From Lyngbya aestuarii BL J (GTDB taxonomy: Bacteria > Cyanobacteriota > Cyanobacteriia > Cyanobacteriales > Microcoleaceae), in assembly GCF_000478195.2 (NCBI RefSeq), contig NZ_AUZM01000034.1, forward strand, positions 1 through 64,000: DNA of 64,000 bases, read 5' to 3'. Below are positions 1 to 64,000 of this stretch, piece by piece. The translations under genes and the position numbers were made by a program. The first letter of the stretch is position 1; every line of letters begins with the position of its first letter. The notes below the pieces were generated by a model that searched no databases, was not told the origin of the DNA, and saw only the letters and a program-made list of their open reading frames with translations.

Positions 1-243
1 GAATATAAACAAGCTTTAGAACAAAAACAACCCTTGGGTTATGCGGCATTAGGAGTGATGGAAAACCAGTTAAAAGATCATCCTTTTTTTGGGGGAGATC
101 ACTATACTATTGCGGATATTTGTTTATTTGCTTATACTCATGTTGCCCATGAAGGGGGGTTTGATTTAACTCATTTTCCGGCGATTTCTGCTTGGATTAA
201 TCGGGTAAAAGAACAGCCTAATTATATCAGTATCACTGAATAA
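1..243 (+). CDS. Glutathione S-transferase, C-terminal part (5' end outside window)
   Basis: Frame 1 is open from the first base to the TAA at 241-243, giving 80 residues of the all-helical C-terminal domain of a GST. The visible hallmark is the N-capping/hydrophobic-staple segment YTIADICLFAYTHVAHEGGF, followed by FPAISAWINRVKEQP, which closely follows the standard ending of cytosolic bacterial GSTs. The thioredoxin-fold N-terminal domain with the glutathione site lies upstream of the window, so the substrate class cannot be judged. The family conjugates or reduces electrophiles with glutathione in the cytosol. The gene converges on the DMT permease with only 4 bases between the stops. It is not truncated by mutation, only by the window edge. 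Confidence 0.85.
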   Translation, partial: EYKQALEQKQPLGYAALGVMENQLKDHPFFGGDHYTIADICLFAYTHVAHEGGFDLTHFPAISAWINRVKEQPNYISITE

Positions 244-247
244 TTGT

Positions 248-1279
248 CTAAACTCCTTTAAATCCAACAGTTCGATCTATATCTTCGGTTGAGCGATCTA
301 AAGGGGGAAGTTCGGACGGTTGAGAGGGAACTTTAGAAACACCAATTTGATTGAAAATAATTCCCAAAATAATCACACTTCCGCCAATATATTGAGGAGT
401 TGTGGGAACTTCTCCTAAAATTAAATAGGAGGCTAAAACTCCGGCAATAGGAGCAAAAGAATTCGCTAAAGAAATCTCAGAAGCACTTGATTTTTGTAAT
501 CCTGAAAACCAACAAAATTGACCTCCAACAACAATTACAAGACTATAAAGTAACATCCATTGCCAAACAAGCGGAGAAAAAATATCCATAAAGTGACCGA
601 TACCAAATAGCAAAGTAACAATAATAAAAAATACAACTGTACTCAAAAAAGTTCGATAAATGTTAAAAAAACCAAGTGAAATATTACGGAGACTGACTTT
701 ACTAATAATCGTTGCTACTGCGGCAGAAACTGCACCGACCGCAACCATCAATTCTCCAGTCCCAATTTGAAAACTAGCCATACTCATCATTTCTCGATTA
801 GGGTCTGGAATAAAAACCGTTAATCCGACACCAATAAATGAAACAATTGCTCCGATAATCACCCAACGATTTACCCGTTCATGGAGTAAAAAAATAGACA
901 AAGCTAAAACTAAAGGCGGTTCAATGCGACTTACTAAAATCACATTATTAACCATTGTCCGTTCTAAAGCCGAAAAAAACAAAGCGGGAGCTAAAGCACC
1001 TGCAAGTATGGCAACACTGGTTAAACTTAACCAATCTTTACCTGATAGTTTTTTGATGGTTTCCTGATTAATTTGTTGATAATAAAGCAGTAAAAAAATG
1101 ACTAACGCCCAAATATTACCCACAAATAAAACATTACAAAAAGAAATGGGATTTCGACCATAAATTAAATTTTCGGCACCCAATTCAGTTAACTGACGAG
1201 TTACAGCATTAGCAGCACCAAAAATTGTCACGCCAAGCAAAAGATAAGCACGTCCAGGAATGCGCTGAATTAAATTCAT
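248..1279 (-). CDS. DMT-superfamily permease (EamA family)
   Basis: A 343-residue polytopic inner-membrane protein with two successive EamA repeats, roughly residues 9-150 and 170-310, each made of about five hydrophobic helices. The second repeat ends with the typical segment around SFAPIAGVLASYLILGEVPT. The hydrophilic C-terminal tail (about the last 30 residues) is rich in Ser, Pro and charged residues and is probably cytosolic. EamA proteins export or import small metabolites such as amino acids or nucleosides; nothing here identifies the substrate. The start ATG at 1279 has no convincing Shine-Dalgarno. It is transcribed away from the GDPD gene, with 196 bases between the two starts. Confidence 0.85.
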   Translation of the reverse strand: MNLIQRIPGRAYLLLGVTIFGAANAVTRQLTELGAENLIYGRNPISFCNVLFVGNIWALVIFLLLYYQQINQETIKKLSGKDWLSLTSVAILAGALAPALFFSALERTMVNNVILVSRIEPPLVLALSIFLLHERVNRWVIIGAIVSFIGVGLTVFIPDPNREMMSMASFQIGTGELMVAVGAVSAAVATIISKVSLRNISLGFFNIYRTFLSTVVFFIIVTLLFGIGHFMDIFSPLVWQWMLLYSLVIVVGGQFCWFSGLQKSSASEISLANSFAPIAGVLASYLILGEVPTTPQYIGGSVIILGIIFNQIGVSKVPSQPSELPPLDRSTEDIDRTVGFKGV

Positions 1280-1460
1280 AAAATTCTAGATATTGACCTC
1301 AGAGCCAGACTAGCATAATTAAGTATTGATGCTGCTGAAATTTATAAAAGTTAGTTTAATTCTTGCCCCAATGAATTGAATCAATCAATTGCAGGTAAAC
1401 TAGATAATGTCATGATTTAATCCCTTAAAAAGGATCGTGAATCGGTCAAAGTAGAGGATC

Positions 1461-1472
1461 AAGGAGTAGGAG
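1461..1472 (+). promoter_or_regulatory. Ribosome binding site deciding a TTG start
   Basis: AAGGAG (1461-1466) and a second GGAG (1469-1472) lie immediately upstream of TTG 1476. The first has about 9 bases of spacing. There is no ATG nearby in frame that would preserve the conserved HRG motif at the N-terminus, so this Shine-Dalgarno supports initiation at TTG. Confidence 0.6.
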
Positions 1473-1475
1473 ATT

Positions 1476-2198
1476 TTGAATTTAGAAGTAGTTGCTCATC
1501 GGGGTTTTTCGGCAATGGCTCCAGAGAATACCATAGCGGCCTTTAGTGCAGCGATCAAAGGGGGAGCTAATTCGATAGAATTTGATTTACAATTATCTCG
1601 CGATGGTGTACCGATTATCTTTCACGATGAAACTTTAGACCGAATTACGGGAACTGCGGGTCGAGTCCGGGAGAAATCTTTACAAGAGTTAAAACAACTG
1701 AATGCAGGGGGTTGGTTTGCAGAACAGTTTGTTGGGGAAACCATTCCGACTTTAGCCGAAGCGTTAGGGTGTTTTAAACAGGTACAAAAATTTCTTTATT
1801 TTGATGTTAAACCTCATTGTCAATGGTCACAAACAGAGATTGAAGGATTAATTCAACAAGTGACAGAGGCGGAAATTTTAGAAAAATGTGTGATCACGGC
1901 ATTTAATGAGGAGTTTTTAGAGCAAGTTCGCGCTTGTTGTCCTGAGATCAAATTAGGCTATTTTCTGATAGAAGCTACCGATTATCCACAACAACTGCAC
2001 AAAGCAACTACAGCCGGAAATGCGATTTTAAGTAGTTTATTTGATGTGGTGCTAGAAAATCCTCATTTTGTTGAAGACAGTCGCAGTCAGGGGGTAGATT
2101 GGGTCGTGTGGACTGTTGACCGTCCCGAACATTTTCAAGAATTGATCGAACTGGGGGTGAAGCGAATTATTACCAATTCCTTGATTGGTTGGACATGA
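1476..2198 (+). CDS. Glycerophosphodiester phosphodiesterase (GDPD family)
   Basis: A 240-residue single-domain GDPD TIM barrel that hydrolyses glycerophosphodiesters to sn-glycerol 3-phosphate and an alcohol. Visible active-site residues are H8-R9 in VAHRG, the metal ligands E35 and D37 in EFDLQ, and the second catalytic histidine H50 in FHDETL; PENT at 16-19 is the usual loop. The length matches the cytosolic, UgpQ-like form, and no signal peptide is present, so it probably acts on imported or internally produced deacylated phospholipids. The start is TTG at 1476, preceded by a strong Shine-Dalgarno. No operon partner is visible; acsF starts 241 bases downstream. Family assignment is firm, substrate preference is not. 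Confidence 0.92.
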   Translation: MNLEVVAHRGFSAMAPENTIAAFSAAIKGGANSIEFDLQLSRDGVPIIFHDETLDRITGTAGRVREKSLQELKQLNAGGWFAEQFVGETIPTLAEALGCFKQVQKFLYFDVKPHCQWSQTEIEGLIQQVTEAEILEKCVITAFNEEFLEQVRACCPEIKLGYFLIEATDYPQQLHKATTAGNAILSSLFDVVLENPHFVEDSRSQGVDWVVWTVDRPEHFQELIELGVKRIITNSLIGWT

Positions 2199-2439
2199 TT
2201 GCGATCTCCTGTGATATCGGGCTTTTGAGTGATGTAGATTCCGAGTGTATCAACAGATGTTGCAATTCTTAACGCAGTAAATGTCTTTTGGGGCGGAGAG
2301 GTTGATAAACTAAAACTCATACATTTACAACTTTTGATCCCGGCATTGGTTTGTGCGCGGAGTAGGGGTCAGTATCCATTGCTTTGTCCCGAAAAATCTC
2401 TGTACCTTAAACCTGCAATCATAAGATGACAGAAACACT

Positions 2440-3516
2440 ATGGTAGACTCTCTAAAAAAACCAGCATTTGATGAAATCCGGCCGGGGGTTAAAGTTCCCG
2501 CCAAGGAAACCATTCTTACCCCTCGGTTCTACACGACAGACTTTGATGAGATGGCGCAGATGGACATCTCAGTCAATGAGGATGAACTGCGGGCAATCTT
2601 AGAAGAATTCCGGGCGGACTACAACCGTCATCATTTTGTCCGGGATGCCGAATTTGAACAATCCTGGGATCATATTGATGGCGAAACTCGTCGCCTGTTT
2701 GTCGAATTTCTGGAACGTTCCTGTACGGCTGAATTTTCTGGGTTCTTGCTGTACAAAGAGTTAAGCCGTCGTCTCAAAGGTAAAAGCCCGGTTTTAGCTG
2801 AATGTTTCCAACTGATGTCGCGTGATGAAGCTCGTCATGCGGGATTCCTCAACAAAGCGATGTCCGATTTTAACTTGTCGCTGGATTTGGGATTTTTAAC
2901 CAAGAGTCGCAAATACACCTTCTTTAAACCTAAATTCATCTTCTACGCAACCTACCTTTCAGAAAAAATTGGGTATTGGCGTTATATCACCATTTATCGT
3001 CACTTACAAGCGCATCCTGAAGATCGCATTTATCCGATTTTCCGCTTCTTTGAAAACTGGTGTCAAGATGAGAACCGTCATGGTGATTTCTTCGATGCCA
3101 TGATGAAATCTCAGCCCAAAATCCTCAATGATTGGAAGGCGAAACTTTGGTGTCGGTTCTTCTTGTTGTCGGTGTTTGGCACCATGTACTTGAACGATGT
3201 TCAACGCTCTGGCTTCTATGAGGCGATTGGGTTGAATGCTCGCGATTACGACAAGTATGTGATTCTCAAAACCAACGAAACTTCAGGTCGGGTGTTCCCG
3301 GTTATCTTGGATGTCGAAAATCCGGAGTTCTACGAACGATTGGAAACTTGCATCAAAACTAACGAGAAATTGACGGCGATTGTTAATTCTAATACGCCCA
3401 AATTCTTGCAGTTTTTCCAAAAATTACCCCATTACCTCTCTAATGGTTGGCAGTTTATCAAACTGTATTTGATGAAGCCCATAGATTTTCAGGCTTTGGA
3501 AGGAACAGTTCGTTAA
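2440..3516 (+). CDS. acsF: Magnesium-protoporphyrin IX monomethyl ester (oxidative) cyclase AcsF
   Basis: This 358-residue di-iron enzyme closes the isocyclic E ring of chlorophyll, using O2 to convert Mg-protoporphyrin IX monomethyl ester to divinyl protochlorophyllide. The ferritin-like iron ligands are visible as the carboxylate near E98 (TAEF), DEARH at 129-133 and ENRH at 211-214. Length and the N-terminal block ([20 protein letters not shown]) match cyanobacterial AcsF/ChlE/Ycf59. The partner subunit Ycf54 is not in this window. ATG at 2440 fits the family start. The gene stands alone and is followed by a clear intrinsic terminator at 3559-3590, so it is probably monocistronic. Whether this is the aerobic or the low-oxygen isoform of species having two copies cannot be decided from one gene. 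Confidence 0.97.
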
Positions 3517-3558
3517 ACCAGGTCTTGAAGCTTTCGACTAAAATAAACAAATAGGAGT

Positions 3559-3590
3559 AGGCTCTGTGTTAATAGCAGAGCCTCTTTTTT
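3559..3590 (+). terminator. Intrinsic terminator of acsF
   Basis: An 8-bp perfect stem, AGGCTCTG at 3559-3566 with CAGAGCCT at 3576-3583, a 9-base loop and then a T-rich tail CTTTTTT (3584-3590), starting 43 bases after the acsF stop. This is a canonical rho-independent terminator. Confidence 0.85.
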
Positions 3591-3647
3591 ATAATTTCAG
3601 CAGGTCGTCTCTCTCCGGTGCGACAGGGTTTAGCATGGAGAATTAAA

Positions 3648-5561
3648 ATGGATAAGCTTCACTTCTCCCAACGAGGTCAACAGATGATTCGCAAATGGCT
3701 AATGTTGCTCCAACGACTGTCGCCGATTCGGGGATTGTTGACGTTTCTCAGAAATGCAAACGCCTACCCAGAAAATTATGGCAATTTAGCCGCGCTTTCC
3801 TACGAAGCATGGCGTAATCGGTTTCTACTCGCCAGATTGAAATTAGCCTTTGGGTTAGTGCTATGGGCTTACTTAACGAGCTTTGTATTGAACTTAGTGC
3901 GATTTTTTTATGCGGGGGAAATTTTTTTTGATAAACACCTGATTATTCAATTGATTGGGTTGTTTAGCTTATGTACCGGAATGGGAGTCCTACAAACAAA
4001 CTGGGGGCGTCGTCATCTCGGCTTAATTTTCCTGGGGCTTTCTTGGTCTTTGGAGATGAACGAACAGATTATTGAGACGATTGTCGAGGTTCTCAGACCC
4101 GATTCACCTCTCGTTAGCCCTGAATTGTTGGGTTGGGGTTCGACTTTTTTCACCCAAGCGACTTTAATTCCCGTTTGTTGGCCGCTGCATTTATTATCCC
4201 AGATGATTACATTGGGGTACTATTTCGGGATTAATCGAATCTTTGGGTTTGATACAATTCCTAACTATGATGAGCCACTGCGGTTGATTTTGATGTTGTT
4301 TTGGGTTTGTTTAATTTGTGATTTGTCTGTCTATTTGTACGAACGTCTACAACGGGCTGAGTTTAACGCTCGTCAGCAACTTGAAATCGCAGAAGCAAAA
4401 TATCGAAGCATTTTTGAAAATGCGGTTGAGGGACTATTTCAGTCTACTCCTGAAGGCCGTTTTTTAGATGTCAATAAGACTTTAGCTCGGATGTGTGGTT
4501 ATCAGTCACCTCAAGAAATGATGGCTAAAGTGACGGATATTAAAAGTCAGATGTATGTCGATCCCCAACGTCGTACAGAGTTTATCCGTTTAATCGAAGA
4601 ACAGGGCTGTGTATTGGCTTTTGAGTCTCAAGTGTATCATGCTGATAGTAATATTATTTGGATTTCTGAAAACGCCAGAGCCGTCAAAGATGCCACAGGT
4701 AATATTATTGTTTATGAAGGAGATGTCGAAGAAATTACTGAACGAAAACGAGCGGAAGCAGAAATGCGTAAAGCTCTACAAAAAGAGAAAGAACTGAATC
4801 TCTTGAAGTCTCGTTTTGTTTCGATGATTTCCCATGAATTTCGCACTCCTTTAACAACTATTATGGCATCAACAGAGGCTCTAGAATATTACGGAAATCG
4901 CTGGACAGAGGAGAAAAAAGATAAGTATTTCAGCCGAATTCAAGTCACCATTCAACACTTAACCGATCTCCTCAATGATGTTTTGATTATTGGTCAGTCT
5001 GAAGCTCATAAACTTCCCTACAACCCGGCTATTATTGATTTAGATTCTTTCTGTGAAAATTTAGTTGAGGAAATTCAACTGACGGCGGTTGATAAGTGTA
5101 ATATTAGCTGGAGTATTCATGGTAAAAATATTTTAAATGGTCTGAATTTTACGGCGAGTGAAAACTCACAACTATTGCCGCTTACTGATGAAAGATTGCT
5201 TCGTCATATTTTGATTAACTTACTTTCAAATGCGGTAAAATACTCCCCAAAAGGCGGTCAGATTGAGGTTAAACTTTTTTATCAAACAACACAAGTCGTT
5301 TTTACAATTAAAGACGAAGGAATTGGGATTCCGGTTGAAGATCAAAAACACTTATTTGAATCCTTTCATCGAGCTAGAAATGTCGGTACAATTCCAGGAA
5401 CAGGTTTAGGATTAGCCATTGTTAAACGCTCTGTTGATAGATTAGGTGGAACTATTACTGTACACAGTGAAGTTGGAAAGGGTACAATATTTACAATAGC
5501 CTTACCTTTGGAATTTCAGGAGAGAGAACAAGATGAAGCGGATTTTAGTGATAGAAGATGA
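3648..5561 (+). CDS. Membrane-bound PAS sensor histidine kinase
   Basis: I place the start at ATG 3648, 7 bases after GGAG, rather than the GTG at 3618; this gives 637 residues. About six hydrophobic segments fill residues 60-230, then a PAS domain (about 250-370, ending EEITERKRAE), a HisKA domain with phospho-acceptor H396 in MISHEFRTPL, and an HATPase_c domain with N-box LINLLSNAVKYSP, G1 DEGIGIP and G2 [10 protein letters not shown]. It is an intact, membrane-anchored two-component sensor; the ligand sensed by the membrane part is unknown. The last 29 bases overlap the start of the downstream receiver-kinase gene, so the two are translationally coupled and very likely act together. Confidence 0.92.
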   Translation: MDKLHFSQRGQQMIRKWLMLLQRLSPIRGLLTFLRNANAYPENYGNLAALSYEAWRNRFLLARLKLAFGLVLWAYLTSFVLNLVRFFYAGEIFFDKHLIIQLIGLFSLCTGMGVLQTNWGRRHLGLIFLGLSWSLEMNEQIIETIVEVLRPDSPLVSPELLGWGSTFFTQATLIPVCWPLHLLSQMITLGYYFGINRIFGFDTIPNYDEPLRLILMLFWVCLICDLSVYLYERLQRAEFNARQQLEIAEAKYRSIFENAVEGLFQSTPEGRFLDVNKTLARMCGYQSPQEMMAKVTDIKSQMYVDPQRRTEFIRLIEEQGCVLAFESQVYHADSNIIWISENARAVKDATGNIIVYEGDVEEITERKRAEAEMRKALQKEKELNLLKSRFVSMISHEFRTPLTTIMASTEALEYYGNRWTEEKKDKYFSRIQVTIQHLTDLLNDVLIIGQSEAHKLPYNPAIIDLDSFCENLVEEIQLTAVDKCNISWSIHGKNILNGLNFTASENSQLLPLTDERLLRHILINLLSNAVKYSPKGGQIEVKLFYQTTQVVFTIKDEGIGIPVEDQKHLFESFHRARNVGTIPGTGLGLAIVKRSVDRLGGTITVHSEVGKGTIFTIALPLEFQEREQDEADFSDRR

Positions 5562-6657
5562 GTCAGATGTGCGTGAGATTATTCTTGATATTCTAGAAGC
5601 TGAAGAATTTTCCGTAATCGGTGCAGAAAACGGTAAGGAAGGTGTTAGACTCGCTCAAGAACATCTGCCTGATTTAGTGATTTGTGATGTGATGATGCCT
5701 GAGATGGATGGATATGATGTTTTAAAAATATTACGGGAAGAAAAGACAACTTCGACGATTCCTTTTATTTTTTTAACCGCTAAAGCCACTCGTGAAAATA
5801 TCCGCCAAGGGATGAATTTGGGTGCTGATGATTATTTAACTAAACCCTTTAGTCGTAAAGATTTACTGGGTGCAATTTCAAGTCGTATTCAAAAGAAAGT
5901 AGCGATAGAAGATAAAATACAAGCTCATCTCGATGATCTTAGAAGTAGTCTGAGCCTTTCACTTCCCCATGAACTCCGGACACCTTTGAATGGAATTCTC
6001 GGTATATCTCAACTGTTGATAGAAGATTTTACGGAGATGGAACCCCATGAAGTACAGCCGATGTTAGCAGATATTAATACTTCTGCTCAACGCTTATATC
6101 GATTGATTTCTAATTTTCTTCTTTATGCAGATTTAGAACTTTTAGTTCACGACTCAGAACGAATGAAATTTTGGCCAAAAGGTTCTGTTAAAGATCCAAA
6201 CACATTAATTCAAAAAGTTGCGAATGAAACACTAGAAATGTTTCCAGAACGTCCGGCTGATTTTTCTTTAGAACTTCAGCAGAATATTGAAGTTGAAGTT
6301 CCTCCAGATATTTTGAAAAAAATTGTAGAAGAACTTCTCAATAATGCGTTGAAATTTTCAGATAAACTTGAAAAAGTCTATATTAAAACTCACCAAGATC
6401 AACAACAATATTACCTCGAATTTTTCAATCAAGGACAGGGAATGACAGCAAATCAAATTGCTAAACTTGGGGCATATAAACAATTTGATAGCAGTCGCTC
6501 CGAACATCAAGGAGCCGGATTAGGGCTAGCTATTGTTAAACGTCTTTTAGATATACATAAAGGAGATTTGACAATCAACAGCATACCCAATCAAATCACA
6601 ACAGTCAGGGTTAGTTTACCCATCGTTAACGTAGAAGTTGTTGAATCATGCGATTAG
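5533..6657 (+). CDS. Receiver-histidine kinase hybrid (REC-HisKA-HATPase)
   Basis: A 374-residue soluble hybrid. The receiver domain (1-120) has the acidic pair near E8-D9, phospho-acceptor D52 in CDVMMPEMDG and K104 in YLTKPF. It is followed by a HisKA helix with H146 in LPHELRTPLNG and an HATPase_c domain ending with GAGLGLAIVKRLLD. The G1 box is weaker than usual (FFNQGQGMT, with N for the first Asp), so catalytic strength is uncertain. ATG 5533 begins inside the end of the membrane kinase gene (29-base overlap). The arrangement suggests a phosphorelay in which the membrane kinase phosphorylates D52 and this protein passes on or modulates the signal; no DNA-binding output domain is present. 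Its 3' end overlaps the convergent fructosamine-kinase gene by 32 bases. Confidence 0.88.
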   Translation: MKRILVIEDESDVREIILDILEAEEFSVIGAENGKEGVRLAQEHLPDLVICDVMMPEMDGYDVLKILREEKTTSTIPFIFLTAKATRENIRQGMNLGADDYLTKPFSRKDLLGAISSRIQKKVAIEDKIQAHLDDLRSSLSLSLPHELRTPLNGILGISQLLIEDFTEMEPHEVQPMLADINTSAQRLYRLISNFLLYADLELLVHDSERMKFWPKGSVKDPNTLIQKVANETLEMFPERPADFSLELQQNIEVEVPPDILKKIVEELLNNALKFSDKLEKVYIKTHQDQQQYYLEFFNQGQGMTANQIAKLGAYKQFDSSRSEHQGAGLGLAIVKRLLDIHKGDLTINSIPNQITTVRVSLPIVNVEVVESCD

Positions 6658-7525
6658 CTTGTGAACCATAACTGCCACCAAATAAGTTAAAATGATTGAG
6701 AATATGATAGAGATTATACAGTATTTTGCGACGTTCGTAGCCTGAATCTAGAGGAAAAACTTCATCATATCCTTGATAAAAAGCAGGTGAAAAGCTACCA
6801 AATAATTCAGTCATTGCTAAATCCACTTCGCGATCACCATAATAAGTTGCAGGATCAAAAATTATCGGTTCTCCATCCGCAGTTACCGCAGCATTTCCAG
6901 TCCATAAATCACCATGAACTAGAGAGGGTTGAGGTTGATGATCGGCTAATAATTCGGGAATCTTTTCAATTAAAACCTCTGCCTTTTCAAACTGACCTCC
7001 ACGACGTTTTGCAAGTTTTACTTGATAGCCAATTCGATGATTTGCCCAAAATTCTGCCCAATTTTCTGTCCATGTATTAATTTGAGGTGTAGAACCAATG
7101 GTATTATTAATTTCCCAACCAAACTGATGTTTTCCAGGATAGTCATTAGCCGGAGTCCATTGGTGCATCATTGCTAACTTTATACCCATCTCTTTCATCG
7201 CTTCTGTATTGCTATTCCCCCCTATTTCTAGCCATTCCAGCACAATATAAGCTGAGTTATCTGCGGTTCCCCAACAAATAGGTTTAGGAACTCGAATCGT
7301 GTGCGTTTCCCACATTTGTTTGACCCCTAAAGCTTCTGCTTCAAACATCGAAATTTGAGACGCTTGATTGAGTTTGACAAAATAGTTACGAGAACCATCA
7401 GTGAGGTGATACCCTTGATTGATACAACCTCCACCCACAGAACGGGTATCACTGACTTGAAATTTTTGTTCTGTTGCTTGGCTAATGTTTTCAGCGATTT
7501 TTTCCCACATCATTTTTTGATCCAA
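6626..7525 (-). CDS. Fructosamine kinase family protein
   Basis: A 299-residue protein of the fructosamine kinase/ketosamine-3-kinase family, in the aminoglycoside-phosphotransferase fold. Visible are the nucleotide-binding lysine in YFVKLN (K51), the catalytic loop HGDLWTGN at 204-211 with D206, and the metal-binding aspartate of IFDPATYYGDRE (D224). Such enzymes phosphorylate sugars attached to protein amines and so trigger deglycation of Amadori or ribulosamine adducts. Length is normal. Two further ATGs lie within the first six codons (MDQKMM), so the exact start is uncertain by a few residues. The final 32 bases overlap the opposite-strand receiver-kinase gene. Confidence 0.9.
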   Translation of the reverse strand: MDQKMMWEKIAENISQATEQKFQVSDTRSVGGGCINQGYHLTDGSRNYFVKLNQASQISMFEAEALGVKQMWETHTIRVPKPICWGTADNSAYIVLEWLEIGGNSNTEAMKEMGIKLAMMHQWTPANDYPGKHQFGWEINNTIGSTPQINTWTENWAEFWANHRIGYQVKLAKRRGGQFEKAEVLIEKIPELLADHQPQPSLVHGDLWTGNAAVTADGEPIIFDPATYYGDREVDLAMTELFGSFSPAFYQGYDEVFPLDSGYERRKILYNLYHILNHFNLFGGSYGSQANRMIQQLLR

Positions 7526-7583
7526 TTATCTTTAATAAGAGTTTACCATTTTCGTTCAACTAACTTAGTTATTTTTTGTGAAT

Positions 7584-9008
7584 TTATTGATTATTGTTTG
7601 ATTTGATTATTGTTGTATTGTCTTGATTCTCAAACAGCATCACTTCTGATTTTTGATAACGCAGTTGAAAGTTTGGCATTGTTTTCAGTTTATCCACAAG
7701 ACGATAAACCAATTCTCGGGAACTATCCCAACCCGGGTAACTAGCATTGAGTAAAATATATTTAAACTCGTTTAAATCAAATTTTTCGGCGCCTTTTGTG
7801 GTTAACATGAGGACTGAACGATGGGTTAAATGAGGAGCAATATGATCAGCCGTTAAAACACTGCCTTTTGTCTCCACTAAAGCAACCGCTTCGTGAGAGG
7901 CTTTAACCGTATCAAAATGCTTGAGATATCTTGAACCAAAATAGCCATACTTTGCCAAAGCAAAAAAAGCAATTAATGACCACAAGATAATTTTTTTAGG
8001 TTGGCGGAACCATCCCTCTCCAGCAGCTAAACTTGCAATAACAGCCACTAACAAAAAAGGTAAAATGGGGAGAGAATATTGTTGAGTTAAGTTTTTTTGC
8101 TGAACACTGTCACTGAGCAAATTTAACAATAAAATGGGTATGGCACCCACTAAAGGTGTTAAATGTCGAAACGAAAGACCCCAAATTAGAGGAATAGTCA
8201 GGAGAACTAAATATTCTAAATTAGATAAAGTAAAAATTTGTTGGAAAACTATTCCCGGTTTTAGTAATATATTCAAAGCAATTTCAAAAACTGAATCTCC
8301 CAGAGAATCGTAAAATTTAACTCCGGCAGGTTCACCGCCACTAAAATGAGGAATAATCACCTGAGTCGCAACTAAAAACCAGGCTAGACCTGTAAATATT
8401 GCGATTATTCCACAAATTCGCTTTTTTTCAAACAACAGTAACCCTATTCCTAAAGCCATGACCGTTAAAGATAACACTGCTTTGCAACTTAAGATAATCA
8501 CAATAGCAACAGTAAATCTAAAAACTTGCTCTAAACGAGCCGCTAAAATTGCAAAGAGTAATGTCGGAAGGGCAATAACTTCGGGATGAAAATCAAATAA
8601 ATTGAGATTAAAAACCAGTGGATAAAGCAAATATACAGCCGCCATAGTCGTTGCTTGAGATTGCTTTAATCCGGCATTAATTGCTAAATAAAAAGTCGGA
8701 ATAGCCCCAATAGATAGACTAAAGGCTTGTACAAACAGTAACCAATGTACCTGCGGAAAAATCTTGTACAATAAAGCTAAAGGATAAAGAATAAAAGCTC
8801 CATGATCACCGAGAATATGCAAACCTCGAAAAGTTACAAAAGGTTTTTGACCTTGGCTCAGAAGATAAATTCCATTATCAAAAATTCCTAAGTCAAAAGC
8901 ATTAGATTGAAATAAAGCATGACGAAAACTACTACAAACAAATAATATAATGGTACTAAAAACAACCATCCAGCTTACAAAATTAAGTTTAGAAAAAATT
9001 TTGGGCAT
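7584..9008 (-). CDS. DUF2079 polytopic membrane protein
   Basis: A long hydrophobic protein whose N-terminal half carries the DUF2079 signature (AFDLGIFDNGIYLLSQGQ, then FRGLHILGDH). About ten transmembrane segments can be counted, followed by a soluble C-terminal region of about 110 residues. The family is weakly similar to GT-C glycosyltransferases and has no firm reaction assigned. I chose ATG 9008 (474 aa); a TTG at 9026 would add six residues, but GGAGG lies only one base before it, and is 19 bases from the ATG, so neither start is well supported. It is divergent from the ArnT-like glycosyltransferase, which fits an envelope-sugar role for the pair by inference only. Confidence 0.8.
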   Translation of the reverse strand: MPKIFSKLNFVSWMVVFSTIILFVCSSFRHALFQSNAFDLGIFDNGIYLLSQGQKPFVTFRGLHILGDHGAFILYPLALLYKIFPQVHWLLFVQAFSLSIGAIPTFYLAINAGLKQSQATTMAAVYLLYPLVFNLNLFDFHPEVIALPTLLFAILAARLEQVFRFTVAIVIILSCKAVLSLTVMALGIGLLLFEKKRICGIIAIFTGLAWFLVATQVIIPHFSGGEPAGVKFYDSLGDSVFEIALNILLKPGIVFQQIFTLSNLEYLVLLTIPLIWGLSFRHLTPLVGAIPILLLNLLSDSVQQKNLTQQYSLPILPFLLVAVIASLAAGEGWFRQPKKIILWSLIAFFALAKYGYFGSRYLKHFDTVKASHEAVALVETKGSVLTADHIAPHLTHRSVLMLTTKGAEKFDLNEFKYILLNASYPGWDSSRELVYRLVDKLKTMPNFQLRYQKSEVMLFENQDNTTIIKSNNNQ

Positions 9009-9167
9009 ACTCAGCTTGTCAGTCAAACCTCCAGATTGAACTCAAACTGCCGGGAACACAGCTTAAGAGAAATGCTACCATCTTAAATTGAAAAAGTGAG
9101 CATTTCAGAAATTTTTTTATCCTGATGGAACCTAAAACTGGTAAATTAGGGTCTGAGAGATTGAATA

Positions 9168-11102
9168 TTGGAAAATGACACACTAGGAATGACAACATTG
9201 AAAATAGCCAAATCCCTCACGCAATACTGGAAATCATTTGAGCAACATCCCAAAACAACTTGGAGATTCTCAATTTTAGGGTTATTCTTGATTTGTAGCA
9301 TCGCATTTCTCTGGAATTTAGGGAATACAGGATTAGTCGATGAAACAGAACCCTTATTTGCCGAAGCAGCCCGTCAAATGGTACGAACTGGTGATTGGAT
9401 TACGCCCTATTTTAATGGTGAGACTCGCTTCGATAAACCCCCCTTAGTTTACTGGTTAATGGCTATTGGCTATCAAGTCTTAGGGGTGAATGAATGGGCG
9501 GTGCGTTTACCCTCAGCTTTGGCTGCAATTACTTTAAGCGTGGGTTGCTTTTTAACTTTACGATATTTTGGCTTTTTCCCCTCAAATTTAATAGCTGATT
9601 CTCGACAAAAAACACGTCAATTGTGGTTGTCGGCTTGGATCGGAGGAGCGATCGCAACCTTGAATCCAGAAACCTTAATTTGGGCGCGTCAAGGGGTTTC
9701 AGATATGCTTTTAAGTGGGTGTATGGGAACGGCTTTATTTTGTTTTTTTTGGGGATATGTTGAGGAGGGAAGAAATACAACAAAGAGTATAAAAAACTTA
9801 TCTATTTTTCAGTTATTTTTAGACTTTTCTCTCCCCAACAAATGGTATTTAGCTTTCTATATACTCTTGGGATTAGCCGTCTTAACTAAAGGCCCTGTTG
9901 GTCTTGTTTTACCTGGATTTATTTTAATCTCTTTTGTTTTTTATCTGGGAAACTTTAGACAAATTTTGCAGGAAATAAAGCCAATTGTAGGGGGAATTAT
10001 TTTTACAATTATTGCCCTCCCTTGGTATATTTTAGTCATTCTTCGTAATGGGCAAACCTATATTGATTCTTTTTTTGGCTATCATAACTTTGAACGCTTT
10101 ACCAACGTTGTTAATGGTCACGCAGCACCCTGGTATTTTTACTTTATTGTTGTTTTAATTGGCTTTATGCCTTGGTCAATTTATTTACCCTTAGCTATCT
10201 TTCGTTGTCAGTTTTGGCAACGTTCTTTTTGGCGTCAACAACCTCGCGATCATCAGTTAGGTTTATTTGCATTTTTTTGGTTTGCTTGTATTTTTATCTT
10301 TTTTTCTATTTCTGTTACCAAACTCCCCAGTTATGTTTTGCCTTTAATGCCAGCAGCTTCGATTTTGGTTGCCCTTCTATCCAGTGAATTCATTCTACAA
10401 CAAACTTCATCAATCTCAGAAATAAGAACAGATAAAAAAAGAGGAATATTAATCACTGGAGGATTCAATCTTTTTTTCCTCGTGCTTCTCGGTATTGTTT
10501 GTATTTTTAGCCCTCAATTCATCGGTAGTGATCCGGCGGTGATTAATTTACCAGAAGTGATTGAACAGTCAGGGTTACATTTACGAGCGGGTATAATCTG
10601 GATAATCACAGCAGTATTAATTGCTTGGATACTTCGATATCCTTCTCAATGGCATTGGTTAATAGGAGCAAATTTGGCTGGATTTATAGCCTTTTTTGTC
10701 TTTCTCGTTAACCCTGCTATTTTTCTAATAGATCAAGTTCGTCAACTTCCCTTAAAACAACTTTCTCAGCAAGTTTCTCAAGTCGAAAAACCTCAAGAAG
10801 AACTCTGGATGATTGGCTTTAGAAAACCCAGTGTTGTCTATTATTCTGATCGTCCAGCTTACTTTTATACGGTGCTAGATTTCTTCAAGGGAATAGTAGA
10901 AGATCAGCCAATCTATCATCTTTTTGATTCGATTCAAAATCGTCCAAATCCCTCAACAATTATGATCATTAGCCGACCTAAAGATATTAAAAGACTCGGT
11001 TTACAATCTCAAGATTATCAAATTATTGATCAAAAAGGTCGTTATTTGTTCATTCGAGTTGAGAAAACAATACTTTTAGATCGAGTGTTAAACCTGTCTT
11101 AA
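9168..11102 (+). CDS. ArnT/PMT-type glycosyltransferase (GT39/83-like membrane protein)
   Basis: A 644-residue integral membrane protein with an N-terminal cytosolic tail, about 11-12 hydrophobic segments and a C-terminal extracytoplasmic domain. The first periplasmic loop carries the acidic motif GLVDETEPLFAEAAR and then the FDKPPLVYW segment, typical of the ArnT branch that uses polyprenyl-phosphate sugars to modify lipid A, proteins or other envelope acceptors. The sugar donor and acceptor are not identifiable here. The TTG at 9168 gives the listed length; ATG at 9189 (637 aa) is an equally reasonable start. It is divergent from the DUF2079 gene across about 160 bases. Confidence 0.87.
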   Translation: MENDTLGMTTLKIAKSLTQYWKSFEQHPKTTWRFSILGLFLICSIAFLWNLGNTGLVDETEPLFAEAARQMVRTGDWITPYFNGETRFDKPPLVYWLMAIGYQVLGVNEWAVRLPSALAAITLSVGCFLTLRYFGFFPSNLIADSRQKTRQLWLSAWIGGAIATLNPETLIWARQGVSDMLLSGCMGTALFCFFWGYVEEGRNTTKSIKNLSIFQLFLDFSLPNKWYLAFYILLGLAVLTKGPVGLVLPGFILISFVFYLGNFRQILQEIKPIVGGIIFTIIALPWYILVILRNGQTYIDSFFGYHNFERFTNVVNGHAAPWYFYFIVVLIGFMPWSIYLPLAIFRCQFWQRSFWRQQPRDHQLGLFAFFWFACIFIFFSISVTKLPSYVLPLMPAASILVALLSSEFILQQTSSISEIRTDKKRGILITGGFNLFFLVLLGIVCIFSPQFIGSDPAVINLPEVIEQSGLHLRAGIIWIITAVLIAWILRYPSQWHWLIGANLAGFIAFFVFLVNPAIFLIDQVRQLPLKQLSQQVSQVEKPQEELWMIGFRKPSVVYYSDRPAYFYTVLDFFKGIVEDQPIYHLFDSIQNRPNPSTIMIISRPKDIKRLGLQSQDYQIIDQKGRYLFIRVEKTILLDRVLNLS

Positions 11103-11482
11103 TGATTTAAAAAACTCGATTAGACCCTCAAAAAACTTGCCTAAAGTAAGTGTTAATGCTACTTTGTAAAATGAAATTGTTATCACTCTAAACATTAGTC
11201 AGTTCATTAATCAATTTCTATTGGTATAGAAAATCAAGCAGAAAAGCCCTATGAGTATACCCAACTGGATTAAAATATGTTATGAAATTAATAGAACGTT
11301 AAAAAATAGTTTGAATTGGATGCATTGGTCTGAGCTGTTCTTTCTCATTACAGCTTAAAAGATCTTTTTTAACAGCAACTTGCTCATCTGAACACATAAC
11401 ACAGACTAGCAAATTCTGTTTAATTGATCTGTTTTTAAGACCATCAGAGATCAGCGACTGAAGTTTATAGGGGACAACTTTT
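11103..11482. other. Intergenic region, no gene recognised
   Basis: These 380 AT-rich bases lie between the ArnT-like gene and the epimerase gene. A 35-codon ATG ORF at about 11250-11357 has no Shine-Dalgarno and no recognisable sequence. I see no strong terminator hairpin, and no repeat. The promoter of the epimerase gene must lie here, but I cannot place it. Confidence 0.5.
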
Positions 11483-12469
11483 GTGAAAATATTAGTGACT
11501 GGTGCCGCTGGATTTATTGGATTTCATCTTAGTCAAAAATTGCTGCAACGAGGGGATACAGTTGTCGGATTAGATAACCTTAACTCTTACTATGAAGTCT
11601 CTTTAAAAAAAGCTCGACTTGAGCAACTCATCCCTTTTAAAAATTTCAACTTTTATCAGTTAGATTTAGTTGAGCGCGAACAACTAGAAAAGTTGTTTTT
11701 TGAACAACAATTTGAGGCTGTAGTTCATCTAGCTGGTCAAGCGGGTGTTCGTTACTCTCTGGAAAATCCCTATGCCTATGTCGATAGCAACCTAGCGGGG
11801 TTTATGAATATTTTAGAAGGGTGTCGCCATACAAATGTAGGTCATTTAGTTTTTGCATCTTCAAGTTCGGTGTATGGTACAAATAAAAAAATTCCCTTTA
11901 TGGTCGAGGATAACGTTGATTATCCTGTTAGTTTATATGCAGCAACAAAAAAAGCCAATGAATTAATGGCTCACAGCTACAGCCATCTCTATAATATACC
12001 CTTAACAGGCTTACGTTTCTTTACCGTTTACGGGCCTTGGGGTCGTCCGGATATGGCTGTTTTTCTGTTTACAAAAGCGATACTGGATGGAAAACCAATT
12101 AAAGTCTTCAATTATGGAAAAATGCAACGAGATTTTACCTATATTGATGATTTAGTGGAGGGTGTTGTTCGAGTTATCGATAAAATTCCTCAGCCCAATT
12201 TTCAAGCAGAGAGCAGCACAAAAGCTCCTTACAAAATTTACAATATCGGCAATAATACACCCGTTGAACTCTTGCGACTCATTGAGGTTTTGGAAAACTG
12301 TCTGGAGAAAGAAGCCGTTAAAGAAATGCTTCCCATGCAACCCGGAGATGTACCGATAACCTATGCCAATGTTGATGCGTTAATTCAAGATGTTGGCTTT
12401 AGTCCAGATACTCCCATAGAAGTCGGAATTAAACGATTTGTAGAATGGTATCGTTCTTACTACGGGTGA
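11483..12469 (+). CDS. NAD-dependent epimerase, UDP-glucuronate 4-epimerase type
   Basis: A 328-residue extended short-chain dehydrogenase. The Rossmann motif TGAAGFIG is at residues 6-13, [17 protein letters not shown] follows as in UDP-glucuronate 4-epimerases (CapI/GAE group), and the catalytic pair is Y152-xxx-K156 in [11 protein letters not shown]. It would interconvert UDP-glucuronate and UDP-galacturonate to supply uronic acids for exopolysaccharide or envelope glycans. Translation begins at GTG 11483 after a weak GGGGA. Together with the glycosyltransferase upstream this is consistent with a small surface-sugar locus, although the 380-base gap argues against one transcript. Substrate assignment rests on motif resemblance, so a related UDP-sugar epimerase is possible. 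Confidence 0.88.
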
Positions 12470-12583
12470 TCATTTTCACTTAATAAGTTTCAAAATAGAC
12501 TCCTCCCCGGATTAATTTTTTAGTCAGGGGAACCCTTGAACATGGTAGCCTAAACTATAGCGGAAAATTTCCCTTTTGCAGCC

Positions 12584-14938
12584 ATGACTCAGACCGTTGA
12601 CTTCCTCAGCCATCTCAACCCCTCCCAACGCCAAGCCGTCGAACATTTTTGTGGCCCGATGCTCGTCGTGGCGGGTGCGGGTTCGGGTAAAACTCGGGCG
12701 TTAACCTATCGTATTGCCAACCTCCTGCGAACTCATCGGGTTCATCCCGAAAATATTTTGGCGGTGACATTTACCAACAAAGCCGCCCGAGAAATTAAAG
12801 AACGGGTTGAAGTGATATTTTCTGAACAACAGGCGCAACTGCAATATGAAAAACCCTTTTCTGCCCTCACTTCTCCCGAACAAACGAAGTTGCGGTCACA
12901 AGTTTATCGGAGTGTTACAAAACATCTGTGGATGGGAACTTTTCACAGTCTTTGTGCGCGAATTCTCCGCTACGATATCAATAAATATACCGACGAAAAA
13001 GGCAGACAGTGGCAACAAAATTTCTCAATTTTTGATGAATCAGATGCTCAAAGTTTAGTCAAGCAAATCGTCACAAAAGAACTCAACTTAGACGATAAAA
13101 AGTTTGAACCTCGCAAAGTTCGCTATCAAATTAGTAACGCCAAAAATTTAGGACTCTCTCCCCAAGCCTATCAACGAGAAAATCCCGAATATTATGGTCG
13201 AGTCATTGCCGAAGTTTATGGAAAATATCAAGATCGTCTCGCTGCTAATAACGCCCTAGACTTTGATGATTTAATTCGAGTTCCCGTTGAACTATTTCAA
13301 CAAAATGAACAAGTTTTAGCCTATTGGCATCAAAAATTTAATCATATATTAGTCGATGAATATCAAGATACCAACCGCACCCAATATGACTTAATTCGGC
13401 TATTAGTAACGAACGGCGAACATCCAAGAAGCTTTAAAAACTGGAAAAATCGCTCAATCTTTGTCGTCGGAGATGTCGATCAGTCCATCTATTCTTTCCG
13501 AATGGCAGACTATACCATTCTGTTAGAATTTCAACAGGATTTTGGGGATGGTTTAGCCGATGACGACACCCGCACAATGATTAAATTAGAGGATAACTAT
13601 CGCTCACGGGAAAATATTCTTGAAGTTGCTAATCAACTAATTCTAAATAATACCACTCGTATTGAAAAAGTGTTGCGCCCAACTCGTGGAGAAGGGCCAC
13701 CAGTATACTGTTATCAAGCCGACGATGAAGCCGCAGAAGCCAGCTTTATTGTCACTCAAATCAAAAATTTAACCCAACAACATCCCGAATTAGGTTACGG
13801 TAGTTTTGCACTCCTTTATCGGGTTAATGCTCAATCTCGCGCCTTAGAAGATGCTTTCATTAAAAGTAATATTCTCTATAAAGTCGTTGGAGGTTTAAAG
13901 TTTTATGATCGCAAAGAAATCAAAGACGCTATTTCTTATTTGCGAATGATTGCCAATCCATCCGATAGTGTTAGTTTGATGCGAATTATTAATACACCCC
14001 GTCGAGGAATTGGTAAAACCACCATTGATAATTTAGTGAATGCGTCTCAACAATTAGGTGTTCCCCTGTGGGAAATTGTTAATGATCAAGACTCAGTAAA
14101 TACTATCGCTGGACGTTCTGCAAAAGCGGTTAATCAGTTTGCTCAAATGATATCATCTTGGCAAGAAAAAGCAGCATCTTCTACCGCTCTTGAGATTTTA
14201 GAAGGGGTAATGGAGGAGTCAGACTATATTCTGGACTTAAGTAATCAAAGTACCGATGAAGCCGAAAGTCGCTTAGAAAATATTAAAGAATTGAGTAATG
14301 CAGTGGCTCAATTTCAAGAAGATTATGAAGACTCAACTTTAGGCGGATTTTTAGCTAATGCTTCTCTAGCTTCTGACTTAGATAACCTCCAAGAAGGTGA
14401 ACAAGCCGTTTCTTTAATGACACTTCATTCCGCCAAAGGATTAGAATTTCCGATTGTGTTTTTAGTCGGATTAGAACAGGGATTATTCCCCAATTTTCGG
14501 AGTTTAGATGATCCTTTATCTCTTGAAGAAGAACGGCGCCTTTGTTATGTCGGAATTACTCGCGCCAAAGAACAGTTATTCCTCTCTCACGCCCGTGAAC
14601 GTCGTCTCTGGGGGTATCGTGAACCTTGCATTCCGTCGATGTTTTTAAAAGAATTACCCTCCGATTTAATTCAAGGCTATCTCCCCATTTCTCAACCTGC
14701 AAAAACCCCAACTCCAACACCTAAAAAAGCTAAAAAAACTCAGTCAAAAAGCAATAAAAAACCCTCAAAAGTCGAAAGCTTTGCTGTGGGTGATCGCGTA
14801 CTTCACCGTAGCTTTGGAGTTGGACAAGTTACTCATATTTTTGGAAACAAAGGTAAAATATCTATCGCTGTTAAATTCACAACTTCTAGCCCAAAAATTC
14901 TCGATCCTCAAGTTGTTCCTCTGGAAAAATTGGAGTAA
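12584..14938 (+). CDS. pcrA: ATP-dependent DNA helicase PcrA/UvrD
   Basis: A 784-residue superfamily 1A 3'-5' helicase for repair and replication-fork maintenance. Motifs in order: Q motif LNPSQRQAV, Walker A GAGSGKT (31-37), motif II VDEYQDTN, motif III VGDVDQSIYSFRMAD, motif IV NYRS, motif V TLHSAKGLEF and motif VI VGITRAKEQL. The C-terminus, after a Lys/Pro/Thr-rich linker, has the Tudor-like segment VGDRVLHRSFGVGQV that binds RNA polymerase in PcrA. A modest insertion in domain 1B (about residues 86-100) is seen. Start ATG 12584 agrees with the family. It appears monocistronic. Confidence 0.96.
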   Translation: MTQTVDFLSHLNPSQRQAVEHFCGPMLVVAGAGSGKTRALTYRIANLLRTHRVHPENILAVTFTNKAAREIKERVEVIFSEQQAQLQYEKPFSALTSPEQTKLRSQVYRSVTKHLWMGTFHSLCARILRYDINKYTDEKGRQWQQNFSIFDESDAQSLVKQIVTKELNLDDKKFEPRKVRYQISNAKNLGLSPQAYQRENPEYYGRVIAEVYGKYQDRLAANNALDFDDLIRVPVELFQQNEQVLAYWHQKFNHILVDEYQDTNRTQYDLIRLLVTNGEHPRSFKNWKNRSIFVVGDVDQSIYSFRMADYTILLEFQQDFGDGLADDDTRTMIKLEDNYRSRENILEVANQLILNNTTRIEKVLRPTRGEGPPVYCYQADDEAAEASFIVTQIKNLTQQHPELGYGSFALLYRVNAQSRALEDAFIKSNILYKVVGGLKFYDRKEIKDAISYLRMIANPSDSVSLMRIINTPRRGIGKTTIDNLVNASQQLGVPLWEIVNDQDSVNTIAGRSAKAVNQFAQMISSWQEKAASSTALEILEGVMEESDYILDLSNQSTDEAESRLENIKELSNAVAQFQEDYEDSTLGGFLANASLASDLDNLQEGEQAVSLMTLHSAKGLEFPIVFLVGLEQGLFPNFRSLDDPLSLEEERRLCYVGITRAKEQLFLSHARERRLWGYREPCIPSMFLKELPSDLIQGYLPISQPAKTPTPTPKKAKKTQSKSNKKPSKVESFAVGDRVLHRSFGVGQVTHIFGNKGKISIAVKFTTSSPKILDPQVVPLEKLE

Positions 14939-15055
14939 AATTTATTAAGAATGGGTAGATTTTCTAGGAATTTTTATCTACTCTCTCACAAGCAATAATT
15001 ATACAAAGTTCCTGTTAGTCCTAAAATTTATCGATAAGTCAATTGAGGTAACGTG

Positions 15056-15299
15056 ATGAAAGCTTTTGAAGTGATGGGAAAAATTGATGAAAACGGTCAA
15101 CTTTTATTAGATAAATTTTTGAGAGATTAAATCCGCCAGTCGCGTTAAAGTTATTCGGCTGGTATCCGATGACAATGAATCCGATCCCGATGATACTCCC
15201 GTTGAGGAAATTAAAGCAAGTTTAAAACGAGCTTTACAAGAAGCAAAAGAAGCAAAAACTAGACCAATCTCTGAACTCTGAGAAAGAATTGATGACTAA
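15056..15299 (+). pseudogene. Remnant of a RelE/ParE-associated antitoxin gene
   Basis: ATG 15056 encodes MKAFEVMGKIDENGQLLLDK and runs into TAA at 15128-15130. The continuation is in the +1 frame from about 15123: EIKSASRVKVIRLVSDD, then DPDDTPVEEIKASLKRALQEA, ending PISEL-stop (TGA 15279-15281). One codon change, TGG to TGA, would restore PISELWERIDD and a natural stop at 15297-15299. This composition is that of small cyanobacterial antitoxins lying directly before RelE-like toxins. Two lesions (a frameshift and a nonsense codon) make it a pseudogene. The reconstructed stop overlaps the toxin ATG (15292) as in intact operons. Confidence 0.7.
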
Positions 15300-15468
15300 T
15301 AACTTACCAATTTCAGTTAGATTTACCGATTAATTGGAAAAATAATTGTATCGGTTATCGAAAAAATATCGGAATATTAGAAAGGATGTTGAGCCGATTA
15401 TTGAACAGCTACAGGAAAAAAGATTACTAGGCGATCGCAACGGATCAGGTTTCAATCTGATCTTCTAA
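15292..15468 (+). pseudogene. Remnant of a RelE/ParE-type toxin gene
   Basis: ATG 15292 starts MTNNLPISVRFTD and stops immediately at TAA. Further on, another frame reads LSKKYRNIRKDVEPIIEQLQ followed by EKRLLGDR and ends at TAA 15466-15468. The YRNIRKDVEPIIEQLQ-x-GD block is typical of the central part of cyanobacterial RelE-family mRNA interferases. The catalytic C-terminal half is absent and the N-terminal part is shortened, so no functional toxin can be made. It overlaps the antitoxin remnant by 8 bases, preserving the ancestral operon layout. Confidence 0.65.
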
Positions 15469-15744
15469 AGGTTAAATTAACTTGAGAAGTTTTTAACGTT
15501 TTGATTGGGTAAAGAGTTGGGACTGTTCTTGTACAAGTTGTAGAAAAGCTTCTAAGTTTTGTTGATGGAAAAATATCAGTAAGATTTGAATTCAATATGA
15601 GGTTAATCATAGCATTGAGAGTACAAACTGCTGATTTATTAGCAGGTTAAAAGTGATCGACATTTCGGAACCTTCTCTGATATGATCGGGTCTAAGCTAT
15701 CACATATTCTATTCGGCGAGGGATTTTTCTGGAATCGTGAAGCG
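15469..15744. other. Spacer with possible minus-strand gene debris
   Basis: On the minus strand, 15493-15591 reads a short open stretch ending QNLEAFLQLVQEQSQLFTQSKR-stop with no usable start. Its amphipathic, Gln-rich composition looks protein-like, suggesting the tail of another decayed gene, but I cannot name the family. The rest of the spacer shows no recognisable feature. Confidence 0.3.
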
Positions 15745-16140
15745 ATGAAACTCACAACCAAACAATCTTTAATTGCAGTGGCGATCGCGCCTATAATAGC
15801 ATCTTTTATACAAACCACACCCCGCGCTAATGCTCAATCTCTCGATGTTAACTGTTCTGCTGAAATTATCGGTAATCAGCGAGGTTCACAGGTTAATATT
15901 CGTTCGGGTGCGGGTACGAGATCGCGGGTGATTGACTCGGTAAGCGTGGGTAATCAAGTGATTATTCTCAATGATGGCGATCGCTCAGTCGGCCCATCAC
16001 CACTGCGTCAGGTGGATACACAAGGCAAAAGTTGGTACATGATCACCAAAACCCGAGAAGGTAAACCATACGGCTTAGTTCCTGCTAGAGACAGAGGGTG
16101 GATACGGGAGGACTTTTTGCAGTTGAGTTGTCCTCCCTAA
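15745..16140 (+). CDS. Secreted SH3-domain protein
   Basis: I choose ATG 15745 instead of the upstream ATG 15682, because it places a classic signal peptide at the N-terminus: MKLTTKQSL, a hydrophobic core of about 15 residues, and the cleavage-like ANAQS near residues 29-33. The mature part of about 100 residues is a bacterial SH3 (SH3b) domain, with NIRSGAGTRSRVI and the closing segment RGWIREDFLQL. Such domains usually bind cell-wall peptides or other envelope partners in the periplasm. Four cysteine-free strands and two terminal Cys residues could form a disulphide. It lies among decayed genes, and no operon partner is apparent. Confidence 0.75.
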   Translation: MKLTTKQSLIAVAIAPIIASFIQTTPRANAQSLDVNCSAEIIGNQRGSQVNIRSGAGTRSRVIDSVSVGNQVIILNDGDRSVGPSPLRQVDTQGKSWYMITKTREGKPYGLVPARDRGWIREDFLQLSCPP

Positions 16141-16199
16141 GCGATCGAGAGAACCCAGCTAAATATCACAAAATTTCCATCCCCATTGATTAGCTTTAG

Positions 16200-16703
16200 G
16201 GTTTTGTCATTAACTGGGGTGAAGACGAAGCTGCCAAACAAGAAATATTCCGAAAGTACAAGTATGCGTTGAAAGGATTGCGCGTCGATTTAAGTCGCTC
16301 GGATGTCAAGGTTGCTCTTGACTTATGCTATTATGATTTCGAGACTATCCTGCAAGCATTGATATTATGGGCGCTCTACTGCGAAGAAGAGGGCAAACCC
16401 TTACAATTTCCGAATAAAACATTAACTCAAGCGATCGCCCAACAATGGAAACCACGTGAGTATAGTCCTTGGTCAGACAAAATTTTATCGAACCCACGCT
16501 TTCAAAGTCCGGGAACGAAGTGGTGGATAGCAGCCGCAGAAGGTTTGGGTCGGGATGTTCGCAATCAACTGATTGCAGATGTTGATGAAAAGGGTTCTCA
16601 GCAATACGTTCTTTTTCGCAACGGACTCACACTCAGACTTAATACGGCTTTAAACTGGGACTGGGAAAAAATCCGAGCTTATGGAGAAAGACAAACGAGA
16701 TAA
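16200..16703 (+). CDS. Hypothetical protein without a clear start codon
   Basis: The reading frame is open from 16200 (after TAG 16197) to TAA 16701-16703. The first ordinary start is TTG 16269 (144 aa, beginning MKGLRVDLSR), but the 23 codons before it (ending DEAAKQEIFRKYKYAL) look coding and continue the same helical pattern, and there is no Shine-Dalgarno before the TTG. The gene may therefore start at a rare codon such as ATT 16209, or may have lost its 5' end. The protein is soluble, Trp-rich in its C-terminal half, and I do not recognise the family. It follows a decayed region, so degeneration is plausible. Confidence 0.5.
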   Translation, partial: GFVINWGEDEAAKQEIFRKYKYALKGLRVDLSRSDVKVALDLCYYDFETILQALILWALYCEEEGKPLQFPNKTLTQAIAQQWKPREYSPWSDKILSNPRFQSPGTKWWIAAAEGLGRDVRNQLIADVDEKGSQQYVLFRNGLTLRLNTALNWDWEKIRAYGERQTR

Positions 16704-16837
16704 CTATCAACAACACCCCAGAAACAGTTGTAAGTAGTCGGATAAAATTCAAGTGAACTGTGAGGTAAGGGAACAGGTGATCTGGCAAGAGAAAAGAGTT
16801 TTTCCGGTTTGCACAATAGCGATCGCCTCTCTAAAAA

Positions 16838-18091
16838 TTACTCTGTCATCACCCGATCGCGCTTCAGGAAAAAACTGGCAATAATTATCCCAAAAATTGC
16901 CAACAAACCCATCGGATAAAAGGCATAAGTATAGCTTCCAAACCAATCGCGAATTTGTCCGGCGATCAGCGTTCCCAACAGCGCCCCGACGCCGTAAGCG
17001 GTAAACACAATCCCGTAATTTTGGGCGTAATTGTCGGGGTTAAAAAATCTCAAAGTTGTTGTCGGTGCGATCGCCAACCATCCCCCCAAACAAAACCAAA
17101 ATAGACAAAACGCAATCAAATAAGTTGCAACTTGTCCCTCGCCCGCATTCACCATCAAAACACAAGCAATCAAAATCAATACATAAGAAGTAATCGCCAC
17201 ATACCGGGGGGAAAAACGGTCGCTCAACCAACCAAACAGGGGCCGACTCATCCCATTAAACAGGGCAAATAAAGAAACACTGCTGGCGGCTAATGCCGGA
17301 TCGATTTGAATAATTTCTTCACCCACCGGGCTAGAAATTCCAATCGCACTTAAGCCGACAAAAGTACCAATAGTGTAGCACACCCACAACCCATAAAACG
17401 AGCGACTTTTCAACAGATTTGCGGGGTAAATAACCTCTGTTTTAGATACCGTTTGAGAGGAGATTGCTTGTTGAGGATGCCAGTCTTTTGGGGGCAATTT
17501 TAGGGTGAAGGAGATCGCGAGAATAATCACCGTAAACGCGATCCCCAAAATCAACAAAGTCGGTCTGACGCTGTAAGCATCAATCAAAGTTTTTCCCAAA
17601 GGGGCGGTAATTAATGGAGACAGTCCAAAACCAATAATGGTTAACCCAACTGCCAATCCTTTTCTATCAGGAAACCACCGGGCAACCACCGCCATCGGTA
17701 CCCCGTAAGTAATACCAACTCCCGTCCCGGCAATTACCCCGTAGGTGAGAGTCAGGGCTAAAATATTGCTGGCAAAGCTAGAAAGAATGTAGCCCAAACC
17801 GACAATAATCCCCCCGATAGCCGTCATTTTTCGGGTGCCTATTTTGGGGATATAAAACCCGGCGATGGGCATCAAGGTGGCATAAAAAACGAGGGCAATT
17901 GTATAAGGTAAAAGACTTTCGGTGGCACCAATATTAAGTTCAGCTTGTAGGGGTTTTCTAAAGATACTCCAAGCGTAAACCGTCCCCAGACAGAGTAAAA
18001 CAATTATTCCCAGAGGAATCAGCAACCATCTTCCCTGATCGGGAGGTAATCCAAATATTTTTAACTGTGAACTTTGATTTGTGCTAGCCAT
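16838..18091 (-). CDS. MFS transporter, oxalate/formate antiporter (OFA) family
   Basis: A 417-residue major facilitator with 12 predicted membrane segments. The N-terminal helix GTVYAWSIFRKPLQAELN and the GTGVGITYGVPMAVVARWFPDRKGLAVGL stretch around helices 4-5 are typical of the OFA (oxalate:formate antiporter-like) branch. The known members exchange small carboxylates, but in cyanobacteria the substrate is not established, so only the family is claimed. Start ATG 18091 follows AAAGGAG at good spacing. The YccF-domain gene lies 14 bases upstream in the same direction, so the two are probably co-transcribed. Confidence 0.87.
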   Translation of the reverse strand: MASTNQSSQLKIFGLPPDQGRWLLIPLGIIVLLCLGTVYAWSIFRKPLQAELNIGATESLLPYTIALVFYATLMPIAGFYIPKIGTRKMTAIGGIIVGLGYILSSFASNILALTLTYGVIAGTGVGITYGVPMAVVARWFPDRKGLAVGLTIIGFGLSPLITAPLGKTLIDAYSVRPTLLILGIAFTVIILAISFTLKLPPKDWHPQQAISSQTVSKTEVIYPANLLKSRSFYGLWVCYTIGTFVGLSAIGISSPVGEEIIQIDPALAASSVSLFALFNGMSRPLFGWLSDRFSPRYVAITSYVLILIACVLMVNAGEGQVATYLIAFCLFWFCLGGWLAIAPTTTLRFFNPDNYAQNYGIVFTAYGVGALLGTLIAGQIRDWFGSYTYAFYPMGLLAIFGIIIASFFLKRDRVMTE

Positions 18092-18105
18092 TAATTACAA
18101 CTCCT

Positions 18106-18474
18106 TTAACGAAATTCTCGCCCAAAGGGAAATAAAGCCATTGGAATTAGTTTAAAATGTTGTTGAGCAAAGGGAATCCCAATAATGGTAATCAATAAAA
18201 TCAGACCATGAATTAAATGAGATAGGGCAATTTCCCAGCCGAAAAATATCACCCAAATCACATTAAAAATTAGGGTCAATGGACTAGAAAAACTATCTAA
18301 CACCAGATTTTGCTTTCCAAAAGGAGTCATCGTCGCAAAACCGAGTTTAATCGCTTGCAGTCCAAAAGGTATCCCAATAATCGTTAAACAAGTTGCCAGC
18401 CCACCCACAATATATCCTAAACCCGAAATAAAACCGCCAAAAATCAACCAGATAATATTTCCGATCAAACTCAT
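18106..18474 (-). CDS. YccF-domain membrane protein
   Basis: A 122-residue protein with two tandem YccF repeats, each a hydrophobic hairpin with the phrase TIIGIPFG/TIIGIPFAQQ (near residues 31-38 and 95-105). It is very hydrophobic and lies in the cytoplasmic membrane. The biochemical role of the family is not known. ATG 18474 follows a GAGGAG-like Shine-Dalgarno. It sits 14 bases before the OFA transporter and 35 bases after the TPR gene, so all three minus-strand genes may form one transcript. Confidence 0.85.
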   Translation of the reverse strand: MSLIGNIIWLIFGGFISGLGYIVGGLATCLTIIGIPFGLQAIKLGFATMTPFGKQNLVLDSFSSPLTLIFNVIWVIFFGWEIALSHLIHGLILLITIIGIPFAQQHFKLIPMALFPFGREFR

Positions 18475-18509
18475 TTGTTATTCTCCTCAACAAGCAAAAT
18501 TAACGGCAT

Positions 18510-19130
18510 TTACACCCATTCTCGCAACGTTTGATGCACCACAGCCAGATGCCACATATAATCCTCTAAGGGATATTCTGATGCAGCTTTCATAATAAAC
18601 TCTTTGGCTTGGGCTTCATTTTCTTGGGCTTCATAATATAATCCTACATAGAGATGAGCATAAAATTCTCCTTGTTTTCCTAATTTTTTCCCCGTGTTGA
18701 TCACATCTTCGGGCTGACAATTTCCTGCAAAAAGTTCATAAACCTGTCGCATCACCTTTCGAGGATCATTACGAACTGACAATAAACAATCTTTTGCGGC
18801 TTCATCTCCTAAAAGTTGAGCCATACAAAGATATCGCCAAATCGTTTCTTCTAAATCTTGTCCATTAACGACTAAATCTAGTTCAAATTGATTCGCTCCG
18901 GCTTGAAATTGTCGAGCATAATAGTAAGATAACCCCCGTTGCCATAAATAAGGCTGAAGGGTTGGTTCAAGTTTTTCGGCTTGATCAAAATCTTGAATAG
19001 AGGCTTCGATTTCAGCCAATTTAAAATGAACCATCCCCCGCTGAACATAAGCTTTTGGATCAAAGGGTCGAGTAGCAATTTCATCGTTCCAATGAGCCAA
19101 TTGATTTTGAAGAAAGTCTTGACGATCCAT
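18510..19130 (-). CDS. TPR-repeat protein
   Basis: A 206-residue soluble helical protein with about three to four tetratricopeptide-like repeats: the clear ones are around residues 24-57 (AYVQRGMVHFKLAEIEASIQ then DFDQAEKLEP), 58-91 (LWQRGLSYYYARQF) and 155-190 (FYAHLYVGLYYEAQENEAQA). Proteins of this shape are scaffolds for protein-protein contacts. The partner cannot be told from sequence. It begins 37 bases downstream of the pfkA stop on the same strand, so it may be transcribed with pfkA. No signal peptide is seen. Confidence 0.8.
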   Translation of the reverse strand: MDRQDFLQNQLAHWNDEIATRPFDPKAYVQRGMVHFKLAEIEASIQDFDQAEKLEPTLQPYLWQRGLSYYYARQFQAGANQFELDLVVNGQDLEETIWRYLCMAQLLGDEAAKDCLLSVRNDPRKVMRQVYELFAGNCQPEDVINTGKKLGKQGEFYAHLYVGLYYEAQENEAQAKEFIMKAASEYPLEDYMWHLAVVHQTLREWV

Positions 19131-19167
19131 ATAAAAAAACAGTTACGAGTTACTCAACACCCTGAAC

Positions 19168-20250
19168 TTAGTTTCCCAAACAAATTCCCATACTACGAGC
19201 TGTTTTCACCAAAATATCATTTGGATCAATTGCCCGATATTGAGCGATCGCTTCAGCAATGGGGACACTATCGACCTCACGATTATGCCAAATCACCATG
19301 CGATCATATTTTTCTTCGGCAATTAAATCAACTGCGGCTACCCCAAATGCTGAACCAATCACTCGATCTGTCATCGTGGGTGTTCCGCCCCGTTGAACGT
19401 GACCCAAAACCGTCACTCGCGTTTCCGCCCCACTACAAGCGGCTATTTTATCCGCTAAATATTGACCAATTCCTCGCAGTCGAGATTCTCCATGAAAGTC
19501 TTTAGTGGTGAGAGCATCTCCGCTTTCTGTACGAACGGCCTCCGCAACGACAATTAAACAATAGTTTTTACCCTGTTTTTGACGTTCTTGAATTTGGTCA
19601 CAAATCTTTTCTAAACTGTAGGGAATTTCCGGGATTAAAATCACATCTGCCCCCCCTGCAATTCCTGAGCGCAAAGCAATATGTCCGGCGTCGCGTCCCA
19701 TGACTTCGACAATCATCACCCGACTGTGACTGGCTGCTGTAAAATGTAAGCGATCAATTGCTTCTGTGGCAATGGTGGCTGCGGTGTGATATCCAATCGA
19801 TAATTCGGTACTGCCGACATCATTATCAATGGTTTTAGGAATACCGACGAGATTAAGATTTCCTTGTTGGGCAAGTTTTCGTAAGATGGCTAAACTCCCA
19901 TCTCCACCAATCCCAATTAACGCATCTAATTGAAGTAGACGATAACCTTCAATGATTTCACTGGAGCGATCTTGTACACTTCCATCTGACATCGGAAAGG
20001 CAAAGGGATCACCTTTATTTGTGGTTCCCAGCATGGTTCCTCCTTGTGTCAGAATCGGTTCTACTTTTTCAATGTTTAAATTAATCACATTGGGTGGACG
20101 AGACATCAAACCATGAGTAGCTTGACGAATTCCCAATACTTCCCAACCATAAGTTCCCACTGCTCGATAAACCGCCGCTCGAATCGCTGCATTCAAGCCT
20201 GCACAGTCTCCCCCACTGGTTAAGATGCCGATGCGTTTGTGTTCTTTCAT
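19168..20250 (-). CDS. pfkA: 6-phosphofructokinase
   Basis: A 360-residue phosphofructokinase catalysing phosphorylation of fructose 6-phosphate to the 1,6-bisphosphate in glycolysis. Visible are the N-terminal phosphate loop TSGGDCAGLNAAIR (11-24), GGDGS near 115-119, the catalytic block PKTIDNDVGSTELSIGYHTA and the substrate loop EVMGRDAGHIAL. PKTIDND with Lys rather than the Gly of classic bacterial ATP-PFKs places it in the ATP/PPi mixed clade common in cyanobacteria; the Gly after GGD favours ATP as phosphoryl donor. The protein is longer than E. coli PfkA (320 aa). The TPR gene follows 37 bases later. Confidence 0.94.
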   Translation of the reverse strand: MKEHKRIGILTSGGDCAGLNAAIRAAVYRAVGTYGWEVLGIRQATHGLMSRPPNVINLNIEKVEPILTQGGTMLGTTNKGDPFAFPMSDGSVQDRSSEIIEGYRLLQLDALIGIGGDGSLAILRKLAQQGNLNLVGIPKTIDNDVGSTELSIGYHTAATIATEAIDRLHFTAASHSRVMIVEVMGRDAGHIALRSGIAGGADVILIPEIPYSLEKICDQIQERQKQGKNYCLIVVAEAVRTESGDALTTKDFHGESRLRGIGQYLADKIAACSGAETRVTVLGHVQRGGTPTMTDRVIGSAFGVAAVDLIAEEKYDRMVIWHNREVDSVPIAEAIAQYRAIDPNDILVKTARSMGICLGN

Positions 20251-20591
20251 GGTTCACATCCTGCATTCATTCTATTTTAAGATTAAGTCTTCTTGGTTTC
20301 TACACCGCAAAATTTTCTTCTGACTTAATCTTTTGGGTATTAGTATCTAGTAGTTATAACCTAGCTTCTAGATTTTAACAGTAAATGGTCATTCTGACGA
20401 GTGACTGATTTAAAAGTTTATAATCAATGGAAAATCCTGTAAATGTGATGCTCTGAATCATTTGATCATCGCTTTATTCAACTTTGTTCAATAAAAGTCA
20501 ATAAAAAGAGCAGACAAAACCTGATCAATGCTGGCTTTATCTGCGGTTTATTGGTTGTCTTAATTCTGAGGTTAGAGTTGTTGAGTTAATC
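20251..20591. other. Spacer between pfkA and an unknown gene
   Basis: These 341 bases contain the minus-strand terminator at 20502-20544 and, at about 20385-20405, a fragment resembling the TGTCATTCTGA-type dispersed repeat also seen at 21971-22027. The pfkA promoter must lie between roughly 20251 and 20500, but I cannot place it. No small ORF convinces. Confidence 0.5.
20502..20544 (-). terminator. Intrinsic terminator of the upstream unknown gene
   Basis: Read on the minus strand, a 12-bp stem (20533-20544 pairing with 20510-20521, with two G-U wobbles), an 11-base loop and a T-rich tail TCTTTTTATT. It lies 48 bases downstream of the stop of the 179-aa gene at 20592. Confidence 0.7.
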
Positions 20592-21131
20592 CTAGAACGG
20601 GCAGCTTGCGGGTGGGAATTGAGTTCCTGCATTGATGCGGTTGTAGCCATTCAGGTCAAAAATTGCACTCTTATAAATCACTTTTTTTCCTTCTTTTCTA
20701 CCCCGACGAACCCGCAGAGAACCCGCCACATCCCAAACCACAAAATCTTCTCCACAATTTCTCAGAATTGCTTCATCAAAAGGTTCAGACAATTCGACCG
20801 CAGCACCTGTAATGGTATTACCATTAACTTGACCGCTAATACAAATACTATTAGAACTATTCGCTTGACTCAATTGACCTATAATATCATTTCCTTTCTT
20901 CCGGAATAAAAAGATTAAAGATTCAGTTTGAGCCAGTTCTGCGTCAGTAATTGGAGTGCTAGCGGTTACATAGCGATAGTTACCATCCGGTAAGCTAGAA
21001 ACTTTGGTTTTAGTTTGAGTTTTAGGTTGAAATTGTACCATGGTTAAAGCTCTTTTTTGGGTTAACTTGTTTACTTCATTACAATCTAACTTCTCAAGTT
21101 TCAGGATAACAGTCCCTTGTTTGAGCGACAT
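20592..21131 (-). CDS. Conserved-looking hypothetical protein
   Basis: Up to 179 residues. I do not recognise the family. The C-terminal 130 residues form a beta-rich domain, with the phrases LPDGNYRYVTA, RKKGNDIIGQLSQ, CISGQVNGNTITGAAVEL and DLNGYNRINAGTQFP, resembling small secreted or lipocalin-like 'SPDGNYxY' domains seen in cyanobacteria, but no signal peptide is evident. Two starts are possible: ATG 21131, and ATG 21041 (MVQFQPKTQT), which would remove a Lys-rich N-terminus. It has its own terminator. The two-helix membrane protein gene lies 31 bases upstream on the same strand, so the two may form an operon. Confidence 0.6.
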   Translation of the reverse strand: MSLKQGTVILKLEKLDCNEVNKLTQKRALTMVQFQPKTQTKTKVSSLPDGNYRYVTASTPITDAELAQTESLIFLFRKKGNDIIGQLSQANSSNSICISGQVNGNTITGAAVELSEPFDEAILRNCGEDFVVWDVAGSLRVRRGRKEGKKVIYKSAIFDLNGYNRINAGTQFPPASCPF

Positions 21132-21162
21132 TAGAGTTGGATAGTCTTTATGAGCGAATTTT

Positions 21163-21705
21163 TTAACTTTTAAGACCAGATCTAGCAGACTGTAGTTTTG
21201 GCTGTTCGTTAGGATTTTCTTGAATTAATTCGACTTTTAGAGATTTGAAATTCTCCCGAATTTCTTCGAGATCATCTTCAGCTTCTACCTCAAATTCAAG
21301 ATCGCTGCGTAAATTATCCGCCTTTACTAAAACTCGTTCATAGAGAGAAACTTTCTTACTCATTGGAACAGAAGCAATCCAACCATTTATAGTTACGGCT
21401 AAAGTTCCTAAAGGTGCTACTAATCCTTGTATTTTCTCCTCCTGGGAAGAACCACAAATAGTCGTTGCTGCGGTTAATACCAGTGCGATTCCAATCGACC
21501 AACGATTTAACCGTTTTGCCCTGGTCAACTCTTGTGCTTTTTCAGCTTTATAAGTAATAACTTCCTTAACCAATTTCTCTTTTTTATTGACTAAATTATT
21601 ACTAATATTCTGATTTGGAAAGGTTTTTTCTAAATGAAGGATAGGAGTAGAAGACTGAGTTGATTTTTTCGGTTCGGTGTGCTTTTCAACTGAGGTAGAC
21701 TGCAT
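21163..21705 (-). CDS. Hypothetical membrane protein with two hydrophobic segments
   Basis: A 180-residue protein with a polar N-terminus of about 60 residues, two hydrophobic helices (about 72-85, WSIGIALVLTAATTIC, and 95-112, VAPLGTLAVTINGWIASV) and an acidic, probably coiled-coil C-terminal region. The two-helix-plus-long-helix shape recalls SLATT-type membrane proteins, but no specific motif supports that name. ATG 21705 follows AGGAGG at good spacing, which supports the start. The unknown gene at 20592 follows after 31 bases. Confidence 0.65.
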   Translation of the reverse strand: MQSTSVEKHTEPKKSTQSSTPILHLEKTFPNQNISNNLVNKKEKLVKEVITYKAEKAQELTRAKRLNRWSIGIALVLTAATTICGSSQEEKIQGLVAPLGTLAVTINGWIASVPMSKKVSLYERVLVKADNLRSDLEFEVEAEDDLEEIRENFKSLKVELIQENPNEQPKLQSARSGLKS

Positions 21706-22058
21706 TGGAAATTCCTCCTATATCAATCGCTTAAGGGTTAACTGAACTGTTATTTATAATCTAACGTTTGCGTTTATCTATGAACAGTCGCTTATTTGAG
21801 TGAAGTGAGTTATTCGCTAAAAATCAGATTGGACTCTCCTCTCCAACACCCAAGCTATTGAATTTATATACTTCTCTTTTCTATCTCTCTATTCCGGACG
21901 AATTGTTCCTGAAACGTGCCTAAAGTTTGTTACATTTTTGAGTAACAGTCTGTTTTGATCTCTATTTAAGTGTCACCCTGAACGAAATCAAAATCTAGAA
22001 GATTCTTCATACTTATTCAGAATGACAATTATTTTTGTACACTAAACCTCTGAACTTC
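21706..22058. other. Spacer carrying a dispersed inverted repeat
   Basis: These 353 bases hold the promoter region of the membrane-protein gene at 21705 and the inverted repeat listed at 21971-22027. Nothing else is recognisable, and no open frame is convincing. Confidence 0.5.
21971..22027. repeat. TGTCA...TGACA imperfect inverted repeat
   Basis: The element begins TGTCACCCTGAACGAAATCA and ends with ATTCAGAATGACA, the two ends forming an imperfect inverted repeat around AGAAGATTCTTC. It resembles the widespread small intergenic 'TGTCATTCTGAACGAAGTGA' repeat of cyanobacteria and other bacteria. It lies 32 bases after the FGGY kinase stop (minus strand) and might act as a transcription end. 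A partial relative is at about 20385-20405. Confidence 0.5.
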
Positions 22059-23357
22059 CTACACCTGACTTTTTTCAAGACTTTGCATCGCTAATCGAGC
22101 GACACCATAGGTGGCGGCTGTATGTCTCGGCTGAACCATTGGTACTTTGAGATAACGTTCTCGAATTGTTGTCCAAACGGTATTTTTTGCCCCTCCTCCG
22201 GCTGTATAAACGTGAGTCAGAGGTGTCGCGCCTAACTCTTGCAACCGTTGATAACCTGTCGCTTCAATTCGAGCAATACTTTCGAGTAAACCGTGTAAAA
22301 ATTCTACTGAATTATCCGGACGAGGTTCAAGACGGGGCGGAAGTTCAAGATCATTAATCGGAAAGCGATCGCCTTTTTTTAATAAGGGATAATAATCTAG
22401 GGGACTGTTAATATTGGGATTAATTTGTTGACTGAGCGTTTTTAATTCCCTATCGCTAAAGAACGCTCGCAACACCGCCCCTCCCGTGTTGGATGCACCG
22501 CCAGTCAGCCACAAGTTCCCGAGGCGATGGCTGTAAACCCCGTAGCGAGCATCATTAACAGGGGTATGGCTGAGAAGCTTCAACACCACAGTTGAACCCA
22601 AGGATGTCACCGCTTCACCCGGAGAAGTTGCACCACTGGCGAGAAAAGCGGCTATACTATCGGTGGTTCCCGCACAGACAACACATTGTTTCGGTAAATC
22701 TAATTGTTCTGCAATTTCTGAGGTAATGGGACTGATTGGGGTTCCCGGTGTAATGACTTTGGGTAATTGTAACTTCAGTGGATTTGACTCATGATTAATT
22801 GCATTTGTCAACCAACTTGGGTAACATAAATGAGTGATGTCGTAGCCAAGTTTCAGCGTGTTATGATAGTCGCTAATACCCAGTTTTCCATGCAGCAAAA
22901 ACCCTAACCAGTCCGCTTGATGTAGGAAATAAATGGGCTGAGAAGGGATGTTTAATTCATTGTGATGATGTTGCCACCACAGCAGTTTTGCTAAACTAGA
23001 GGTTGCACTGAGAACGAGATGATTTGCCGGGGCGATCGCTTTGATTTTTTCGATCATTTCTACCCCTCGTCCGTCGTTGTAAAGCAAAGGGGATGTAATC
23101 GGTTTTCCCTGTTGATCGCACAACAGCGTGGTTCCTGATGTACCATCAATCGCGATCGCGCTTGTTTGACGACGAAGTTCTACAGGAATTTGAACAATTA
23201 AATCAAATAAAGCCGTTTGCCAAATAATAGGCCATTGATTAGGGGAAGAAGTCCCTTGAAATCGAGATTCAACCTCTTGATGAATATCACCCTTTTGATC
23301 GAGGATGGCCAGTCGTGCGCCTGAAGTTCCGAAATCAATCCCGATATAAAAGTTCAT
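22059..23357 (-). CDS. FGGY-family sugar kinase, D-ribulokinase-like
   Basis: A 432-residue FGGY kinase. The first phosphate loop is IGIDFGTSGAR with D8 and T11, followed by AIAIDGTSGTTLL and, in the second lobe, CAGTTDSIAAFL, whose Asp is the expected catalytic base, and TAGGGAKNTVW near the C-terminus. It is shorter than typical xylulokinases (about 480-500 aa) and in length and motifs resembles the Synechococcus SePSK / plant XK-1 group, for which D-ribulose kinase activity has been reported. The likely reaction is ATP-dependent phosphorylation of free D-ribulose. ATG 23357 is a good start. It is divergent from the peptidoglycan-binding protein gene. Confidence 0.87.
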   Translation of the reverse strand: MNFYIGIDFGTSGARLAILDQKGDIHQEVESRFQGTSSPNQWPIIWQTALFDLIVQIPVELRRQTSAIAIDGTSGTTLLCDQQGKPITSPLLYNDGRGVEMIEKIKAIAPANHLVLSATSSLAKLLWWQHHHNELNIPSQPIYFLHQADWLGFLLHGKLGISDYHNTLKLGYDITHLCYPSWLTNAINHESNPLKLQLPKVITPGTPISPITSEIAEQLDLPKQCVVCAGTTDSIAAFLASGATSPGEAVTSLGSTVVLKLLSHTPVNDARYGVYSHRLGNLWLTGGASNTGGAVLRAFFSDRELKTLSQQINPNINSPLDYYPLLKKGDRFPINDLELPPRLEPRPDNSVEFLHGLLESIARIEATGYQRLQELGATPLTHVYTAGGGAKNTVWTTIRERYLKVPMVQPRHTAATYGVARLAMQSLEKSQV

Positions 23358-23587
23358 GCTAATTCAACCTAAAAATATTGTCAATTTGCGATTTTATAGT
23401 ACAATGAAAAGTTTACAAATCAATATCTTCATTTTGAGCTTTTATTAACTTTTGATAAAAAGTATACAATTCAGGTCTATTTGCTCTAGACTTTCAGTGA
23501 ATTTATAGTTATAAAGTAAAAGATACAGGGGAAATCCTAAAGGATCAACCACTGAGGAAATGCTTTAAGGAGCTTGTAGAGGGTTTT

Positions 23588-24271
23588 ATGGATACACTCG
23601 CTTATAATCATTTAGTCTCCGCTTTTGAATCTCCCCGTCAGTCTAATGTTGATGGCAGCTTGGTTCTATTCCGGGGTATGAACTGGAACCAAATGTCAGG
23701 CGCTTGCTTATTACCCATTGTCTCTGTTGCAATTGGTGCAGCTATTTTAAGTGCAGGTAAGCCTGCTCAAGCCGCACTATACTATGGTGATTATGGTTCT
23801 GACGTTAAAGATGTTCAGCACAAGCTGGCATATTATGGCTACTTTAGCTATAAAGCGACTGGCTATTATGGTAAAGTCACCAAGCACGCGGTTAAAGCCT
23901 TCCAACGGGACTACGGTTTACACGCTGATGGTGTAGTTGGCCCGAGTACAGCTTCTGCTATGGGCTTAAAGTGCTATGGTAGCTCCTGCTACAAGTCTAG
24001 CTCTCACAAGTCCGACTACAGTAAGCACCATTACAAAAAAGCTAGCTACCACAAGAAGTCTCACAGCTCTGGCTTAAGTCATGGTTCTAGCGGCTACACA
24101 GTGGTCAAGCTACAAGATAAGTTAGCTAAGTATGGCTACTTCCATGCTAACTCTACGGGCTACTACGGTAAAATCACCAAACACGCGGTTAAAGCCTTCC
24201 AGTGTGACTATGGCTTACACGATGATGGTATTGCTGGCCCGAAAACCCTCCATGCAATGGGTTTATATTAA
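23588..24271 (+). CDS. Secreted protein with two peptidoglycan-binding domains
   Basis: A 227-residue protein. After a 35-residue N-terminal extension comes a hydrophobic export segment (about 36-58) with a cleavage-like PAQA-AL site near 59-63. Two nearly identical PG_binding_1 domains follow (about 66-128 and 165-227), each with the pattern GYYGKxTKHAVKAFQxDYGL and GxxGPxT. They are joined by a low-complexity linker of about 38 residues very rich in Ser, His, Lys and Tyr. It probably binds the cell wall; no hydrolase domain is attached. The duplicated domain arose by internal duplication. AAGGAG at 23567-23572 is a little far, and GAGGG at 23578-23582 is close to ATG 23588. Confidence 0.85.
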   Translation: MDTLAYNHLVSAFESPRQSNVDGSLVLFRGMNWNQMSGACLLPIVSVAIGAAILSAGKPAQAALYYGDYGSDVKDVQHKLAYYGYFSYKATGYYGKVTKHAVKAFQRDYGLHADGVVGPSTASAMGLKCYGSSCYKSSSHKSDYSKHHYKKASYHKKSHSSGLSHGSSGYTVVKLQDKLAKYGYFHANSTGYYGKITKHAVKAFQCDYGLHDDGIAGPKTLHAMGLY

Positions 24272-24321
24272 TTAGTAGGATATTTTTAAAGAGTTCAACT
24301 CTTAACAATTTCCTATAAATC

Positions 24322-24369
24322 AACCTGCATAACTATTAGGTAGATAATCGCTTAATAGCCATGCAGGTT
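24322..24369. terminator. Stem-loop between convergent genes
   Basis: A perfect 9-bp stem, AACCTGCAT (24322-24330) with ATGCAGGTT (24361-24369), enclosing a 30-base loop and followed by ATTTTC. It lies between two convergent genes, so it could end transcription from either side, but the long loop and weak T-run make this only moderately likely. Confidence 0.45.
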
Positions 24370-24410
24370 ATTTTCAGTTAAAATAAGTTCTCAAAAACGT
24401 TTAACGGGAA

Positions 24411-24758
24411 CTACTTTTTCATGTCCCGAGCCATTTTACGGAACTCGTCGAGGTTAGTATCCGGGCGACGCCGCTCTGTTGTTGGAGTTGAAAAAGAAGA
24501 TGAAGAGGAAGAGGAAAAGGAGGATGCCGAAGAACCATTAGAAGCCGGCTTGGACATCTCCATAGCAGCTTTAGCCACAGAGTCAGGGATATTAACAGGC
24601 TTTCCACCTGCCATTTTCGGGAAGCTTTTCTTCACCTGCTGTTGTTTACGCATGAACTCTACGTCACCCAAACTTTGGGCATCGTCTGAGCCGAGGTAGA
24701 ATGCACCAGATTCAGTATTTTCAGACTTTTTACCAAATAAACCAAATAGTCCTGCCAT
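24411..24758 (-). CDS. Conserved-looking cyanobacterial hypothetical protein
   Basis: I choose ATG 24758 (115 aa, MAGLFGLFGKKSENTES) because GGAG lies 8 bases before it; the upstream ATG 24806 adds a poor, untypical 16-residue extension. The protein has a short amphipathic N-terminus, the segment GAFYLGSDDAQSLGDVEFMR, a motif KKSFPKMAGGKPVNIPDSV, then a Ser-rich linker of about 20 residues and a basic C-terminal helix (DEFRKMARDMKK). I recall proteins with this start as common in cyanobacteria but of unknown role. It is soluble. No operon partner. Confidence 0.7.
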   Translation of the reverse strand: MAGLFGLFGKKSENTESGAFYLGSDDAQSLGDVEFMRKQQQVKKSFPKMAGGKPVNIPDSVAKAAMEMSKPASNGSSASSFSSSSSSSFSTPTTERRRPDTNLDEFRKMARDMKK

Positions 24759-25011
24759 GTAATACTCCGAATAGCTGTATGAGAATTTTTCATCGTTATG
24801 TAACATATTATCAAAATTTATGTTGAAATGAGTACAATATTAATTTTTATCGGTTGGCTTCTGCCGTTAACTCAAGAGTTGCAAACAGCCAATGTAGGTT
24901 TAGAATCATTGAATTGATGGCGATTTCAGCCGAAACAGCATCGTAATATCTACACAGAAGCAGACTGAACAGACCGACAAAAAATGAGAAAAATGAACAG
25001 ATGATCAAATT

Positions 25012-26289
25012 ATGATTAATATTTGGATTCAACATATCGCCTGGGGGCTGGGTGCCGTACTCGGAGTTGAACTCGTTCGAGATCTTTACCATGTCCTTTC
25101 CCACGTTTGGCCACCGTTGTATCGCTGGCACGTCTGGCATCATCGAGTCTTTCGTCAAGACTTTAGCGTAGTTAGCGATCAAATTTATCGTCAGGGAAAC
25201 TGGTATCACGATGTCCCCGAAGCGATCGCCATGTTAACATTTAGCTTAATCTTTGGAATCATCGCCCATTCTTTTGCCCCTGAACATCAATGGTTTGCCC
25301 TAATTGGTTGTGTGTATACGCTTTCGTTTTTACTTCCCGCAATTGCCCGAGGACTCGGTATTCCCAAAGTCGATCAACTCACAGATATTACTCATCTTCC
25401 CGGCGAATTTTATCAACCGCCCTCTCACTGGTTTGTTAACCGTCCTTATCACTGGCGGCATCATTTTGACAATCAAAACGCTTATTTTTGTGGTACGCTC
25501 ACCTTCGTCGATAAACTGATGGGAACAGCACTTTCTCTCAAAGGTAAAACAATCGCAGTTACAGGCGCATCTGGAACTCTAGGACGAGCGCTTTTATTAC
25601 AACTTCATCAAGCCGAAGCAAAAGTTATCGCCCTCACGTCTGGAGATCAAACCGTTAGTATTCATCTCAATGGAGAAGAATATCCCGTCAAAACCATCAC
25701 CTGGAAAGTCGGTGAAGAAGATCAACTCACTCAGTTATTGAAAAAAGTTGATATTCTGATTTTAAATCATGGCATTAATGTTCATGGAGAACGCACACCC
25801 CAAGCAATCACAAACTCTTATGAAATCAATGCGTTTTCAAGTTGGCGGTTACTCGAATTATTTCTGTCAACCGTAGAAACAAACACAGATATTGCTCGCA
25901 AAGAAATTTGGGTCAATACCAGCGAAGCCGAAGTCAGTCCGGCATTGAGTCCGTTATACGAACTCAGTAAACGAACTTTAGGAGATTTAATTACCCTCAG
26001 ACGTTTAGATGCGCCCTGTGTAATTCGGAAATTAATTTTAGGGCCGTTTAAAAGTAATTTGAATCCGATTGGTGTGATGTCACCGGACTGGGTTGCCAAA
26101 CAAATTGTCAAACAAGCTTGTTCAGATATGAGAACAATTATTGTAACGATTAACCCAATTACTTTTATTGCTTTTCCAGTTAAAGAGTTTTTTGTTTCTC
26201 TGTACTTCAAACTCTTTACTCACAAATCTATCCCGACATTTTTACGGAAAGAAGTATCTTCTTCCGAGACATTTTCTAAATTTAATTAA
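25012..26289 (+). CDS. Sterol desaturase/fatty-acid-hydroxylase domain fused to a short-chain dehydrogenase
   Basis: A 425-residue fusion. The N-terminal membrane half (1-170) has the histidine boxes of the fatty acid hydroxylase superfamily: HVLSH (27-31), HVWHH (40-44) and HWRHH (147-151), which bind the di-iron centre. The C-terminal half is a Rossmann SDR with GASGTLG at 185-191 and a YELSK catalytic-type motif near residue 318. A membrane di-iron oxygenase feeding its product to a dehydrogenase is the natural reading, acting on a lipid, sterol-like or hydrocarbon substrate that the sequence does not identify. Such bifunctional proteins are annotated in several cyanobacteria. The gene converges on the giant kinase gene with a gap of only 10 bases. 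Confidence 0.85.
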   Translation: MINIWIQHIAWGLGAVLGVELVRDLYHVLSHVWPPLYRWHVWHHRVFRQDFSVVSDQIYRQGNWYHDVPEAIAMLTFSLIFGIIAHSFAPEHQWFALIGCVYTLSFLLPAIARGLGIPKVDQLTDITHLPGEFYQPPSHWFVNRPYHWRHHFDNQNAYFCGTLTFVDKLMGTALSLKGKTIAVTGASGTLGRALLLQLHQAEAKVIALTSGDQTVSIHLNGEEYPVKTITWKVGEEDQLTQLLKKVDILILNHGINVHGERTPQAITNSYEINAFSSWRLLELFLSTVETNTDIARKEIWVNTSEAEVSPALSPLYELSKRTLGDLITLRRLDAPCVIRKLILGPFKSNLNPIGVMSPDWVAKQIVKQACSDMRTIIVTINPITFIAFPVKEFFVSLYFKLFTHKSIPTFLRKEVSSSETFSKFN

Positions 26290-26299
26290 TCACGACGAT

Positions 26300-29200
26300 T
26301 TAACTCTGAGTTGGTCGTGGAACCCGAATAACAAACTCAGTTCCTTTTCCCAAATTTGATTTCACCTCAATCGATCCCTGATGCTTTTCGACAATAATAG
26401 ACTGTGCGATCGCCAACCCTAATCCCGTTCCTTTCCCTACAGCTTTGGTTGTAAATAAATGCTCAAAAATCTTTTCTTTGACTTCTTCACTCATCCCCTT
26501 ACCATTATCAGCTATGATAATTTTTACGCTTTGATTTTCTAATGAGGTTTGAATGGTAATGCGGTTAGAATTGGCTTGAATCTCAGCAAAACTTAGACCA
26601 ATATTTGATTCATCTAAGGCATCAATGGCATTAGCCAGAATATTCATAAAGACTTGATTGAGTTGCCCTGGAAAACATTGTACTTGAGGTAAGTTCCCGT
26701 AGTTGGTAATTACTTCTATTCCCGGGCGTTGTTGGTTGGCTTTGAGCCGATGTTTAAGAATTAACAGGGTGCTATCAATGCCTTCATGGATGTTAAATGG
26801 TATTTTGTAATCTTTATCTGCACGAGAGAATGTTCTGAGACTGGTACTAATTCCTTTGATGCGCTCGCACCCCACCTGCATTGATGCTAACATTTTGGGC
26901 AAGTCTTCTAAAAGATATTCAATTTCTAATTCTTCGGCTTTTTCGGCAATCTCATCCCCAGGATTCGGGTATTTTTCTTGATAGAGCGCGATAAATTCTG
27001 TGAGGTCTTGGACGGCGGCGATCGCTTCGCTCACATTGCCCGAAATAAAACCAACGGGGTTATTAATTTCATGGGCTACTCCGGACACTAAATTCCCCAA
27101 AGCCGACATTTTTTCGCTTTGAATAAGTTGTAATTGGGCTTGTTGTAAATCGTTTAACGCTTGTTCCAACGCTTGTGATTTTTGCTCCAAGGCAAGTTCT
27201 GCTTTTTTGCGATCGGTAATATCTCGCATCACAACAACGGCGCCAACTTTGTTTCCCGAAGGATCGAAGATTGCTTGTCCACTTGCTAACAAAATTCTCT
27301 GAGAACCCTGCTTTGGTGCAATTACCATTTCGGCATTTTCGACGATTTCCCCTTGCAAGGCACGAAACAAAGGGATTTCTGTGGTTGATAGAGGTGTTTT
27401 ACCATCAGGTTGATAGAGATCGAAGTATTCTGCCCATTGTTCGGGTGGTAATGATTCAATAGGTAAGCCATGAAACTCACGGGTTGCTTTGTTAAATAAG
27501 GTCAACTTCCCACTAGCATCACAAACAACAATGCCATCAGTAATATTGTGAATAATCGCATTTAAAAATTCTCGTTCTTTGGCTAGAGCAGTTTGGGCTT
27601 GCTGGCGTTCCCGCAACGCAACTTGCAGTTGACTAAGCGATTGCTCTAGCTGTTGGGCATACTTCTGGGATTGTTGATAGAGACGAGCATTTTCCAGAGA
27701 AATTGCGGCTTGAGCGCAGAGGAAATTTAAAACCCGCAGGCGATCGCGAGTAAATACCCCACTCACCAGTTGATTTTCTAGGTAAATAATCCCCACCAAA
27801 TTTCCTTGATTAATAATTGGGGTACACAAAACGCTCTGGGGTTGATGAGAGAGCATATATTCCCCAATTAAACCCGGAGTATCTGTTTGGCAATTATCTA
27901 TGACAACTGTTTGTTGAGTATTTTTGACATAATGGATAATATTCAAGGGAATATCTTGATAATTATCTAGTAATTCTTGAGCGAAAATAGTTTGTATTTT
28001 TCCTTGAGTAATTAAGGTCATTGCTTTCACTTGCCAAGTCTGTTCTTGGGGAAGAATGAATACAGCTTTTTTCGCTCCCGAGTTTTCTAAGATAATACGA
28101 TTCAGGCTAGCAATGAGTGTATCTAATTCCAAAGAACTGGAGATAGCTTGAGCGGCTTTGAGTACGCTGGTGAAATCTAGAACATCGGAAATATTGGTGC
28201 TGCTTGTGCTGTTGGTGCGAGTGGACAAGGAAGTTGCATACAAGGCAAGAGTTTCTTTTGGGTTGAAGTTAAATAGTTGTTGTTGCAGGATGGGTTGGAG
28301 TAGTTGAGGGTAGCGTTTTTCTAAGTCGTCAGTTTTGGTTTTTGCACCCCAACGGACGTAACAGTAGTAGGCTTCCTGCATATATCCAGCAGCCACTTTT
28401 TCTTTGCCCCAGTCGAGGTAAAACTTGGCTGCGAGTTCGTTGGCTAACGCTTCTTCCTGGATATAGCCATTTTCTTTAGCGAGTTGAATAGCGCGATCGT
28501 AATATTCTATTGCTTCTATTTTATTGCCAAAAACTCGACATTTTTCTGCTGCAACCAAGTCAAATTTATGCTGAAAATTCATCGGCGCATAAGTTGCCCA
28601 GTCTTTTAGTTTTTCCTGGTTGGCAAGGATGCTTTCACTCATCTGCTGCTGTTCGAGGTCAGAGCGTGTTTTAAACACCGCCAAGTATGTTAGAGATTCA
28701 TAGAAATAAAAAATGGGTACATATAAAAAACCCAGGACAGCATCTAAATATTGTTTTGCTTCTCCACCCTGTCTTATAGCTCCTTCAAAATCGGAAAATA
28801 GATAGGAAATAACCAGTTTATTAATCCACAGCAATGCTAATCCGGTGCGATCGCCTGCCGCTTCCTGTAATGAAAGTTGATGCTGTTCGTTGTAAACTGC
28901 ACCGCTGAATATCGTCACATTCTTAGTTTCCGTATCCCCAATTAAATTGAGCATAATTTGTCGAACTAATCGACTATAAGTTAGGGTGAGAGTTTGTTTG
29001 AGGTGTTTAAGTGCTTCACAATATCCAGCCATTTCCGACTCTAAGTGAGTTAAGTTCTCTCCGGCGAAATAGGAATATAAACCGTAGTTATATGCAGAGT
29101 AGCCAGCAAAAGCCAGTTCGCCCACATCTAAACAACTAGAATAGGCAATTTTTAAGGGGTTTAATGTATCGCGCAGGTGCATTTTCCAATGTCTTGTGTA

Positions 29201-32200
29201 GACGTAGACCATTGATAACGTTTTCCCTTTGAATTCTGAATTTTGTTGATGTGATAGCAGCTCAATGGCTAACTGACCAAATTCATACCCTAATTCAAAG
29301 TTTCCGATCGCAGCACACATTAATACGCCATAAGAAGCATAAGCAAAGGGGGAGGTTAACTGATTACCATAAACAACAGATAGATAAACTTTTTTTAAAA
29401 CCACCAATAAATACAATTGGGGTTCATAGAGATAAGCGACGGGTGCAGCGGATGTCAAAATACGAGAGGCAGCTAGAATATTTACATCTGTTGCTTCTGG
29501 TAAGTTGAGTAATTCCTGTGGTAAACGCCCTGCAATGGTATCGGAGACGGTTTGAAAGGCAGTCTCCACCTCTTCTTGGCTTGGTGTTGCAGGTAGTTCT
29601 ACCCCCAATTGCTTTAAGACGGTGAGTGTTGCTGCGATCGCCTCAGAAAACTGACCTCGAGCAGTTAATGCCGAAATCTTCACTTCATAAATCCTAACCC
29701 GATCGGATGGGGTTTGAGCATACTTAAGAACTTTATGGGCTAAAGTTTCCATTTGTTCTAAATCGCCTGCTAAATAAGCAGTTTCTGTGGCAACTTGATG
29801 CAGTGCTAGGGTCAATTTATACTGACTTTGCCAACAGTTTTCGGCTAGTAAATCAATACCCACCTGGGCATACTTCATTGCCGCGAGATATGCAGTGGCG
29901 ACTTTTGCTTTGCAGCTTGCTATTAGATTAAACTCTGCAAGTTCCTGACGGTCTGTAAACTGGGTAATTAATTCAACTGCAATATTGAGTTGACTAACGA
30001 TTTCAAAAATACGTTCTTCGAGGTGAGTTTCTGGTGTATTATTTCGGAGTAATTGACCGATCTTCAGATGAACGGCTTGTTTCTCATCAGTGGGAATTAA
30101 AGAATAAGCGGCTTGTTGAACGCGATCGTGAAGGAATTTATAACCAACAATCTCAGATTTTTTTGGCAGAACTGCTTGATTAATTTCACCAACATAAAAC
30201 TTATAAACTACATTTTGAGGTAAAATTAATTCTTCTTGCAAAGCATTCCATAAACAAGCCGCAGTTTCTATTTCTGATTGTTCCGAAATTATTGCTAGAG
30301 TTGTTAAATCAAACTGATTCCCAATACAAGCTGCTAACTTGAGAATATTTTGGGTGAAAGATGGTAATTTCTCTAGCTGCAATGCCATAAATTCTACGAC
30401 ATCATCTGTTAGTGCTTGTTGATTTACTTGGGCAATATCGCATTGCCAACAGCCCAACTCCCAATCAAATTTAATCAAACTTTCTTGATATAATACTTTC
30501 AGAAATTGAGTCGCAAAAAATGGATTTCCTTGAGTTTTCTGAAAGACCAATTGTGAAAGGGGTAAGGCTAAATTTTCTCTACATTTAAGTGTGTCAGCGA
30601 CTAACTGATTGATTTGAATTTGACTTAGTGATGCTAAAGTGATTGTATTAATTGTTGCTGCTGTTTTTTGAATTTCACTCAAAGCCAATATTAATGGATG
30701 TGCTGGACTGACTTCATTATCACGGTAGGCACCAATCAATAAAAGATGCTTAGTATTAGCCATTAATAATTGGATTAATTTCAATGATGCTGAGTCTGCC
30801 CATTGTAAATCATCTAAAAACATGACTAATGGATGTTCTGCACTGGTAAAGACTTGAGTAAATTTTTTAAATAATAAGTTAAAGCGATTTTCTGCCGCCG
30901 TGCCTGATAATTCTATGGCAGGTGGTTGTTCACCAATGATTTTTTCTAGTTCAGGAATGACTTCAATAATTACTTGTCCGTTTTCCCCAACAGCCTCTAA
31001 TATTTTATTTTTCCATTGCTGAATTTTAGCATCTTTTTCTGTTAATAATTGCCTCATTAAATCTCGGAAGGCTTGCACAAATGCACTGAAAGGAATATTC
31101 CGTTGAAATTGATCGAATTTGCCTTTAATAAAATAACCCCGTTGTCTGACAATGGGTTTATGAACTTCGTTAACAACTGCCGTTTTGCCAATCCCGGAAA
31201 AACCAGCTACTAGCATCATTTCCGAACCTCCTCCCTTACCTCGGGGGGGATTACTGACTCTTTCAAAAGCTTCTAGAAGGGTTTTGACTTCGGTTTCTCG
31301 TCCGTACAATTTGTCGGGAATAAGGAAGCGATCACTGATATCCCGTTGCCCAATTTCAAAGTCTTTTATCTCACCTGTTTCTTGAAGTTGAGTTAAACAT
31401 TTTTCTAGATCGTATTTTAACCCTAATGCACTTTGATAGCGATCTTCAGTATTTTTAGCCATTAATTTACTGACTATCTTTGATAGTACAGGTGGAATTT
31501 CTGAATTAATTTCATGTACTAAAGGTAATATTTTTGCTAGATGACAATGTACTAATTCCATTGGGTCATTTGATTCAAATGGCAATTCTCCTATGAGTAA
31601 TTCATAGAAAGTTACACCCAAAGAATAAAAATCTGTCCGATAATCAATTCCTCGATTCATTCTCCCAGTTTGTTCAGGAGAAATATAAGCCAGTGTTCCT
31701 TCTAATACATTTGGATTATCGATTTCTGGGATTTCTTTAGGTAATTGAGAAGAAATGCTAAAGTCAATCAACTTTATTTGTAAGGTTTCAGGTTGAATAA
31801 GAATATTAGCGGGTTTAATATCTTTATGAATTATTCGCTCCCGATACAAAATTTCTAGGGCATCACAAAGGGAAATTGCTATTTTTAAAAAGTCTTGTAG
31901 CGATGTTAACTTTCCCCCAAGTTCCCATTCTTTTAAGGAAACTCCTCCAAAGTCTTCCATCACCAATACATAACTATTTTTATAGGATTCTAGGCTATAG
32001 GTTTTGATAATCAGGGGTGAATGGAGATTTTTGGCAATGGTATATTGATTACGAAATTGTACCAGTTCGTTAAAACTGGGATAGGGATTTTTCAGCAGTT
32101 TAATGACTACAGGTAATTGATCGATATTCCGAATCGCCCGATACACGATTGTGCGACTACCTGAATAAATAGTTTCTGCGATCTGATAGCCAGGAATTTG

Positions 32201-32242
32201 AATTGTTGTCTTTGCGTGACTGTTTTGAGTTGAGTTATTCAT
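26300..32242 (-). CDS. Trifunctional Ser/Thr kinase - AAA ATPase - GAF - PAS - histidine kinase
   Basis: A 1980-residue signalling protein of the HstK-like type known in filamentous cyanobacteria. In order: a Ser/Thr kinase (about 18-285; K48, catalytic HKD 139-141, DFS instead of DFG at 160-162, SPEQ in the activation segment); a STAND/AAA_16 ATPase with Walker A GFSGIGKT (347-354) and Walker [12 protein letters not shown]; a long helical TPR-like region; a GAF domain (about 1370-1520); a coiled coil and PAS domain (about 1550-1680); and a histidine kinase with H1724 in [14 protein letters not shown] and [10 protein letters not shown]. All catalytic elements of both kinases seem present. It stands alone with a 412-base upstream region and probably integrates several signals. 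Confidence 0.93.
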
Positions 32243-32654
32243 GGTGATCCGGGTTGAAACCTTAATTAGTCAGTATTTTTTTAAGAGGTTTGAATGGAGG
32301 GGAAAATGTTAACTTTTCTTTAAGTTTCTTTAGATAAAGTAATAATAAATTCCGTTCCTTCTCCTAAATACTGTTAACTAATGTTAATATTCTTCATCCC
32401 CAATCCTAAAATTAGGGACTATTAAGTCAATTATACTTTCTCTAATTTTTCAACTCTAAAAAAGTTTCTATTGATAGCAATCACAGAACTTACTCACTTC
32501 TGATCGCTATATTAATAAATGTTAACATCAATCAATGTATATTTTTTGTGAAGTTTTGGCGCAAAGTAACGAATAAGCCAATCAGTGAGCAATTGCTTCT
32601 AATTGGCTTTCCCTGTTTGCTATTTTTTGATTAAACGTTTGTTAAGTTTTTGTT
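32243..32654. other. Intergenic region upstream of the giant kinase gene
   Basis: These 412 AT-rich bases separate the kinase start from the VOC gene stop. The only structure I see is the stem-loop at 32575-32609. The kinase promoter should lie in the lower-numbered part. No open frame is convincing. Confidence 0.5.
32575..32609. other. 8-bp stem-loop, possibly a transcription end
   Basis: AAGCCAAT (32575-32582) pairs perfectly with ATTGGCTT (32602-32609) around a 19-base loop. It lies 45 bases after the stop of the minus-strand VOC gene. No T-run follows on the minus strand, so a rho-independent function is not certain. Confidence 0.4.
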
Positions 32655-33248
32655 CTAATTCTTGACTTCAGACATTTCTAGTACACGTCCCTCTAAATCT
32701 TTCACCAAAAAATTAAGGGGTCTTTCACTACGAATTTTAAACTTGAGTCCGCGTGTTTGTACTCGCATTAAAATTTGCTCTAAACAGTCATGATCAAAGC
32801 AAACATGACGATCACGATTCTTTGTCCCGTAGCTTGCACCGCTAATGATATGTAACTGAGTATTTTTCATCAGTTGATACCATAAACCTTCAGAAGCACC
32901 GAGATCAGACGGATTGCTGGCAGAACCGCCAACTGTGGTAGACATATACAGGGGATCGATTCCTGTTGCTCCTAAAGTTTGTTCATAGTTGTAATAATAA
33001 TGCAGAGGAACATCGGCAACGGGCAAATCGAGCAAACCCTCATAGAATTGCCGAGCAACGTTGAGATCGCTCACCATGATTGTATGTACTTTTGGCGCAC
33101 TGGTGAGAAACATCCACATGGCACCTGCATAGGCCGCAAGCAGCATGACCATCACGCCTTGAGTGGATAAAATACTGTCAAGTGCGGGGAAAAAAGCACT
33201 CAAGGGTAAATGGGGCAGCGAAAAATCAATGAGACGAATGGCTAGCAT
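32655..33248 (-). CDS. Glyoxalase/VOC-superfamily protein with hydrophobic N-terminus
   Basis: A 197-residue protein. Residues 1-50 form an unusual hydrophobic leader, including LSTQGVMVMLLAAYAGAMWMFLT, which may anchor it in the membrane. The rest is a vicinal-oxygen-chelate domain: KVHTIMVSDLNVARQFYEGLLDLPV (about 53-77) is the typical first beta-alpha unit, and RHVCFDHDCLEQILMRVQTRG and FLVKDLEGRVLEMSEV match the second module, with the terminal Glu as possible metal ligand. The reaction is not identifiable. ATG 33248 is followed by no better alternative, although removal of the leader would give a normal-length VOC protein. Confidence 0.72.
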   Translation of the reverse strand: MLAIRLIDFSLPHLPLSAFFPALDSILSTQGVMVMLLAAYAGAMWMFLTSAPKVHTIMVSDLNVARQFYEGLLDLPVADVPLHYYYNYEQTLGATGIDPLYMSTTVGGSASNPSDLGASEGLWYQLMKNTQLHIISGASYGTKNRDRHVCFDHDCLEQILMRVQTRGLKFKIRSERPLNFLVKDLEGRVLEMSEVKN

Positions 33249-33447
33249 GAATGATACAAAAATAAACTAGACTTAACAGTAGGGTCGGGACTGAAACTGA
33301 AGCCTAAATGTTAGGCTAGTTCTAATGTTAACAAAAAGTTATCCAAACACTCCCCGACAGGCTTTCTTGTTTAAACTATTGACAAATATTTATAAATATG
33401 TTAATAATCAGGCTTTTAAAGAACAATCAGGATTGAGATTGGAGTGA

Positions 33448-33885
33448 ATGTCAGAGAATCTAATTCACATTTTTGTCTATGGTACACTCAAACCAGGTGA
33501 ATGCAATTATCAACGCTATTGCGCCCGTCGAGTGGTTCAGGAACGTCTGGCGATCGCTGAGGGCAAACTTTTCAATTTATCGTTAGGCTATCCAGGGATG
33601 ACGGAGGGAATCTGTTGGGTTTCGGGTGTGGTTCTCTCATTCCCAGATCCCTCGATTTTTGAGGATTTAGACTGTTTAGAAGACTATCAACCCCATCGTC
33701 CTCCCGAACAAAACGAATACCAACGCCAAGAAATTCAAACCTATACACCCGACAAACACCCCTTAGAAGTAGCGTGGGTTTATCGGATGAATCCAGCTAA
33801 AATTCAACAGTATCAAGGCGTTTATCTTCCGGGTGGAAATTGGAGTTCTCAAATCCAAAACAGAAGAAGCTCAAAGGGAAGATAG
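33448..33885 (+). CDS. Gamma-glutamylcyclotransferase-like (GGCT/AIG2) protein
   Basis: A 145-residue single-domain protein of the GGCT/AIG2-like fold. The N-terminal substrate-binding loop FVYGTLKPGECNY (about 9-21) is characteristic, and EDLDCLEDY in the middle provides the acidic residues expected near the active site. Family members cleave gamma-glutamyl amines or peptides with formation of 5-oxoproline; the substrate here is unknown. ATG 33448 follows GGAG (33440-33443) closely. It stands alone between divergent VOC and convergent anti-sigma genes. Confidence 0.87.
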   Translation: MSENLIHIFVYGTLKPGECNYQRYCARRVVQERLAIAEGKLFNLSLGYPGMTEGICWVSGVVLSFPDPSIFEDLDCLEDYQPHRPPEQNEYQRQEIQTYTPDKHPLEVAWVYRMNPAKIQQYQGVYLPGGNWSSQIQNRRSSKGR

Positions 33886-33914
33886 ACTGAGAAGACCTCT
33901 AAACTTCCCGACTT

Positions 33915-34490
33915 TTATTGAGGGTTAGAAATTAGCGGCTTTGGAATCTCAATAATCGGTTGATTGACCGTTATACTTGCTGCATCGGAGCGAACAATGG
34001 GAATAATCGGTTCATTCAGGGCAATTTTGAGGGGTTCAGGATCAGAACTTGGTCGAGAAGCAAACTGGGGAATGCGAGAAAAATTACCGAACGTTACACT
34101 AGAAATTGTCGCCACAAACAAAGCCGCAATTGCTGTTCCCCCCCAAGCAACCCGACGATAAGTCGTGCGACGATCAACTTTTTCAAAAACCGCTTCAGCA
34201 AGGTCCGCAGTCGCCGTTTGTTGAGCCGTGGGTACAGGTAGACTCTGCCACTGAGAACTAAGCTGGAGTAATTGCTGATAGCAACTTTTCACTTGAGGAT
34301 CAGTCGCTAACCATTGTTCGACTTGGCGGCGTTCTTTTGGGTTCGCCTCACCATCAATATAGGAACTGAGCAGTTCATAATGATAATCGCTCAGATCACC
34401 GTCTGACGGATGTTGCATTTGTTCTTCCGTATTAAATGCTGAGTTAGAGTTTATTTCCTGATGGTTATTAGACTCAAAATTAGGCTTCAT
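33915..34490 (-). CDS. Membrane anti-sigma factor (putative partner of SigG)
   Basis: A 191-residue protein directly downstream of the ECF sigma gene. Residues 35-105 form an RseA/zinc-finger-like anti-sigma domain with the motif LLSSYIDGEANPKERRQVEQW, but the classical HxxxCxxC zinc ligands are missing: only C70 is seen. One membrane helix (about 114-135) is followed by a 55-residue Pro/Ile-rich extracytoplasmic tail. The layout is that of a membrane anti-sigma factor that sequesters its sigma until envelope or oxidative stress. ATG 34490 has GGAGG (around 34498-34502) at 8 bases. The gap to sigG is 171 bases, so a separate promoter is possible. Confidence 0.82.
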   Translation of the reverse strand: MKPNFESNNHQEINSNSAFNTEEQMQHPSDGDLSDYHYELLSSYIDGEANPKERRQVEQWLATDPQVKSCYQQLLQLSSQWQSLPVPTAQQTATADLAEAVFEKVDRRTTYRRVAWGGTAIAALFVATISSVTFGNFSRIPQFASRPSSDPEPLKIALNEPIIPIVRSDAASITVNQPIIEIPKPLISNPQ

Positions 34491-34661
34491 AGTAACACCT
34501 CCCCGTAAACTTTAGGTGAATGCAATTCAAATCATTGGATGAATCTGTTGTTTGTGAAAATGGGGGAGAAACGCGCTTTAGAGATGCATTTCTGGTTTTA
34601 ACACTGTTATTAAATAGTGTATCAGTCTCAAATTCTGACCACCTGAGATTCACAGGTTTTC

Positions 34662-35321
34662 CTAACTATTTAGATAAGGTTGTAACTGACTTTGTAGCCG
34701 TTGACGCGCCCGAGCAATTCTAGATTTCACAGTTCCGAGAGAAACCCCTGTAATTTCAGCAATTTCTTCGTAAGCTAGACCTTCAATTTCTCGCAAAACA
34801 ATCGTTGTGCGAAAGACTTCCGGTAAATCAGCGATCGCCTCATTGAGACAATCATAAAATTCTCGCGTACTGAGATCATCATCAGGGCCTGGAAGTTCGG
34901 CCGGAATTTCCCACTCGACTTCACCATCATCAATACAACGAGGTGCATCAAGCGACAGAGGGGGTTTAACCCGTTTACGCTTGCGGAGTTCATCGTAAAA
35001 TAGGTTGGTTGCAATTCGACTCAACCAGCCCCGAAATTTAGCGGGTTCTTGTAGGCGTTTGATATTGCGATAAACGCGAATCCAAATTTCTTGAGCCAAA
35101 TCAGAACGATCTTGCCAATCAGGAGCCAAATGGTACAATACCTTATCGACATGAACTTGATACCGACGCAAAAGTTCAGTAAAAGCTGCTCGATCAGGCT
35201 GTACTCCTTCCTGACATCGCAAGATTAAGTCATAGTTGGAGAGCTTATCAGGGGGCAATAGCACTTCTTGAAGAACGGTCACCTCAGCCGCAGACCAGGA
35301 TATAGATATAGTTTCGCTCAT
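34662..35321 (-). CDS. sigG: ECF RNA polymerase sigma factor SigG
   Basis: A 219-residue ECF (group 4) sigma factor. Region 2 covers about residues 45-115 (FTELLRRYQVHVDKVLYHLA, then DLAQEIWIRVYRNI and FRGWLSRIATNLFYDELRKR), and region 4 covers about 155-215 (LREIEGLAYEEIAEITGVSL then GTVKSRIARARQRL). The acidic insert between them (DDGEVEWEIPAELPGPDDDLS) and overall sequence resemble cyanobacterial SigG. It redirects RNA polymerase to stress genes and is probably held inactive by the membrane protein encoded next. ATG 35321 is the start. Confidence 0.92.
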   Translation of the reverse strand: MSETISISWSAAEVTVLQEVLLPPDKLSNYDLILRCQEGVQPDRAAFTELLRRYQVHVDKVLYHLAPDWQDRSDLAQEIWIRVYRNIKRLQEPAKFRGWLSRIATNLFYDELRKRKRVKPPLSLDAPRCIDDGEVEWEIPAELPGPDDDLSTREFYDCLNEAIADLPEVFRTTIVLREIEGLAYEEIAEITGVSLGTVKSRIARARQRLQSQLQPYLNS

Positions 35322-35397
35322 ATTATGGAACTTGGCTCATCAAACATTCCCTTTCACTAGACGTCTACCCAGTTCCGAATGTTCCAAAAATTTTGAT

Positions 35398-35901
35398 TCA
35401 GGGTTCAGGTTCACAGTCAGTCTGACAAGCCCCAATACTCACCCAACTACTCGATCCATCTACCCAATGCTCTTTTTTCCAAATCGGAGCATTGTGTTTG
35501 AGGGTATCAATCGCATATTGACAAGCTTCAAACGCTTCACGACGATGGGGACAACCGACGGCTACCAATACACTAATTTCCCCAACTCGTAAGCGCCCGA
35601 TACGATGATGAATCGCAACCTGACTCACTTGGGGCCAGTTGTGGCGAATTTCAGCCGCTATCCCCTCAAACACTCGTATTGCCATCGGTTGGTAAGCCTG
35701 ATATTCTAGAGCTTCTACCGCTTGACCCTCGGTATTGTTGCGAACCATTCCACTCATAACCACCACTGCACCATTAGCGGGTTCATCTACTAATGCGTAG
35801 ATTTCTTCGATGGACAGAGGGGCTAGGGTAATCGCAAAATGATCGGGGGATGAGATCAATTGAGAAGAAGCTTGAATGGTCAGGCTAGAATTAAACATCA
35901 C
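35398..35901 (-). CDS. moaE: Molybdopterin synthase catalytic subunit MoaE
   Basis: A 167-residue MoaE, which transfers sulphur from the thiocarboxylated MoaD to precursor Z to form molybdopterin. Recognisable blocks are GAVVVMSGMVRNNTEGQAV, the conserved LEYQAYQPMA, IHHRIGRLRVGE, GCPHRREAFEACQYAID, and the active-site lysines in LKHNAPIWKKEHW. An N-terminal extension of about 25 residues precedes the domain, and the internal ATGs make the exact start unsure. No other moa gene is nearby. Molybdopterin enzymes such as nitrate reductase need it. Confidence 0.94.
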   Translation of the reverse strand: MMFNSSLTIQASSQLISSPDHFAITLAPLSIEEIYALVDEPANGAVVVMSGMVRNNTEGQAVEALEYQAYQPMAIRVFEGIAAEIRHNWPQVSQVAIHHRIGRLRVGEISVLVAVGCPHRREAFEACQYAIDTLKHNAPIWKKEHWVDGSSSWVSIGACQTDCEPEP

Positions 35902-35967
35902 TGCTATCGTTGAACATCTATCTATCTGTTTTTACACAAATAGTCTATTGCCACAATAACTGATGAT

Positions 35968-37107
35968 TTATTCCCTGGCTTCCCCCTCTGAGTTGAGATC
36001 TAAACTTGAGTGTTGTTGTACTTGACTTTCTTGTTTAGCGATCTCTTGATCCGCGATTTCCAATAATTCCGGGATAGTCACAAACCGATAGCCTTTTTCT
36101 TTGAGTTCAGCAATAATATCGGGTAACGCTTTTACCGTGTGTGAACGATTTCCCCCGCCATCATGCAACAACACAATGCGACCCGGTTTGATCGAACCGA
36201 GAACATTACTCTTAATACTAGAAGCTGAACTTCTCCAGTCTTTAGAATCAGATGACCACATAATATTCACGTAGTCTCGGGAGAAAGCATAATCGACTAA
36301 ACCGTTATCTTCTACTCCACCCGGTGGACGAAAAATAGTCGTATTAATACCGACTAATTCTTCAATCAAATCTGCTGTCTCTTCAATTTCTTTAGCAGCA
36401 GCAGAGCGACTATGTTTGTGATAACGATGATTCCAAGTATGATTAGCAACGACATGACCATCGGCTGCAACTTTTTTGCCAATCTCTTTGTAATTGTTTA
36501 AAGCTTGACCGACCCAAAAAAACGTCGCTTTAATATTGTTTTCTTTGAGAATATCTAAAATTTGTTCTGTTGTTTTTGGCCAGGGACCATCATCAAAGGT
36601 CAACGCGATCACTTTTTCATCGGTATTAAGATCGACATATTTAATTGTTTTTCCTTTGAAACGATCAGGTATAGTATTGTCAAATCGTTGAGCCTTGAGC
36701 CGACTAATTGCGGTTTGTACACCCTCAACCCGTTGAGTCATCGCTTGTCCAACACTGGGTAATTCTCTCGGATTAATTGGAGTTGATGATCCCCGAGGTA
36801 AGCTAGACTCTTGACGTTCCTGCTGATTGGGACTCTCGGATAACGGATCAGAAGATTGTTCGGAAACAGGGGAGACAGGCGCTTCTTGAGCGGAGTTTTC
36901 CTCTGGTTTTTGAGGGGATTCTAGACTAGGCGTAACTATTTCAGGTGAGGACTGAGGTGCCATCTGCACCTGAACTTGACGAGTTGTACGCAGATTCCAA
37001 GGCAACATTACGCCGATCATAAAACTTCCCACAGCCGAAATCAATGCAAAACGAGTGATCCGTTGCTGTTGCTGTTGCTGGCGACTTAAACTCGGGTTTT
37101 GTACCAC
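35968..37107 (-). CDS. Polysaccharide deacetylase (NodB domain), membrane-anchored
   Basis: A 379-residue protein with an N-terminal signal anchor (about 17-35), a Pro/Ser/Glu-rich extracytoplasmic linker of about 100 residues and a CE4 NodB domain (about 160-355). Catalytic motifs are intact: TFDDGPWP (motif 1), HTWNHRYH (motif 2, metal-binding His), RPPGG (motif 3) and IVLLHDGGGNR (motif 5). It probably removes N-acetyl groups from peptidoglycan or an exopolysaccharide outside the cell. ATG 37107. A deleted relative lies at 63554-63839, whose C-terminus is recognisably similar to this one. Confidence 0.92.
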   Translation of the reverse strand: MVQNPSLSRQQQQQQRITRFALISAVGSFMIGVMLPWNLRTTRQVQVQMAPQSSPEIVTPSLESPQKPEENSAQEAPVSPVSEQSSDPLSESPNQQERQESSLPRGSSTPINPRELPSVGQAMTQRVEGVQTAISRLKAQRFDNTIPDRFKGKTIKYVDLNTDEKVIALTFDDGPWPKTTEQILDILKENNIKATFFWVGQALNNYKEIGKKVAADGHVVANHTWNHRYHKHSRSAAAKEIEETADLIEELVGINTTIFRPPGGVEDNGLVDYAFSRDYVNIMWSSDSKDWRSSASSIKSNVLGSIKPGRIVLLHDGGGNRSHTVKALPDIIAELKEKGYRFVTIPELLEIADQEIAKQESQVQQHSSLDLNSEGEARE

Positions 37108-37326
37108 ACTATTTCTCCTTCACACCTAAAAACTTAACTTCAAGGATGATACCTTGATTAAAAACTCAGATTGACCCTGATACACTCCGGAAAAGTGAAT
37201 TTGCATTAATATAATATATTGGTTAAAATGTCAAGCATTAAAATTCTGTCCTTAGAGGGTTACGCCAGCAGAAGCAAATCACTTCTCTAAGATATTAGGG
37301 CAAATTTGGGTGAATCTGTCAAAATT

Positions 37327-38904
37327 TTATGTTAGTTGAGTAATTTTCTGGTGATAGAGACGAATAATTTCCTCTGTGACCTGTTCTATGGTCAAGCCGT
37401 CGGTTTGAACTTCAATTGCATCTGCGGCTTTTCGTAGAGGAGCAATAGAGCGAGTGCTATCTTTATAATCTCGTTGAGCAATTTCCTGTTCTATCTGTTC
37501 GAGACTAATATCTTCGAGGCCTTGCTGTTGGAGTTCAAGTTGCCGACGCTGAGATCGTTCTTTCACCGAAGCCGTCAGAAAAATCTTCAGTTCCGCATCC
37601 GGAAAAACAGAAGTCCCAATATCCCGTCCTTCTGCCACCACGCCCCCAGTCCGACCATAAGCTTGTTGCTGCTTTACTAACGACTCGCGCACCACAGATT
37701 GAGCCGCAATCGCCGAAACATTTGCCGTCACTTGAGTCGAACGAATTTCAGCCGTCACATCCCGACCATTAATACAAACACCAAGCTGGTCTTGTTGAGG
37801 AATCAATTCAATCTGACATTGATGAACCAACTCCGCAACAGCAGGTTCGTCCGACATCTCAATTCCACTTTCCAATACCAACCAAGTCACCGCCCGATAC
37901 ATCGCCCCCGTATCCAAGAACAACAAATTCAATTGTTGAGCAACTTGGCGCGTTACCGTTGATTTCCCCGCTCCGGCTGGCCCATCAATCGCCACAATTG
38001 GTTTACGGTTGCGTAAAATCAGATTATCAATCAAACGTGTTGTATTCACACGGGCTGCTATAGCCAACAGTCCTACCTCCCGAACTTCTGTTAACGGTGT
38101 CATTGTATCTGGATCAACAAGCTGTAAATATTCCAACTCAACCTCGGGTGTGGTAGCCAGTTCAGTTTGAACCGCCGAGAGTATAGCCGACTGATGACAA
38201 TTTCCCTCTAAAAAAACTTGCTTCCCTTTACGGAGAGCGCGATAGAGTACCGTTGCGGTGGTTTGCTGTTGAGGGGTCAAATATTGATTGCGAGAACTAT
38301 AAGCGAGTCCTGAAGCCTCTCGAACAATCGGACAAGCCACAATTTCAATCGGCCAGTTGAGATCTCTAACCATGCGTCGAATAATGGCTAACTGTTGAGC
38401 ATCTTTGCGCCCGAAATAGGCGCGTGTCGGTTCAATAATATTAAACAACTTTGCCACAATCGTCGTCACCCCTGGAAAGTGACCCGGCCGAGCAGGGCCA
38501 CATAAAACAGACATCATATTCAAGGGGGGAACAACACGGGTTTGGGGCGGACTGTCTACTTCCGTTTTGTCTTGCTGATCGTGATCTTGTTGGGAGATCC
38601 CTAAAATTTTCTCTACACTGGGCATAAACACAATATCAACCCCCGCCTGTTCACAAAGCGATAAATCGTGATCCACAGAACGAGGATACTGTTTCAAATC
38701 CTCTTGCGGCCCAAACTGAAGCGGATTGACAAAAATACTCACCACCACAATTGCATTTTCAGATCTAGCCCGCTCAATCAAACTCAAGTGACCGGGGTGT
38801 AGACTGCCCATCGTGGGGACAAATCCGATGGTAGCCTGTGGGGTCTTTGAACGATGGAAGTTCAGGTCGCAGCGGACTGCTGCAATTGTCGTAAACAGGC
38901 GCAT
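37327..38904 (-). CDS. panC/cmk: Bifunctional pantothenate synthetase / cytidylate kinase
   Basis: A 525-residue fusion typical of cyanobacteria. The N-terminal PanC (about 1-300) has PTMGSLHPGHLSL with the nucleotidyltransferase HxGH motif and FGRKDAQQLAIIRRMV; it joins pantoate and beta-alanine in vitamin B5/CoA synthesis. The C-terminal cytidylate kinase (about 305-525) starts with the P-loop IDGPAGAGKST and has LDTGAMYRAVTW, GRDIGTSVFPDA and the Lid; it phosphorylates CMP/dCMP. A polar insert of about 20 residues near 112-130 (DHDQQDKTEVDS) is unusual relative to a minimal PanC and likely a surface loop. ATG 38904. The rlpA gene lies 114 bases upstream on the same strand. Confidence 0.95.
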   Translation of the reverse strand: MRLFTTIAAVRCDLNFHRSKTPQATIGFVPTMGSLHPGHLSLIERARSENAIVVVSIFVNPLQFGPQEDLKQYPRSVDHDLSLCEQAGVDIVFMPSVEKILGISQQDHDQQDKTEVDSPPQTRVVPPLNMMSVLCGPARPGHFPGVTTIVAKLFNIIEPTRAYFGRKDAQQLAIIRRMVRDLNWPIEIVACPIVREASGLAYSSRNQYLTPQQQTTATVLYRALRKGKQVFLEGNCHQSAILSAVQTELATTPEVELEYLQLVDPDTMTPLTEVREVGLLAIAARVNTTRLIDNLILRNRKPIVAIDGPAGAGKSTVTRQVAQQLNLLFLDTGAMYRAVTWLVLESGIEMSDEPAVAELVHQCQIELIPQQDQLGVCINGRDVTAEIRSTQVTANVSAIAAQSVVRESLVKQQQAYGRTGGVVAEGRDIGTSVFPDAELKIFLTASVKERSQRRQLELQQQGLEDISLEQIEQEIAQRDYKDSTRSIAPLRKAADAIEVQTDGLTIEQVTEEIIRLYHQKITQLT

Positions 38905-39018
38905 GATCTACCGTGAACAGTCTTTACAGTCAACAGTTTACAGTGATCAGTGAACCGTTTTTTCAGGGAAAAGGGAAAAGGGAAACTTTTTTTCTCTCTC
39001 CCTTTCTCCCGAACCTGT
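38905..39018. other. Spacer with ACAGT repeats and a purine/pyrimidine tract
   Basis: From about 38915 to 38955, the core ACAGT/CAGTGA recurs four to five times, resembling the AACAGTTAACAGT intergenic repeats of cyanobacteria. At 38965-39010 a purine run (GGGAAAA repeated) is followed by T7 and a pyrimidine run (CTCTCCCTTTCTCCC), which can form an imperfect hairpin and might end rlpA transcription. Confidence 0.4.
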
Positions 39019-40080
39019 TTACTGTTGAGTGGCGAGAACTTCAACTTTAACTTGAGCAACACCACTGCTAATCATCCCGATCTCTTGGGCTGCGGCTACT
39101 GATAAATCAATAATCCGACCTCCAGAAAATGGCCCGCGATCATTAATCCGCACGACTACAGAACGACCATTATATGTATTGGTGACTCGTACTGTTGTCC
39201 CAAATGGTAAGGAACGATGGGCTGCGGTGAGTTCATATTGGTTAAATCGTTCTCCGTTGGCTGTTAATCGACCGTGAAAACCAGGCCCATACCAGGATGC
39301 TAAACCTTCAACGGCTTCCAACACACGACGATTAAACGCATTTTTAGCGTCATTCAATTGATTATTCAAAGGGGATTTGCCTTCGATTTTGCGGAGAGGT
39401 GCTGCATAGCCCATTTGTCGCCGGAGTCGGTTCGTTGCTTGTAAGGCGTCTTCAGCGAGATCTTGGGTTGTGTCGGGCAGAATCGTTTCAGAATCAATGA
39501 CAACGAGGGTTTGACCTTCGATTTCTATCGTGTAGTTTTGTTGCTCTTGGTTCCAGCGTACACTGATGCTGTTAGCATCAACTTCGTAGCGGTTTAGTTG
39601 ATTGAGTTTAGCAGCAACTTCGCTAGCTCGGGAAACGGGATCTTGATTGTCTTGAAACTGGCCGTCAGAACTCGGCTTTGAGAGCGATCGCGAAGATTCT
39701 GAGACGGTCCCAATTTTTACGAGATTACCTTGATTTGCTTCTTTGACCGGATCTGTTTTCTCAACAAAGGTCAGAACCGGAATATTTCGCACATAGAGGG
39801 TTGCCGCTTGGCGATTATTCCACTGATGGGCTTCGATAGTCGCAATCATCGCGCTTTCTCTATCACTGCCTGAATTCGACTGATATTCCCCGACTTTGAC
39901 GGCTGTGCTGCCTGTTTCTTGTTTCGTGGTTTCTCCAACAGAGGTTTGAGTCTCCGTGAGTGTAGATGTTTCTACCTCTGGCGATAATGGTGGGGATTGT
40001 TCGGCGTGACTCGATAAGGAGACGCTACAACTTGATGCCAACATCATCGCGGTTAAACCACTTAAAAGTTTGTGCTTCAT
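39019..40080 (-). CDS. rlpA: RlpA-family septal ring lytic transglycosylase
   Basis: A 353-residue exported protein. A short signal peptide ([24 protein letters not shown]) includes a Cys at residue 18; it lacks a perfect lipobox. A long Ser/Thr/Gln-rich region follows. The double-psi beta-barrel of RlpA occupies about 260-350: [20 protein letters not shown], the [11 protein letters not shown] block and the [18 protein letters not shown] motif with the catalytic Asp. No SPOR domain is attached. Relatives cleave stem-peptide-free peptidoglycan at septa. ATG 40080; the gene is divergent from purM. Confidence 0.9.
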
Positions 40081-40482
40081 ATGCCAATTAACAAAAATAA
40101 CCTTTGAGTCGAGTTTTCAGGGTTATCCCTAAATGAGTCAACTTTGGAGATCAACTCATACTCGGAACGTATTCACTTTTGCAAAAGCAACTGCAACACA
40201 CTAACACGAACTTTGAATAATCGGAATCAGTATCAGTGGTCACTTTTTACTTGGGGAATCAAACTAAACGGTGTAGTGTAGCTTAAACTTCCCTTTAGAT
40301 AAGCATCCTAAGAATTTTTACTTACCTGATTTTGGACTGATAAAATTTTCTGATAGATAGAAATTGACCTCAAAATCCGTAGATAGACGTAAAAATCAAT
40401 CATTCAGACCAGATGTCCGATCCCTAAACTTGGTAATCTAAACAGTTGAGAACATCAAAGCAGACAACGGGTAAATAGACAT
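40081..40482. other. Divergent promoter region of rlpA and purM
   Basis: These 402 bases separate the two starts. I see no gene and no clear palindrome. A Shine-Dalgarno for purM is not obvious: the bases before ATG 40483 read GGGTAAATAGACAT. Confidence 0.5.
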
Positions 40483-41505
40483 ATGGATTATCGAGAAGCA
40501 GGTGTCGATGTAGCCGCAGGTCGAGACTTCGTAGACCGTATACGCGACTCATGTCAATCAACTTATAGACCAGAGGTACTGGGAGGTTTAGGGGGTTTTG
40601 GCGGTTGCTTTGAAATTCCTCCCGGCTACAAACATCCAGTATTAGTCTCGGGAACCGATGGCGTGGGAACCAAACTCAAACTCGCCACCCAACTCAACCA
40701 TCATCAAACCGTTGGTATTGATCTCGTGGCCATGTGCGTCAACGATGTTCTCACCTGCGGCGCCGAACCCCTCTTTTTTCTAGACTATCTGGCGACAGGA
40801 AAACTCAACCCTGAACAACTCGCCCAAGTCGTCGAAGGAATTGCGGGCGGCTGTAAACAAGCCGGATGTGCCTTAATTGGGGGAGAAACCGCAGAAATGC
40901 CGGGATTTTATCCGGTTGGAGAATACGATCTCGCTGGATTTTGTGTCGGAATTGTCGAAAAAAGCCAGATTCTCAATTCTTCTCAGGTGAAACTGGGGGA
41001 TGTAGCCATTGGACTCGCCAGCAGTGGGGTTCATAGTAATGGATTTAGTTTAGTGCGGAAAATCGTCAGCGATCGCCAACTAAGTTGGTCTGAATGTCCG
41101 CCGGAATTTGCAGGTCAATCTTTAGGAGAAGTTTGTTTAACCCCGACTCAAATTTACGTTAAACCTGTTTTAACGGCTTTAAAATCCGAGTTAGACATTC
41201 ATGGCATGGCACATATTACCGGAGGCGGTTTACCTGAGAATTTACCCCGTTGTTTAGGCAAAGATCAATCGATTCAGATCTATCCAAATAGCTGGCCAAA
41301 TTTACCGATTTTTGAGTGGATTGCTCAAACCGGAAAGGTGAATGAAACAGCAATGTGGGAAACCTTTAATATGGGCATTGGTTATGTAGTGATTGTGCCA
41401 TCCGAGCAAGCACAAACAACGATTAAATGGTTTGAATCCTGCCAAATTTCAGCCTATCAAATCGGTGAAGTTATCAGCGGTTCAGGAGATTTAGTGATCT
41501 CTTAA
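40483..41505 (+). CDS. purM: Phosphoribosylformylglycinamidine cyclo-ligase
   Basis: A 340-residue AIR synthase performing step 5 of purine synthesis: ATP-dependent closure of FGAM to aminoimidazole ribonucleotide. The start [19 protein letters not shown], the glycine loop [10 protein letters not shown], the metal/ATP block [13 protein letters not shown] and [20 protein letters not shown] are all typical, and [12 protein letters not shown] and [13 protein letters not shown] complete the family pattern. Length is normal. It is not close to other pur genes. menB follows after 124 bases and may be independent. Confidence 0.96.
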
Positions 41506-41629
41506 GAGAGGAGAATTGAGACAGACTGATTTAGAGTTACTTTTTGAATCTTAAGCGGGAAGTCAAACGTTCACACTCTACTCTTATCCTGGAAATTGAT
41601 TACAGTTTTTAATTACTACAATTTAAACA

Positions 41630-42463
41630 ATGTCTATAGAATGGCAAACGGCGAAAACCTACGAAGATATTTTGTATCACAAAGCAGATGGAATTGCTAA
41701 AATTACCATTAATCGTCCTCACAAACGAAATGCTTTTCGTCCGGAAACGGTGAATCAACTTTACAATGCGTTTAGTGATGCTCGTGAAGATACTCGCATT
41801 GGGGTAATTTTGCTGACTGGAGCGGGGCCACATACGGATGGTAAATATGCGTTTTGTTCCGGTGGAGATCAAAGTGTGCGGGGAGAAGCAGGATATATTG
41901 ATAATGCTGGAATTCCTCGTTTAAATGTGTTAGATCTACAACGATTAATTCGGTCTATGCCGAAAGTTGTGATTGCTTTAGTGGCAGGTTATGCGATTGG
42001 TGGGGGTCATGTTTTACATTTAGTTTGTGACCTCACAATTGCGGCAGATAATGCAATTTTTGGACAAACCGGGCCGAAAGTTGGGAGTTTTGATGGGGGG
42101 TTTGGTGCGAGTTATTTAGCGCGAATTGTCGGTCAGAAAAAAGCGAGAGAAATTTGGTTTCTCTGTCGTCAATATACGGCGGAACAAGCTTTGGAAATGG
42201 GGTTGGTTAATTGTGTGGTTCCCGTTGAACAGTTAGAAGCTGAAGGGGTTCAATGGGCGACCGAAATTTTAGAGAAAAGTCCGATTGCAATTCGCTGTTT
42301 AAAAGCGGCATTTAATGCTGATTGTGATGGTCAAGCCGGGTTACAAGAACTGGCGGGAAATGCCACATTGCTGTATTACATGACCGAACAGGGTGCAGAA
42401 GGAAAACAAGCATTTTTGGAAAAACGAAAGCCGAATTTCCGTCAATATCCTTGGCTTCCTTAG
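41630..42463 (+). CDS. menB: 1,4-dihydroxy-2-naphthoyl-CoA synthase
   Basis: A 277-residue crotonase-fold enzyme that cyclises o-succinylbenzoyl-CoA to 1,4-dihydroxy-2-naphthoyl-CoA, a ring-forming step of phylloquinone, the photosystem I electron carrier. Diagnostic segments: [29 protein letters not shown] (oxyanion hole), [40 protein letters not shown] with the active-site loop, and the C-terminal [12 protein letters not shown] that covers a neighbouring subunit. ATG 41630; no clear Shine-Dalgarno. menD, from the same pathway, is about 6 kb away on the other strand. Confidence 0.96.
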
Positions 42464-42482
42464 AATTAAAAAAGATTAAAAA

Positions 42483-42605
42483 CAGAAGTTCTTAGCAGAA
42501 AATGTTTGAATGGGTGAAAATTGAGAGTAAATGACCTTAGAGGGTGACAAATTTGTTTTCTTAAAGTAGAACTTGATTGCAACTCAAACCTGTTAAGAAC
42601 TTCTG
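42483..42605. repeat. 16-bp inverted repeat downstream of menB
   Basis: The 16 bases at 42483-42498 (CAGAAGTTCTTAGCAG) match the reverse complement of 42590-42605 at 15 of 16 positions, with 91 bases between. There is no T-run. The pair lies after the menB stop and before a convergent small gene, so it could be an RNA stem at the 3' end of menB, or the ends of a tiny mobile or repeat element. Confidence 0.5.
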
Positions 42606-42695
42606 CTTCTCAATTGAGACTGATAGTTACTTTTTAGTGATCAGTGGGTTTGTAAAAAAGAATGATTTAATTCGCGACGGGCTTCACTTCGGAGA

Positions 42696-42923
42696 CTAAA
42701 CCGCAACGGGAACAGTTTCGGTTACAGCTTCAGTCGTCTGGGGTAAAATAACCATTTTTTGGGCTTCTTCCCAAGGCGAAAATGCCAGCATCGCTAAGTG
42801 ACAAGTTTTCCAACTGCCTTTAACGGGAGCATGAAGCTGGCTACAATGTCCACCTCTTCGGCCTTCTGGTGTGTAATGTTGGCAGCAGCGACAGTATGAG
42901 GTCAAAGTGTGTGGGGCTTGCAT
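42696..42923 (-). CDS. Small Cys-rich protein
   Basis: A 75-residue protein with five cysteines and five histidines in its first 45 residues: SYCRCCQHY (11, 13, 14), GGHCSQLHAP (27) and WKTCHLAM (41). Spacing suggests a zinc- or iron-binding fold. The C-terminal 25 residues are Thr/Val rich and disordered-looking. I recall similar short cyanobacterial proteins without a known function but cannot name the family. GGAG (around 42930-42933) at 7-8 bases supports ATG 42923. It stands alone. Confidence 0.65.
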   Translation of the reverse strand: MQAPHTLTSYCRCCQHYTPEGRRGGHCSQLHAPVKGSWKTCHLAMLAFSPWEEAQKMVILPQTTEAVTETVPVAV

Positions 42924-43387
42924 GAGGTTCTCCTGTGTGAGTCCATTTGATACTCTTTATTCTCCTAGATCGAGCCACCTATATTAATCATCGATCAATC
43001 ATTATTCTGTCTCAGTTTGAGCGATCCCCACGTCACAACTGAATTTTATATTTATTTAAGATTTGGTTTATGAACAGATACAATTAAACTCTAAAGTATT
43101 GAGAACTGTAAATAAAGGCAGATTGACATAAAAACAATGTAAAATTAGTCGGGATCAAGCAAAACAACACAAGATAAAAGACAGATCAGACCCTAAAAAG
43201 AGGTTTGTACATCTGGCTTTGGATAGAAGAAATGGTCAAATAGGACAGATAAAATCTCAGTCCGGGGACAGATATCAATCCGGGGATCAGACACTCTCTC
43301 AGGTAGAAAGTCAGACTCATTTCGGTAATGGTTGTTTCCCCGAGGACGATCCAAAAAACCTCAGACTGATGTCCAATCAATCCCCAA
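42924..43387. other. Intergenic region, no gene recognised
   Basis: These 464 bases lie between the Cys-rich gene and the DciA-like gene. An ORF of 64 codons at 43219-43413 on the plus strand has no recognisable sequence, is polar and overlaps the end of the DciA-like gene; I do not accept it. A tandem-like phrase CCGGGGA(C/T)CAGA occurs twice near 43262 and 43280. No other structure is seen. Confidence 0.45.
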
Positions 43388-43963
43388 CTAGGGATGAAGG
43401 CGTTGTTGACTAAAACACATTGCACAAACAGACCAACGCTGCAATTCTCCGGTCGGGGTTGGACAATGACAACAGGGGCATTGAGGTAAAGATTGCGATC
43501 GTCGTTGAATCACTTCTGCCCAATTTTGAAAAGCCGTCTGAGGCGTAACCGCAGCAGAGGAACCCTCAGTTGAGGGTGTCGAAGTCGAAGCCGGGGGAAT
43601 ATTTGTCACGGAACTGGGATGGTGTTGGGACTCGTCACCTAAATGATCATCTGATGTTGAATAATGGGATTGACTGTGCCACAGAGCGGTAGAAAACTTG
43701 ATATCATTCAAAGGATTAGAAAGTCTTTGATTTAACCGTCGAAGTATTTGCGATCGCCCAAAGGTGAGCTGCTGTGACCACGTGGCACTCGAAGTCGCAA
43801 CCCTCAAAACTCCCCGACTGACAGAAATCGGCCGAGTGTGAGCGATCGCCCGTTGACCGACCACAGTAGCCCAGAGATCAAGAATCAATTGAAGCTGCTG
43901 CTGTTCGGGAGTTAAAAGCTGAACTTGTAAACAATCTAAAATCTGATTTAGCGATTGAAACAT
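43388..43963 (-). CDS. DUF721/DciA-like protein with C-terminal zinc-ribbon motif
   Basis: A 191-residue protein. The N-terminal 95 residues are a DUF721 domain (LILDLWATVVGQRAIAHTRP, then GVLRVATSSATWSQQLTFGR), which in the DciA family works with the replicative helicase DnaB at initiation. A Ser/Pro-rich linker follows, and the C-terminus has CPCCHCP-x14-CAMC, six cysteines that look like a zinc ribbon. The helicase role is known for DciA of other bacteria; for this architecture it is inference. ATG 43963. It is divergent from the proline-rich gene at 44054. Confidence 0.78.
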   Translation of the reverse strand: MFQSLNQILDCLQVQLLTPEQQQLQLILDLWATVVGQRAIAHTRPISVSRGVLRVATSSATWSQQLTFGRSQILRRLNQRLSNPLNDIKFSTALWHSQSHYSTSDDHLGDESQHHPSSVTNIPPASTSTPSTEGSSAAVTPQTAFQNWAEVIQRRSQSLPQCPCCHCPTPTGELQRWSVCAMCFSQQRLHP

Positions 43964-44053
43964 TATGGGTATTTGGTATAAAGAAACTAAACGCTGAAAT
44001 AACTGCTAATTTTATTTTTAAGCCATCATTAAAAACTGCGAGGAGTTCCCCGA

Positions 44054-45265
44054 ATGAGTCAATCTTCTGTCGTCAACAGTTCCAAAACCTCAGATTCCCT
44101 GCAACCTGCATTAAAAGCTGTTTTAGGGAGTCTAGATATTCAACTCGAAGACGAACTTTCCCGATATCGACGTTATCGACGCAAGACAACCCCCGCAACA
44201 GAGGCTAAAAAGCCTTCTAATTCCTACACACAAAAACCCTCAGAAGTGTTGTCTGTCTCGGACGGTGAAAATAATATAGAACCCAGTTCGACACCTTCTT
44301 CCCAGTCTAAATCATCGAGTTCTCAAATCTCATCGGGTTGGGAATCTGTGGTTTTACCGGGTTCCGCCCCTCTCGCCCCTCGTACCCAGTTACAGTCAGA
44401 ACCCAGTCACTCCAACTCATCGGGTTCGTCTTTCACTTCATTCTCTGACAATACCCGTGAACCCGATGGCTATCTCGAATCTTCTCAACAACTGGTTAAA
44501 AGCTTAGAAGAACGTCGGGCTAAACGTCGGCAACGGAGTTGGGCAGCGAGTTTGTTTACGCCTGTTGGAATTGGCTCAATGTTGCTGTTTCTCTTATCCT
44601 GTATTGGTTTAGGGTATGTTGTGATGTCCCCGTCAGGAATGGCAACGTTAGGGTTAAATCGCTGGTTGAGTAAATTGAACCCCAACGCCCAACAAACAGA
44701 CGAAATAACTGATCCCAATACGATTGAATCAATTGAACCTCAACCCAACTTAGCCGCTCGTGAGTTTGTCGATCTAGATTTAGATACACTCAGTAATATT
44801 AATCCGAGTCCAAATCCCATTCCGGCTCCCACGACTCAAACTCCGATTCCAACCAATGGCCAGAATTTAACCCCTCCGAGTCCGTTACCCAGTGGGCCTG
44901 GCATGAGCAACCTCACCAACGAACTGCTTCCAGATCCGGTTCCACCCACTCCCAAACCCGTACCCACAACTGCACCCGCACCAGCCCCCGTTCCCAAACC
45001 CGCAGCCGGAGCCGCCACCAAACCGAATACTAATCCGGTGAAAGCTGGTGATAATCTGTACTATGTGGTGACATCTTACACTGATGAGCGATCGCTAGAA
45101 AAAGCCAGAGAAGTGGTACCCGATGCCTATGTGCGAGAGTTTAAAACCGGGGTAAAAGTGCAAATGGGGGCGTTGGATAATCCAGAAGCCGCCAAACGGT
45201 TAGCAGAAGAACTGCGGGTACAAGGAATTTCTGTGCAGTACGACACCCCGAAAGCAGGGCAATAG
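44054..45265 (+). CDS. Proline-rich single-pass membrane protein with SPOR-like C-terminus
   Basis: A 403-residue protein. Residues 1-165 are polar, Ser-rich and cytosolic, a basic stretch (RRAKRRQRS) precedes a membrane helix (about 172-195, SLFTPVGIGSMLLFLLSCIG), then comes an extracytoplasmic Pro/Thr-rich region of about 125 residues, and the last 75 residues (LYYVVTSYTDERSLEKAREV, then GVKVQMGALDNPEAAKRLAE) have the beta-alpha-beta pattern of a SPOR domain that binds denuded peptidoglycan. A cell-division or envelope role is likely but inferred. GAGGAG at 44040-44045 supports ATG 44054. pspA starts 18 bases downstream, so the two are probably one operon. Confidence 0.78.
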   Translation: MSQSSVVNSSKTSDSLQPALKAVLGSLDIQLEDELSRYRRYRRKTTPATEAKKPSNSYTQKPSEVLSVSDGENNIEPSSTPSSQSKSSSSQISSGWESVVLPGSAPLAPRTQLQSEPSHSNSSGSSFTSFSDNTREPDGYLESSQQLVKSLEERRAKRRQRSWAASLFTPVGIGSMLLFLLSCIGLGYVVMSPSGMATLGLNRWLSKLNPNAQQTDEITDPNTIESIEPQPNLAAREFVDLDLDTLSNINPSPNPIPAPTTQTPIPTNGQNLTPPSPLPSGPGMSNLTNELLPDPVPPTPKPVPTTAPAPAPVPKPAAGAATKPNTNPVKAGDNLYYVVTSYTDERSLEKAREVVPDAYVREFKTGVKVQMGALDNPEAAKRLAEELRVQGISVQYDTPKAGQ

Positions 45266-45283
45266 GTTGGGAGAAGATGAATT

Positions 45284-45958
45284 ATGGGCTTTTTTGATCG
45301 CATTTGGCGAGTGATTCGTGCCAATATTAATAGTTTGATTAGTCAAGCCGAAGATCCAGAGAAAATTCTGGAACAAACGGTGATGGATATGCAGGAGGAC
45401 TTGGTGCAACTCAGACAAGCGGTTGCTCAAGCCATTGCCACCCAAAAACGCACCGAACGACAATGTTCTCAGGCGAAAACGACAGCCGAAGAATGGTACA
45501 GACGAGCGCAACTGGCTTTGCAAAAAGGGGAAGAACGACTCGCCCGAGAAGCGTTAACTCGTCGCAAATCTTATCTAGAAACCGAAGCAGCAATGTCGGC
45601 TCAACTCGAACAACAAGCTCAAGTGGTTGATCAGTTACGGAAAAATATGCGAAAGCTAGAGAGTAAAATTAGTGAGGCGAAGGCGAAAAAAGACTTGTTT
45701 ATTGCTCGGGCGCGATCGGCGAAAGCTTCGGAAAAACTCAACGAGATTCTCGGCAATACTAGCACGGGTGGGGCAATAAATGCCTTTGAACAGATGGAAG
45801 ACAAGGTAATGCAGCTTGAAGCCCGTTCTCAGGCAATGGCTGAACTCTCGGCTAATGATCTCGAAAAACAGTTTGATGCTCTCGAAAGCAGCGATGATGA
45901 TGTTGATGCAGAGTTGGCTGCCATGAAAGCAAAAATGCTACCCGGAAATAGTGATTGA
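45284..45958 (+). CDS. pspA: PspA/IM30 family membrane-remodelling protein (PspA form)
   Basis: A 224-residue ESCRT-III-like protein made of one amphipathic N-terminal helix (MGFFDRIWRVIRANINSL) and a long coiled-coil hairpin. The start, TQKRTERQ and EEWYRRAQLAL blocks and lack of a C-terminal tail match cyanobacterial PspA (the slr1188 type of Synechocystis) rather than Vipp1. It forms large ring or rod oligomers that bind and stabilise stressed membranes. It lies 18 bases after the SPOR-like gene, and is the first of three tandem paralogues. GGAG at 45270-45273 serves ATG 45284. Confidence 0.92.
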   Translation: MGFFDRIWRVIRANINSLISQAEDPEKILEQTVMDMQEDLVQLRQAVAQAIATQKRTERQCSQAKTTAEEWYRRAQLALQKGEERLAREALTRRKSYLETEAAMSAQLEQQAQVVDQLRKNMRKLESKISEAKAKKDLFIARARSAKASEKLNEILGNTSTGGAINAFEQMEDKVMQLEARSQAMAELSANDLEKQFDALESSDDDVDAELAAMKAKMLPGNSD

Positions 45959-46037
45959 CGGAGAATCTAAAAAATTCAGTACCCAGCAAGAGGGCTAGAT
46001 CCGGTAATAGGGTTAAACTAGAGGTAGTAGCTAGTAG

Positions 46038-46057
46038 AAGTTGGCTTTGAGCAACTG
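46038..46057 (+). repeat. Left copy of a 20-bp inverted repeat flanking vipp1
   Basis: These 20 bases match the reverse complement of 47033-47052 at 18 of 20 positions. The unit itself is partly palindromic (AGTTG...CAACT). It lies between pspA and vipp1, in a 172-base spacer. Confidence 0.55.
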
Positions 46058-46130
46058 ACTCTATACAGGTCGGTTAAATTGTCAACCTACTGCAATTAAC
46101 TTTATAAACCGCTAAAGGAAAAACAACGTT

Positions 46131-46916
46131 ATGGGACTATTCGATCGGATTAGCCGTGTCGTGAGATCGAACCTAAACGATATGGTGAGCAAGGCTGAAG
46201 ATCCAGAAAAGATCTTAGAGCAGACTCTTATTGAGATGCAGGAAGACCTGGTACAACTCCGTCAGGCTGTGGCTCAGGCAATTGCTTCTCAAAAACGCAG
46301 CCAACAGCAATATAACCAATCTCAATCTCAATCCAACCAGTGGCTATCTCGCGCTCAATTGGCTCTGCAAAAGGGAGATGAAAACCTCGCTCGTGAAGCT
46401 TTGCAGCGCAAAAAGAGTTATGAGGAGCAAGCCAACACCATTAAGTTGACTCTCGACGGGCAAACCGCTCAAGTTGATGCTCTCAAACGGAATTTAATTC
46501 AGCTAGAGAGCAAAATCTCCGAAGCCAAAACCAAGAAAAATATGCTCAAGGCTCGGGCGCAAGCGGCCAAAGCCAATGAGCAGTTACAGGGAATGCTCGG
46601 TGGTATTGATGCAACAGGCGGAATGGCTGCTTTTGATCGGATGGAAGAAAAAGTTCTGCAAATGGAAGCTCATTCTCAAGCCGCAGGAGAATTGGCAGGT
46701 GCAGATTTAGACAGTCAGTTTAAAGCACTTGAAGCCGGAAGCGGTGTTGATGACGAGTTAGAAGCGCTCAAAGCCAATATGCTCGGGGGTTCGGCTCAAC
46801 CCCAAGGTCAACTTCCCGCAGGTGAACAACCGACTTCTACACCCCAAACTCCCGCCCAAAAAGCAGAAGTCGATAGTGAGTTGGAAGATTTACGCAAGCA
46901 ACTCGATAATCTCTAG
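46131..46916 (+). CDS. vipp1: Vipp1/IM30, thylakoid membrane biogenesis protein
   Basis: A 261-residue PspA-family protein with the C-terminal extension that distinguishes Vipp1: after VDDELEALKANMLGG comes a Gln/Pro/Thr linker and a final helix SELEDLRKQLDNL, as in Synechocystis Sll0617. The N-terminal amphipathic helix MGLFDRISRVVRSNLNDM is followed by the coiled-coil core. Vipp1 rings bind acidic membranes and are needed for thylakoid formation and repair. AAAGGAAAA precedes ATG 46131. The spacer to pspA is 172 bases, so its own promoter is possible. The downstream gene is a close duplicate. Confidence 0.94.
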   Translation: MGLFDRISRVVRSNLNDMVSKAEDPEKILEQTLIEMQEDLVQLRQAVAQAIASQKRSQQQYNQSQSQSNQWLSRAQLALQKGDENLAREALQRKKSYEEQANTIKLTLDGQTAQVDALKRNLIQLESKISEAKTKKNMLKARAQAAKANEQLQGMLGGIDATGGMAAFDRMEEKVLQMEAHSQAAGELAGADLDSQFKALEAGSGVDDELEALKANMLGGSAQPQGQLPAGEQPTSTPQTPAQKAEVDSELEDLRKQLDNL

Positions 46917-47032
46917 TTGGAAAGGCTTGGAGTTGCGAGACAGCATTCAAGTTTGGCTCTTTGTTCGGGATTTGTTTGGGTTTCTCATAAATGAATAAGT
47001 TGACACTGATAGGAAGTAGTAGCAAGTGGCAG

Positions 47033-47052
47033 CAGTTGTTCAAAGCCAACTC
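47033..47052 (-). repeat. Right copy of the 20-bp inverted repeat flanking vipp1
   Basis: Inverted partner of 46038-46057 (18 of 20 identical when reverse-complemented). Together the two copies bracket the vipp1 gene, about 975 bases apart, and this copy is about 73 bases upstream of the second vipp1-like gene. Confidence 0.55.
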
Positions 47053-47124
47053 ATTTTAGAGGGGTGATTGACTCGTCAAGCTACTGCGCTTAACTCTATA
47101 AACTATTCAAGGAAAAACAGTGTT

Positions 47125-47910
47125 ATGGTACTACTTGATCGGATTAGCCGTCTTGTCAAAGCAAACCTAAACGATATGATCAGCAAGGCTGAAGATCCTG
47201 ATCAGATTTTAGAGCAGACGATTATTGATATGCACGAAGACCTGATGAAACTCCGTCAGGCAGTGGCTCTGGCAATGGCTTCTCAAAAACGCAGCCAGCA
47301 GCAATACACGCAATATCAATCTGAAGTCAATGACTGGCTGTCTCGCGCTCAACTGGCATTGCAAAAGGGAGAGGAAAACCTCGCCCGAGAAGCTTTACAG
47401 CGTAAGAAAAGTTCTGAGGAGCAAGCCAATATTGTTAAAGTTGCTCTCGATGGGCAAACTGCTCAAGTTGATACCCTCAAACGCAACTTAATTCAGCTTG
47501 AGAGCAAAATCTCCGAAGCCAAAACCAAGAAAAATATGCTCAAGGCTCGGGCGCAAGTGGTGAAAGCCAATGAGCAGTTACAGGGAATGCTGGACGGTAT
47601 TAATGTAACGGGCGGAATGGCAGCTTTTGAGCGCATGGAAGAAAAAGTCCTGCAAATGGAAGCTCGTTCTCAAGCCGCAGGAGAATTAACAGGTGCGGAC
47701 TTAGAAAGTCAGTTTAAAGCACTTGAAGCCGGAAGCGGTGTTGATGACGAGTTAGAAGCGCTCAAAGCCAATATGCTCGGGGGTTCGGCTCAACCTCAAG
47801 GTCAACTTCCGGCGGGTGAACAACCGACTTCTACACCCCAAACTCCCGCCCAAAAAACAGAAGTTGATCGCGAGTTTGAGGAGTTACGTCAGCAACTCAA
47901 CAAAATCTAA
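47125..47910 (+). CDS. Second Vipp1-like PspA-family protein (tandem duplicate)
   Basis: I choose ATG 47125 (261 aa, same length as the copy upstream) because CAAGGAAAA stands before it exactly as in that gene; the TTG 47068 start would add 19 unrelated residues. The protein has the amphipathic helix MVLLDRISRLVKANLNDM, the coiled-coil core and the Vipp1 C-terminal helix (EFEELRQQLNKI). A run of 50 residues spanning SQFKALEAGSG to PQTPAQK is identical to its neighbour. The N-terminal half is more divergent: G2 of the first helix is replaced by V, and several charged positions differ (for example MHEDLMK for MQEDLVQ). It may be a specialised or stress isoform; function is inferred from the family. 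Confidence 0.9.
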   Translation: MVLLDRISRLVKANLNDMISKAEDPDQILEQTIIDMHEDLMKLRQAVALAMASQKRSQQQYTQYQSEVNDWLSRAQLALQKGEENLAREALQRKKSSEEQANIVKVALDGQTAQVDTLKRNLIQLESKISEAKTKKNMLKARAQVVKANEQLQGMLDGINVTGGMAAFERMEEKVLQMEARSQAAGELTGADLESQFKALEAGSGVDDELEALKANMLGGSAQPQGQLPAGEQPTSTPQTPAQKTEVDREFEELRQQLNKI

Positions 47911-48162
47911 TTGGGGAGACTTAGAGTTTGGAAATCGTGTTGAACTTTGGCTCTCTGTTAAGAATGGGTTGAGGTTGTGGGAAAATTAGCGACTTTGTAC
48001 TCATAGAGAGCTATTGTTTCCAACTCTCCTCGGAATATTCCCCGACTCCGAGAAAATAAGAGGGTTGATCCGCAGAGAAATTACAGAAAACACTTGAACT
48101 TTAGGGGGGAAATCAGGAATAATAGGTTGGAGTCCTGTCATCGATCTGTTTTAAACTCAACA

Positions 48163-48411
48163 ATGTCTAAAGTGCGTTTACTGATTCTTAGTTCCTTTGC
48201 TTCCGGGTTCGGTTTATGTTCCATTGTATTTTCTATTTTTACAATGGCTTCTGAGTTTAGCTTTGGTACAATGTTTCGGTTTCTCTTAACTGCTATTTTT
48301 TTCGGAATTAATCTTTTGTTTACCATTCACTATTATGCTCTAATGCTCCGAGATTTAAAGCGGTTATCTCGCGCTCAAAATCAAATTAAACAAGTGACAA
48401 CAACGTTTTAA
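48163..48411 (+). CDS. Small two-helix membrane protein
   Basis: From ATG 48163 (82 aa, MSKVRLLILSSFASGFGLCS). The longer reading from 48094 would add a polar stretch that looks like leader sequence and has no better Shine-Dalgarno. Two hydrophobic helices (about 4-28 and 35-62) are followed by a basic C-terminal tail (RDLKRLSRAQNQIKQV). I do not recognise the family. It lies 250 bases after the PspA-family cluster and 45 bases before the glutaredoxin gene, so it may share the glutaredoxin transcript. Confidence 0.6.
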   Translation: MSKVRLLILSSFASGFGLCSIVFSIFTMASEFSFGTMFRFLLTAIFFGINLLFTIHYYALMLRDLKRLSRAQNQIKQVTTTF

Positions 48412-48456
48412 CTGAGTCGATTTCCTCGAAACAATACCATTATAAAACCCTAAATT

Positions 48457-48774
48457 ATGTTTGATTTTCTTAATCCTATCCTGGGACGGCATCCTGAACA
48501 AGTCAAAGCTAATGTTGAAATTTATACTTGGCAAACCTGCCCCTATTGTATTCGAGCTAAATTATTATTGTGGTGGAAAGGGGTTAATTATACTGAGTAT
48601 AAAATAGATGGCGATAATACTGCCCGAAACCAAATGGCTGAACGAGCAAATGGACGGCGGAGTGTTCCTCAAATTTTTATTAATAATCAACATATTGGCG
48701 GATGCGACGAGCTTTATCAACTCAATAGTCAAGGGAGTTTAGATCCGTTGTTAGCAGAAAGTATTACTGTTTAA
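48457..48774 (+). CDS. grxC: Glutaredoxin (dithiol, GrxC type)
   Basis: A 105-residue class I glutaredoxin. The active site C28-P-Y-C31 sits in TWQTCPYCIRAK, followed by the cis-proline block SVPQIFINNQHIGGCDEL, where the glutathione-binding GG and D are visible. It reduces protein disulphides and glutathione mixed disulphides using glutathione, whose first synthetic enzyme, gshA, is also in this window. An N-terminal extension of about 20 residues precedes the domain. Its last 4 bases overlap the end of menD on the opposite strand. Confidence 0.93.
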   Translation: MFDFLNPILGRHPEQVKANVEIYTWQTCPYCIRAKLLLWWKGVNYTEYKIDGDNTARNQMAERANGRRSVPQIFINNQHIGGCDELYQLNSQGSLDPLLAESITV

Positions 48775-50516
48775 GAGTCTAAATCAGTTGCTAATTGATT
48801 GAGTGTATTTTGCCGCCATTTTGCGTCTAGTTGGCGGTTCGTGGTAATTTCTAGCACTCGAATTCCTTGTTTTGGTAATGGGTTTAGGTGTTGTTGGAGT
48901 TGATGCCAAGATTGGATTTTTTGATACTCTACTTCATAAGTTGTGCAGAGTTGAGCAAAATCAATATGCTGAGGCGTTGCGAAAAAATCTTCAAAAGGGG
49001 GATTAAATTCGGCAATGGGTAATAGTTCAAAAATTCCGCCTCCGTTATTATTAATTAGAATAATGGTTAAATGACCCTTGAATTTATTTCTGAGTAAAAA
49101 GCCGTTGGTATCGTGAAGTAAAGCGAGATCTCCTGTTAGTAATATACTGCTTTGATGATGATGAGCGATGCCTAAAGCGGTGGATAATGTGCCATCAATT
49201 CCATTTGCACCTCGATTAAAAAAGGGTTGAATTTCTAAAGAATTTGGCATCCAGAAAAATTCTACATCTCGGACAGGCATACTATTAGAAATAAATAAAG
49301 GGGTTTGAGGCGGTAAGATTTGCGGCAAAAGCCAAGAGATTTTTGGTTCTATTAAAGCTTCAAGTGTTGTCATTTCTTGCTCTAATTTTTGTCTAACAAC
49401 AGCTTCTGCATTCTGCCAAAGTTGGATATAGTTTTTGTTATTGTTATTAGGTTTTAATTCGGATAAACTATCAGCAATTTGTTCGATAGAATACCGCAAG
49501 TGAATCGCTGAGTTGTGTAAAGAATTGAGGTTTTGATAGGTTGGATCGATAATAAAGGTTTGAGGGGAATTGTTTGCTAACCACGTTCTCAGTTGTTTGC
49601 TGGTGGGTAAATCTCCAATTTGAATCACACTTTTAGGGGTGAGTTTTTCTGCATAGTTTTGATTGCGTAAAATCAAGTCATAAGTTGCAATTAAGTTCGG
49701 GTTAATGTGATGATAATTTCTCAGGGGAGATAACCCTTCTGCTAATACAGGCCAGTTTAAAAATTGGGAGAGTTTAGCAACCGCTTGACTGTATAATTGG
49801 GGAGACTGGGGTTGAGCAACTCCCGCAATAATTAAGCCTTGTTTACAAGATTGCCATTTTTCGAGATATGGGTTTAAATTAAGAGTAGAATTAACGGGTT
49901 GTTCAAAAGAAACCATTGAAAAAAAATCGGAGGGAAACGTTGCTTCTAATGCTAAAGCGGCAGGTTGGGGGACAGGGATTAAAGGATCACGAAACGGACA
50001 ATTTAGATGCACTGGCCCCGGTATCGGAACCTGCGTTCGCTCCCATCCATAGATTAGCGTTTGTCGCAGATAACCTAACCGTTCAAGCTCTAAAGAAGGG
50101 GTTGCAAGTTCGCTCTGCAAAGTGGGATAATGACCGTATAATTTAACTTGGTCAATCGTTTGTCCAGCGTGACAATTTCGTAATTCAGGTGGACGATCTG
50201 CTGTTAAAATTAATAACGGAACTCGACTTTCTCGGGCTTCGATAACAGCCGGATAAAAGTTTGCTCCTGCGGTTCCCGAGGTACAAACCAAAACAGTAGG
50301 TAAACCTGATTTTTTAGCAATTCCCAAGGCAAAAAAAGCCGCAGAACGTTCATCTAGAACGGGAATTGTTTCAATTTCAGACTGTTGGGAAAAAGCAAAC
50401 GTCAGGGGGGTAGAACGAGAACCAGGGCTAATAATAGCGGTGGTTAATCCTAGTTTGTATAGGGTTTCAACCATAATCGAAGCCCAAACGGTATTTGTAT
50501 TGCGAAAGTCGATCAT
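48771..50516 (-). CDS. menD: SEPHCHC synthase MenD
   Basis: A 581-residue thiamine-diphosphate enzyme that joins 2-oxoglutarate and isochorismate, the first committed step of phylloquinone synthesis. Seen: the N-terminal pyrimidine-binding domain with ISPGSRSTPLTFA and the conserved LDERSAAFFALGIAK (E of the ThDP activation), VCTSGTAGANFYPAVIEA, and in the C-terminal domain the ThDP/Mg motif TGDLALLHDTNGFL with NNNGGGIFELLP. ATG 50516 lies 78 bases from the divergent dnaE-N start. menB of the same pathway lies at 41630. Confidence 0.96.
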   Translation of the reverse strand: MIDFRNTNTVWASIMVETLYKLGLTTAIISPGSRSTPLTFAFSQQSEIETIPVLDERSAAFFALGIAKKSGLPTVLVCTSGTAGANFYPAVIEARESRVPLLILTADRPPELRNCHAGQTIDQVKLYGHYPTLQSELATPSLELERLGYLRQTLIYGWERTQVPIPGPVHLNCPFRDPLIPVPQPAALALEATFPSDFFSMVSFEQPVNSTLNLNPYLEKWQSCKQGLIIAGVAQPQSPQLYSQAVAKLSQFLNWPVLAEGLSPLRNYHHINPNLIATYDLILRNQNYAEKLTPKSVIQIGDLPTSKQLRTWLANNSPQTFIIDPTYQNLNSLHNSAIHLRYSIEQIADSLSELKPNNNNKNYIQLWQNAEAVVRQKLEQEMTTLEALIEPKISWLLPQILPPQTPLFISNSMPVRDVEFFWMPNSLEIQPFFNRGANGIDGTLSTALGIAHHHQSSILLTGDLALLHDTNGFLLRNKFKGHLTIILINNNGGGIFELLPIAEFNPPFEDFFATPQHIDFAQLCTTYEVEYQKIQSWHQLQQHLNPLPKQGIRVLEITTNRQLDAKWRQNTLNQLATDLDS

Positions 50517-50594
50517 AACTCTATCATACTGAAGTTAACAAATCTATTCAATTTCTACGGTTTAAAGTCTCTATAAAATCTCTAGAAAATAATT

Positions 50595-53285
50595 ATGTCT
50601 TTTGTAGGGTTGCACATTCATAGTGATTATAGCCTCTTAGATGGAGCCTCTCAATTACCTCAATTAATTGAGCGAGCCGTTGAATTAAAAATGCCTGCGA
50701 TCGCTGTCACCGATCACGGTGTTATGTATGGTGCAATTGAGTTAATTAAACAGTGTCGAAGCAAGGGAATTAAACCCATTATTGGGAATGAAATGTATGT
50801 TATTAATGGTGATGTTACCCAACAGCAGCGCCGTTTAAAAAAATATCATCAAGTGGTCTTAGCTAAAAATACAAAAGGCTACAAAAACCTCGTTAAACTC
50901 ACAACAATTTCTCATCTCAAAGGGTTTCAAGGGAAAGGAATTTTTGCCCGTCCTTGTGTTAATAAAGATCTTTTAGAACAGTATCACGAAGGGTTAATTG
51001 TGACAAGTGCTTGTTTGGGAGGAGAACTTCCCCAAGCCATTTTACAGGGACGCTCAGATGTGGCTCGGAAAGCGGCTCAATGGTATCAAGAGGTGTTTGG
51101 GGACGATTATTATATAGAAATCCAGGATCACGGTTCTCCTGAAGATCGAATTGTTAACGTAGAGTTAGTCAAAATCGCCCGTGAATTTGACATTAAAATT
51201 ATTGCAACCAATGATTCTCATTTCATCTCTTGTTATGATGTCGAAGCTCACGATGCGTTACTTTGTATTAACACTCAAAAACTAATTACCGAAGATAAAA
51301 GAATGCGTTATTCGGGGACTGAATATCTAAAATCAGCCGAAGAAATGGCGCAGTTATTTCGGGATCATTTACCGGATGATGTGATCCGAGAAGCGATTGC
51401 AAATACAATAGAAGTTTCTGAAAAAATTGAACCCTACACTGGAATTTTAGGTGAATCTCGTATTCCAGATTATCCCATTCCACCCAATCATACCTCAGAT
51501 ACTTATCTCGAAGAAGTGACCTGGAAAGGGCTAATAGAAAGATTACAAGACCAGATCAAAATACAGACTCGTTCAGAAATTCCACCAATTTATCGGGAAC
51601 GTTTAGAATACGAACTAAAAATGATGCAAAAAATGGGATTTTCCACCTATTTTTTGGTTGTTTGGGATTATATTAAATATGCTCGCGATCATCAGATTCC
51701 CGTTGGCCCTGGCCGAGGTTCTGCCGCAGGTTCCTTGGTTGCTTACTCTTTAGGAATTACTAATATTGATCCGGTTCATCACGGATTATTATTTGAGCGT
51801 TTTTTGAATCCAGAACGGAAATCTATGCCTGATATTGATACGGATTTTTGTATCGCTAGGCGGGATGAAATGATTCGATATGTAACGAACCAATATGGCG
51901 AAGATAAAGTTGCTCAAATTATCACCTTTAACCGCATGACTTCCAAAGCGGTTTTAAAAGACGTCGCCCGCGTTTTAGGAATTGCCTACAGTAAATCCGA
52001 TCAAATGGCGAAATTAATTCCGGTTGCGCGAGGAAAACCGGCTAAATTAAAAGTCATGATTTCTGATGATACGCCCTCACCTGAGTTTAAAACTGCTTAT
52101 GAAACTGAAGATGTTCCAATCAAAAATGATGTGGGAGATGAAGTCGGAACGATTCCTGTGCGTCAGTGGATAGATATGGCAATTCGGATCGAAGGAACGA
52201 ACAAAACCTTTGGAGTTCATGCTGCGGGTGTGGTGATTTCTAAACAGCCTTTAGATGAAATTGTACCTTTGCAACGAAATAATGACGGGGCTGTAATTAC
52301 TCAATATTTTATGGAAGATATTGAGGCCCTTGGATTGTTAAAAATGGATTTTTTAGGCTTAAAAAACCTCACGATTATTCAGCGAGTTGTGGAATTAATT
52401 GAAGAAAATCATCATTTTAAAATTCATCCCGATCAACTTCCTTTCGATGAACGGAGGGCTTGTCAAATCCTCGCAAAAGGAAAGGTTAAAAAACTGCCGC
52501 AGGACATCCAGAATACCTATAAATTATTAGAACGAGGAGATTTAGAAGGTGTATTTCAGTTGGAATCCTCGGGAATGCGGCAAATTGTTCGGGATTTAAA
52601 ACCCTCTAATATTGAGGATATTTCTTCTATTTTAGCTTTATATCGACCTGGGCCATTAGATGCGGGATTGATTCCCAAATTTATTGAGCGGAAACACAAA
52701 AGAGTCCCGATTGAATACGAACATCCGTTGTTAGAATCGATTTTACAAGAAACCTACGGGATTCTCGTTTATCAAGAACAAATTATGAAAATGGCGCAAG
52801 ATTTAGCGGGATATTCGTTAGGTCAAGCAGATTTATTACGTCGGGCGATGGGGAAAAAGAAGCTATCAGAAATGCAGAAACAAAGAGAAGCATTTATTGA
52901 TGGTTCAACGAAAAATGGTGTGAGTAAACAAATTGCTGAACATTTATTTGATCAGATGTTAGCATTCGCAGAATATTGCCTGAGTTATGATACTGAAATT
53001 TTGACAGTCGAATATGGAGCAATACCGATAGGTAAAGTTGTGGATGAAAAGATAGAATGTACAGTTTATAGTGTTGATAAAAATGGTTTGATTTATACTC
53101 AACCTATTGCTCAATGGCATAATCGAGGAAAACAAGAAGTATTTGAGTATAGTCTTGAAGATGGTTCAACAATTCGGGCGACAAAAGATCATAAGTTTAT
53201 GACAATGGATAATCAAATGCTACCCATCGATGAGATTCTTGAAAAAGGGTTAGAATTAAAACAGGTTAATGCAGATTCGGTATAA
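50595..53285 (+). CDS. dnaE: DNA polymerase III alpha subunit, N-terminal part with N-intein (DnaE-N)
   Basis: 896 residues: extein 1-794 and split-intein fragment IntN 795-896 (102 aa). The extein has the PHP domain ([12 protein letters not shown]), [15 protein letters not shown], catalytic aspartates in PDIDTDF (about 412-418, D413/D415), and ends LAFAEY. IntN begins C795-LSYDTEIL and includes the block B motif [10 protein letters not shown] with its Thr/His; it closely matches the Npu/Ssp DnaE split inteins. Trans-splicing with DnaE-C yields a polymerase of about 1206 residues. The stop is followed after 35 bases by dnaE-C, an arrangement unlike the far-apart genes described for Synechocystis. 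Confidence 0.97.
52977..53282 (+). other. DnaE split intein, N-terminal fragment (IntN)
   Basis: Codons 795-896 of dnaE-N. Splice-site Cys1 (TGC 52977-52979) follows extein Y794; the fragment ends NADSV. Length 102 residues equals that of the Npu IntN. The block A Cys and block B TxxH elements needed for splicing are present. Confidence 0.95.
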
Positions 53286-53320
53286 TTAAAGTGAAAATCA
53301 TCAAATAAGGAGTTACAAAC

Positions 53321-53428
53321 ATGGTTAAAATTGTGAGTCGAAAGTCTTTAGACAGTCAAACTGTTTATGATATTGGAGTTGAGACAGACCATAATTTTCT
53401 GCTGGCAAATGGTTCAGTAGCATCTAAC
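53321..53428 (+). other. DnaE split intein, C-terminal fragment (IntC)
   Basis: Codons 1-36 of dnaE-C. It starts MVKIVSRKSL, carries the block F motif DIGVETDHNFLLANG with penultimate-region His, and ends S-N before C37 of the extein (TGT 53429-53431). All residues for Asn cyclisation and extein ligation are present. Confidence 0.95.
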
Positions 53429-54667
53429 TGTTTTAATAAATCCCATTCGATGGCTTACGGGTTTGTTACCTATCAAACTGCCTATCTCAAAGCCAATTAT
53501 CCTGTTGAATATATGGCAGCATTGCTCACCGAAAATAGTGATAACACGGATAAAGTTCAAAAATATATTGATTCCTGTCAACGCAGTTTAAATATTAAAG
53601 TGATTCCTCCTGATGTGAATCGTTCTGAAGTCGATTTTACGCCTGCAAATGGTAAAATAATATTTGGATTATCTGCTATCAAAAATGTAGGAGAAGCGGC
53701 GATTGAGAATATTTTAGAGGCGCGTAGAAAAGACGGAGAGTTTAAAGATTTACCCGATTTTTGTAGTCGAATCAGCTTGCAAATCGTCAACAGTCGAGCT
53801 TTGGAAGCTTTAATAAAATGCGGGGCGTTAAACAGTTTAAATAATAATCGAAAGCAAGCCATTGAACACTTAAACTTTTTAATTCCTTGGGCGCAGGGAA
53901 AAGCAAAAGATAAAGAAATTGGTCAGGGTAATATTTTTGACTTGTTGGGAGAAACAAGCACAAAAAATACTAACGAGGGCGCTCCCAAACCTCCACAGGT
54001 AAATGATTTTTCGACCCAAGAAAAGTTACAATTTGAAAAAGAATTACTCGGCTTTTATGTTTCCGAACATCCCCTCAAATCTATTATTGAAGCCAAACTG
54101 ATTGAAGATGCGGTGACGCTGCAAGATTTGGCAGAGCATAAAGGAAAAAAAGTCAAAGTTTTTTTAACGGTTGTGGAAGTTAAGCAGCACGTTACCAAGA
54201 AAGGCGGTCGCATGGCGTTTCTGCAAGTTGAGGATATGAGCGGACAAGCCGAAGCAATTGTTTTTCCCCGAACGTATCAAGAGGTTCAAGATTCTCTCAA
54301 AGAAAATATGTCCCTATTGGTGACGGGTAAAGTTGATAAACAGGAGGATAAAATTCAGCTTATAATAGATGAAACCGAATCAGTTCAGCGCCTGTTAGAA
54401 AGTGTGAAACCTCAAGAAAAGCAAGCCTCAGTTAGGCTCTACCTGACACCCGAAGAAATCGAAAAAACCGAAACGATGAATAACCTAAAAACGCTTTTGC
54501 AGGATTATAATGGAAATCCAGACCAGAAAAAATATCCAGTTGAAGCAGTAGTCTCCAACCAATATTTAGTAAGATTTGGCGAGCGATTTTGGGTTGAAGA
54601 TCTAGAAGGGATTGTTAATCGCCTCAAAGAAAGGGAATTTCAAGCCAGTATCTTTAACAACGACTAG
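53321..54667 (+). CDS. dnaE: C-intein and DNA polymerase III alpha subunit, C-terminal part (DnaE-C)
   Basis: 448 residues: IntC 1-36 and extein 37-448 (412 aa). IntC ends VASN, with terminal N36, and the extein begins C37-FNKSHSMAYG, the standard +1 Cys and family sequence. The extein includes helix-hairpin-helix elements (SAIKNVGEAAIENI) and an OB-fold (VFLTVVEVKQHVTKKGGRMA). It is in the +2 frame relative to dnaE-N. AAGGAG, with 7 bases of spacing, drives ATG 53321, so it is translated independently. The last 4 bases overlap the redoxin gene on the other strand. Confidence 0.96.
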   Translation: MVKIVSRKSLDSQTVYDIGVETDHNFLLANGSVASNCFNKSHSMAYGFVTYQTAYLKANYPVEYMAALLTENSDNTDKVQKYIDSCQRSLNIKVIPPDVNRSEVDFTPANGKIIFGLSAIKNVGEAAIENILEARRKDGEFKDLPDFCSRISLQIVNSRALEALIKCGALNSLNNNRKQAIEHLNFLIPWAQGKAKDKEIGQGNIFDLLGETSTKNTNEGAPKPPQVNDFSTQEKLQFEKELLGFYVSEHPLKSIIEAKLIEDAVTLQDLAEHKGKKVKVFLTVVEVKQHVTKKGGRMAFLQVEDMSGQAEAIVFPRTYQEVQDSLKENMSLLVTGKVDKQEDKIQLIIDETESVQRLLESVKPQEKQASVRLYLTPEEIEKTETMNNLKTLLQDYNGNPDQKKYPVEAVVSNQYLVRFGERFWVEDLEGIVNRLKEREFQASIFNND

Positions 54668-55221
54668 GTGTTAAGTTGATCGAGTTCAGTTAAGAGTTTA
54701 TCGATCCCTGCGTTCGACTCCAAAAAGGAAAATAAATGTTGATAACGGAGTATTCCATCCCGATCTAAAATCAACTGAGCAGGTAAAGGCGCTCCTAATG
54801 CTTGACCTAATTTATAGCGCCTAAATGTGTTGCAGTTGGGGTCACACAATAAGGGCATTTTTAAACCCAAATCCTTAACCACAGTTTGGCTTTGTTGCTC
54901 GTCGGTGCTGGTAATCATCAAGACCTCTACTCCTCGCTGCACAAACTCTTCGTAACGTTCATTGAGCGCCTTAATATGAGGATAACAAAGGGGACAATAT
55001 TGTTTTTCAGTAAAAATCCGAGTAAATGCCAAAACCACCGGACAGTTTCCCCGATAGTTAGAAAGACGAACGGACTGGCTATTGGTAATATCTGGAAGTT
55101 GAAAATCCGGTGTCTTTAAACCCATTTGCAAATAATAGGTCGCCGGAATGGGTAAAAAGTTGTTGAAGAAGCGGCGATTGAGTAAGCCACTAAAATCAGT
55201 AGAAGTCAGCATGATTTTCAC
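54664..55221 (-). CDS. Peroxiredoxin-like redoxin (AhpC/TSA family)
   Basis: A 185-residue thioredoxin-fold protein. The core LPDITNSQSVRLSNYRGNCPVVLAF is followed by an unusual ...YCPLCYPHIKALNERYEEF, in which the peroxidatic-type Cys site is a CPLC motif, so it looks like the bacterioferritin-comigratory/TlpA-like redoxins rather than a 2-Cys peroxiredoxin. Residue pair C-P-L-C would allow disulphide exchange. A 30-residue N-terminal extension precedes the domain; start GTG 55221 has no Shine-Dalgarno, and ATG 55212 is an alternative. It overlaps dnaE-C by 4 bases (convergent). Confidence 0.8.
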   Translation of the reverse strand: MKIMLTSTDFSGLLNRRFFNNFLPIPATYYLQMGLKTPDFQLPDITNSQSVRLSNYRGNCPVVLAFTRIFTEKQYCPLCYPHIKALNERYEEFVQRGVEVLMITSTDEQQSQTVVKDLGLKMPLLCDPNCNTFRRYKLGQALGAPLPAQLILDRDGILRYQHLFSFLESNAGIDKLLTELDQLNT

Positions 55222-55341
55222 AAGTTAACAACGAAAGAACGAGTTGGGGTGACGGGTCAAAGACGAACCATTATATTGATGTATATATAATTGTCCCTGA
55301 TTTTCCCATCCCCATGACTCATTCTCAAGGTTTAACTTAGA

Positions 55342-55938
55342 TTAGACCGCAGCAAAGAAGTCTTTAGACTTGACTGGATCAGGAATCATGGTCTTTTCAC
55401 CTGGCTTCCAGCCCGCAGGACAAACCTCATCCGGATTTGCCTGTACATACTGGATGGCTTGTAAGGTGCGTAGGGTTTCATCCACATTGCGACCAAATGC
55501 GAGGTTATTGATGGTAGCGTGTTGGATAACGCCTTCCTTATCGATGATAAATAAGCCCCGCAGTGCAATTCCAGCTTCAGGGTCTAAGACGTTGTAAGCG
55601 GCACTGATATCTTTCTTGATGTCAGAAACCAGGGGATATTTTAAGTCACCAACTCCACCCGATTTGCGATCGCTTTGAATCCAAGCTAAATGGGAGAATT
55701 CACTGTCAACGGAAACACCCAGGATTTGGGTATTGAGTTTAGTAAATTCTTCAGCGCGATCGCTAAATGCTGTAATCTCAGTCGGGCAAACAAAAGTGAA
55801 GTCCAGCGGATAAAAGAAAAGGACAACATATTTGCCGCGATAGTCAGACAGCTTGATGGTCTTAAATTCTTGATCGATGACAGCAGTTGCGGTAAATTCT
55901 GGTGCAGATAAACCAACGCGAATGCACTCTTCTGCCAT
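55342..55938 (-). CDS. Typical 2-Cys peroxiredoxin
   Basis: I choose ATG 55938 (198 aa), with AAGGAG at about 9 bases, instead of ATG 55983. Peroxidatic C51 lies in [12 protein letters not shown] and the resolving Cys in [12 protein letters not shown] near 172; the GGxG ([10 protein letters not shown]) and C-terminal motifs of the 'sensitive' eukaryotic/chloroplast-like 2-Cys peroxiredoxins are visible. It reduces H2O2 and alkyl peroxides with thioredoxin. Chloroplast 2-Cys peroxiredoxin derives from such cyanobacterial genes. A 403-base region separates it from the tRNA-side genes; no partner gene is apparent. Confidence 0.94.
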
Positions 55939-56074
55939 AACGTATTTCTCCTTGACTTGCTCTAACGATGATGTCCCACTCAATCCGATCGGGAAGTGAA
56001 TCCTCTGGATACTTCCTCGGGTTTACGAATTGTTACGAGGATATCATACTCGAAATGACTACAACTACGCAACC

Positions 56075-56117
56075 TATCAAAAAAGTACGCTCTAATTCTT
56101 TAGAAACGTACTTTTTT
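56075..56117 (-). terminator. Terminator of the CAU tRNA gene
   Basis: A perfect 11-bp stem, AAAAAAGTACG (56079-56089) with CGTACTTTTTT (56107-56117), around a 17-base loop. Read on the minus strand it begins 15 bases after the tRNA 3' end and carries the T6 run, so it fits termination of the tRNA transcript; being symmetrical it could also work on the plus strand. Confidence 0.75.
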
Positions 56118-56131
56118 AATTGATATTCAGA

Positions 56132-56204
56132 TGGCTCCGGCTGGATTTGAACCTGCGACCTTGGGCTTATGAGTCCCCTGCTCTAACCACTGAGCTACGG
56201 AGCC
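56132..56204 (-). tRNA. tRNA with CAU anticodon (elongator Met or Ile2)
   Basis: 73 bases on the minus strand with no encoded CCA. The 7-bp acceptor GGCTCCG/CGGAGCC is perfect, discriminator A, D-arm TAGCTCAGTGGTTAGAGCA, anticodon loop CTCATAA, T-loop TTCAAAT. The body resembles the bacterial ileX tRNA (CAU read with lysidine) as much as elongator Met, so isotype is left open. Three mismatches are unusual: 27 G-A 43 and 31 A-G 39 in the anticodon stem, and 51 A-A 63 in the T-stem. It follows the M23 gene in the same direction. Confidence 0.85.
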
Positions 56205-56349
56205 AGATTTTCATCAACGGTTACTAATTATAGCAAAAGTCGATGAGAGATTGCAAGTTTTTGACTGGCTAAATTTTTCAGCGGATGGGGAATCAGTTGA
56301 GAGTTATCCCTAACCTGTTCACTGTTCCCTCGTCACTGAAAAAGTCGCC

Positions 56350-58590
56350 CTATCGTTGAGAAAGATTATCCCGTTCGCTCGGAAGCAAAGCCATCGGATT
56401 GACAGCACCTTGTCCAGAAGGATGAATCTCAAAGTGTAAGTGGGGGCCTGTACTTCTGCCTGTACTGCCCATTTCCGAAATTTGTTGACCCTGAGCCACC
56501 TTCTGACCTTTATTCACCAGAACACGACTGTTATGAGCGTAAAGGGTTAAACTGCCGTCGGGATGCTCAATTTCCACCAAGTTACCATAGCCGCCACTAT
56601 TCCATCCGGCATAAGTGATCACACCAGGCGCCGCCGCAAAAATAGGTGTACCAATGGGAGCCGCGATATCAATTCCTCGGTGCATCCGTCCCCAACGCCA
56701 ACCATAACCCGAACTTAAAATCCCTCTCGACGGCCAAATATAGCCATTAAACCGCATTGTTCCCCCCGGCAGATAAGTATCCGGGCCAGCAAGGGGAGGT
56801 AAATCCGGAGAAACAATACGTCCGAGAGCCGGATTTTGCAACGGATCATAAGCATTGGGGCCAATCGGTGCAGTCGCCACTACAGAGCGATCATCACGTT
56901 CTGCTTCCAGTTCCTGTTGAGGTCGCAGAGAAGCAGCACTGCTAGGAGCCGTTAACTCCGGTGAGGGGGCAGACTGTTCGGGAGGTTGAGTATTTCCGCC
57001 TGCGGCTTCTTTTTGCCGTCGATAGGCATCCGGGTTGAACTCCGGGTTGATCCGACGCAATAATAACGGTTGTTGAGGGTTAGTCGGTGTCACATCTTCT
57101 GGAGTTGACGACTCCTCAGAGGTTTGTTGAGAGGCATCTGCTAGCTGTTGGGCTTGCTGAATCTTGTACTCTTGACGCAATCGGTCAACATCTGCCCGCA
57201 ACCGACTGGTATGGAGTTGAGAAGACGAGTCGCTCTTAACCCCGGAAGACTTCGAGCGGAGATCAACAGTAGAGGAAACCAGTTGAGTCTGGACTTGATC
57301 ACGAGCAAAGGGGATTTGAGCAGAAATCGCCGTTGGTTCGGTGATTGCACCTGAGGCCTTAATCGTCGCCAGTTGATCTAAAGAAAACTGACTTTCAGCT
57401 TCAGAATTGGGACTCAGAGTATAAGGCTTAACTCGACTCAACTGATTGCCAATGGGTTTTAAAGTTTTGGACTTCAGCTGCGAGGACAACTCCGAAGACG
57501 TAACCGAATCACCAAAGCGGGACTCGTTTGTAAAGCTGGAAAGAGATTGCTCTCTAGACGGAAATTCTGTGGCTAAATTTTGAGAATTTCCAAATTTATA
57601 AGGCTGATTTGAAGAGGGATTTTGAAAAAGGGAACGATGAGAAGCTCGTTGAGGAATTCTAAGATTTTGATTGGCTTGTATAAAATTAGGGTCAGTCAGA
57701 TTATTAGTTCTGAGAATCTCATCGACAGACACATGATGACGGCGAGCAATCTGAGCCAGCGTCTCCCCTGCATTAACACGGTAGACTACTGAAACCGAGT
57801 TATCGGTTAACTCTGATTCAATCACAATCGCTCCAGGCACTTCAGGTGTTGCGTAGGGCTGATTTGTACCTGCCGCTTCCAATAAAGAGGAGTTTGATTG
57901 AGCAGATCGACGACGAGGGGTTGCCAACGACTCTGATGAGTCTCCTGAATTATTAAAGAGAGCGTCCTGAGATGCTGAGGTCGATGAATTCCGCTCAACA
58001 GTAGATGGGGATGTTGCTGAATTGGGGCGGGATTCTGAACCCACCAGAGGAGCTTGAGACTCGGACTCGGACAACTCAGTTAAACCCGATTTCGGTGATT
58101 TAACAGACTCTACTCCTTGATCTGAGGAATTAGCCCGATTAGAGTTGTCGTTTAGCTCAGATAAATTCCGCAGCAAAGAGGGTTGCCATTCGGAATTATT
58201 TACGGGTGTAGCTGCCTGCGCGGCCCCCTCTTGAGAGTTTGAGACTCCATCAGAGGTGGGCTGCATTTCCGGAGTGAGTGTCGCCACAGAGGATACTGTA
58301 TTGGCTCGACTCCCTTCAGGCCAGAGAATACCGGAGGCAATTGCTAAACCGAGGAAAGCGGCAGAAGTATATGCCTTACTGCTACCTAAGAAAATTGCCT
58401 GCTGTGCGAAAACCACTTTAGCCTCTTGCTTTTTGGCTTTCGTGGCAGGTTGGTCTGAATGTGGAACTGTTCCTTTCAAAGAACGACCTCCTATGGAGAA
58501 GCGTTTAACTGTCCTTGGATAATTCAAGGGATTCAAATCAGTGATATCAATCACTTTTATAAATTGATATACGTCACTGACAGTCATCAA
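56350..58590 (-). CDS. LysM and M23 domain peptidase
   Basis: A 746-residue envelope protein. A cytosolic N-terminus of about 72 residues precedes a membrane helix (TSAAFLGLAIASGILW). A LysM domain (about 268-312, NAGETLAQIARRHHVSVDEI) binds peptidoglycan; the long middle is Ser/Gln/Pro-rich and unstructured. The C-terminal M23/LytM domain (about 615-735) has the zinc ligands in HRGIDIAAP (HxxxD) and HLHFE (HxH) and the YAHNS segment, so it should be a catalytically competent endopeptidase acting on peptide cross-links, or an activator of one. ATG 58590. The CAU tRNA lies 145 bases downstream. Confidence 0.92.
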   Translation of the reverse strand: MMTVSDVYQFIKVIDITDLNPLNYPRTVKRFSIGGRSLKGTVPHSDQPATKAKKQEAKVVFAQQAIFLGSSKAYTSAAFLGLAIASGILWPEGSRANTVSSVATLTPEMQPTSDGVSNSQEGAAQAATPVNNSEWQPSLLRNLSELNDNSNRANSSDQGVESVKSPKSGLTELSESESQAPLVGSESRPNSATSPSTVERNSSTSASQDALFNNSGDSSESLATPRRRSAQSNSSLLEAAGTNQPYATPEVPGAIVIESELTDNSVSVVYRVNAGETLAQIARRHHVSVDEILRTNNLTDPNFIQANQNLRIPQRASHRSLFQNPSSNQPYKFGNSQNLATEFPSREQSLSSFTNESRFGDSVTSSELSSQLKSKTLKPIGNQLSRVKPYTLSPNSEAESQFSLDQLATIKASGAITEPTAISAQIPFARDQVQTQLVSSTVDLRSKSSGVKSDSSSQLHTSRLRADVDRLRQEYKIQQAQQLADASQQTSEESSTPEDVTPTNPQQPLLLRRINPEFNPDAYRRQKEAAGGNTQPPEQSAPSPELTAPSSAASLRPQQELEAERDDRSVVATAPIGPNAYDPLQNPALGRIVSPDLPPLAGPDTYLPGGTMRFNGYIWPSRGILSSGYGWRWGRMHRGIDIAAPIGTPIFAAAPGVITYAGWNSGGYGNLVEIEHPDGSLTLYAHNSRVLVNKGQKVAQGQQISEMGSTGRSTGPHLHFEIHPSGQGAVNPMALLPSERDNLSQR

Positions 58591-59034
58591 TGCTTACGTC
58601 AGGTTACCCTGCTTTGTTGATTTCGGCAAGCAGTTTGTTTATTCTATCTATTCCTTTGAATCAGAATCGATGATCAACAATACCAGCCTAACTGTTCAGT
58701 GATGTTCACAATGGGACACATAATGGATTTAAGAGTCCAGATGTGAATCTACACTAACTCTTGAGAAAAGTACAACTCTCTTTTCTTTCGGGTCTAACTC
58801 TTTAGTCTGACTTCAACACATGAGTTTACTCACTTCACTCTAGGATCAACTCCCCAAGGAATAAAGCGTTGAGGCTGATCGCCTCGACAAAAGAGCGATT
58901 TTTAGATGAATAAAATCTATCACGAATCCAGGGAACCTAAATCCGGGTATTTATAAAAAAAAATTATCGAACTTGGCCAATTTTTGGGTGGGAATCCCCC
59001 CTCTTTTCTGCAAAATCAACTCACTTTCAGGGAA
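58591..59034. other. Intergenic region upstream of the M23 gene
   Basis: These 444 bases contain no convincing ORF. The promoter of the M23 gene lies here on the minus strand. A run of A9 is near 58958-58966. No palindrome or repeat stands out. Confidence 0.45.
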
Positions 59035-59499
59035 CTATTGATCCAAAAAGCCCAATTGGCGACCAGCCTCAAACAAGCCAATTGCAACACTAACAGACAG
59101 ATTTAAGCTCCGCACACCCAGTTCACTCATCGGAATTGAAGTCGTCACATCACAAGCAGAGAGGAGTTCGGGGGATAACCCGGTGGTTTCGGGTCCAAAC
59201 AATAACCAGTCATCGGCTTGATACTGAAACTGAACATAATTCTGCTTACCCCGCTTACTAAAGCCAATCCAGCGTCCTCCCCAATATTGGTGATAGCGTT
59301 TAAAGGCTTCTATCGAGGAATGTAATTTTAAGGGAACATAGGGCCAATAATCGAGGCCAGCTCGCCTTAAATCGCGATCGCTAATTTCAAATCCTAACGG
59401 CCCAACCAGATGTAACTCTGTACGGGTGGCGGCACAAGTTCGAGCTACATTACCTGTATTGGGGGGGATCTGAGGTTGAATCAAAACAACACGCGGCAT
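59035..59499 (-). CDS. trmL: tRNA (cytidine/uridine-34 2'-O)-methyltransferase TrmL
   Basis: A 154-residue SPOUT methyltransferase with the trefoil knot. The start MPRVVLIQPQIPPNTGNVAR (with the RTCAATRTELHLV continuation), LLFGPETTGLS (motif 2) and MSELGVRSLNLSVSVAIGLFE (motif 3, SAM-binding knot) match TrmL/YibK closely. The enzyme 2'-O-methylates the wobble base of tRNA-Leu isoacceptors. Length is normal. The gene is apparently monocistronic. Confidence 0.93.
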   Translation of the reverse strand: MPRVVLIQPQIPPNTGNVARTCAATRTELHLVGPLGFEISDRDLRRAGLDYWPYVPLKLHSSIEAFKRYHQYWGGRWIGFSKRGKQNYVQFQYQADDWLLFGPETTGLSPELLSACDVTTSIPMSELGVRSLNLSVSVAIGLFEAGRQLGFLDQ

Positions 59500-59665
59500 G
59501 GATAATTCAGGATCAATCTTTTACTCTCAACCCATCACCTCTATAAAAATAGAGGAATAAGAAATTCTCCGTTCAGAATGCGTTCATTTTGACCGGAATT
59601 CATAGTTTTTTTTTATATTTCAAAAATCAACCCACCGATAAGATATTCTAAACGATAGATCGCGC

Positions 59666-60820
59666 TCAAGCCACAAGAGGCGGTTGACACAATTTGTCTT
59701 CAAATTCTTCTTCCTGTTTTTCCATCTCAGCGATCGCTTGTTGGATGACCTGGCGACTGCTTAATCCCTGTTGATGCAATTTTAACCACTGTTGAGCTGT
59801 GTTTCCCTCTTGTAAGATTTTCTTCACCGGAGATAAAAAGCAGCTAAAGCCTCGCCGTTTAGCAACAGGCCAAACTTCTTGATAGAGTTGGCTAATCCAA
59901 TCTTGAGCCGAAATCACTTGACCGTTTTTCCAATGTCGTAGAGAAGCCTCTAAACTCTGATGAGCTGCTGCGGCTTCGTTTTCTTCGGTTAAAGTTACTA
60001 AGTCTGAAGCTCGGGTACTGGCTGGAAAATTACTTTGTTCGAGGGGGTCAAGACTCGGATCTTCAAACATTTGCCACAGTCGCGCTTCGATCAAGGCAGT
60101 GACAGCTAGTAAAGCCACGGGGTTGACAATTAGATCACAAATTCTCAGTTCTAAGCGGTTGAGGTTGTAGGGACGGCGATCGCCATTGGGTCGTACCGAT
60201 GACCACAGATGACGCACATTGTACATCGTTCCCAGAGCCAGTTGTTCCTCTGTCCAGTCAATATAGTGGGAATGACTTTCAAATAAGGGAACGTGTTGAG
60301 GGGTTTGCGGAAAAACAGACCAACGGGTGGAATGGTTGCCTGTGGGTTGACCATCGAGAAAGGGAGACGAAGCACTCAAAGCTAAGTATAACGGTGCTTC
60401 TACCCGCACGAGGCGAATGGCTTTCATCAACAGTTCCGGGTCACTAATGCCAATATTGATGTGAATGCTAGCGGTTACTACAGTGGTGCCGTAGGTTTCC
60501 TCGATATGAGTATGGTAAGGATTATTGGGATCGGAGCGATAAAAACAGTCACTTTCACCCAGAGATAGGGTACTTCCGGGAATGAGCGTATAGTTTCCCC
60601 ATTGCTGGAGAGCCGATCGCAGCGATCGTCGAGGCTTGACTAAAGCACATAATAGGCGATCATAGTTACACAAAGGCGCAGTCGTGTACTCGACATTACG
60701 ACTATCGGGTTCTCGCACAAATCCCTCTAGTTCAGCGACAATCCGATCTGAAAGGCCGACAACTTCTCCTTGAGGAGTGCCAGTATACATTTCTACTTCA
60801 AAGCCTTTTGACAATAGCAC
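59666..60820 (-). CDS. gshA: Glutamate-cysteine ligase, cyanobacterial type
   Basis: A 384-residue enzyme for the first step of glutathione synthesis. The N-terminus (LLSKGFEVEMYTGTPQGEVVG), SVEYTTAPLCNYDRLL-type block, PGSTLSLGE and THIEETYGTTVVTASIHINI are characteristic of the short GCS2-type GshA found in cyanobacteria; the C-terminus with RRPYNLNRLELRICDLIVNP is also family-typical. ATG 60820. The product feeds the glutaredoxin and GST systems seen elsewhere in this window. The last residues (EDKLCQPPLVA) show no anomaly. Confidence 0.94.
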   Translation of the reverse strand: MLLSKGFEVEMYTGTPQGEVVGLSDRIVAELEGFVREPDSRNVEYTTAPLCNYDRLLCALVKPRRSLRSALQQWGNYTLIPGSTLSLGESDCFYRSDPNNPYHTHIEETYGTTVVTASIHINIGISDPELLMKAIRLVRVEAPLYLALSASSPFLDGQPTGNHSTRWSVFPQTPQHVPLFESHSHYIDWTEEQLALGTMYNVRHLWSSVRPNGDRRPYNLNRLELRICDLIVNPVALLAVTALIEARLWQMFEDPSLDPLEQSNFPASTRASDLVTLTEENEAAAAHQSLEASLRHWKNGQVISAQDWISQLYQEVWPVAKRRGFSCFLSPVKKILQEGNTAQQWLKLHQQGLSSRQVIQQAIAEMEKQEEEFEDKLCQPPLVA

Positions 60821-60947
60821 GTTAGTTCCTCAGTTGGTGCGTTTCCGGGCCGGAGGTTGGGGCGCAATCTGAACTTAGAGCGAGGTAGAGGGATCTTTAT
60901 TCAGATATTACGGATTTTCGCCTTTGTTCTCTCGGCGTTAACTCTAA

Positions 60948-61772
60948 TTATCCTATCATGGATTCACATTCCCAAGGAAAGATACTTTCTGATTCCTCCG
61001 CAGCATTGAATACATAGTCGTAGTCAAATTCTACAGAACGAATATGACGGGTGACAGAAAAGCCACAATTGATTACTTGATCGGTGGTAAAAGTGACCAG
61101 AATTAGTTCCGTGAGTTTGCGGGGAGAAATCTCGGGTTTCTTGATGAAGTAATCTCTCCGAGCAAAAAATATTCGTTCATCTTTAGGAACAACGATTCCA
61201 TTGAGTTTGTGTGTATTCTGAATGGGTTTAATATAGTTTCGGATGAAATCATCCGGATTTTTTTGCAGTCGGGATAAGCGTTCATGCTGAAGCCAGCTCA
61301 TATTAAACATTAATTTCAATAACTCAAACCCTAAAACATAATAAAATACTTTGTCTTTATCTTCGGGGTTTAAAGCCAGTCTCAAGGCAGATTCGAGATA
61401 TTCTTCGGGCTGACAACGAGCATCTTGAGCAGAGTGAACATAAAACTGCTTGATATAGTTTCTCAAAAGAGATTCATTCAAATTGGTGTCGAGTTTAAAC
61501 CAGGTTAAATACCGTTTGATTCGTTGTAAGGTATCAACATCTTCTAAGAGTTTGGACACTAAACCGTCGGCTGTATATTCGTCTAAAAACTCAGCTTGCT
61601 TCTCCGGAGAGGAACCGCACAAAATATAACACAAAGATAGAACATAGCGCCGTTCGTTCCAGGGTAAACCCTGCGCCCACTGCTGCACCTCTGGGGGCAA
61701 CCGATCAAACAACGCATTACTTTTTAAGGGTTCAAGGAAATTCTTTCTTTTGTACTTTAGCATGGCTCTCAC
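60948..61772 (-). CDS. Conserved-looking hypothetical protein of unknown function
   Basis: A 274-residue soluble protein, largely helical, with blocks such as LPPEVQQWAQGLPWNERRYV, LESALRLALNPEDKDKVFYY and TTDQVINCGFSVTRHIRSVE. I do not recognise a named domain; the even composition and neat N-terminus indicate a genuine gene and I recall similar unnamed proteins in cyanobacteria. ATG 61772 or ATG 61763 (MLKYKRKNF) may be the start. A perfect CRP-like site lies about 100 bases upstream (61874-61889), so it is probably under cAMP-receptor-protein control. Confidence 0.65.
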   Translation of the reverse strand: MRAMLKYKRKNFLEPLKSNALFDRLPPEVQQWAQGLPWNERRYVLSLCYILCGSSPEKQAEFLDEYTADGLVSKLLEDVDTLQRIKRYLTWFKLDTNLNESLLRNYIKQFYVHSAQDARCQPEEYLESALRLALNPEDKDKVFYYVLGFELLKLMFNMSWLQHERLSRLQKNPDDFIRNYIKPIQNTHKLNGIVVPKDERIFFARRDYFIKKPEISPRKLTELILVTFTTDQVINCGFSVTRHIRSVEFDYDYVFNAAEESESIFPWECESMIG

Positions 61773-62190
61773 TTAAAGCTTTCTGTGGGTTTTTCTGGGA
61801 TAAAAATTGTGAACAGTCAGCAAACTTAATAGGGATTGAATAGCTTGATTAGATCGCCTGGACAGACTCTAGGTGTGATATAAATCACAAATTTATGTGT
61901 TTTTGATCGGTTTAATCTTTTTGTGTAGATTGACCCTCAACTCACTCATTTTTAGCGAACCCGTCTTCATCTAACTTCAACTTATGTTTATCTTTATTCG
62001 CCTCCAATTTGTTAATTTTTTAGCTCGTCATTTGTTTTTAATTCTAACATCATGGTATCAAAAAAAACCACCTAAAGTCAAGCCAATTTTCTAGATATTT
62101 ATACTAGACTTGAGTTGTTAATTTTATACCAAACCCTAGCTGGTAAAATTAAATACATCAACTCTAAGTATTTTCAAGGAGAAATCGAAA
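61773..62190. other. Divergent promoter region with CRP-like site
   Basis: These 418 bases separate the unknown gene (minus) from cobB (plus). The perfect palindrome at 61874-61889 is the only clear element. I looked for a cobalamin riboswitch before cobB (B12 box and conserved GCCACTG) and saw none. No small ORF is convincing. Confidence 0.5.
61874..61889. promoter_or_regulatory. Perfect CRP-type operator (TGTGA-N6-TCACA)
   Basis: TGTGATATAAATCACA is a full consensus site for CRP/SyCRP1-family regulators. It is 102 bases upstream of the unknown gene's ATG and about 302 upstream of cobB, a position suited to activation of the minus-strand gene. The assignment to SyCRP1 is inference. Confidence 0.6.
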
Positions 62191-63591
62191 ATGACTGTGA
62201 TCATTGCTGCGGATCGGAGTGGATCAGGTAAAACAACCATTACCCTTTCGCTTTTAGCCTATCTCCAACACCATCAGTTCAATATCCAATCTTTTAAAGT
62301 TGGCCCTGATTATATTGATCCAATGTTTCATCAATTTGTAACTCAAAAACCCTGTCGCAATCTCGATCCCATTCTTACATCAGAACCCTATATTAAACAG
62401 TGTTTTACTCATCATACTCAAAATACTGATTATGCTCTGATCGAAGGCGTGATGGGATTATTTGACGGAGTTTCACCCCAGATTCATCAAATCCCGACAG
62501 CCTCTACCGCTCACATTGCTAAAATACTCAATTTACCTATCGTATTAGTCATCGATTGTAGTCGATTATCTGGTTCAGTCGCCGCGATTGCTCATGGTTT
62601 TACTACACTCAATCCTCAACTTAAATTTGCAGGTTTAATCTTAAATAAAGTCGCCAGTGATCGTCATCTAGAACTCTTAAAATCAGCTCTAGAACCTTTA
62701 AATATAGACATTCTTGGGATTGTACGACGACAAGATAAAATTCACCTCCCCGAGCGACATTTAGGCTTAGTTCCCACCGATGAACTGCCTCAATTACAAA
62801 CTTTAATTCATCAACTCACTCATTTAGCCGCAGACTGTTTTGACTGGGAAAAACTGCTTCCCTTGTTTAAGACTCAAAAAACAGGATATATTCAATTCAA
62901 TCTTAAAAAACCCGATCTAAACCTTCCTGTTAAAATTGCGGTAGCTCGCGATCAAGCCTTTAGTTTCTATTATCAAGATAACCTCGATCTTTTACAAAAA
63001 CTCGGAGCAGAATTAGTTTTTTGGAGTCCTCTAAATGACACTCAACTTCCCGAAAATATTCAAGGTTTTTATTTTGGGGGTGGTTTTCCCGAACTCTTTG
63101 CAAAACAGTTATCCGAAAATTTATCAGTTAAAAAAGCAGTTCAAGATCTGATCTCCGTAGGAATACCAACTTACGCCGAATGTGGAGGATTGATGTACTT
63201 ATGTGAAGAAATAATTGATTTTGAGAACAAATATTGGCCAATGGTGGGGATTCTTCCCACAAAAGCGTTCATGGGAAAACGATTAAAATTAGGATATTAT
63301 CAAGCCAATATATTACAAGACAGTTTCTTATTACCCAAACAAACAACTATTTTTGGACATCAATTTCATCGTTCCGAACTCACCTTAGAATCCCCAAATC
63401 CCCTCTATAAAATGAAGCGTTATGGTAAAAATCTAGAGAACGAAACAATAGGCGAAGGATGGCAATTTACTAATCTTCATGCGTCTTATTTACATCTACA
63501 CTGGGGAAATAATCCCGAAATTCCAACGAGATTTTTACAGCAATGTTCGATGTTTAATTCTGCTGAATCTGCAACAATTCAGGAACAGTAA
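62191..63591 (+). CDS. cobB: Cobyrinate a,c-diamide synthase
   Basis: A 466-residue glutamine amidotransferase that amidates the a and c carboxylates of (hydrogeno)cobyrinic acid in cobamide synthesis. The P-loop DRSGSGKTT (8-16) and GPDYIDPMFH mark the N-terminal ATPase, and the class I amidotransferase triad region is seen in YAECGGLMYL (catalytic Cys) and HLHWGNNP (catalytic His). A GGGFPE motif is before the Cys. ATG 62191 with AAGGAG, 7 bases away. The end overlaps by 38 bases the debris of a polysaccharide deacetylase on the other strand. Confidence 0.95.
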   Translation: MTVIIAADRSGSGKTTITLSLLAYLQHHQFNIQSFKVGPDYIDPMFHQFVTQKPCRNLDPILTSEPYIKQCFTHHTQNTDYALIEGVMGLFDGVSPQIHQIPTASTAHIAKILNLPIVLVIDCSRLSGSVAAIAHGFTTLNPQLKFAGLILNKVASDRHLELLKSALEPLNIDILGIVRRQDKIHLPERHLGLVPTDELPQLQTLIHQLTHLAADCFDWEKLLPLFKTQKTGYIQFNLKKPDLNLPVKIAVARDQAFSFYYQDNLDLLQKLGAELVFWSPLNDTQLPENIQGFYFGGGFPELFAKQLSENLSVKKAVQDLISVGIPTYAECGGLMYLCEEIIDFENKYWPMVGILPTKAFMGKRLKLGYYQANILQDSFLLPKQTTIFGHQFHRSELTLESPNPLYKMKRYGKNLENETIGEGWQFTNLHASYLHLHWGNNPEIPTRFLQQCSMFNSAESATIQEQ

Positions 63592-63839
63592 CAAAACGAT
63601 AGCCTTGTTGTTTTAAGGTGTCAATGATCAGAGGTAACGCCTCAATTGTACGATGACGACTTCCTCCGCCATCATGGAGTAAAACAATAGCACCCGAATG
63701 AACTTGATTAATATTGAGTTGGAGGTTCTAATATAAAAGTCGATGCACCTGCTTTTTCTAAATTCCAACTGAGTCCCATTAAACCAGTCAGATACAACAG
63801 CAAAACCTGAAAAATCAGTCCTGGACCTCGGCTAACCAT
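63554..63839 (-). pseudogene. Internally deleted polysaccharide deacetylase
   Basis: ATG 63839 reads MVSRGPGLIFQVLLLYLTG, a signal anchor, then SWNLEKAGASTFILEPPTQY and a stop at 63709-63711. At about 63725 the frame changes, and 63554-63720 encodes the C-terminus of a NodB domain: SGAIVLLHDGGGSRHRTIEA, then GYRFVTVPELLQIQQN-stop. The two pieces are not in frame. About 200 residues, including TFDDGP and the His motif, are missing. The C-terminal part resembles residues 310-360 of the intact deacetylase at 35968. The remnant overlaps cobB's 3' end by 38 bases. Confidence 0.75.
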
Positions 63840-63894
63840 CAGTTTTAACCTCAATTTTAGGGAGAATTGAGTATAGTGTACCTCTATGTTGCCA

Positions 63895-64000
63895 TTATAT
63901 TACGCTTGAAATCCAATTGCCATGAAAACCACTGGGAACCCGAACCGGAAGATGAATTTCAGCCACAGGTTCACTGGCAAAATTAGCGGGGTCAAGAATC
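63895..64000 (-). CDS. Carotenoid oxygenase, C-terminal end (start outside window)
   Basis: 34 codons and a stop (TAA, 63895-63897) at the right edge. The sequence [20 protein letters not shown] followed by [10 protein letters not shown] carries the final iron-ligand motif GFHG of carotenoid cleavage dioxygenases, whose last His binds iron. These enzymes cleave apocarotenoids or carotenoids, for example to retinal. The position of cleavage cannot be judged from this end. It runs in the same direction as the deleted deacetylase just downstream, 56 bases from its ATG. Confidence 0.7.

What the first reader, a model, noticed from the sequence alone, without database searches (positions are those of the whole stretch)
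50595..54667. Both halves of the split DnaE intein encoded next to each other
In cyanobacteria with split dnaE, the dnaE-N and dnaE-C genes are described as lying far apart (about 745 kb in Synechocystis PCC 6803), and the intein works in trans. Here IntN ends at 53282 and IntC starts at 53321, only 35 bases apart in the same direction. They remain two proteins, since dnaE-C is in a different frame and has its own ribosome binding site. This could be a retained intermediate of the original split before the halves separated, or a secondary re-joining. Either way it is a natural two-gene operon for protein trans-splicing.
Basis: partly seen in the sequence, partly recalled or inferred. Interest (0 to 1): 0.75.

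Follow-up and report, generated by a model that had tools for sequence, protein, structure and literature searches.

The report
Split polymerase intein missing its endonuclease
In this cyanobacterium the two halves of the split DNA-polymerase gene still lie side by side, apparently because a homing-endonuclease gene that sits between them in many relatives has been deleted; this suggests how the widely used split DnaE inteins may have arisen.

Summary
dnaE-N (50595-53285, extein plus 102-aa IntN) and dnaE-C (53321-54667, 36-aa IntC) are single-copy, co-directional and 35 nt apart, with an AAGGAG ribosome-binding site. In 24 sampled genomes of the same order (six families) and in one genome of another order, a free-standing LAGLIDADG homing-endonuclease (HEN) gene sits between IntN and IntC, and its stop codon overlaps the dnaE-C start. 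The last 14 nt of the window's spacer equal the HEN 3' end of Microcoleus vaginatus; 41 unrelated split loci do not match. In the neighbouring genus g3, three genomes have the halves megabases apart or on separate contigs. There dnaE-N keeps the ancestral neighbour menD, dnaE-C keeps the ancestral downstream genes, and a HEN C-terminal remnant is attached to dnaE-C. The window keeps both halves at the menD locus. So this looks like a 'fractured gene' cassette (IntN-HEN-IntC) that lost its HEN before the halves separated. HEN purifying selection, empty and filled alleles in near-identical strains, and conflicting cassette and extein trees indicate a mobile element. Splicing and cleavage were not tested. 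Whether all distant DnaE splits arose this way remains open.

The parts
50595..52976 (+). dnaE-N, N-extein of DNA polymerase III alpha (794 aa)
   Evidence: PHP, DNA_pol3_alpha and finger domains; NF007079 above cut-off
52977..53282 (+). IntN, N-terminal half of the split DnaE intein (102 aa)
   Evidence: TIGR01445; Cys1 and block-B TKDH read from sequence
53283..53285 (+). TAA stop codon of dnaE-N
53286..53320 (+). 35-nt spacer, inferred scar of a deleted homing-endonuclease gene
   Evidence: 14 of 18 nt before the start match the HEN 3'-end consensus; highest among 41 non-HEN split loci is 10
53307..53312 (+). AAGGAG ribosome-binding site of dnaE-C; in relatives the same bases are the last sense codons of the HEN gene
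53321..53428 (+). IntC, C-terminal half of the split intein (36 aa)
   Evidence: TIGR01443; ends in Asn followed by Cys+1
53429..54667 (+). C-extein of DNA polymerase III alpha in dnaE-C
   Evidence: HHH_6 and OB-fold domains
48771..50516 (-). menD-like gene, divergent neighbour that marks the ancestral dnaE locus
   Evidence: thiamine-pyrophosphate enzyme domains; same neighbour in g3 and g5 genomes

Best explanation
The locus is a split DnaE intein in the 'fractured gene' layout that has lost its endonuclease. The inferred ancestor was a three-gene cassette inside dnaE: dnaE-N with IntN, a free-standing LAGLIDADG homing endonuclease, then dnaE-C with IntC. The last HEN codons carried the ribosome-binding site and start of dnaE-C. 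The HEN would cut dnaE alleles without the insert, and repair from the filled copy would spread the cassette; the host keeps its polymerase because IntN and IntC splice the two chains together. In the window's lineage the HEN was deleted, except for the 3' bases that serve as dnaE-C's ribosome-binding site, leaving 35 nt. In other lineages a rearrangement with a breakpoint in the HEN separated the halves, or the halves re-fused into a contiguous mini-intein. Shown by sequence: the adjacency, the HEN between the halves in relatives, its decay series and remnants, the synteny, the selection on the HEN and the tree conflicts. Inferred: the direction of the steps in the window's own lineage, HEN cutting, homing, and trans-splicing here.
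For: HEN between the halves: 24 of 391 order genomes in families f1, f8, f17, f20, f57 and f58 have a strong HEN hit. Every one whose contigs can be read lies between IntN and IntC; in two drafts contigs break in or beside the HEN. One genome of another order shows the same layout, as do ten named loci including Lyngbya sp. CCAP 1446/10 and Microcoleus vaginatus HSN003. HEN identity: Pfam LAGLIDADG_3, 43-47 bits against cut-off 22.5; PDB profile hit 2dch, E 4e-6. HEN dN/dS 0.08-0.18. Decay series: one stop (G005), internal-deletion remnants of 165 bp (G018, G013), last 12 codons only (G422), then the window's 14-nt match. Scar test: 14 of 18, against at most 10 in 41 non-HEN split loci; P about 0.0014 with AGGAG held fixed. 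Separation through the HEN: remnants at the dnaE-C start of G022, G011 and G446 are the only HEN-like places in those genomes (E 1.8e-5 to 3.4e-6); dnaE-N keeps menD and dnaE-C keeps the old downstream genes. Mobility: empty and filled M. vaginatus-type alleles 95-100% identical in most windows near the site; cassette and extein trees conflict, p-AU 0.0009 and lower.
Against: The window's own scar is short: 14 exact nt, part of which is a ribosome-binding site under selection. The intein tree places the window's intein weakly, nearest a distant-split genome of family f12, so the cassette may have come from outside the family already without HEN. About 40 split loci of other families carry no HEN remnant, so the route is not shown for them. 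The AU groups were named after seeing the trees. No splicing, cleavage or transcript data exist.
Confidence: 0.77

Rival explanations
1. Spacer first: the ancestor had an adjacent HEN-less split with this ribosome-binding site, the window keeps that state, and the HEN invaded the spacer later in other lineages.
For: Adjacent splits with unrelated genes in the gap exist in other orders (G256, G066, G081). The shared bases include a functional ribosome-binding site.
Against: The HEN occupies the same slot, ending at the same overlap with dnaE-C, in seven families of two orders. Its decay is seen repeatedly. The related genus g3 has an intact HEN in G445 and remnants in three genomes.
Confidence: 0.14
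2. Secondary re-joining: the halves were separated, then brought back side by side by chance rearrangement.
For: Distant splits exist in the same family.
Against: Both halves lie at the ancestral menD locus in the ancestral orientation, and the spacer ends like the HEN.
Confidence: 0.03
3. Recent independent split: a contiguous mini-intein in this lineage was broken by an indel that happened to make a stop, a ribosome-binding site and a start.
For: Contiguous mini-inteins exist at the same site in G033 and G002.
Against: The break lies at the same split site as in all other split loci, with the same ATGGTTAAA start and HEN-like upstream block. The g3 fused junction itself looks like a one-base deletion from that start (CATGTTAAA against CATGGTTAAA).
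Confidence: 0.04
4. Assembly artefact or collapsed sequence at 53286-53320.
For: The genome is a 437-contig draft.
Against: The junction is inside a 65.6-kb contig, both ORFs are intact, and no HEN copy is found elsewhere in the genome.
Confidence: 0.02

Closest known systems
Split DnaE inteins of cyanobacteria (Synechocystis PCC 6803, Nostoc punctiforme; Wu 1998, Caspi 2003, Iwai 2006)
   Same: Same insertion site before Cys-Phe-Asn of DnaE, same split site (102 + 36 aa), same catalytic residues, two separate ORFs.
   Different: Halves are 35 nt apart at one locus rather than far apart; relatives carry a HEN gene between the halves, which I did not find reported in the papers available here.
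Fractured genes with split inteins (Dassa et al. 2009, known here from titles in reference lists and from my own knowledge; the paper is not held)
   Same: Split intein halves flank a free-standing endonuclease gene in relatives of the window.
   Different: As I recall, the published cases are mostly phage and metagenome genes with EDxHD endonucleases. Here the gene is an essential chromosomal polymerase and the endonuclease is LAGLIDADG; the window itself has lost the endonuclease.
Split dnaE with several inteins in Trichodesmium erythraeum (Liu and Yang 2003, title from a reference list)
   Same: Genera g6 and g7 here also have extra inteins in dnaE-N and adjacent halves.
   Different: No extra intein was seen in the window's dnaE; HEN remnants between the halves are a new observation as far as I could check.
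Genes in pieces made by a homing endonuclease (ribonucleotide reductase, Friedrich et al. 2007, title from a reference list)
   Same: A HEN gene breaks a coding sequence and the pieces remain functional.
   Different: There, as I recall, no intein joins the pieces; here splicing is expected to restore one chain.

Membership tests
Split DnaE intein | Insertion in DnaE directly before Cys-Phe-Asn, halves on separate ORFs | tested here: met
Split DnaE intein | Intein N- and C-terminal splicing regions with Cys1, TxxH, terminal Asn and Cys+1 | tested here: met
   (TIGR01445, TIGR01443) and residues read
Split DnaE intein | Protein trans-splicing activity | not testable with these tools
   needs co-expression of the halves
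Fractured gene | Split intein halves adjacent in one locus | tested here: met
Fractured gene | Free-standing endonuclease gene between the halves, in the window itself | tested here: not met
   35-nt spacer only; no HEN in the genome. The window is therefore filed as a derivative, not a member
Fractured gene | Free-standing endonuclease gene between the halves, in relatives | tested here: met
Fractured gene | Endonuclease of the EDxHD family (as in the published cases, from my own knowledge) | tested here: not met
   the relatives' HEN is LAGLIDADG_3
LAGLIDADG homing endonuclease (relatives) | Match to a LAGLIDADG family above the curated cut-off, two acidic motifs | tested here: met
   43-47 bits against 22.5; LLGLIAADG and VLGYFDGDG motifs
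LAGLIDADG homing endonuclease (relatives) | Cuts the empty dnaE allele | not testable with these tools
   only indirect signs of mobility

The most novel reading that the evidence does not exclude
The natural split DnaE inteins as a whole descend from a mobile three-gene cassette (IntN, free-standing LAGLIDADG endonuclease, IntC) that invades intact dnaE genes and splits them. The far-apart halves known from model cyanobacteria are late products of endonuclease loss and rearrangement, and the cassette is still moving in living Microcoleus populations.
Probability: 0.5. Interest if true: 0.9.

Novelty: new variant of a known kind. Interest (0 to 1): 0.76.

Why it matters
How a contiguous essential polymerase gene became two distant genes joined by protein splicing is unsettled; a review describes it as a break in a mini-intein (PMC7765530). 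Here one bacterial family shows many of the proposed stages: empty gene, cassette with an endonuclease under purifying selection, endonuclease decay, halves adjacent without endonuclease (the window), halves separated with endonuclease remnants, and a contiguous mini-intein that looks re-fused. That makes the origin of split inteins, the basis of major protein-engineering tools, directly testable. It also suggests that a selfish element can split and re-join an essential gene repeatedly.

Tried and rejected
Viral source of the HEN: no relative in IMG/VR by the pattern search. Structure prediction of the HEN: model too poor to use (mean pLDDT 46.5), so no fold search was run. HEN remnants beside distant halves of other families: none at E below 1. 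G438 was first read as re-fused because the halves share a frame, but stops lie between them. G429 looks fused across the junction but its C-extein is frameshifted in a draft assembly, so it is only tentative. Dassa 2009 and Caspi 2003 are not held, and a DOI tried for Liu and Yang 2003 was not held either. The gap gene of G066 is Uma2, the one in G256 matches no Pfam family, and the G081 gap gene was not identified; none was taken as a homing endonuclease. The parsimony counts were run with G438 labelled as adjacent and G429 as fused.

Full report
The observation. The window encodes dnaE-N (50595-53285) and dnaE-C (53321-54667) on the + strand, separated by 35 nt after the dnaE-N stop. IntN is 102 aa and IntC 36 aa. 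Both intein ends pass curated profiles and the splicing residues are present. Both genes are single-copy in the genome, and each is an intact ORF in a different frame.

Adjacency is not unique. Among 59 relatives and 62 genomes of the family the dnaE site is variable: no intein, contiguous intein, halves adjacent, halves far apart. Among 386 genomes of the phylum sample, 105 have a match to the intein query, a few of them weak. Adjacent halves also occur in other orders: G324 with the HEN, and G256, G066 and G081 with an unrelated gene between. The IntC list of that survey was truncated, so no frequency is claimed. In the loci I read, the window has the shortest spacer of any split pair.

What lies between the halves elsewhere. 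In Microcoleus, in the neighbouring genus g3 (G445), and in families f8, f17, f20, f57 and f58, an ORF of about 259 aa fills the gap. It matches LAGLIDADG_3 well above the cut-off, has two LAGLIDADG motifs with acidic residues and an N-terminus that looks like a helix-turn-helix, and its profile finds the putative homing endonuclease 2dch in the PDB. In the order survey 25 of 391 genomes have a hit. One (G666) is a weak hit that lies elsewhere; all strong ones lie between IntN and IntC, allowing for two drafts (G003, G571) where contigs end in or beside the HEN. The HEN stop overlaps the dnaE-C start (CAT GGT TAA over ATG GTT AAA), and its last codons contain the AGGAG ribosome-binding site of dnaE-C. 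dN/dS of 0.08-0.18 shows that its protein sequence is maintained.

The window's spacer. Its last 14 nt (AAGGAGTTACAAAC) equal the HEN 3' end of G443 (M. vaginatus HSN003). Over 18 nt it matches the HEN consensus 14 times, while 41 split loci of other families without a HEN reach at most 10. With AGGAG held fixed, chance gives 14 or more at about 0.0014. The rest of the spacer is too short and AT-rich to assign. The match is good but short, and part of it is functional, which limits confidence.

A decay series supports the direction. G005 has the HEN with one stop; G018 and G013 have a 165-bp remnant made of the HEN start and end; G422 keeps only the last 12 codons; G443 has its HEN broken by ORFs that look like transposases. 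The 3' end is what tends to survive, as expected if it holds the ribosome-binding site of an essential gene (inference).

How the halves came apart in g3. In empty, fused and HEN-bearing g3 genomes the usual order is menD (divergent), dnaE, then a convergent gene (c2), and c16, c11, c10 where the contig and assembly reach that far. In the distant-split genomes G022, G011 and G446, dnaE-N keeps menD and dnaE-C keeps c2 and its neighbours. Upstream of dnaE-C these genomes carry HEN residues from about 217-228 to 259, the only HEN-like places in each genome. In G446 the dnaE-N side also appears to keep the first HEN codons (by eye). So there the split passed through an IntN-HEN-IntC stage and the breakpoint fell in the HEN. 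The window has menD upstream in the same arrangement as the empty genome G004, with both halves in place. It was therefore most likely never separated, which disfavours re-joining.

Mobility. In the extein tree empty and filled genomes are interleaved, with at least 11 changes of state on 58 taxa. G016 (empty) and G443 (filled) are 95-100% identical in most 120-nt windows around the site (the lowest is 88%). The cassette tree conflicts with the extein tree. The cassettes of g4 and g6 group with G324 of another order, and holding family f1 together is rejected (p-AU 0.0009). Within Microcoleus the pairing of G035 differs between the trees (p-AU 2e-7 and 2e-72). These groups were chosen after seeing the trees, so the p values are descriptive. 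Gain and precise loss by recombination both fit.

Re-fusion. G033 and G002 encode one ORF through a contiguous mini-intein. Their junction CATGTTAAA looks like CATGGTTAAA minus one G, which suggests re-fusion after a split; an ancestral contiguous intein is not excluded.

Comparison with what is known. The window is a split DnaE intein by every feature that could be tested here. The fractured-gene layout is published (title) but, to my knowledge, with EDxHD endonucleases and mainly in phage-like genes. I found no report of an endonuclease between dnaE halves in the held library; subscription papers are missing, so this is not proof of novelty. A review proposes that split inteins arise by a break in a mini-intein (PMC7765530), and another describes a neutral pathway (PMC3403396). 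Desulfonema ishimotonii has a dnaE in two adjacent CDSs with an intein in one of them, but its authors state that it is not a case of the split cyanobacterial intein (PMC6390638).

Limits. No experiment supports splicing or cutting here. Genera are coded, and only g11 (Microcoleus) could be named, through matching contig lengths. Distant splits of other families show no HEN trace, so a general origin is possible but not shown.

Noticed in passing
L063, L069-L074, L078, L080, L081 (g3, g6, g7): dnaE-N of these genera carries one or more further inteins near extein residues 724-781, some in genomes whose split-intein site is empty.
   Followed up: partly
L196 (G066), L195 (G256), L197 (G081): In other orders the gap between the halves holds unrelated genes: a Uma2-family putative restriction endonuclease in G066, a 237-aa ORF without Pfam match in G256, a 708-aa ORF in G081.
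   Followed up: partly
L083:5578-6652: Downstream of an intein-free dnaE in G009 there are six further tandem copies of the last 42 codons of dnaE, separated by short AT-rich repeats.
   Followed up: no
L152:8216-10710: The HEN gene of M. vaginatus HSN003 (G443) is interrupted by ORFs that look like transposases.
   Followed up: partly
window 45284-47910: Three tandem related ORFs (cluster c3) upstream of menD, also found beside dnaE in G004 and G009; function not examined.
   Followed up: no
L247 (G666), L251 (G571): Distant HEN relatives (about 30% identity) with no dnaE halves beside them.
   Followed up: no

Follow-up and report, generated by a model that had tools for sequence, protein, structure and literature searches.

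A conserved CRP-type palindrome upstream of an uncharacterised gene of filamentous cyanobacteria, and a putative polar array of phased half-sites in its relatives

A perfect palindrome, TGTGA-N6-TCACA, lies in front of an uncharacterised gene of Lyngbya aestuarii BL J, here called U274. It is probably an operator for CRP, the cAMP receptor protein, and in many relatives the terminal unit of a polar array of half-sites repeated at 22-23 bp; we would give this reading a probability of about three in four. The perfect site, TGTGATATAAATCACA, was present as claimed in the original prediction made from these letters; the window, i.e., the whole stretch of 64,000 nucleotides that was analysed, contains no other 0-mismatch copy of the motif (motif scan). 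The 418-bp divergent gap between U274 and cobB, from the GTG at 61772 to the ATG at 62191, was likewise as described. An alternative start of U274, the ATG at 61763, would give 271 aa; this ATG was chosen by alignment with relatives as the start used in the analysis. The features are as follows.

59666-60820, minus strand: gshA, cyanobacterial glutamate--cysteine ligase, on the same strand as U274 and downstream of it
60948-61772, minus strand: U274, uncharacterised 274-aa protein from the list of open reading frames, the presumed target gene
61826-61831, minus strand: candidate -10 element TATTAA (4 of 6 consensus positions), found by script; a consensus guess and one of 8 candidates
61874-61889, no strand assigned: perfect CRP-type palindrome TGTGATATAAATCACA, corresponding to the terminal unit on the U274 side of the relatives' array
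62191-63591, plus strand: cobB, the divergent gene, a neighbour of U274 in this genome only (1/57 loci)

Half-sites in phase upstream of U274

The family, to which Planktothrix, Okeania and Trichodesmium belong, is represented by 61 genomes, and orthologues of U274 were found in 57 of them. Broken or cut genes were kept among the 57 loci, namely those of G039 (stops), G057 (one stop), G055 (fragmented) and G058 (contig end). At the locus of G039 (L084), U274 is broken by several stops and the perfect upstream palindrome is intact.

In the alignment of the upstream regions of these orthologues, more than one site was visible. TGTGA half-sites follow one another on the same strand at steps of 22-23 bp, and one TGTGA-N6-TCAC(A) stands nearest U274. 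For example, G025 has half-sites at -241, -219 (CGTGA), -197, -175 and -153, and G007 has them at -319, -297, -275, -253 and -230, without a good palindrome. Exact TGTGA pairs 8-60 bp apart in the 57 upstream regions were spaced by 22 bp (50 pairs), 23 bp (9), 44 bp (27), 45 bp (11) or another distance (3), and a [TCG]GTGA pair at 22-23 bp is present in 38 of the regions. The window itself has only the palindrome at U274, and no TGTGA-like half-site was found 22-23 bp from it.

The second half of the CRP site is distributed unevenly along these arrays, of which 87 distinct ones were collected from all loci examined, some non-family loci and tandem duplicates included. Internal units (103 non-redundant) matched TCACA at positions 12-16 in 1.65 of 5 bases, compared with 1.19-1.60 at other offsets. 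For the 51 non-redundant terminal units, the match was 2.94 of 5, compared with 0.51-1.80, with information at TCAC. The second half is thus kept mainly in the terminal unit, and therefore the array is a series of half-sites that ends in a single palindrome.

It is conceivable, but rather improbable, that the palindrome is an ordinary single CRP site and that the TGTGA tail is bound by another protein (for example, L114) or forms a separate direct-repeat box. The internal units without the CRP second half would fit such an arrangement, and so would the existence of L114, a CRP-like protein whose recognition helix (FEETNK) differs from that of CRP. There is also a precedent in the response regulator ArcA, for which extra direct repeats beyond the dimer box, at 11 or 22 bp, and a cooperative, concentration-sensitive occupancy are described in the part of PMC3798270 available to us. 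However, the tail motif resembles a CRP half-site including its flanks, with T after TGTGA (position 6) in 62% of the tail units, A/T before TGTGA and A/T-rich positions 18-20. Furthermore, the tail is in register with the palindromes. Among the 70 perfect palindromes in the family with a TGTGA 10-40 bp upstream, the spacing is 22 bp in 50 and 23 bp in 7, i.e., 57/70 (the reversed pattern gave 31 matches, 26 of them in genera g9 and g11, a control for counts and not for spacings).

Conservation of the palindrome and its presumed target

When 400 bp upstream of each orthologue was examined, a site with at most one mismatch was found in 43 of the 57 (10 perfect), compared with 0/57 for the reversed motif and a mean of 0.72 (maximum 3) for shuffles. 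Of the 10 family genera having U274, 8 have such a site. Thus, the orthologues, together with a CRP carrying the expected contact helix (see below), speak for the predicted CRP control of the 274-aa gene, and the palindrome as a CRP operator of U274 is supported at the level of sequence. The numbers of sites per orthologues were 1/1 in g1, 0/1 in g2, 1/1 in g3, 1/1 in g4, 0/3 in g6, 1/2 in g7, 25/27 in g8, 5/5 in g9, 4/10 in g10 (Planktothrix) and 5/6 in g11. The 14 orthologues without a site at this threshold (the one in g2, three in g6, one in g7, two in g8, six in g10 and one in g11) count against the proposal; among their genomes, a CRP match is missing only in G001. The distance from the site to the start codon varies by genome from 43 to 280 bp, and in the alignment the g4 site falls on the distal motif of g9; the position of the site has therefore shifted, which also counts against the proposal. 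At the orthologues outside the family, a site with at most one mismatch was found in 0 of 18 loci (22 matches minus G265 and three weak ones of 24% identity), and therefore the site was either gained within the family or lost outside it.

The original prediction held that a perfect site is rare by chance, a statement to be taken with caution. The site is unique in the window. In the organism's own genome (6.86 Mb), 10 perfect palindromes were found compared with 1 match to the reversed pattern; the 10 are 9 distinct ones, because one stretch is present on two contigs. The 61 genomes of the family contain 377 perfect palindromes; the reversed control gave 368, of which G060 alone accounts for 81, so that perfection alone is weak evidence. 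When up to two mismatches were allowed, the window gave 21 matches compared with 29.7 expected from shuffles, i.e., no general excess. A chance match or functionless relic at 61874-61889 would be in keeping with the missing tail, with the location of 4 of the 9 own-genome palindromes inside open reading frames, and with an excess over the reversed control that is only about twofold when genera g9 and g11 are left out of the family (282 versus 142). However, this explanation is very unlikely, since the palindrome stands upstream of a gene that has such a site in three quarters of its orthologues and is itself perfect rather than decayed. The significance of the site comes from its conservation across species, as read from the sequences, and not from its perfection.

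Control of cobB, or of both divergent genes, had also been considered in the original prediction, and the site does lie inside the region shared by the two genes. This possibility is remote, because some 300 bp separate the site from the start of cobB, and cobB adjoins U274 in one of the 57 family loci, whereas the site remains with U274 in others; therefore, the site belongs to U274.

No Pfam or NCBIfam family matched the protein encoded by U274 above the cut-off, and fold searches with an AlphaFold2 (AF2) model, which is all-alpha with a pLDDT of only 75 and a pTM of 0.71, gave no convincing match. Matches to Augurin and DUF5621 were taken as chance. The alignment of 47 sequences has 44 invariant columns, and no relatives beyond the own protein family were found by the sequence and fold searches. 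The recurrent neighbours are gshA and an HD-domain protein with a phosphodiesterase (PDE) fold. The former follows U274 in 34/57 family loci (this genome and 33 of the 56 others) and the latter lies divergently upstream of U274 in 37/57; both counts are lower bounds because the flanks examined were about 1-1.5 kb or less, and two of the HD matches are short. On the minus strand, the gap between U274 and gshA has no terminator-like site, and read-through from U274 into gshA is possible. We found no evidence for the role in motility or pili that had been suggested for U274.

Apart from the palindrome at U274, four perfect sites of the genome are intergenic. They are next to Ycf66, a TIR/AAA_35 gene that is divergent from the HD protein, a small-protein gene (here an M50 protease gene stands on the far side of the site), and a gene for a ChW-repeat protein. 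A link to motility or pili was considered and set aside, as nothing pointing to one was found.

Arrays at other genes

Genome-wide, the pattern TGTGA-22/23-TGTGA-22/23-TGTGA gave 108 matches in 47 of the 61 family genomes, several of them overlapping and a few being plain tandem duplications, compared with 9 for the reversed control. Outside the family such arrays are rare, with 14 matches in a phylum sample of 374 genomes compared with 3 in the control. That the 22-bp periodicity arose by tandem duplication of a short unit rather than by selection on spacing is barely credible: in 9 of the 87 arrays, adjacent spacers do share at least 70% identity (100% in two of these arrays), but the mean identity of adjacent spacers is 39% compared with 32% for random pairs, and therefore most arrays are not recent duplications, while pairs of TGTGA and palindrome at 22-23 bp occur in seven genera and the second half is retained chiefly at the end of the row.

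Besides U274, one family of proteins of about 62-74 aa recurs beside the arrays. A divergent gene of this family adjoins the array at 15 of 32 array loci (two of the 15 being weak matches), which is not a rate because the 32 loci were hand-picked to cover array types. The family includes L222-L228 (G000), L192, L194, L196, L202, L206 and others, and the members scanned had no Pfam or NCBIfam match of note. The organism's own genome has 7 such genes, and TCAC recurs at 22-23 bp upstream of 5 of them. At four of these five, 56-65 bp separate the last TCAC from the start codon; L223, the fifth, has a 22-23-bp pair that ends at -108, and a further TCAC follows 45 bp on, at -63. At three of the five, the far unit is a GTGA-N6-TCAC palindrome. 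The orientation thus differs, the palindrome being gene-distal at the small genes and gene-proximal at U274, and this counts against the proposal.

Several further loci with sites of this kind were seen. In the window, a second, looser two-unit CRP-like array (58540-58577, minus strand), with GTGA 23 bp before GTGA-N6-TCAC, lies upstream or at the start of a LysM/M23 peptidase open reading frame (56350-58590), whose true start possibly lies downstream of the first TTG. A palindrome with one mismatch was found at the equivalent place of the LysM/M23 gene in four Planktothrix-type loci, L011-L014, where the gene starts could be aligned (those of L015-L018 could not). At two Planktothrix (g10) loci, a DUF2949-type gene (L229:2314-2604 and L230:2326-2616; the L229 copy was scanned) adjoins a conserved palindrome and half-site. 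In the Okeania/Trichodesmium group, a different small open reading frame (MQANNINQPMNKEKLEQL..., about 64 aa) is found near the arrays of L190, L191 and L218, on their far side, which is reminiscent of the small-protein pattern.

Regulator, cAMP supply and a possible graded switch

The likely regulator is L111 (G000:C11:42499-43200, minus strand), which has cNMP-binding and Crp HTH domains. Its recognition helix, ...LARETVTRVLSKL... (RETVTR), keeps the R-E-R contacts, which, with their residue numbering, we take to be the DNA-contact residues of E. coli CRP. In the part of PMC2633013 available to us, the contact residues are reported to be conserved in the cyanobacterial CRPs studied, and three contact positions are named. 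A CRP orthologue was found in 59 of the 61 family genomes; G055 has no match at an E-value of 1e-60, yet has a 1-mismatch site at U274. Another protein, L109, looks like NtcA by its sequence. The own genome encodes 23 Guanylate_cyc (adenylate/guanylate cyclase) domains, a count that takes the cAMP and cGMP types together. In this genome (G000), the cyclase domains are located at L117-L136 and three more places.

The HD-domain neighbour of U274 may act on the same second messenger. The two copies scanned (L003:330-1268 and L019:3220-4092, both minus strand) belong to NCBIfam NF045583, Npun_R2479, for which no paper using that name was found in the open-access literature searched. Its AF2 model (pLDDT 75.9, pTM 0.81) aligns with class I cyclic-nucleotide phosphodiesterases over 228-247 residues at Z of about 14 (against PDE10A, a VIA Z of 14.2 and an rmsd of 4.4 over 230 aligned residues), and the best 50 matches are all phosphodiesterases; by Foldseek, the best E-value was only 0.014. 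The Pfam PDEase_I score of the G000 copy is 12.3 bits compared with a cut-off of 24.8, and the L019 copy has no match; being below the gathering score, the protein is therefore called PDE-like here and is not filed as a class I member. In an alignment of 12 rows, Y58, H59, H63, H100, D101 and D197 are invariant and N60 is not, so that YHNxxH, HD and ADL, presumably the metal-site motif of phosphodiesterases, are largely kept.

We also considered the HD gene as the target of the site in relatives and rejected it, since a palindrome with at most one mismatch was found in 0 of 17 loci, in stretches of up to 450 bp upstream of the HD start. At L065, part of the U274 array falls inside the stretch upstream of the HD start. 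In the own genome, the HD gene is located elsewhere, with a perfect palindrome 248 bp upstream, and this palindrome may instead serve the divergent TIR/AAA_35 gene, which is nearer. Because the array is close to U274 and not to the HD gene, cAMP feedback through the HD enzyme is a suggestion only.

The most likely mechanism for the arrays is that cAMP-bound CRP dimers nucleate on the palindrome. More dimers would line up next to them along one face of the DNA, each anchored by a single TGTGA and by the dimer beside it. In the relatives, the row of half-sites would then produce a steeper switch, or one graded by the level of cAMP. CRP-cAMP would activate U274 from an upstream, class I-like position, if activation rather than repression is assumed. 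A promoter scan gave nothing usable near the palindrome, and the TATTAA candidate is absent from its output; as a guess, this candidate would place the centre of the site near -62.5, a class I-like distance. In the present genome, the palindrome, which would be the nucleating unit, stands at U274 without a tail, and tails are present at five small-protein genes. A broader proposal, which we put forward only tentatively, is that in one family CRP-cAMP forms a directional, cooperative row that grows one way from the palindrome over half-sites spaced by two helical turns, with a length that reads out cAMP. This type of operator may have spread to a set of targets, among them U274 and the paralogues of about 62-74 aa; at U274, it would often have on its other side a PDE-fold enzyme, possibly one that itself lowers cAMP.

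In E. coli, class III CRP promoters have two or more separate full CRP sites, and their helical phasing matters. The arrays would be similar in having several CRP dimers per promoter and in phasing, and differ in having polar half-sites at 22-bp steps. CRP sites are known or predicted in cyanobacteria (SyCRP1; Xu and Su 2009, PMC2633013). As far as the accessible part of that source goes, the classical operators of E. coli CRP and SyCRP1 share with the present site the TGTGA-N6-TCACA motif, the conserved contact residues and a regulon that differs between lineages, whereas the polar tail of half-sites at 22-23-bp steps is a feature of the arrays. The targets also differ, U274 and the small proteins being those found here; the Trichodesmium hypothetical genes Tery_2530 and Tery_1044 listed there possibly include U274. 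The word "tandem" is absent from the main text of PMC2633013. The arrays resemble the ArcA sites (PMC3798270, in part) in having extra repeats about one or two helical turns from the core box; however, ArcA is an OmpR-family response regulator acting on direct repeats, and here a CRP-family palindrome carries a tail of half-sites. No description of polar 22-bp arrays of CRP half-sites was found among the matches listed in one open-access library, and an earlier description may exist elsewhere.

If the proposed mechanism is true, the layout of the DNA alone would turn CRP, the textbook activator that binds as a dimer to a palindrome, into a cooperative and graded switch. In filamentous cyanobacteria such as Planktothrix, Okeania and Trichodesmium, it would also offer a first regulatory handle on U274, present in nearly all genomes of the family, and on a family of small proteins absent from Pfam and NCBIfam.
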